Source of the DNA: Lachnospiraceae bacterium
Lineage (GTDB): Bacteria > Bacillota > Clostridia > Lachnospirales > Lachnospiraceae
Reading direction: 5' to 3'
DNA length: 35,142 bases
Assembly: GCA_021202815.1 (NCBI GenBank)
Contig: JAJQCG010000231.1
Location: forward strand, 1-35,142
Positions 1 to 35,142 of this stretch are shown in pieces (the first letter of the stretch is position 1; every line of letters starts with the position of its first letter). The notes under the pieces were generated by a model, which was given only the letters and a program-made list of their open reading frames with translations, ran no database searches and had not been told where the DNA came from. A program made the translations under genes and the position numbers.

Positions 1-175
1 ATGCCGTAGTCTTCATTTTGAAAGTACTATTTCAGTTCGTTTCGCAATTACCTATGGATAACAGGTTTTCTTCATTCTAATATAAATATGGTCAAAAGGA
101 AAGCATAAAATCCATATTTTAGAAAAATTTTATGATGTCTGTGAGGAAGAATGACAGAGAATTTATACATATATT

Positions 176-204
176 TTGACGCGGCGGCGGAAATCTACTA
201 TAAT
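176..204 (+). promoter_or_regulatory. Sigma-A promoter of the debranching enzyme gene
   Basis: TTGACG (176-181) and TATAAT (199-204) are separated by exactly 17 bases, a near-consensus sigma-A promoter. The ORF track starts the debranching enzyme at 176, which is the -35 box itself, so that start cannot be on the transcript. Transcription should begin near 211, giving a short leader before the GGAGGGG ribosome binding site. Confidence 0.8.
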
Positions 205-238
205 AAAAAAGACTTTTGCAAAACCTGGAGGGGAAGAC

Positions 239-2380
239 TTGAAAAGCTTTGTTGGAGAATATACACCGAAATATCCCCTGTCCGTGCGCCCGATGGCGGA
301 GATCAAGGGCTATCCGGTCAGGCCCGGCGATTTTACGTCCTACGGGGCGACCGTGACGCCGGTGGGCGTCAATTTTACGATTCATACTCATCATGGGACG
401 TTCTGCGAGCTGCTCCTGTATCATCGCGGGGAGGAGGAGCCCTATGTCGTGCTGCCGTTCCCGGAGGAATATAAGATCGGGGACGTTTATTCCATGCTTG
501 TGTTTGGCCTTGACATTGAAGATTTTGAATATGCCTATCGCATCGACGGGCCCTATGACCCGAAGCAGGGGCTTCTGTTCGACCGGAACCGCGTGCTGCT
601 TGACCCTTATGCGAGGGCTGTAGCTGGTCAGCATATCTGGGGAGAGCATAAGAGCGGGAATTATCGTGCGCGCGTCGTGCGTGACACCTTTGACTGGGGC
701 GATATGCCGCAGTCGAAGCAGAATCTGTGCGATCTCGTGATCTACGAGCTGCATGTGCGCGGATTTACACAGCATGCCTCGTCCGGCGTGCAGTATCCGG
801 GCACTTTCGCGGGACTGATGGAGAAGATCCCGTATCTGAAGGAGCTGGGCGTCAACGCTGTGGAGCTGATGCCGATCTTTGAGTTCGACGAGGAGATCAA
901 CGCGCGCGAGGTGAATGGGAGGCGGCTCCTGGAGTACTGGGGCTACAGTACGGTCGCCTTCTTTGCGCCAAACTCTGCTTATGTCTCCGAGAAGGGACGC
1001 AATCGCGAGGGCTACGAGCTCAAGCAGCTGATCAAGGCGCTCCACGACAATGGGATCGAGGTCATCCTGGACGTGGTGTTCAACCACACGGCGGAGGGAA
1101 ATGAGCACGGCCCGAGCTTCTGCTTTAAGGGCATTGACAACTCGATTTATTATATGCTGACGCCGGATGGCAATTACTATAATTTCAGCGGCTGCGGCAA
1201 TACGCTGAACTGCAACAATCCGGTGGTACAGCAGATGATTCTCGAATGTCTGCGCCACTGGACGATCTCGTACCGTGTGGACGGTTTCCGCTTTGACCTG
1301 GCCAGCATCCTCGGGAGAAATGAAGACGGTTCGCCGCTCGCGCAGCCGCCGCTCCTGCGCAATCTGGCCTACGACCCGATCCTGAGCCGTGTGAAGCTGA
1401 TCGCGGAGGCCTGGGACGCCGGCGGCCTGTACCAGGTCGGCAGCTTTCCGGCCAGCCGCCGCTGGGCGGAGTGGAACGGGAGATACCGCGACGCGCTGAG
1501 AGGTTACCTCAAGGGCGATGCCTGGCAGTCCTGGGATGCGGCCTACAGTATCTGCGGTTCGCCCGATCTCTACGGCGGAGGCACGGAGGAGATGGACAAT
1601 TATCGCGGCGACTATGACGGGCTGAATTCCTGTGTGAATTTTATCACCTGCCACGACGGCTTCACGATGTATGACCTGTACTCCTACAATGAGAAGCACA
1701 ACGAGATCAACGGCTGGGACAACACGGACGGGCATAATGACAATCGCAGCTGGAACTGCGGCGTGGAGGGAGAGACGGACGACCCGGAGGTGTTGAAGCT
1801 TCGTTTCCGCATGATCCGCAACGCCTGCGCGCTGCTGATGTGCAGCCGCGGGACGCCGATGTTCCTGGCGGGCGATGAGTTCGGCAATACGCAGTACGGC
1901 AATAACAACTGCTACTGTCAGGACAACGAGTTCTCCTGGCTGGACTGGTCCCTGCTTGAGAAAAATCGTGATCTGTTCGAATTTTTTAAATATATGATCG
2001 CATTTCGCCGGAATCACCGTGTGATACGGGAGCGGCTTCCGCGCGCTGTCTGCGGGATGGACGAGATGCACATTCACCCGCCGGACGGAGAGCTGGTGGA
2101 TATTCCGCGCGACGCGAAGATTTTCTCGGCGAGCTTCGCTGGCTACGACGCGCAAAAAGGGCGGGACGACCTGGTGTACGTGACGGTAAATACGCACTGG
2201 GAGTCGATCCCGATCACACTCCCGCGCGTGTGGGGACGCGTGGGCTGGCATCTGTACGTCAACACAAACGGGGACGGACAGGGGCGTTACTGCTATTCGG
2301 AGACGGAGGCGCCGTTCATCGAGCATGAATTTATCGTGCCGGCGCGTTCCGTGGCGGTTTTTGTGGGGACGCACTACTGA
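239..2380 (+). CDS. glgX: Isoamylase-type glycogen debranching enzyme (GH13, GlgX/TreX-like)
   Basis: Hydrolyses alpha-1,6 branch points of glycogen or related glucans in the cytoplasm. An N-terminal CBM48-like domain is followed by a GH13 barrel with the usual signatures: DVVFNHTAEG (region I), VDGFRFDLAS with the nucleophile Asp (region II), LIAEAWD with the acid/base Glu (region III), and a CHDGFTMYDLYSYNEKHN block typical of the isoamylase/GlgX group (region IV). From the TTG at 239 the protein is 713 aa, normal for the family. I chose this start because GGAGGGG lies a few bases upstream and because the track start at 176 falls on the promoter -35 box. There is no signal peptide. The gene is monocistronic as far as visible, since gdhA has its own promoter. 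Isoamylase versus bacterial GlgX specificity cannot be separated from sequence alone. Confidence 0.92.
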   Translation: MKSFVGEYTPKYPLSVRPMAEIKGYPVRPGDFTSYGATVTPVGVNFTIHTHHGTFCELLLYHRGEEEPYVVLPFPEEYKIGDVYSMLVFGLDIEDFEYAYRIDGPYDPKQGLLFDRNRVLLDPYARAVAGQHIWGEHKSGNYRARVVRDTFDWGDMPQSKQNLCDLVIYELHVRGFTQHASSGVQYPGTFAGLMEKIPYLKELGVNAVELMPIFEFDEEINAREVNGRRLLEYWGYSTVAFFAPNSAYVSEKGRNREGYELKQLIKALHDNGIEVILDVVFNHTAEGNEHGPSFCFKGIDNSIYYMLTPDGNYYNFSGCGNTLNCNNPVVQQMILECLRHWTISYRVDGFRFDLASILGRNEDGSPLAQPPLLRNLAYDPILSRVKLIAEAWDAGGLYQVGSFPASRRWAEWNGRYRDALRGYLKGDAWQSWDAAYSICGSPDLYGGGTEEMDNYRGDYDGLNSCVNFITCHDGFTMYDLYSYNEKHNEINGWDNTDGHNDNRSWNCGVEGETDDPEVLKLRFRMIRNACALLMCSRGTPMFLAGDEFGNTQYGNNNCYCQDNEFSWLDWSLLEKNRDLFEFFKYMIAFRRNHRVIRERLPRAVCGMDEMHIHPPDGELVDIPRDAKIFSASFAGYDAQKGRDDLVYVTVNTHWESIPITLPRVWGRVGWHLYVNTNGDGQGRYCYSETEAPFIEHEFIVPARSVAVFVGTHY

Positions 2381-2397
2381 ATCAATGCCAAAAGCAG

Positions 2398-2426
2398 TTG
2401 AAAACAGGAAAAGATTGTAATAAAAT
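2398..2426 (+). promoter_or_regulatory. Sigma-A promoter upstream of gdhA
   Basis: TTGAAA (2398-2403) and TAAAAT (2421-2426) are spaced by 17 bases. The site begins 18 bases after the debranching enzyme stop codon and about 115 bases before the gdhA start, leaving a leader of roughly 105 nt in which I see no recognisable riboswitch. Confidence 0.65.
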
Positions 2427-2522
2427 AGTCGTGATTCAGGATTTCGGGAGCATAAGAAATATCCGATTTTTGCTGTCCGTTTATGTTTCGAAGGAATCCG
2501 TTGTATCATAGAAATGGGATAA

Positions 2523-3875
<1,353 letters not shown>

Positions 3876-3895
3876 GCCGAGCTTTGCTGTGAAAT

Positions 3896-3930
3896 ACAGC
3901 GAACGGTGAAAAATAACAGACGTTCGCTGT
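3896..3930. other. Perfect 10-bp stem-loop after gdhA
   Basis: ACAGCGAACG (3896-3905) is exactly complementary to CGTTCGCTGT (3921-3930) across a 15-nt loop, beginning about 20 bases after the gdhA stop. No U-tract follows, so it is probably an mRNA 3' stabilising hairpin rather than a terminator. The true terminator lies 40 bases further on. Confidence 0.5.
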
Positions 3931-3971
3931 AAGGCGTTACATAGACGGGCGGACTGGCCTGCACAGTTGAC

Positions 3972-4011
3972 AAAAGACCGACATCCCATAGTCAGGGATC
4001 GTCGGTCTTTT
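3972..4011. terminator. Bidirectional intrinsic terminator between gdhA and glnN
   Basis: AAAAGACCGAC (3972-3982) pairs perfectly with GTCGGTCTTTT (4001-4011). The stem extends through ATCCC/GGGAT with one bulged C, around a 7-nt loop. The A-run on one side and T-run on the other make it work in both directions, as expected between convergent genes. Confidence 0.85.
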
Positions 4012-4060
4012 CCAGGTTTATAATCTGTTTTTGCGAAAGGAGCCTTCCAGCTCCAGACGC

Positions 4061-6172
4061 TTACACCTCGAAGATCAGATCGCCGTAGGACGGCATCGGC
4101 CAGACCTCCTTGTCGACGAGCATTTCGAGCCGGTCGATCGGGCGGCGCAGCGCCTCCATGGCGGGAATCACGTAGTCATGGTAATAGTGTGCCCGCGTCT
4201 CGTTGTCCTCGATGGTGGGAGCCTCGGCGGCGACCTTCTTCAGAATGCGGATCGCGCCGTTCGCCTCATTCAGCAGCGTGCTGATGTCGCGCAGCAGCTC
4301 GGCCTGTACGGTAGGGGTCGCTCCGGCGGCCTTCACGGACTGGATGATCGAGGAGAGCGTGCCGGTGTAGCCGATGACAGCCGGCAGAATCTGCTTGACC
4401 GTCATATCGATCATCGTCAGAGCTTCGATATTGATCGCCTTATTGTAGGTCTCATACTGAATCTCCGCGCGGGAGCGCAGCTCCGCCTCGTCAAAGACGT
4501 GGAAGCGCTCGAACATGGAGATGGACTTGTCGGTCACGAGGGCCGGAATCGCGTCCACCATGGAAGGCAGATTCGGCAGTCCGCGGCGCGCGGCCTCGGC
4601 CACCCACTCCTCGGAATAGCCGTTTCCGCTGAAGACAATCTTCCGATGCTCGCTGAAATACCGGATCAGCAGGTCGTGGAGCGCGGCATTGAAATCTTCC
4701 GCTTTCTCGAGAATGTCACAGGCGTCCGCGAAAGCCTCCGCCGCAATCGTGTTCATGACGACGGTGGAGTGCGCGATGGAATCCCGGGAACCGACCATGC
4801 GGAACTCGAATTTATTGCCGGTAAAGGCAAAGGGCGAGGTGCGGTTGCGGTCGGTGGCGTCCTTCATGAAATCCGGAAGCGTCTTCACGCCGGTATGCAG
4901 GTGGTGGCTCTTCAGACTGTGGGTCGCGTCTCCGGTGCTCAGGATCTGGTCGATCACATCGTCGAGCTGCTCGCCGAGGAAGACGGAGATGATCGCGGGC
5001 GGCGCTTCATGGACGCCGAGACGCAGGTCATTTCCGACATTAGCGGCGGATTCGCGCAGCAGGTCGGCGTGGGTGTCGACCGCCTTCAGGATGCAGGCCA
5101 GGACGAGCAGGAACTGCCGGTTTTCGTGCGGGCGCTTTCCGGGATCGAAGAGGTTGATGCCGTCGTCCGTGGTCAGCGACCAGTTGTTGTGCTTGCCGGA
5201 GCCGTTGACGCCCGCGAAGGGCTTCTCGTGGAGCAGGCAGACGAGCCCTTGCTGCGCCGCCACTCTCTTCAGCGTCTGCATCATGATCTAATTGTGGTCG
5301 GCGGCCACGTTGGCCTCCGCGTAGATCGGCGCCAGCTCGTGCTGCGCCGGGGCGACCTCGTTGTGCTGCATCTTGGCGGGAACGCCCATCTTCCAGAGCT
5401 CCTCGTTCACCTGGCGCATGAAAGCGCCGATGCGCTGGCGCAGCGTGCCGAAATAGTGGTCGTCCAGTTCCTGCCCCTTCGGCGGCATCGCGCCGAAGAG
5501 CGTGCGCCCGGTGTAGATCAGGTCTTTTCTCTGTAAATATTTTTCCCGGTCAATCAGGAAATACTCCTGCTCCGCGCCGACGCTCGGAACGACCTTGCGC
5601 GAGGTCGTGTTGCCGAACAGCCGAAGGAGGCGCAGCACCTGTTCCTCGACGGCAGCCATGGAGCGAAGAAGCGGCGTTTTCTGGTCGAGCGCCTCTCCCG
5701 TGAAGGAGCAGAACGCGGTCGGAATGCAGAGAATCGCCCCGGCGGCGTCCTCGCGGATGAAAGCCGGAGAGGTGCAGTCCCAGGCCGTGTAGCCCCGCGC
5801 CTCAAAGGTCGCGCGCAGGCCTCCCGACGGGAAGGAGGAGGCGTCCGGCTCGCCCTTGATCAGATCCTTGCCCGAGAACTCCATGAGCACGGAGCCGTCC
5901 TCCCGGGGCGGCGTGAGGAAGGAGTCGTGCTTCTCGGCGGTGAAGCCGGTCAGCGGCTGGAACCAGTGCGTATAGTGGGTCGCGCCCTTCTCGATCGCCC
6001 ACTTGCGGATCGCCGCGGCGACCACGTCCGCGATCGCGGGGTCCAGCTCCTTGCGGCCTTCAATCGTCTTGCGGAGCTCGTAGTAGACATTCTTCGGAAG
6101 GTACTGGCACATGACCTTGTCGTTGAAGACGTTCGTCCCGAAAATGTCCATGATTGACTGTTTGTTTTCCAT
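4061..6172 (-). pseudogene. glnN: Type III glutamine synthetase interrupted by an in-frame TAG
   Basis: Glutamine synthetase makes glutamine from glutamate, ammonia and ATP. The two track ORFs (5288..6172, 294 aa, and 4061..5284, 407 aa) are consecutive pieces of one roughly 700-aa GSIII in the same reading frame. The N-terminal piece has the GSIII-specific start ([11 protein letters not shown]), [11 protein letters not shown] and [13 protein letters not shown]. The C-terminal piece has HEKPFAGVNGSGKHNNWSL. They are split by one TAG (complement of 5288-5290) directly after DHN, where family members usually read HNQ, so a single CAG to TAG change explains it. AGAAAGGA precedes the ATG at 6172. 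ATG codons occur two and three codons after the TAG, so reinitiation is conceivable. TAG is a normal stop for several genes in this window, which argues against genome-wide recoding. It could also be a sequencing error or strain polymorphism. Confidence 0.85.
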
Positions 6173-6216
6173 AAAAACAGAATCCTTTCTATTAGAATAG
6201 TGTTTCAGACAGGTTC

Positions 6217-6245
6217 ATGATACAATATTTAACTGGGAATCACAA
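6217..6245 (-). promoter_or_regulatory. Promoter of glnN (minus strand)
   Basis: On the minus strand TTGTGA (complement of 6240-6245) and TATCAT (complement of 6217-6222) are spaced by 17 bases, about 45 bases upstream of the glnN start. Its -35 box lies 25 bases from the -35 box of the divergent transporter promoter. Confidence 0.5.
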
Positions 6246-6270
6246 TAGAAACTAAAAATTTTTCGGTGCG

Positions 6271-6299
6271 TTGACTTTCCCGTTCCCGCTTGCTATCAT
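6271..6299 (+). promoter_or_regulatory. Promoter of the ZIP transporter gene
   Basis: TTGACT (6271-6276) and TATCAT (6294-6299) are separated by 17 bases, ending 37 bases before the ATG at 6337. It is divergent from the glnN promoter. I could not identify a clear Zur or MntR operator overlapping it. Confidence 0.65.
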
Positions 6300-6336
6300 A
6301 GGATAACAATGGCAGGAAAGAAGGAGGGAGCATAGC

Positions 6337-7122
6337 ATGACAGTAGAGGTATTAAGAGGAATTCTGATCCCGCTGCTGGGTACGTCTCTGGGAGCGGGCT
6401 GCGTATTATTTATGAGGAAATCCATCCATCCACTGGTGCAGCGCGCGCTGATCGGCTTCGCCTCCGGGGTCATGGTGGCGGCGTCTGTCTGGAGCCTGCT
6501 GATCCCGGCGATCGAGCAGGGGGAGGGCGCCGTGGCGGTGCCGCCCGCCGTGCTGGGCTTCTGGGTCGGCATCCTGTTTCTGCTGCTTCTGGACCATGTG
6601 ATTCCGCATCTGCATATGAACAGTGACGAGGCCGAGGGACCGGATAGCGCGAAGGGGCGCCTGAAAAAGACGACGATGCTCGTGCTGGCCGTGACGCTGC
6701 ACAATCTTCCCGAGGGCATGGCCGTGGGTGTGGTCTACGCCGGTTACATGAGCGGAAGTTCGAATATCACTGCGCTCGGCGCGCTCGCGCTGTCCGTCGG
6801 TATCGCGATCCAGAACTTTCCGGAGGGCGCGATCATTTCCATGCCGCTGCGCACGGAGGGCGTCGGGAAAGGACGCGCCTTCCTGTACGGCGTGCTCTCC
6901 GGTATCGTGGAGCCGCTGGGCGCGCTACTGACGATCCTCGCCGCCGGACTGATTCTTCCGGCACTGCCGTTTCTTCTGAGTTTCGCGGCGGGCGCGATGA
7001 TGTACGTGGTCATCGAGGAACTGATTCCGGAAATGTCCGAGGAGCCGCACTCCAATATCGGGACGGTGCTGTTCGCGCTGGGATTTACGGTGATGATGGC
7101 GCTGGACGCGGTGCTGGGGTAA
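6337..7122 (+). CDS. ZIP family divalent metal transporter (ZupT-like)
   Basis: Integral membrane protein expected to import zinc or another divalent metal. The 261-aa length and about eight hydrophobic segments fit the ZIP/ZupT family. The two metal-binding helices show the diagnostic HNLPEGMAVG and QNFPEGAIIS motifs, with His, Asn, Glu and Pro-Glu-Gly residues conserved. A short hydrophilic loop follows the third hydrophobic segment (DHVIPHLHMNSDEAEG) and contains His and acidic residues that could bind metal. Start ATG with AAGGAGGGAG upstream. No terminator was seen between this gene and the rubrerythrin promoter, which begins 15 bases after the stop, so some read-through into rubrerythrin is likely. 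Metal specificity cannot be set from sequence. Confidence 0.9.
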   Translation: MTVEVLRGILIPLLGTSLGAGCVLFMRKSIHPLVQRALIGFASGVMVAASVWSLLIPAIEQGEGAVAVPPAVLGFWVGILFLLLLDHVIPHLHMNSDEAEGPDSAKGRLKKTTMLVLAVTLHNLPEGMAVGVVYAGYMSGSSNITALGALALSVGIAIQNFPEGAIISMPLRTEGVGKGRAFLYGVLSGIVEPLGALLTILAAGLILPALPFLLSFAAGAMMYVVIEELIPEMSEEPHSNIGTVLFALGFTVMMALDAVLG

Positions 7123-7136
7123 ATTTGAAAAAACAC

Positions 7137-7165
7137 TTGACAGAGCTGGCAGGAACTGGTATATT
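7137..7165 (+). promoter_or_regulatory. Consensus promoter of rubrerythrin
   Basis: TTGACA (7137-7142) and TATATT (7160-7165) with a 17-base spacer give a strong sigma-A promoter. Transcription should start at about 7172, at the edge of the inverted repeat at 7173-7190. Confidence 0.8.
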
Positions 7166-7172
7166 AAAACAG

Positions 7173-7190
7173 TAATAATTATCGTTATTA
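7173..7190. promoter_or_regulatory. Fur/PerR-like operator at the rubrerythrin start site
   Basis: TAATAATTATCGTTATTA is an inverted repeat (TAATAA/TTATTA around TTATCG). Read as a 7-1-7 site it matches the PerR consensus TTATAAT-N-ATTATAA at about 10 of 14 positions. It lies just after the -10 box, where a bound repressor would block transcription. Rubrerythrin is a classic PerR target in clostridia, so peroxide control is a reasonable inference. Fur-type control is also possible. Confidence 0.45.
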
Positions 7191-7212
7191 AATAATCAGA
7201 GGAGGAATACCA

Positions 7213-7755
7213 ATGAAAGATTTAAAAGGAACAAAGACCGAGCAGAACCTGATGACCGCGTTCGCGGGCGAGTCCCAGGCGCACACGAAGTATCTCTACT
7301 ATGCGAGCCAGGCGAAGAAGGACGGCTATGTGCAGATGGGGGATATCTTCACGGAGACCGCGCTCAATGAGAAGGAGCACGCGAAGATGTGGTTCAAGCT
7401 GCTGCACGGCGGGAAGGTGCCGGGCACGATGGACAATCTCGCGGACGCCGCCGCCGGTGAGAACTACGAGTGGACCGATATGTACGACGGCTTTGCGAAG
7501 ACCGCGAAGGAAGAGGGCTTCGACCACATCGCTTTCCTCTTCGAGGAGGTCGGCAAGATCGAGAAGGAGCACGAGGAGCGCTATCGCAAGCTGATCTCCA
7601 ATATCGAGGGCGATCTGGTCTTCACGAAGGACGGAGACGCCGTCTGGCAGTGCTCGAACTGCGGCCACATCTGCGTGGGCAAGAAGGCTCCGAAAGTATG
7701 TCCGGTATGCGCGCATCCGCAGAGCTACTTCCAGGTCAGGGCGCAGAATTATTAA
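7213..7755 (+). CDS. rbr: Rubrerythrin
   Basis: Non-haem di-iron peroxidase that reduces hydrogen peroxide in the cytoplasm of anaerobes. The N-terminal ferritin-like four-helix domain carries the iron ligands in [10 protein letters not shown] and in the ExxH motif of LNEKEHAK, with the second ExxH in EKEHEERY. The C-terminal rubredoxin-like domain has [10 protein letters not shown] and CPVCAHP, giving the four Cys of the Fe(SCys)4 centre. At 180 aa it is close to the usual length. Start ATG with GAGGAGG upstream. It has its own promoter and operator and a hairpin after the stop, so it appears monocistronic with possible read-through from the ZIP gene. Confidence 0.95.
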
Positions 7756-7780
7756 GGTGAAGTCTATATCGAAGATATCA

Positions 7781-7818
7781 GGCCGCCGCGGGCTATGTTC
7801 CGCGGCGGCCATCTTGTT
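7781..7818 (+). terminator. Intrinsic terminator after rubrerythrin
   Basis: GGCCGCCGCGG (7781-7791) pairs perfectly with CCGCGGCGGCC (7800-7810) around an 8-nt loop, followed by ATCTTGTT. The stem is very strong but the U-tract is poor. Confidence 0.65.
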
Positions 7819-7852
7819 GCAGCGCCCGGCGGCGCGAGGGCTTCGCCGACAA

Positions 7853-7881
7853 TTGACATTATAACGGAATTCCGTTATAAT
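7853..7881 (+). promoter_or_regulatory. Consensus promoter with a 24-bp palindromic operator
   Basis: TTGACA (7853-7858) and TATAAT (7876-7881) are a perfect -35 and -10 pair with a 17-base spacer. The whole spacer and -10 box lie in a perfect 24-bp palindrome (7858-7881, half-site ATTATAACGGAA). A dimeric regulator bound there would directly exclude RNA polymerase. The next gene encodes an HTH protein, so autoregulation is the simplest reading. Confidence 0.85.
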
Positions 7882-7927
7882 TTTCAAGACGTCTTTTACA
7901 GTCCGACTGGAAGAGGGAAGGGGCAGT

Positions 7928-8494
7928 ATGTTACGTGACCGGCTGAAAGAGAAAAACATGAGTATTTATCAGTGTTCGAAGCAAAGTGGGATTCCTTATA
8001 CTACGCTCCGGGAGCTGCTCTGTGGCAAGACCAGACTGGCCAACTGTACGGCAGATACCTTATACCGGCTTTCCGTGGCGCTGGATGTTCCCATGGAGGA
8101 GCTTCTTCTGGAGAGCGTCGATTATCGTATCAGCTTTGAAACCTATAAAGGGAATGTATGTCATCAGGTCAAGGACAAGGGGGATCTGGATTTTATTATT
8201 GAGACGCTTGGATCCGGAGATATTCGCCGCTACTGGGAGCGCAGATGGTACCCGGAAGCCTTTTATCTCCTGGCAATGGTAGATTACCTGAGCCGGCTTA
8301 ACGAGCTTCCGCTATGCGGCGATTATAACGATATCCGCGCCTGCTCCCTGAAAGAGCCGCTTTATCCGGGCGATGTGATTTTTTCCGCAAAACTCGACGA
8401 AAAACGGGATCAGAGAGAGCAGTGTGAGAAAGCAGCCATTCCGGAATTCAGACGATTTAATATCATGGAAAGCGAGGTGCGGGATGTCCTTTGA
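7928..8494 (+). CDS. Xre-type HTH protein, putative antitoxin
   Basis: A 188-aa cytoplasmic protein. Residues 1-60 form a Cro/C1-like helix-turn-helix (SIYQCSKQSGIPYTTLRELLCGKT, then a helix ending in DVPMEELL). Residues about 65-188 are a C-terminal domain that I do not recognise, with an aromatic-rich middle (YWERRWYPEAFYLLAMVDYL). Start ATG with GGAAGGGG upstream. The gene sits 46 bases after a promoter carrying a perfect palindrome, which it probably binds. Its 3' end overlaps the next gene by 11 bases, so the two are translationally coupled. HTH protein first, nucleotidyltransferase second, and a palindromic operator is a typical toxin-antitoxin layout. The antitoxin role is inferred, not shown. 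Confidence 0.7.
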   Translation: MLRDRLKEKNMSIYQCSKQSGIPYTTLRELLCGKTRLANCTADTLYRLSVALDVPMEELLLESVDYRISFETYKGNVCHQVKDKGDLDFIIETLGSGDIRRYWERRWYPEAFYLLAMVDYLSRLNELPLCGDYNDIRACSLKEPLYPGDVIFSAKLDEKRDQREQCEKAAIPEFRRFNIMESEVRDVL

Positions 8495-9191
8495 GGTGCC
8501 GTTCACAAAGGAAAACCTCGATCTATATTTAAAGGAACTGGGAAAAGAATACCGTAGACGAGGGAAGGGCATGCATGCGGAGCTGATTCTGATCGGTGGA
8601 GCCTCCGTCCTGATCAATTATGGTTTTCGCGAAATGACCTATGACATTGATGCTATTTCCATGCCGCCCACGGTGATGAAGGAAGCGGTCAATGCCGTGG
8701 GTGATCGTTTTGGCCTTCCGAACGGCTGGCTGAACATGGATTTTATGCGGACCTCGTCCTACACGCCCCGGCTGGCTGAGTACGCTGTCCATTATAAAAC
8801 CTTTTCCCATGTTCTGGAAGTCCGCACCATAAGGGCGGAATATCTTCTGGCCATGAAGCTGGTTTCCGGGCGAAGATATAAAAAAGATATGTCAGACATT
8901 GTCGGAATTCTCATTGGGCAGGCACGGGCGGGACAGCCTCTGTCTTATGAAAAGATTGACAAGGCAGTTATTGACCTGTACGATGACTGGAGCAGGATAA
9001 ACAGCGATACACGCTCTTTGCTTTTAAAGGCACTGGAAACGCCAAATCTGGAAAAATTATTTTCCGAACAGTGCGCAGAAGAAGCAAGGTCGAAGGAGGT
9101 AATCGCGGAAATTGTGCAGAAATCTCCCGGTGTCGTCAGGGAGAACAATATACAGGAGATCATAGCGGCAGCACTGGAGAAAAAGAAGTGA
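8484..9191 (+). CDS. Nucleotidyltransferase-fold protein, putative toxin of an HTH/NTase pair
   Basis: With the ATG at 8484 the product is 235 aa. The track start at 8424 is less likely, because GCGAGGTG precedes 8484 and that start overlaps the HTH gene by only 11 bases. Residues about 30-55 read LIGGASVLINYGF and then TYDIDAIS, the GG(A/S)...D-x-D signature of the DNA polymerase beta-like nucleotidyltransferase fold, as in AbiEii- or DUF6036-type proteins. Then come RAEYLLAMKL and KKDMSDIVGIL, also common in such families. The C-terminal third is helical and charged. Known relatives act as toxins by modifying tRNA or other RNA with nucleotides. The substrate here is unknown, and a non-toxin role cannot be excluded. 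Confidence 0.7.
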   Translation: MSFEVPFTKENLDLYLKELGKEYRRRGKGMHAELILIGGASVLINYGFREMTYDIDAISMPPTVMKEAVNAVGDRFGLPNGWLNMDFMRTSSYTPRLAEYAVHYKTFSHVLEVRTIRAEYLLAMKLVSGRRYKKDMSDIVGILIGQARAGQPLSYEKIDKAVIDLYDDWSRINSDTRSLLLKALETPNLEKLFSEQCAEEARSKEVIAEIVQKSPGVVRENNIQEIIAAALEKKK

Positions 9192-9212
9192 CCGCCGCGG
9201 AGAGGAGAAGAT

Positions 9213-9713
9213 ATGGAACGACTGCTGGCCGCCATGATGGAATATGACAAAGGAGATCCGAAGCGCATTCAGCACTTTATCAAGGTGTACGAGTTTGCGC
9301 GGACGATTGGAAAGCTGGAGGGGCTCGACGAGCACACGCAGTTTATACTTGAGAGCGCTGCGGTCGTGCACGACATCGGCATTCATCCGGCGGAGGAAAA
9401 ATATGGAGACTGTTCCGGAAAGTATCAGGAGCTCGAAGGGCCGCCGGAGGCGGAGAAGCTGCTGAAAAGCCTTGGCTGGCCGGAGGATGTGACGGAGCGG
9501 GTATCTTATCTGGTAGGGCATCATCACACGTATTCGCAGATCGAGGGCAGCGACTATCAGATCCTCGTGGAGGCGGATTTCCTGGTCAATCTGTTCGAGG
9601 ATGCGTCTTCCGAAAAGACACAGAGAAGCGTTTACCGGAAAATCTTCCGCACGCATGCGGGAAAGCGGCTCTTCGCGGCGCAGTTCCCGGCGGCGGTGGA
9701 CGAAGCGTCATGA
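9213..9713 (+). CDS. HD-domain phosphohydrolase-like protein
   Basis: A 166-aa cytoplasmic protein with the HD superfamily metal-binding pattern: an early His (RIQHFIKVYEFA), HD in AAVVHDIGIH, HHH in LVGHHHTYSQIE, and a late Asp in LVEADFLVNL. Such proteins cleave phosphate esters, often of nucleotides. Start ATG with AGAGGAG upstream. The stop overlaps the next gene's start (ATGA), so it is co-translated with the GTPase-nuclease fusion. This suggests a shared job in nucleotide or RNA metabolism, but the substrate cannot be read from the sequence. Confidence 0.8.
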   Translation: MERLLAAMMEYDKGDPKRIQHFIKVYEFARTIGKLEGLDEHTQFILESAAVVHDIGIHPAEEKYGDCSGKYQELEGPPEAEKLLKSLGWPEDVTERVSYLVGHHHTYSQIEGSDYQILVEADFLVNLFEDASSEKTQRSVYRKIFRTHAGKRLFAAQFPAAVDEAS

Positions 9714-12400
9714 AAGGGCATATCTGTATCGCGGTGCTGGCGCATGTCGATGCGGGAAAGACGACGCTCTCGGAGGCAATGCTCTTCTTAAGCGGCGCAA
9801 TCCGGCGGCTGGGGCGTGTCGACGCGCGGAACGCGTTCCTGGACACGGATGAGCTGGAGCGCGCGCGGGGCATCACGATCTATTCCAAACAGGCGGAATT
9901 TGCGCTCGGGGATTATCAGATAACGCTGCTGGACACGCCGGGGCATGTGGATTTCTCGGCGGAGATGGAACGCGCCCTGCAGGTGCTCGACTATGCCGTG
10001 CTCGTGGTGAGCGGCGCGGACGGAGTGCAGAGCCATACCCGCACGCTCTGGAAGCTGCTGCGGCGCTATGAGATTCCCGTGTTCCTCTTTGTCAACAAGA
10101 TGGACCAGCCGGGAACGGACCGCGTGGCGCTCATGGAGGAGCTGAAAAGAGAGCTGGACGAGGGCTGTGTGGATTTTGGCGGTGGAGAAACGGATTTGCT
10201 GGAAAATGTCGCGGTCTGCGAGGAGCAGGCGCTGGAGCGCTATCTGGAGAGCGGAGCGCTCTCAGAGGAGGAGATTGCGCGTCTCATCCGGGAGCGAAAG
10301 GTCTTCCCCTGTTGGTTCGGCTCGGCGCTCAAAGTGGACGGAGTGGAGGATTTTCTCGCGGGGATGGAGCGCTATATGCGCTGTCCTGTCTGGGGCGACG
10401 CCTTTGGCGCGCGCGTCTTCAAGGTCAGCCGGGACAGCCAGGGCAGCCGCTTGAGCTGGCTGCGCGTGACCGGCGGGACGCTGCGCGTGAAGGACATGCT
10501 GCCCGGCGGTAAGGTCAATCAGATCCGCGTCTATTCCGGGGAAAAATATGAGACGAGGAGCGAGGCGGAGGCGGGAAGCGTGTGCGCGGTGACCGGCCTC
10601 GATGAGACGCATCCCGGCGAGGGCCTGGGAGCCGAAGAGAGGACACATCTGCCGATCCTCGAGCCGGTGCTGACTTATCGGGTCCTGCCGCCGCACGGCT
10701 GCGATCCGCTGCAGCTCTATGGAAAGCTCCGCCAGCTCGAGGAGGAAGAGCCGGAGCTTCACATCCGCTGGGACGAGGAGCTGCGGGAGATTCAGGCGCA
10801 GCTCATGGGTGAGGTGCAGATCGAGATTCTGAAAGCGCGGATTCTCGAGCGCTTCGATCTGTCGGTCGATTTTGACGAAGGAAATATTGTATATAAGGAA
10901 ACGATTCGAAATACGGTGGAGGGCGTTGGACATTTTGAGCCGCTCCGGCACTACGCGGAGGTTCATCTTCTGCTGGAGCCGGGAGAGCCGGGCAGCGGCC
11001 TGAGCTTTTCGACCTCCTGCAGCGAGGATGAGCTCGCTCTGAACTGGCAGCGGCTGATTCTGACGCATCTCCAGGAGAAGACGCACCGCGGCGTGCTGAC
11101 CGGATCAGAGATTACGGACCTGCATGTCACGCTGGCGGCTGGGAGGGCGCACCTCAAACACACCGAGGGCGGCGATTTCCGTCAGGCGACTTACCGGGCG
11201 CTGCGCCAGGGACTGATGCAGGCGGAAAGCGTGCTGCTGGAGCCTTGGTATGAGTTTCGCCTGGAGCTGCCGACGGACAGCGTGGGACGCGCGATGTCCG
11301 ATCTGGAACGTATGGGTGCGGAGCAGGAGCCGCCGGATCAGGCGGGCGGCATGGCGGTGCTGAGAGGAAGCGTCCCGGTGGCCGCCATCCGCAATTATCA
11401 GCGGGAGCTGAGCGCCTACACCCGCGGGCAGGGTCATTTGAGCTGCGCGCTGAAGGGCTACGCGTCCTGCCACAATGCGGAGGAGGTCGTGGCGCGCTGC
11501 GCCTACGATCCGGACGCCGACACGGAGAATCCGTCTTCGTCCGTATTCTGCTATCACGGCGCGGGGACGGTCATACCCTGGTATGAGACGCCGGAACACA
11601 TGCATCTGGAGAGCGTGCTGAAGCGGGAACGTGGCGAAGAGGAACGCGAGCCGCTCTTCACGCCGCCGCGCCGGGAAAGGAAGGCGGCGGACGGCGTGCG
11701 GGAAGAAAAAGAGCTTGAGGAGATTTTTACGCGCACCTATGGCGCGCCGAAGGAGCGCATCGATGGTTCTGTCTCCCGTCGCTCTTATGGAAACGAGTCG
11801 GGACGGGCCGCGGATCGAAGTGCGTCCGGAAAAGAAAAGCCGGACAAGCCCTATGTCTACAGGCCAAAGCCCGCACTGCCGGAATATCTGCTGGTGGACG
11901 GCTACAATGTGATTTTCGCCTGGGAGGACTTAAGCGAGCTCGCGAAGACGAGCATCGCCGGGGCGCGGGAAAGGCTGCAGGATATTCTCTGCAATTATCA
12001 GGGCTATCGGCAGTGCCAGGTGATTCTGGTCTTCGACGCTTACCGGGTGGAGGGACATAAGGAAGAGATCCTTCACTATCACAATATCGATGTGGTTTAT
12101 ACGAAGGAGGCGGAGACCGCGGACAGCTATATCGAGCGGACCGCGCACCAGATCGGGCGGAAATATCGCGTGACGGTCGCGACCTCGGATGGCCTGGAGC
12201 AGATCATCATCCGCGGACAGGGCTGCGTGACGATGTCCTCGTGCGAGCTGAAGGAGGAGATCGAACGCATGAATCGGGAGATACGGGAGACCTATGTGGA
12301 GCGTTTCCCGAAGAGTAATAATTATCTTTTCAGCGATCTGCCGGACACGCTGGCCGCAGCCCGGAGCGAAACCAGTGGGACAGAAAATCCGTGCCCCTGA
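9710..12400 (+). CDS. TetM-like translational GTPase fused to a C-terminal Rae1/YacP-like NYN ribonuclease domain
   Basis: An 896-aa protein. Residues 1-640 are an EF-G-like ribosome-binding GTPase of the TetM/TetO group: AHVDAGKTT (G1, 11-19), RGITI (G2, 53-57), DTPGHVDF (G3, 75-82) and NKMD (G4, 129-132), then translation-factor domains. A charged linker (about 640-720) leads to a NYN/PIN-like domain (about 722-860). This domain has YLLVDGYNVIFAW, VILVFDAYRV, TKEAETADSYIE and VATSDGLEQ, and these conserved Asp-bearing blocks match Bacillus YacP/Rae1, which cleaves mRNA in the ribosomal A site. Overlaps the HD gene by 4 bases. The fusion implies GTP-dependent delivery of a nuclease to ribosomes. 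Despite TetM similarity I would not call it tetracycline resistance. Confidence 0.85.
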   Translation: MKGHICIAVLAHVDAGKTTLSEAMLFLSGAIRRLGRVDARNAFLDTDELERARGITIYSKQAEFALGDYQITLLDTPGHVDFSAEMERALQVLDYAVLVVSGADGVQSHTRTLWKLLRRYEIPVFLFVNKMDQPGTDRVALMEELKRELDEGCVDFGGGETDLLENVAVCEEQALERYLESGALSEEEIARLIRERKVFPCWFGSALKVDGVEDFLAGMERYMRCPVWGDAFGARVFKVSRDSQGSRLSWLRVTGGTLRVKDMLPGGKVNQIRVYSGEKYETRSEAEAGSVCAVTGLDETHPGEGLGAEERTHLPILEPVLTYRVLPPHGCDPLQLYGKLRQLEEEEPELHIRWDEELREIQAQLMGEVQIEILKARILERFDLSVDFDEGNIVYKETIRNTVEGVGHFEPLRHYAEVHLLLEPGEPGSGLSFSTSCSEDELALNWQRLILTHLQEKTHRGVLTGSEITDLHVTLAAGRAHLKHTEGGDFRQATYRALRQGLMQAESVLLEPWYEFRLELPTDSVGRAMSDLERMGAEQEPPDQAGGMAVLRGSVPVAAIRNYQRELSAYTRGQGHLSCALKGYASCHNAEEVVARCAYDPDADTENPSSSVFCYHGAGTVIPWYETPEHMHLESVLKRERGEEEREPLFTPPRRERKAADGVREEKELEEIFTRTYGAPKERIDGSVSRRSYGNESGRAADRSASGKEKPDKPYVYRPKPALPEYLLVDGYNVIFAWEDLSELAKTSIAGARERLQDILCNYQGYRQCQVILVFDAYRVEGHKEEILHYHNIDVVYTKEAETADSYIERTAHQIGRKYRVTVATSDGLEQIIIRGQGCVTMSSCELKEEIERMNREIRETYVERFPKSNNYLFSDLPDTLAAARSETSGTENPCP

Positions 12401-12455
12401 AGCGCCGGAGCAGCTGAAGCAGGGAAATCCTGCATGAACGACAGGAGGATCAGGG

Positions 12456-13088
12456 ATGGAACGTGAGATAGACTGGACGGAAGTGTCAGACGGATGCTTC
12501 TACCGCGCGAACGATATGGTGCGGGTGGACTGCGGCGGCTGTGCGGGCTGCTCAGAGTGCTGCCGCGGCATGGGCGAGTCGATCGTGCTCGACCCGCTCG
12601 ATGTCTTCCGGCTGTGCGGCGGCCTGCACACGGATTTCAACGGCCTGCTGCAGGGCGGCATCGAGCTGAATATCGTCGACCGCCTGATCCTTCCGAATCT
12701 GTGCATGTCGGGACCGGAGGAGGCCTGCGTATTCCTCGACGCCTCCGGCCGTTGCAGCATCCACGCCTTCCGCCCCGGCTTCTGCCGGATGTTCCCGCTG
12801 GGGCGCTGCTATGAGGACGGCTCCTTCCGCTATTTTCTGCAGGTTCACGAATGCCCGAAGCCAAACAAGGGCAAGGTGAAGGTGAAGAAGTGGCTTGACA
12901 CGCCGAATCTGAAGGAATACGAAGCCTACGTTACCCGCTGGCACTATTATCTGAAGGAGCTGACGGCAGAGGTCCGGGCGGATTCCTCGCGGATGAAACC
13001 GGTCAGCATGGAGCTCCTGCAGCGCTTTTATGTCACGCCCTACCGCCAGGACGACGATTTCTACGGGCAGTTCTACGAGCGCCTCTAA
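12456..13088 (+). CDS. YkgJ family cysteine-cluster protein
   Basis: A 210-aa cytoplasmic protein with an N-terminal CGGCAGCSECCRG cluster, then GRCSIHAFRPGFCRMFPLGR, and a later C in VHECPKPNKG. This is the typical metal (zinc or iron-sulfur) chelating pattern of the YkgJ/UPF0153 family. The biochemical function is not established. Start ATG with AGGAGG upstream, 55 bases after the GTPase-nuclease gene and likely in the same transcript, which ends at the strong terminator downstream. Confidence 0.85.
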   Translation: MEREIDWTEVSDGCFYRANDMVRVDCGGCAGCSECCRGMGESIVLDPLDVFRLCGGLHTDFNGLLQGGIELNIVDRLILPNLCMSGPEEACVFLDASGRCSIHAFRPGFCRMFPLGRCYEDGSFRYFLQVHECPKPNKGKVKVKKWLDTPNLKEYEAYVTRWHYYLKELTAEVRADSSRMKPVSMELLQRFYVTPYRQDDDFYGQFYERL

Positions 13089-13125
13089 GGCGAAAAGTTT
13101 TTCACAAAAACGCAGTTGAATGAAA

Positions 13126-13166
13126 CCCCTCAGTCTCGCGCAAGCGCAGGGACTGAGGGGTTTTTT
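13126..13166 (+). terminator. Strong intrinsic terminator
   Basis: CCCCTCAGTC (13126-13135) pairs with GACTGAGGGG (13151-13160), with a small inner GCGC-AA-GCGC hairpin in the loop, followed directly by TTTTTT. It isolates the recombinase/F1-like region from the genes upstream. Confidence 0.9.
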
Positions 13167-13254
13167 CGTCATTTTTGGTAAAATTGATAATGATTCAGAA
13201 CTGCTGCCGGATGTGTAAAAACGGCAGAGCCCGCAGGGGCGGAAAGGAGGACAG

Positions 13255-13884
13255 GTGGCGCGTATTTACGGTTACGTGAGGGTTTCTACAAAATATCAGA
13301 ATGAGGACAGGCAGATGATTGCCATGAAGGAGATGCAGATTCCCTCAGGAAATATTTATATGGACAAGCAGTCCGGGAAGGATTTTGACCGGCCGAAGTA
13401 TCAGGAGCTGCTGCATCGGCTGGAGCCGGAGGATCTGATCTATGTAAAGAGTATTGACCGGCTGGGTCGGAATTACGAGGAGATACTGGAGCAGTGGCGG
13501 ATTCTGACGAAGGAGAAGGGCTCGGACGTCGTTGTGATCGATATGCCGCTTCTGGACACGCGCCGTGGCAAGGATCTGCTGGGGACATTCATCGCCGACA
13601 TTATGCTGCAGCTTCTATCTTTCGTCGCGGAAAATGAGAGGAGCAATATCCGGCAGCGCCAGGCGGAGGGAATCGCGGCGGCAAGGCTGCGCGGCGTGCG
13701 CTTCGGACGACCGCAGAAGGAAGCACCGGAGGATTTTTCTCAGATTGTGCGTGCCTGGGAGGAAAAGAGTATCAGCTTCGAGGAGGCGGTAGCGTGCAGT
13801 GGATTGAGCGAATCCACCTTTTACCGCCGCCTGAGGGAAATGCGGCAGAACAATAAATCAGCTGTCAAAAAGTGTACTTTCTGA
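13255..13884 (+). CDS. Small serine recombinase (resolvase/invertase family), probable inverter of the adjacent switch
   Basis: A 209-aa site-specific DNA recombinase. The N-terminal catalytic domain starts ARIYGYVRVST with the nucleophile Ser11, and the DRLGRNYEE block carries catalytic arginines. A long helix (LLSFVAENERSNIRQRQAEGI) leads to a C-terminal helix-turn-helix (SFEEAVACSGLSESTFYRRL). Size and order match Hin/Gin invertases and Tn3 resolvases, not the large integrases. Start GTG with GGAAAGGAGG four bases upstream. The last eight codons and the stop lie inside the left inverted site. Because the inner half-sites are identical in inverted orientation, inversion would leave the coding end unchanged. 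Its position next to two inverted sites suggests it inverts the 158-bp segment. Confidence 0.9.
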   Translation: MARIYGYVRVSTKYQNEDRQMIAMKEMQIPSGNIYMDKQSGKDFDRPKYQELLHRLEPEDLIYVKSIDRLGRNYEEILEQWRILTKEKGSDVVVIDMPLLDTRRGKDLLGTFIADIMLQLLSFVAENERSNIRQRQAEGIAAARLRGVRFGRPQKEAPEDFSQIVRAWEEKSISFEEAVACSGLSESTFYRRLREMRQNNKSAVKKCTF

Positions 13885-13888
13885 CAGC
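13861..13888 (+). repeat. Left inversion site (28-bp near-palindrome)
   Basis: Imperfect palindrome with arms beginning GCTGTCA and ending TGACAGC and central dinucleotide GT (13874-13875). Its right half, GTACTTTCTGACAGC, is the exact reverse complement of the left half of the site at 14019-14046. Over all 28 bases the two sites match 26/28 in inverted but only 24/28 in direct orientation. Confidence 0.8.
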
Positions 13889-14018
13889 CGTCTTTCTATT
13901 AATAAATTATCATAAGTAAAACAGAAAATCAATACCTATTTGACATATCTGTGTTTGTATCCGCGTTGTATCCACCAATCCGGTTCCGTTATTTACATAT
14001 TTCCGGCGCAATCGTGTC
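13889..14018. promoter_or_regulatory. Putative invertible promoter segment (about 130 bp between sites)
   Basis: AT-rich non-coding segment between the two inverted sites. The most promoter-like sequence is on the minus strand: TTGATT (complement of 13927-13932) followed by TTATGATAATTT (the GATAAT is the complement of 13906-13911). It points toward the recombinase, so in this orientation the downstream operon may be off. On the plus strand there is a perfect TTGACA (13940-13945) but no good -10 box 16-18 bases later. The orientation call is tentative. Confidence 0.5.
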
Positions 14019-14046
14019 GCTGTCAGAAAGTACAGTTTCTGACAGC
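14019..14046 (-). repeat. Right inversion site (28-bp near-palindrome)
   Basis: Inverted partner of the site at 13861-13888. It has perfect 11-bp arms (GCTGTCAGAAA/TTTCTGACAGC) and central dinucleotide AC (14032-14033), the complement of GT in the left site. Serine recombinases cut at a 2-bp centre, so opposite non-palindromic centres predict inversion and not deletion. The distance between crossover points is 158 bp. It lies 30 bases upstream of the ATG at 14076. Confidence 0.8.
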
Positions 14047-14075
14047 TGTCCTGCAGATGAGAAAGGAAGCTGAAT

Positions 14076-14864
14076 ATGAGTTGGGAATGGCTGGTGGTCC
14101 TCGTGATCATGCTGGCGATGAATGTGTTCCTTTTTCTCGTCTTCTGGACGGCCGTGCAGCGGGCGGACAGTCAGGTTCGTGAGATATTTTATCGAAAGCT
14201 TCAGGACATTCACTCCATGTCGAAGGAGAGGATGGAAAAACTGGAACAGACGGAGCGAAGCTGCGAGGAGATGGAAGAGAGGCTCCAGGAGCTTCAGGAT
14301 GAGGAACGCAAGCGAAAGAAAGTACAGGTTTATCAGACGGCGGGGGCACAGAAGCTCCAGCCCCTTAGTGCTGTGAGCGTCTCTTCGGCGAGGTTCCGGA
14401 ACACGGAGATAAAGGAGCAGTATCGCTACATCCGGGATCATATGGATATCGATCTGAACGAGGTCGTGCGCGCCTTTACCGCCGGGCTTTCTGACGAACC
14501 GTCGGATGCGGAGGCCTATGAGACTCTGGCCGGGAAATTTCCCTTCGAAGCGCGCTATGAGCTTCTGACGCTCTCGGAGGAGGATCAGGCGCAGGTGCTC
14601 TTCGCGGCGCTCTCCGATACGGAGCGTTCGATTCTGAACGACTATCTGGAGACCTGTGGGGACGGCAGCCTCGACGTGCTGTCGTTTTTTGACTATGTAG
14701 AGTCTGAGGCCAGGCTCCGGGACGGAACGATTCAGGTGTATACCGGAGACCGGGAGAATCCGCTGACGATTCAGGATACACGGGTACGCTGGGCACGCGA
14801 TCCGGGGATCTGCGAGGGCTGCAGGATCCGTTATCGGGACTGCCTGTACGACTACAGTCTGTAA
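14076..14864 (+). CDS. Membrane-anchored coiled-coil protein, possible b/delta-like stalk of the F1-like machine
   Basis: A 262-aa protein, first gene of the long operon. One hydrophobic N-terminal segment (about residues 5-26, WLVVLVIMLAMNVFLFLVFW) is followed by a charged helical stretch with coiled-coil character (about 30-95). The C-terminal domain is mostly acidic and ends in GICEGCRIRYRDC, a possible metal-binding or redox Cys pair. I do not recognise the family by sequence. Its place directly before alpha is where the b and delta subunits sit in standard atp operons, and the topology (TM anchor, long helix, C-terminal cap) resembles a b-delta stator. The stalk role is therefore inferred from position and shape only. 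Start ATG with AAAGGAAG upstream, 30 bases from the inversion site. Confidence 0.6.
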   Translation: MSWEWLVVLVIMLAMNVFLFLVFWTAVQRADSQVREIFYRKLQDIHSMSKERMEKLEQTERSCEEMEERLQELQDEERKRKKVQVYQTAGAQKLQPLSAVSVSSARFRNTEIKEQYRYIRDHMDIDLNEVVRAFTAGLSDEPSDAEAYETLAGKFPFEARYELLTLSEEDQAQVLFAALSDTERSILNDYLETCGDGSLDVLSFFDYVESEARLRDGTIQVYTGDRENPLTIQDTRVRWARDPGICEGCRIRYRDCLYDYSL

Positions 14865-14893
14865 GAAAAGACGAAAGAACGAGGAAGGACAGT

Positions 14894-16216
14894 ATGGAAC
14901 AGTATGTAGAGAACCTGGTACAGGATACCATCAGGAAGATCAAGAATAAAGAGAATGTCCAGCGGATGGGCCGCGTTCTGAAGGTACAGAACTACATTCT
15001 CGAGGTCAGCGGCCTGGAGGACGTGAGCTTCTATGAGCGCGTCGTGATCGGCGAGGGCAGCGAGGGATACGTGAATGGTATTCGTAGAAACGAGGTCACC
15101 GTAGCCATCGTGCGCCGCTGCGGCGACATCTATGTGAACGATCAGGTCATCGCGACCGGCGAGACCTTCCGCGTCAGCTTTGCGGAGGAGTCGCTGGGCC
15201 ATGTGACCGACCTTTTCGGCGTGGACCGCTCCTGCGGTAAGACTTTTGAGGAGCTGATCAGCCTGAATATTGAGAATCCGAATATCCCGATCATGGATCG
15301 TACCGCCGTGTGCCGCCCGCTTGAGACCGGTATCGCCGGCGTAGATCTGATCTATCCGATCGGCAAGGGTCAGCGTCAGCTGATCATCGGCGACAAGAAG
15401 ACCGGCAAGACGCAGATCGCCCTCGACACGATCGTCAACCAGAAGGGCAAGGACGTGATCTGTATCTACGTCTCCGTCGGCAAGACGAAGAAAAATGTAA
15501 AGACGCTCTATGCGGAGCTCATGCGCCGCGGGGCGATGGAGTATACCCATATCCTGTGCGCCTTCAACGACGATACGCTGCCGGTCATCTTCCTGACCCC
15601 CTACGCGGGCGTATCGATCGCGGAGCATTATCTCATGCAGGGAAAGGACGTGCTCGTCGTCATCGACGATCTCTCCCGCCATGCGGACGCCTACCGCGAG
15701 ATCAGCCTGCTGACCGGAAAGGCGCCGGGGCGCGACGCCTACCCGCCCGATATTTTTTACACGCATTCCCGTATGCTCGAGAAGGGCTGCCAGCACAGGA
15801 ACGGCGGCTCGATCACGATCCTGCCGATCGTCGAGACGCGGGGCGGCGATATTACCGATTATATATCGACCAATATTATCTCGATCACGGATGGACAGCT
15901 CGTGCTCTCGAAGAAGAATTTCGATAAGGGCGAGAAGCCCGCGATCAGCTACGGCCTGTCCGTGTCCCGTCTGGGCGGCGCGGTGCAGACGCCGGAGGTC
16001 AAAAAGCTCGGCGCGCGCGTGCGGCGCGAGCTCCTGAGCTACCTGGAGACGAGAGCCGTCTACGAGCTTGCAAATGTAGACGAGATGAGCCCGGAGATGC
16101 AGGCGCGCATCCGCCGCGGCGGCCGTCTCCTCGCGGGGCTTGGCCAGTACAAGTATTCCCCGATGAGCCATGAGGAGATCATCCGGCGCTTCGAGGATAT
16201 CTACAGTCAGGAGTAG
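14894..16216 (+). CDS. F1-like ATPase alpha subunit homologue (C-terminally short)
   Basis: Non-catalytic nucleotide-binding subunit of an F1-type hexamer. The N-terminal beta-barrel domain is followed by the Walker A motif GDKKTGKT (166-173), IYVSVGKTKKNV, VLVVIDDLSRHADAYR (Walker B region) and GRDAYPPDIFYTHSRMLEKG. SVSRLGGAVQT includes the arginine finger (Arg359) that acts on the beta active site. At 440 aa it is about 60 residues shorter than usual, ending soon after QYKYSPMSHEE, where normal alpha continues. It ends in TAG, three bases before gamma. Start ATG with AGGAAGG upstream. The arginine finger argues for an active hydrolase. Divergence and neighbours argue that this is not the housekeeping ATP synthase, so I give no atpA symbol. 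Confidence 0.9.
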   Translation: MEQYVENLVQDTIRKIKNKENVQRMGRVLKVQNYILEVSGLEDVSFYERVVIGEGSEGYVNGIRRNEVTVAIVRRCGDIYVNDQVIATGETFRVSFAEESLGHVTDLFGVDRSCGKTFEELISLNIENPNIPIMDRTAVCRPLETGIAGVDLIYPIGKGQRQLIIGDKKTGKTQIALDTIVNQKGKDVICIYVSVGKTKKNVKTLYAELMRRGAMEYTHILCAFNDDTLPVIFLTPYAGVSIAEHYLMQGKDVLVVIDDLSRHADAYREISLLTGKAPGRDAYPPDIFYTHSRMLEKGCQHRNGGSITILPIVETRGGDITDYISTNIISITDGQLVLSKKNFDKGEKPAISYGLSVSRLGGAVQTPEVKKLGARVRRELLSYLETRAVYELANVDEMSPEMQARIRRGGRLLAGLGQYKYSPMSHEEIIRRFEDIYSQE

Positions 16217-16219
16217 TCT

Positions 16220-18381
<2,162 letters not shown>

Positions 18382-18386
18382 AGAAA

Positions 18387-18824
18387 ATGGCAGCAAGACC
18401 CGGCAAAAAGAAGCAGGAGACGGAAGCGGCGGCGACGGAGCAGCCGAAGAAGTCCCGGAAGGAAAGAAAAGCAGAAAAGCAGCGGGAGCAGGATGACAGC
18501 GGGCGGCGCATGCGCGCGCGCGTGATCAGCATCCGCGACGGCGTGGAGGACTTTGAGAGTGTGCGCGTCGTCCATGTGGACAGCAGCCGCTACACCCTGA
18601 TGCTCATGCCGGACTACACGCCGTCGATCGGCGAGGTGGAGGGCACGGTTCGTATCGTAACCGACGAACGAGTGGAGACCTATGAGCGGGTGAAGGGCTT
18701 CTTCATGCTGCGGGACAATGAATTTCAGCTTCTTGTAAAAGAAGAGTACGCGGTGCCCGCGGAGGCGGCGCAGGAGCCGGAAGGCGGAGAGCTGGAGTTT
18801 ATAGACCTGGAGGGGCAGACATGA
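18387..18824 (+). CDS. Epsilon-like subunit of the F1-like ATPase, with basic N-terminal extension
   Basis: A 145-aa soluble protein. Residues 1-40 are a Lys/Glu-rich, probably disordered extension (PGKKKQETEAAATEQPKK). Residues about 45-125 resemble the epsilon N-terminal beta-sandwich: SRYTLMLMPDYTPSIGEVEG aligns with the GELGILPGHAPL region, and ERVKGFFMLRDNEFQLLVKE aligns with the FAVSGGFxEVxDNxVTVLxE strand pair. The usual C-terminal helical hairpin that inhibits ATP hydrolysis is missing, replaced by a short acidic tail. It follows beta as epsilon does in atp operons. The stop overlaps the next start (ATGA). The assignment rests on position plus weak similarity. Confidence 0.65.
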   Translation: MAARPGKKKQETEAAATEQPKKSRKERKAEKQREQDDSGRRMRARVISIRDGVEDFESVRVVHVDSSRYTLMLMPDYTPSIGEVEGTVRIVTDERVETYERVKGFFMLRDNEFQLLVKEEYAVPAEAAQEPEGGELEFIDLEGQT

Positions 18825-19439
18825 GAGACTGGACAGTTTATGTGGTACCCTATGAGGGCTATATTCTACTGGTTCTGGCGCTCGGTCTGCTGATTCTGTT
18901 CTCCTCCTTTCTGCGGATGCGGCAGTTCCGCTTCCAGGGACTGAAGAAGGGGAAATGGTATTACTGCTTCTTTTATGGACTTGGCAATCGCGAGCTCATC
19001 TGTCTGACAGCGGGTACGAGCAGGCTGCTTCTGGTGATTGCAATCGTCCTCTGCGGGCTGGAGCTGCGGCTGACTCATATCGTCTGCCTGCTGCTTCTGA
19101 CGCTGGTCTGGCAGACGGACACGAGAGAAGGAAAACAGATTCTGGCTGCGCTGTTTTCCGATATCATTCAGGTGGCGGGAACCTGCGCGGGGCTGTTTGT
19201 TTATCAGACGCTGCTCCGCTATATGGCGGATATCCGTTCCGCCCTGGATATACGAATTACCAGCATCATGCTGGGGATATTTATTATCATTTATAACGCA
19301 GTGCTGTGGCTGAACCGTCTGCCGCAGCTGGGCGAGAGAAGCCTTATGCAAAGAGAGCATAAGGAAAAGAGACGATTTGGAAAGAGACTGAAGGGAAAGA
19401 GACTGAAGGAAAAGAGACTGGCAGGAAAGGAGAAGGGCT

Positions 19440-19453
<14 letters not shown>
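18821..19453 (+). CDS. Five-TM membrane protein of the F1-like operon, possible stator (a-like) component
   Basis: A 210-aa protein with about five hydrophobic segments (near residues 8-28, 60-80, 85-100, 105-130 and 145-168) and a strongly basic C-terminal tail of about 35 residues (KEKRRFGKRLKGKRLKEKRL), which should be cytoplasmic by the positive-inside rule. I do not recognise it by sequence. Segment number and its place in an operon with alpha, gamma, beta, epsilon and c homologues make an a-like membrane partner possible, but the family's conserved ion-channel motif is not evident. Overlaps epsilon by 4 and the next giant gene by 14 bases. The tail is encoded by in-frame 15-bp tandem repeats. 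Confidence 0.6.
19379..19423 (+). repeat. Three 15-bp in-frame tandem repeats
   Basis: GGAAAGAGACTGAAG occurs twice exactly (19379-19393, 19394-19408), followed by a degenerate copy GAAAAGAGACTGGCA (19409-19423). Each unit adds five codons (KRLKG/KRLKE-type) to the basic tail of the five-TM protein, so slippage would change tail length without breaking the frame. Confidence 0.8.
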
Positions 19454-26102
<6,649 letters not shown>

Positions 26103-26135
26103 GCAGAGGTTCGAAGCGAAAAAGGAGGATATCGT

Positions 26136-28037
26136 ATGAGAAAATTGAGCGGAAAGGCCAAGAGCGGCTTCGCCCTCTTCAGCCTGAGCGTATTCCTGAC
26201 TCTTGTCCTGTTCGGCATGTCGGTGGTGCGGGTGGTAAGCGCCCAGAGTGCATCCTACACGCTGACGGCGGGCAGCATCGTCTATGACAATACTTACAGC
26301 AGCCAGTATCTGTCTGGCGGCGGAAGTGTCTATCGGAGCTGGGACTCCAGCTACTATGTGGAGCAGGCCAGTGAGGACAGCATCAAGCTGGGCACGAGCA
26401 CGGTGGCCTATGAGCCGACTTTGTCTGCGGTGACCGTCTACGGCGGCGGCTACCGCTATGCGTCGGACGGCAGTGTCTATGTGCTGGATGATTATTATCA
26501 GCAGACTGATCTGGAATCCATGGGACTTGTCATGCTGAGTGAGGATCACTACCTGATCACGGGAAGAAATATTTCGGTGAGCTCCGGCGAGGCGAATACC
26601 GATGATTTCCTGTATATCGTCGTGGATCAGGCCGGGAATTCCAGACTGCTGAATGATGAGATCAATGTAAAGGTACTGGACGACCTGCTGGTGACGGGAG
26701 ATTCCTTCTCCCTGGATCTGGCGGCGGGAACAGTCACCTTTGGTTCCATGACCTACAGTCTGGCCGACGCGGCGGCAGCGGCGGCGGATGAGGGCGGCGA
26801 GGTTTATGATATCAGTATTTCCGGCGGAGATGGCGGCAGCGGCGGCAGCGGTGGAACCGGCGGCAGCGGCGGAACCGGCGGGACTGGTGGAACCGGCGGG
26901 ACTGGCGGAACCGGTGGAACCGGCGGCAGCGGCGGCGCAGGCGGCGCAGGCGGGATCGGAGGAACGGGTGGTTCCGGTACAAGCGGCAGCAGCGGGCTGA
27001 CCCAGGAGGAGATGGAAGCGGTCTCCAACATGTATCTGACCTCCGTCACAGCGGGAACGACCTCCCTGACAATCAATTTTTACGCTTACGATCCCTATTC
27101 CATTTACGGAGTGATCTGTTTTGACATTGTGGATGTGACGGATCCGGACACTGTGGTGAAGACGGTCTATGCAGACCCGTCGGAGACCTCCATTACTGTA
27201 TCGGATCTGAATCCGGATACGACCTACAGCATTAAGATGTACTATGTGGGCGGCCTGGACGAAGTCGTGCAGCGCGACTTCATGCGGGCGACGACCAGCG
27301 ATGAGAACGCGTCCATGACGATTACGGCCATTACGGAGAATACAGTCACCTTCACGTTGTATCTGGACGAGGATGTGAACTATAAGAGCGCTACTGTGAC
27401 TCTGTATGATGTGAGTGGTTCCGCACATTATGAGGTCGGCGAGCTGACTGTGAGCGGCAGTTCCAACCTCAAGGCGGCGAAATCAGATGATGGCCTGAGC
27501 AGCCTGACCGTGACGATTGATACCAGTAATGCAAGTCAGATCACGACCTTCCAGGGTTCGCTGATCGCGCTGGGCCTGAATGTGGTCTACACAGACGGCA
27601 ATGAAAGTAGCTCGGAGATCGCATGGGTGCGCACTGCGAACCCGTACGAGTCGGAAACCTCAACGGCGGTCACCACTTCCCTGGTGGAGGAGCTGATCAG
27701 CACCGTGAATGAACTGCAGGCGCGGATTACCGCGCTGGAGGGAAACGCGTCCGCCGATGCGGGAAGTACATCTTCTGACGATTCCGGCAGCTCGAGCTCG
27801 AATGAAAGCACGAGTAGCAGCGGCAGCGGAAGCTCCGCCGCAAGTACGACCAGCAGCGGAAGTTCTGCCGCCGTCACAGGCAGCAGCGAAAGCTCTGCCA
27901 GTACGGGAAACAGCACTGAAAGCACCGCCGAGGGAAGTGACAGTGGAAGTGAAAGCGGCAGCACAGAGTCCGAAAGTGCCGACAACGGCGAGACCAGCGC
28001 GGCAAACACGTCCGACAGCGGAAAAAACCTGGAATAG
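26136..28037 (+). CDS. Secreted/surface protein with (Gly-Gly-X)n stalk and Ser-rich tail
   Basis: A 633-aa protein. The N-terminus has a signal-like segment (FALFSLSVFLTLVLFGMSVV, then VVSAQS, a possible cleavage site). A beta-rich domain spans about 40-225 (SDGSVYVLDDYY, DDFLYIVVDQAGNSRLLND) and a GGT/GGS/GGA repeat about 229-287. Two FN3-like modules cover about 293-510 (for example LNPDTTYSIKMYY). A short coiled coil (SLVEELISTVNELQARITALEG) lies at about 514-535, and a Ser/Gly/Glu-rich low-complexity tail runs to the end. No sortase motif is visible. AAGGAGG precedes the ATG and the gene ends in TAG. Same layout as the 2220-aa neighbour but shorter. The coiled coil suggests oligomerisation. 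Function unknown. Confidence 0.8.
   Translation: MRKLSGKAKSGFALFSLSVFLTLVLFGMSVVRVVSAQSASYTLTAGSIVYDNTYSSQYLSGGGSVYRSWDSSYYVEQASEDSIKLGTSTVAYEPTLSAVTVYGGGYRYASDGSVYVLDDYYQQTDLESMGLVMLSEDHYLITGRNISVSSGEANTDDFLYIVVDQAGNSRLLNDEINVKVLDDLLVTGDSFSLDLAAGTVTFGSMTYSLADAAAAAADEGGEVYDISISGGDGGSGGSGGTGGSGGTGGTGGTGGTGGTGGTGGSGGAGGAGGIGGTGGSGTSGSSGLTQEEMEAVSNMYLTSVTAGTTSLTINFYAYDPYSIYGVICFDIVDVTDPDTVVKTVYADPSETSITVSDLNPDTTYSIKMYYVGGLDEVVQRDFMRATTSDENASMTITAITENTVTFTLYLDEDVNYKSATVTLYDVSGSAHYEVGELTVSGSSNLKAAKSDDGLSSLTVTIDTSNASQITTFQGSLIALGLNVVYTDGNESSSEIAWVRTANPYESETSTAVTTSLVEELISTVNELQARITALEGNASADAGSTSSDDSGSSSSNESTSSSGSGSSAASTTSSGSSAAVTGSSESSASTGNSTESTAEGSDSGSESGSTESESADNGETSAANTSDSGKNLE
26822..26997 (+). 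repeat. GGX-coding tandem repeat tract
   Basis: Repeated 9-base units such as GGAACCGGC, GGGACTGGC and GGCGGCAGC encode Gly-Gly-Thr/Ser/Ala about 17 times. Unit variation is in third positions, so the protein repeat is kept while the DNA has partly diverged. Copy number could change in frame. Confidence 0.75.
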
Positions 28038-28050
28038 ACAACTAGTTTGA

Positions 28051-28311
<261 letters not shown>

Positions 28312-28363
28312 GGAGGCATTCTTTTGAATCAGATTCGCACAAAGTCGGGGAAAAAAGAGAATC

Positions 28364-29041
28364 TTGATTGCGACCGGGGCCTTTCTGGCCCTGGTGGTTG
28401 TCGTATTTCTGGCCATCTGGTATTTCCGAACGGTGGAGGTGCTGGCGGTCACGGAGCCGATGTACACCTATGTGGGAGGCATGATCAGCGAGTATCCGGA
28501 TGGATTCACACTGCGTCATGAGGACGACACTATGTATGTGGTCGTAGATGAGGACAGGCAGTATCTGCCGGACGTGATGTTTTACTGTGCGGATCGGGAT
28601 GCGGTGATTCTGCAGGAGACCATGGTCTGGAATCAGAAGGCTGCGGGCGTACAGCTTCGGGTAGATTATTTCAGCGAAGTGCGGTTGGAGGGCGGCGTGG
28701 TCGTGATCGAGGACGGCGACGCGACCGTGAGCAATCCGGAAGGTTTTCTGCACAACGGAAGCAATACATATCTGCTGTTGGAGCCGGCGACTCTTACGTG
28801 GAATGATGAGAGCGTGGAGCTGAGCGCCCTGTCCACGGTGACCGCGGAGTACGGAAGCCTCCTGGAGGTCTACAATTACGAAGAAAACACGGCTTTTTCC
28901 GAGGATCTGACAGACAGCGAGACGAAACTGGTCTTTTCAGACGGGGCGGAGGTTCTGGTGGTGACAGATCAGCTGAAGCTGACCAACGGGAGCTGGTATC
29001 TGCTGATCACGGATCCCAGTGTTCTGAATGATATTGAATAG
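28364..29041 (+). CDS. Membrane-anchored extracytoplasmic protein with a probable 5' frameshift
   Basis: The open frame gives about 225 aa: a hydrophobic anchor at the N-terminus (FLALVVVVFLAIWYF), then a beta-rich extracellular domain (GSNTYLLLEPATL, NGSWYLLITDPSV) similar in style to the N-terminal domains of the neighbouring secreted proteins, without a stalk. The only start in this frame is TTG 28364 with a poor ribosome binding site. A perfect AGGAGG (28311-28316), seven bases before TTG 28324, opens a different frame (MNQIRTKSGKK). Removing one base from the GGGGAAAAAA tract (28347-28356) joins them into MNQIRTKSGKKRILIATG, a classic positive-then-hydrophobic signal anchor. Either the tract is a length switch, or the gene is damaged, or it is a sequence error. 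Ends in TAG. Confidence 0.7.
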   Translation: MIATGAFLALVVVVFLAIWYFRTVEVLAVTEPMYTYVGGMISEYPDGFTLRHEDDTMYVVVDEDRQYLPDVMFYCADRDAVILQETMVWNQKAAGVQLRVDYFSEVRLEGGVVVIEDGDATVSNPEGFLHNGSNTYLLLEPATLTWNDESVELSALSTVTAEYGSLLEVYNYEENTAFSEDLTDSETKLVFSDGAEVLVVTDQLKLTNGSWYLLITDPSVLNDIE

Positions 29042-29062
29042 GGAAGAAAGGAGGAGATTAAT

Positions 29063-32000
29063 ATGAAGAAGGTAATCGCGTTCGCGCTAGTGATTCTCTG
29101 CGCGCTGTTTATGGTACAGGCCTATGCGCTGACCGAGGTCGCCGTGCTGACGGAGGACGGTTACGCGGTATCGGATGATGTCTCTGCCTCGCTGAAAAGC
29201 GGGTCCGCGGAGGAAGTGGAGCTGCAGGCGGTGAGCGTGGACGATCAGGTCTGGCAGCGCGGCTCCTGGTATTATGTCGGGGAATCGAAGGAAAAAGTCT
29301 CCTCCCTCTATCCGTTTTATCTGTATGGTGGGACGGCGGTCATGACCCTTTCCACGGACATGACGCTCTACGATGAAAATTTTGACACCTTCAGCACGAT
29401 CGAGGGTATGTATGTCAGCGACGGGACTGCCTTTTTGTCTGATCACAGCAAAACGGATGATGACTCCTATCTCTTTCTCAAGACCAGCAACAGCCTCTTC
29501 CTGAATCTGGCGGAGACGACGGTTTATCAGACGTTGGGCGAAACAACGGTGCCACTGAACAGTATCCTGTATATCGCGGAGGATATGCTGCACTATTACA
29601 GCTACAGCAACGGGGAGCTTGTCTATGGCGAGGCCAATGTGCAGGGCTCGACGGTGTCCATCGGCGGGCAGGAAATGAGCTGGACGGAGCTTCTGAAGGC
29701 GCTGGGACTGTTGTCGGACGGCACGTCCGCGGCGGATTTGGATGATGAGGAGGAGCCGGAGACGGAGATCGTCACGGCCGCGGACGGATCGGTGCAGATC
29801 CTGGTAAGCGGGGGCGCTTCCTTCGGAAAATTGGAAGCCACAAAGGACGCTCTCAGCGAGGAGGCGGATGGGGAGGAGGATTCCTCTGCGTCGGGCAGCG
29901 GTGCGGATAGCTCTGCGGCTTCGGGCAGCAGCTCCGCAGACGGAGATGCCGGTTCATCCGGAAGCGACAGTTCTTCTGACAGCAGTGCCTCTGACAGCGA
30001 TTCATCCGGAAGCAGCAGTTCATCCGGAAGCGGAAGTGCCTCCGGAAGTGGGAATTCATCTGGGAGCGGAAGTTCGTCCGGAAGCGGAAGTTCGTCCGGA
30101 AGCGGAAGTTCTGCAGGGAGCAGTAGCTCCGCAGGCAGCACCCAGGACGGAACCGGCGAGGAGGAGGATTCCTCCATCACGCTTCCTTCGATTACTCTGT
30201 CGAATTTCCAGGAGGGAGTCTATACGATCAGTATGGACGTCGCGATTGACGACCCCTCCGGCGTGTTGAAGAAGGTCGTTGTGGAGGCCTACTGGGATCA
30301 GGATGGTGACGGAGAGATTGAGACAGATGAACTGGGAAGCCGCAAATCCATCAAGACGGATGGGACGCTGACCCTGTCCTCGATCCCACCCGGAACCACG
30401 GTGAAGCTGGTGGGAAAATATTACTATTACGACAATGGTGTGAAGAAGCTGGCGGAGTTTTACAGCGAGTTCACGACCTCATCGCTGGATCTTACGACCA
30501 AGACCATAGACTATCTGCCGCCGATCTATATAGATTTTACGACGGCCTTAGGTGACGATGACATATATCACTCCAATTATATCACACTCTTTGATCTGAA
30601 TGTGAGCGGACCGACGACGCTGCTGAACAATATTTACCGTCTGAGTGTAAAGCTGACGTCGCAGACTGATGAAAATGATACTTATGAATTTTACATCAAT
30701 AAATCGACGCTGAAAAAGTATATGAACGCGGAGGGCGATGCTCTGGACTGGAGTACTGTGATCAAGAGCTATTCCCTCAGCAGCAATACGAAGTATGACA
30801 TTGAAGTGAGCGCCAAGGACTCGTTCGGTAATAATCTGAAGATTCTGAGCGGGACTTATGATGCGGAAAAGAACAACTGGGATGATGGCAGTCTGTCAGG
30901 AGACTACGACTATCGGAAAATAGCCGGCGAAAATGAAGAGGACAGCGATGATACAAATGATAATATCATCTACAGCTCCAGCCAGACCAGTAAGCTGACG
31001 CCTACAGCGGAGCTGACGGTGGTGAACAATTCTCTGGGCAGCCAGTCCATCACGATCCGCGTGACTGACACGGACGGCGCGCTGGCTGATGCGGAGGAGG
31101 GCGATCAGCTCTGGTTCTCCATCTATGAGAACGGTTCAACTGTAGCGGAGACGCTGTGGTTCACCGGTACCAACGCGGGAACAGATCTTGAGGATGAAGA
31201 TGGAAATACACAGTATTACCAGAAGGTACCCTTCTCCACCTCGGACGCAACTGCGGTGAAGGGTGAGGACGGCGTGTGGGAGTTCACCTGGACGCTGGGC
31301 GATGATGAGGACTACAACCTGGTGGTGGGGACGACCTACCGGCTTGAGGTGACGGCCTGCTATGACCTGGCGGATCGGGGAGATGATGTCGATAATCTGG
31401 TCACGGATACAATCGCCAGCGGCCTGTTCACCACCACGGACTTAAGCGCCTACGGCAAGGTGGTCTACTCGCTCTCGAGCGCCTCCGATTATCTGACGGA
31501 AGACGGCGCCCGCCTGTCCGTACAGCTCAATACGACCAGGACGAACGAAAATCTGGTTCCCTTCCTGAGCGCGGCCACGCTGACGGTCACTGACCGCACG
31601 AGCGGGGACACAGTATATACGATCAACCTCACGCGTGAGATGTTTGAAACGGACGATCCCAATGCCGAGTGGGTTACCCTGGATGAGGATGAAGGCAAAT
31701 ACATGCTGAATGTGGACATCCTGGATGCGAATGGAGAAGTGGTAGAAAATGGGGTCACTCTTTATCTGGGGACAAGTTCCTGGAATGAAGATGAAACGCC
31801 CTGGGAATACCTCTTTGACGCGGACGGAGCAGGCGTGCTGTGGCTCTGCTTTGATGACCTTGACAGCGCCATGTCCTACCAGCTCTCTGTCACAACCACA
31901 GCGACTACCATTGCGGTGTCCGCGGAGGAGAATGGAGAGGGCGCCTACACAGCGACTGCTGATGAGAAGACTCACAATGTGGACAGCAGTACAAGCTCTT

Positions 32001-35000
32001 ACCGGACGCTGAGCTTCACGACTCTGAGGCATATGCCGCAGGTGTCCTATGCGGAAGGCGGGCTGGTGATCGTGGGCGACACGGCGTATATTTACGGCGT
32101 GGAGATTGATGACTACGATTCCGCGATTACCAGCGGGAGCGTGACGGTTACCGTCACCTATCCGGCACAGAACAACGCGGTCGTGTCCAAGAAGACCTAC
32201 GATCTGGTCTATGACACGGATGAGAATGGAAACACCTATGCTTATATTGACGGACCGGTGGTAGTCAGCGGTCTGGTCACTGACGCCGTCTATACGGTAC
32301 AGGTACTGGCCGACAGGCTGACGCTGAGCAGCAGTCTGTCCTATACCAGTTATGATCTGACCGATGGCAGCTGGAGCTTCACGGCGGGCCGCGGAATTGA
32401 AGGCTCTCTGACCATGACGGATATGGTGATGGAGGAGAACGGCCTGTACAGTACGGTGAATCTGGATGTGGACGTGATGGATTACCTTCAAAACCTGAGT
32501 GAAAACGCCGTCGCGTACCTGACGATCTATGAATCCGATTCCCTGACAATAGACTGGACGGATGCGGATACAGACGAGTACTGGCTGCTTTCCTCGAGCG
32601 AGGCGAGTGGCGAGGTCTCCTCTCCGGAGGTATGGGATGAATATGAACTGACAGTGGATGAATATGGGAGACTGTGTTACGACGGGGAGCTTGTGCTTCA
32701 CCTTCCGACCGACTACAGCTACTATCTCGTGCTGAGTGTCTGCTATGTGAATGAGGATGCGGGCGTGGAGCAGGAGATTATTCTGGACGAGCTCGATTTT
32801 AATACAGAGGAACCCATCTATATCATTGCCTGTGAGGAAGATTGTAAGAAGCTGAAAACATATCCGAATGGGAAATTCCTGGTGACGGCGGATCTGAGTT
32901 TTTCCGATACGTCGACAGACTCGGTCTCCCTGCTGAGCAGCAGTAATCAGAATTATACGTTTAACGGCAGTATTGACTTTGACGGTCACACCATCAGTCT
33001 GACATACGCGAAGGTAACGGACGCAGACTTCTTTGCGAAGCTGACGCAGAACGCGCTGATCGAGAACATGGTGCTGGAGTTCCACCTGGACGGGACGACG
33101 AACAGGACAGCGGTCACATACCCCAGCTTTATCAAATCCAATGAGGGCACGCTGCGCAATATTGTGGTGATTAACGACTACGGTTCCGGCAGGTACGCTC
33201 ACAGTACGGCGGCGCCGATCAATGTCAACACCGGTCTGATCGAGAATTTCTGCGTCTATTATGACGCGTTCTCCTCGAACTATGTGGGGACGAACGTATC
33301 TGGCCTGGTGAGGACCAATTTCGGCGGCACCGTGCGCAACGGCTATGTGTACAGCGCGAAAAACCTGACGGTCGGTTCCGGCGTTTACACCGGAAGCAGC
33401 AGTACCAGGCAGTATGTGGCGGGTATCGTGGGTTACAATTCCACGGGAGGCGTTATCGAGAACTGCTACGGTTATCTGAACATCGTCACGGAGAGCGGGA
33501 GCAGCGAGCAGTATACGGGTATCATCTGTGGGCGGAACGAAGCGACCATCCGCAACTGCTTCACGCTGGGAGACCGCTATCGCTACAGCTTTGTGGACGG
33601 AGTACAGCAGACGTCTTCGCTTTATTTCACCTACAGTCAGGTGATAGGTTATTCTTCCGCAAGTGCTTTGACATCGAATATCCGTTACTTCGGAAGCGAT
33701 ACGACCAGCAACAGCTACGCGGATGGATACACGAAGGAGACGAATTATGCTCTGCTGTATGAGTCCAGCTGGTACAGCTCACGTCTGGGCGGGTCGGACG
33801 CCTGGCTCATCGACAGTCAGATCGACCTGGGTTACATGCCGAAGATTGATATGCCGGACAGCATATCCAGCCAGCAGTACAATATCCCGATTCCTTCCGG
33901 CGGGCAGGCGGTGGCTCCCGCCTACCTGGGTTGCGAGGTTGTGGAAACGCAGGATGACGCCACGGAGGGGACGGTTTATGGACGGTTGAAGCTTAGCTTT
34001 ACCAACTCCTGGGGCGTGGATATTGAGAATATTGTCATGGATGGACTTTCCATGACAATTGAGAGCCAGGGGCTTGACGCAGAGTCAGGGAACTGGATCG
34101 TCAATCTGTATGTGGAGCCGCAGAGCTATCGGGATTCCTATACACTGAGCAGCTACAGCTACGTGACGGGCTCCGCAGCGGTCTCCTGCGACGAGGAGAT
34201 TCCCATCGGTTTCTATCTGGGGCTGACGCAGGACAACTGGCTCACGGCCAACATTACCGATTCTGACGGCTATTATAAGCTGCTGGAGGATATTGACTTT
34301 ACAGCATTCGCATCCGGCAGCGGAGCGGAGACACGTTTCTATAATCTGGGAACCTTTACGGGAACTTTTGACGGAAACGGGTACAGTCTTTCCGGTCTTT
34401 CTCTGGACAGAGACTCTTTCTTCCGGGAGACGTCGGGAGCGACTGTCGAGAATGTGACGGTCGATGGCCTGAGTATCAGCAGTGACGGAAATTATCAGGG
34501 CTTTATCGGAAGCGCTGAGGATACGGAGATTAGCTGGGTCTTCCTTACCGATGTGACGATCAGCTCGAATCATGGCTGGGCTGGCGCGTTGGTCGGCTAC
34601 GCGGATGGTGGCAGCATCAGCGACTGCGGGGTGAACGGTGTGACGATCACCGCCTCTTCCTCGGGAAGCTCCGTCTGCCAGGGCGGGCTGATCGGGCAAA
34701 TCAACGGCCTTACGGTGGAGAACTGCTTTGTGCTGAATCTGGAGAGTGTGAATCGTCAGGCGTCTCAGAGCGGCATCGGCGGGCTGGTCGGTGTGGCGAC
34801 GGGCATCCCTTCGATTCAGAACTGCTATGCGCAGGGAAGCATCACCACCGCCTACGCGAATGCAGGCGGGATCGTGGGCAACACGGAGGGTGCGGTCTCC
34901 TCCTGCTGGAGCGCTGTGGACATCGTGAGCCAGGCTGGATATCTTGGCGGGATCGTGGGCTTTGCTACCAGCAGCGCCTCGGATTACGAAGCACAGACGA

Positions 35001-35142
35001 CGAACTGGGACGGCATGAGCACCTACTATATCATGAATAACGTGGCACTCGGGGAACTCTACAGTTCCACGGCGGATGTATCAAACAGCCGTATTGCGGG
35101 TGGTGTGTCTACGACCCGGCCCCAATTCAGCAATAATACGGC
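29063..35142 (+). CDS. Giant secreted protein with GLUG-like repeats, 3' end beyond the window
   Basis: Absent from the ORF track because no stop occurs before the window ends. At least 2026 codons are open from ATG 29063, preceded by AAAGGAGGAG. Signal peptide MKKVIAFALVILCALFMVQAYA. A beta-rich domain (about 25-225) is followed by an acidic patch, a Ser/Gly-rich stalk (about 272-363), and a long series of Thr/Asp/Tyr-rich beta modules. From about residue 1380 come GLUG-like repeats (GIVGYNSTGGVIENCYGYL, GGLIGQINGLTVENCFVLNL, GGLVGVATGIPSIQNCYAQG), known from IgA-protease-type and other surface proteins and predicted to form a beta-helix. Whether a catalytic domain lies beyond the window is unknown. 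Last visible gene of the F1-like operon. Confidence 0.8.
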   Translation, partial: MKKVIAFALVILCALFMVQAYALTEVAVLTEDGYAVSDDVSASLKSGSAEEVELQAVSVDDQVWQRGSWYYVGESKEKVSSLYPFYLYGGTAVMTLSTDMTLYDENFDTFSTIEGMYVSDGTAFLSDHSKTDDDSYLFLKTSNSLFLNLAETTVYQTLGETTVPLNSILYIAEDMLHYYSYSNGELVYGEANVQGSTVSIGGQEMSWTELLKALGLLSDGTSAADLDDEEEPETEIVTAADGSVQILVSGGASFGKLEATKDALSEEADGEEDSSASGSGADSSAASGSSSADGDAGSSGSDSSSDSSASDSDSSGSSSSSGSGSASGSGNSSGSGSSSGSGSSSGSGSSAGSSSSAGSTQDGTGEEEDSSITLPSITLSNFQEGVYTISMDVAIDDPSGVLKKVVVEAYWDQDGDGEIETDELGSRKSIKTDGTLTLSSIPPGTTVKLVGKYYYYDNGVKKLAEFYSEFTTSSLDLTTKTIDYLPPIYIDFTTALGDDDIYHSNYITLFDLNVSGPTTLLNNIYRLSVKLTSQTDENDTYEFYINKSTLKKYMNAEGDALDWSTVIKSYSLSSNTKYDIEVSAKDSFGNNLKILSGTYDAEKNNWDDGSLSGDYDYRKIAGENEEDSDDTNDNIIYSSSQTSKLTPTAELTVVNNSLGSQSITIRVTDTDGALADAEEGDQLWFSIYENGSTVAETLWFTGTNAGTDLEDEDGNTQYYQKVPFSTSDATAVKGEDGVWEFTWTLGDDEDYNLVVGTTYRLEVTACYDLADRGDDVDNLVTDTIASGLFTTTDLSAYGKVVYSLSSASDYLTEDGARLSVQLNTTRTNENLVPFLSAATLTVTDRTSGDTVYTINLTREMFETDDPNAEWVTLDEDEGKYMLNVDILDANGEVVENGVTLYLGTSSWNEDETPWEYLFDADGAGVLWLCFDDLDSAMSYQLSVTTTATTIAVSAEENGEGAYTATADEKTHNVDSSTSSYRTLSFTTLRHMPQVSYAEGGLVIVGDTAYIYGVEIDDYDSAITSGSVTVTVTYPAQNNAVVSKKTYDLVYDTDENGNTYAYIDGPVVVSGLVTDAVYTVQVLADRLTLSSSLSYTSYDLTDGSWSFTAGRGIEGSLTMTDMVMEENGLYSTVNLDVDVMDYLQNLSENAVAYLTIYESDSLTIDWTDADTDEYWLLSSSEASGEVSSPEVWDEYELTVDEYGRLCYDGELVLHLPTDYSYYLVLSVCYVNEDAGVEQEIILDELDFNTEEPIYIIACEEDCKKLKTYPNGKFLVTADLSFSDTSTDSVSLLSSSNQNYTFNGSIDFDGHTISLTYAKVTDADFFAKLTQNALIENMVLEFHLDGTTNRTAVTYPSFIKSNEGTLRNIVVINDYGSGRYAHSTAAPINVNTGLIENFCVYYDAFSSNYVGTNVSGLVRTNFGGTVRNGYVYSAKNLTVGSGVYTGSSSTRQYVAGIVGYNSTGGVIENCYGYLNIVTESGSSEQYTGIICGRNEATIRNCFTLGDRYRYSFVDGVQQTSSLYFTYSQVIGYSSASALTSNIRYFGSDTTSNSYADGYTKETNYALLYESSWYSSRLGGSDAWLIDSQIDLGYMPKIDMPDSISSQQYNIPIPSGGQAVAPAYLGCEVVETQDDATEGTVYGRLKLSFTNSWGVDIENIVMDGLSMTIESQGLDAESGNWIVNLYVEPQSYRDSYTLSSYSYVTGSAAVSCDEEIPIGFYLGLTQDNWLTANITDSDGYYKLLEDIDFTAFASGSGAETRFYNLGTFTGTFDGNGYSLSGLSLDRDSFFRETSGATVENVTVDGLSISSDGNYQGFIGSAEDTEISWVFLTDVTISSNHGWAGALVGYADGGSISDCGVNGVTITASSSGSSVCQGGLIGQINGLTVENCFVLNLESVNRQASQSGIGGLVGVATGIPSIQNCYAQGSITTAYANAGGIVGNTEGAVSSCWSAVDIVSQAGYLGGIVGFATSSASDYEAQTTNWDGMSTYYIMNNVALGELYSSTADVSNSRIAGGVSTTRPQFSNNT
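30062..30115 (+). repeat. Three 18-bp tandem repeats in the Ser/Gly stalk
   Basis: GGGAGCGGAAGTTCGTCC (30062-30079), GGAAGCGGAAGTTCGTCC (30080-30097) and GGAAGCGGAAGTTCTGCA (30098-30115) are near-identical in-frame units encoding GSGSSS/GSGSSA. They lie within a longer Ser/Gly tract and could vary in number. Confidence 0.8.

Follow-up and report, generated by a model that had tools for sequence, protein, structure and literature searches.

A small serine recombinase and a putative invertible promoter segment upstream of an F1-like operon in a Lachnospiraceae bacterium

Recombinase, crossover sites and operon

The window, that is, the whole stretch of 35,142 nucleotides that was analysed, contains a recombinase gene, a short segment between two inverted sites and a long presumed operon. 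The following features were assigned.

13255-13884, plus strand: small serine recombinase, 209 aa, GTG start, Resolvase N-terminal domain
13859-13888: left crossover site, with a nearly palindromic 26-bp core at 13862-13887 (CTGTCAAAAAGTG/TACTTTCTGACAG)
13881-13908, plus strand: rival promoter-like site CTGACA-16-TAAATT; -35 CTGACA at 13881-13886, inside the left site, and -10 TAAATT at 13903-13908
13889-14018: interior of the putative invertible segment, 130 bp between the inverted arms
13904-13932, minus strand: main predicted promoter TTGATT-17-TAATTT with a TGn extended -10, facing the recombinase; -10 at 15 bp from the segment end
14019-14048: right crossover site, inverted relative to the left; core at 14020-14045
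14062-14069, plus strand: sequence resembling a ribosome-binding site, AAAGGAAG, before ATG 14076, as read in the sequence
14076-14864, plus strand: first operon gene, 262 aa; hydrophobic stretch at the N terminus, followed by a charged region that is probably coiled-coil, as read from the sequence
14894-16216, plus strand: F1-like alpha
16220-17005, plus strand: F1-like gamma
about 16996-18381, plus strand: F1-like beta
18387-28037, plus strand: remainder of the presumed operon, with a 145-aa protein, a 210-aa membrane protein and surface-type proteins of 2220 and 633 aa with Gly-rich stretches

The gene at 13255 encodes a small serine recombinase (resolvase/invertase). The Resolvase domain was matched with Pfam (PF00239, 2.5e-27), the motifs YGYVRVS and SIDRLGRN are kept in the translation, and the gene looks intact, with an unbroken frame. 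The nearest solved structures are the Sin/Tn552 bin3 and gamma-delta resolvases, and the best NCBIfam match is Mpi at 8e-12, far below the cut-off. The gene lies outside the interior at 13889-14018, directly 5' of the segment, and its stop codon sits within the left crossover site. Upstream of it is a CxxCxxCC gene, which carries an internal deletion in a sibling species (L071:3354-3455 in reverse-complement numbering; L071 is the locus of the sibling L033).

The inverted arms are 30 nt long, 93% complementary and separated by 130 nt, so that the whole switch spans ~190 bp. Both arms are 26-bp sites of nearly palindromic sequence (CTGTCAnAAAnTGTACTTTCTGACAG) whose GT centre is asymmetric, and the two lie in inverted orientation (left site, 13874-13875 on the plus strand; right site, 14033-14032 on the minus strand). 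The GT at 13874-13875 is the putative overlap, an assignment backed by contigs of relatives that end at the GTGTAC core. As read from the sequence, the inner half-sites are identical, and a flip between the GT centres would therefore leave the recombinase reading frame unchanged. At up to 3 mismatches the site pair is unique in the genome, and the genome site search found no second contig with the opposite orientation in this assembly. The left site, read on the minus strand, folds into a 14-bp hairpin with ATTTATTGTT after it. This element was listed by a terminator scan that returned 2 candidates against 0.9 ± 1.0 expected, hence a weak signal. No tandem repeats were found, and an Rfam search of 13000-14300 gave sub-threshold matches only.

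In the operon, the block from 14894 to 18381 was matched by PF00006/PF00231 and by NCBIfam F1 models. All three F1-like proteins remained below the equivalog cut-offs of the ATP synthase and mycoplasma models; for the mycoplasma models MMOB1660/1670 and MSC_0618/0619, bit scores against cut-offs were 379/600, 368/850, 285/520 and 390/570. Strong relatives of the gamma-like subunit were seen in only 4 of 299 genera. The gene order of the operon is the same in L033 (L071) and mostly kept in a third species, L034 (L072). A paralogous F1-like operon is present in the same genome (L067), and seven more were found in other genomes (L063-L066, L068-L070). Before the first gene of these eight operons there is no recombinase and no convincing site pair, which argues against the switch as a general component of the F1-like operon.

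A predicted promoter in the segment and its counterparts in related species

The sequence-only reading of this DNA had placed the best promoter of the segment on the minus strand, facing the recombinase. Candidates were scored with weights that approximate sigma-A frequencies, drawn from general knowledge. With these weights, TTGATT-17-TAATTT (-35 at 13932-13927, -10 at 13909-13904, 17-nt spacer) reached 8.5 and was the top minus-strand candidate within 13089-14900, in line with that placement. The score is unremarkable alone, as at least 8.5 was reached by 18 sites on both strands of the 35-kb window. On the plus strand, no usable -10 accompanies the TTGACA near 13940, as had been noted before; what that reading missed is CTGACA-16-TAAATT, which scores 8.2 without a TGn element. 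The promoter prediction proposed earlier as a check thus picked out the minus-strand site with a nearly equal plus-strand rival. When the arms were included in the scoring, the state calls for the window and for L033 turned ambiguous. No better promoter was found outside the segment within 13089-14900, and neither the upstream sequence nor the gap from the right site to ATG 14076 held a good one.

Two ways of judging promoters were discarded. A sigma-70 consensus scan as the sole judge misses the main promoter, offers plus-strand CTGACA sites and ignores both the TGn element and the comparison between species. Scoring without comparison was rejected as weak, given the closeness of the rival and the number of sites with equal scores. 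It is the conservation in L033 and L034 that lifts the main promoter above chance.

The sibling species L033 has the same layout as the window; the protein of the first operon gene is 98% identical and the recombinase about 88%. Its segment matches the reverse complement of the window segment with a local score of 37, compared with 15.9 ± 2.2 for shuffled sequences (0 of 300). Against the forward strand the score was 19 (p about 0.11), with no alignment above the shuffles. The predicted L033 promoter, TTGCTT-17-TATTTT, faces the operon (ON). In L034 there is no recombinase beside the operon, and a single degenerate site is left over. At 14 bp from that site, TTGATT-17-TAACAT faces the operon and outscores all other plus-strand promoter candidates within 300 bp; it stands at the same distance and in the ON direction, and scores 9.2 versus 5.7 for the reverse candidate. 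A partner site elsewhere in L034 was not found with a 28-nt search pattern, which its 27-nt site misfits.

The promoter layout is thus kept in all three species, with a 17-nt spacer and a -10 at 14-15 bp from the site. Judged from the predicted elements, the window would have the shared layout in the OFF state and L033 in the ON state, and L034 would apparently be locked ON. The comparison shows conservation of the predicted promoter and opposite orientations between species; both orientations of the window locus were seen between the window species and L033, not within the window species. The sequenced orientation is most likely OFF for the operon, as previously proposed. This assignment draws on the L033 segment, which matches the reverse complement only, on the ON direction kept in L034 without a recombinase, and on the scan for promoters outside the segment; the plus-strand CTGACA-16-TAAATT site leaves some doubt. 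After inversion the -10 would end 72 nt before ATG 14076, close to the "about 75" bases estimated earlier, and fold prediction places the site hairpin in the mRNA leader, again as anticipated.

Related modules across the Lachnospiraceae

The survey of the family covered 299 genomes, one per genus, and a relative of the recombinase at E 1e-20 was present in 100 of them. We examined 101 recombinase loci, the window and L033 included. A site pair lies directly 3' of the recombinase gene in 48 of these loci, compared with 0 of 303 shuffles; in 4 loci it lies upstream. The cores are mostly GTGTAC, GTATAC or GTCTAC, and the segments measure 77-241 bp (median 116). The best promoter score per segment was 10.8 versus 7.5 in shuffles (p 3e-14). 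The segments are dominated by one promoter, with a strand difference of 4.7 versus 2.2 (p 3e-11), and the distance from the winning -10 to the segment end is 10-45 bp in 34 of 40 cases. By predicted promoter, 27 modules were called OFF, 13 ON and 8 unclear. Clean calls gave 24 OFF to 9 ON (p 0.014); inclusion of the arms gave 25 OFF to 11 ON with 12 unclear, the window and L033 among the latter. Homologous segments in opposite orientations were found in four pairs (L108/L115, L084/L088, L079/L082 and window/L033), and in those of the stronger pairs that have a call for both members, the states called from the promoters match the alignment.

Assembly breaks in relatives were also inspected. In the genomes G003 and G307, the second of which belongs to the genus of the window, contigs stop precisely at the GTGTAC core. 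In G302, also of that genus, the contig end reads recombinase flank, site, segment, site and then the reverse complement of the same flank, as expected if the reads held both orientations. These ends indicate real flipping in relatives, as assembly signatures and not as proof for the window locus. Contig ends within 100 bp were found in 4 of 70 cases versus 0 of 73 (p 0.055), a result that alone is suggestive only; two of those four contigs (L187, L188) do not break at a site.

Pfam-backed targets of the modules include an MBOAT and another acyltransferase, C5 and EcoRI-type DNA methylases, a SNF2-type helicase, an antigen I/II-like protein, a GBS104-like pilus protein, a LytR-CpsA-Psr protein and an Ig-like-domain protein. 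A small serine recombinase with a 3' promoter segment would form a stereotyped and widespread switch in Lachnospiraceae, and the sequence by itself could serve to predict its orientation in many genomes. The genome of the window itself carries a second module (L111:1608-1760, G000:C25), with a recombinase 50% identical to the first and a GTATAC core; it was called OFF and precedes a large surface-type protein with GLUG motifs. A sub-type (L134, L137, L109) has GTAGAC/GTCTAC cores, short segments and a -35 (TAGACT) that overlaps the site; the modules L134 and L137 target a protein of roughly 90 aa.

Proposed switch, alternatives and known systems

We consider the locus, with a probability of roughly 0.78, to be a phase-variation switch. 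The recombinase at 13255 would act on the two inverted sites and flip the roughly 190-bp segment, which would carry a single promoter that faces outward. As sequenced, this promoter would face the 3' end of the recombinase gene and leave the operon from 14076 OFF or weakly transcribed. Inversion would place the transcription start about 65 nt before the first ATG, with the site hairpin in the leader, and turn the whole operon ON. We infer, first, that inversion is the work of the window recombinase itself, second, that transcription depends on which way the segment lies and, third, that the operon genes are transcribed as a single unit. The locus has the features of a promoter inverton: inverted repeats beyond chance, a predicted promoter able to face the controlled gene, and both orientations, here between species and within a population only in the modules of relatives. 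With this reading, an operon of unassigned function receives an ON/OFF state that can be tested; if the operon is silent in culture, it may simply be in the OFF orientation.

It is rather unlikely that the present orientation is not silent and that CTGACA-16-TAAATT drives the operon from the plus strand, which would make the switch high/low or reverse it. The near-equal score of this site and the -35 elements that overlap the site in other modules, such as L134 and L137, speak for it. Against it, CTGACA is accounted for by the recombination site itself, and the candidate has no TGn element. Its counterpart scores 7.9 in L033 (CTGACA-17-AAAAAT) and only 5.7 in L034, compared with the 9.2 of TTGATT-17-TAACAT.

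A feedback on switching through antisense RNA into the recombinase gene had also been suggested from the sequence; an added feedback of this kind, in which the OFF-state promoter makes antisense RNA on the recombinase and thereby stabilizes OFF, we consider unlikely. The promoter is convergent with the recombinase in the window, and OFF is in excess among the clean calls of the family as well as with arms included. The terminator-like hairpin of the left site, followed by ATTTATTGTT, stands in the way on the antisense strand, where the RNA may stop before most of the gene. Across modules, T is slightly more frequent in the minus-strand flank past the left site than in the right flank (3.9 versus 3.0 T in 9 nt, p 0.02). 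The OFF excess could also stem from selection or biased recombination, and a survey of gut invertons found adjacent invertases to be generally not regulatable by the embedded promoter, in passages that do not deal with antisense RNA (PMC11892184).

A dead remnant that no longer flips in the window species is quite improbable. Only one orientation is present in this assembly, and a single-site version without an adjacent recombinase exists in L034; against this, the recombinase frame is intact with conserved motifs, both sites are intact, and same-genus relatives show assembly signs of both orientations. Least probable is a switch after initiation, in which transcription enters from outside, for example by read-through from the recombinase, and orientation sets termination: the sites do form hairpins, with the present plus-strand left hairpin followed by a T-rich CGTCTTTCTATT that inversion would swap for GACACGATTG, and the Rho-dependent flagellar switch of C. 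difficile is a precedent (PMC7446863), but a good promoter is lacking both upstream and in the stretch that separates the right site from ATG 14076, and a predicted promoter inside the segment is conserved in three species. Orientation-dependent termination and a site-borne promoter are thus less well supported than the switch by a segment promoter.

Promoter invertons beside recombinases are already known, and what is unusual here is the target operon. Hin is a serine recombinase that acts on inverted, two-fold symmetric 26-bp sites with a central 2-bp overlap and has both its own gene and the promoter on an inverted segment of about 1 kb. The window shares with Hin/Gin the serine recombinase, the 26-bp symmetric inverted sites with a putative 2-bp overlap and the predicted segment promoter, whereas its recombinase gene lies outside the segment and its interior measures 130 bp. 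Mpi, the master serine invertase of Bacteroides fragilis, acts on many promoters genome-wide. It resembles the window system in promoter inversion and is the best NCBIfam match of the recombinase, but the window genome has one matching site pair (at up to 3 mismatches), unlike the genome of a master invertase. RecV is a tyrosine recombinase. The C. difficile switches associated with it (cwpV, flgB, cmrRST) are similar to the proposed one in that they are phase-variable surface or motility operons in Clostridia; the window recombinase differs in having a Resolvase (serine) domain. Control of C. difficile flgB is by orientation-dependent Rho termination (PMC7446863), whereas the predicted promoter of the window lies in the segment.

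Gut promoter invertons are like the window locus in the short promoter segment between inverted repeats, the adjacent recombinase and the surface-related targets (PMC11892184). The main text of that survey makes no mention of serine recombinases, and the strongest link it gives for Clostridia is with tyrosine-type recombinases (group 139 invertons, group 35 invertases) (PMC11892184). Compared with the surveyed invertons, the family described here has a small serine recombinase directly upstream of a stereotyped segment of 77-241 bp.

The F1-like ATPases of mycoplasmas (Type 2/3; MMOB1660/1670, MSC_0618/0619) have alpha-, beta- and gamma-like subunits and no recognisable Fo (PMC3369863). The window operon likewise has alpha-, beta- and gamma-like subunits without recognisable Fo; it differs in alpha and beta scores below the cut-offs, in the giant Gly-rich surface-type proteins and in the proposed phase switch. 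As a speculative extension, the operon might encode a rotary-ATPase-derived machine without an ion-pumping Fo, tied to the giant surface proteins and switched per cell by a flippable promoter, with an OFF state that may self-stabilise through antisense RNA on the recombinase. In paralogous operons, a c-subunit-like protein is encoded directly before the first gene (L067:4170-4415, G000:C129; L063:4009-4254; L069:3175-3420), a position at which the window operon has no such gene. It matches Pfam ATP-synt_C with 24.1 bits (cut-off 24) and has no acidic residue in the second helix, so it probably cannot carry ions.

Close relatives of the window recombinase (60-62%) were also found in gut phage records (MT835780.1, 13426-13992; MT836372.1, 215-787), and the switch module may travel on phages.
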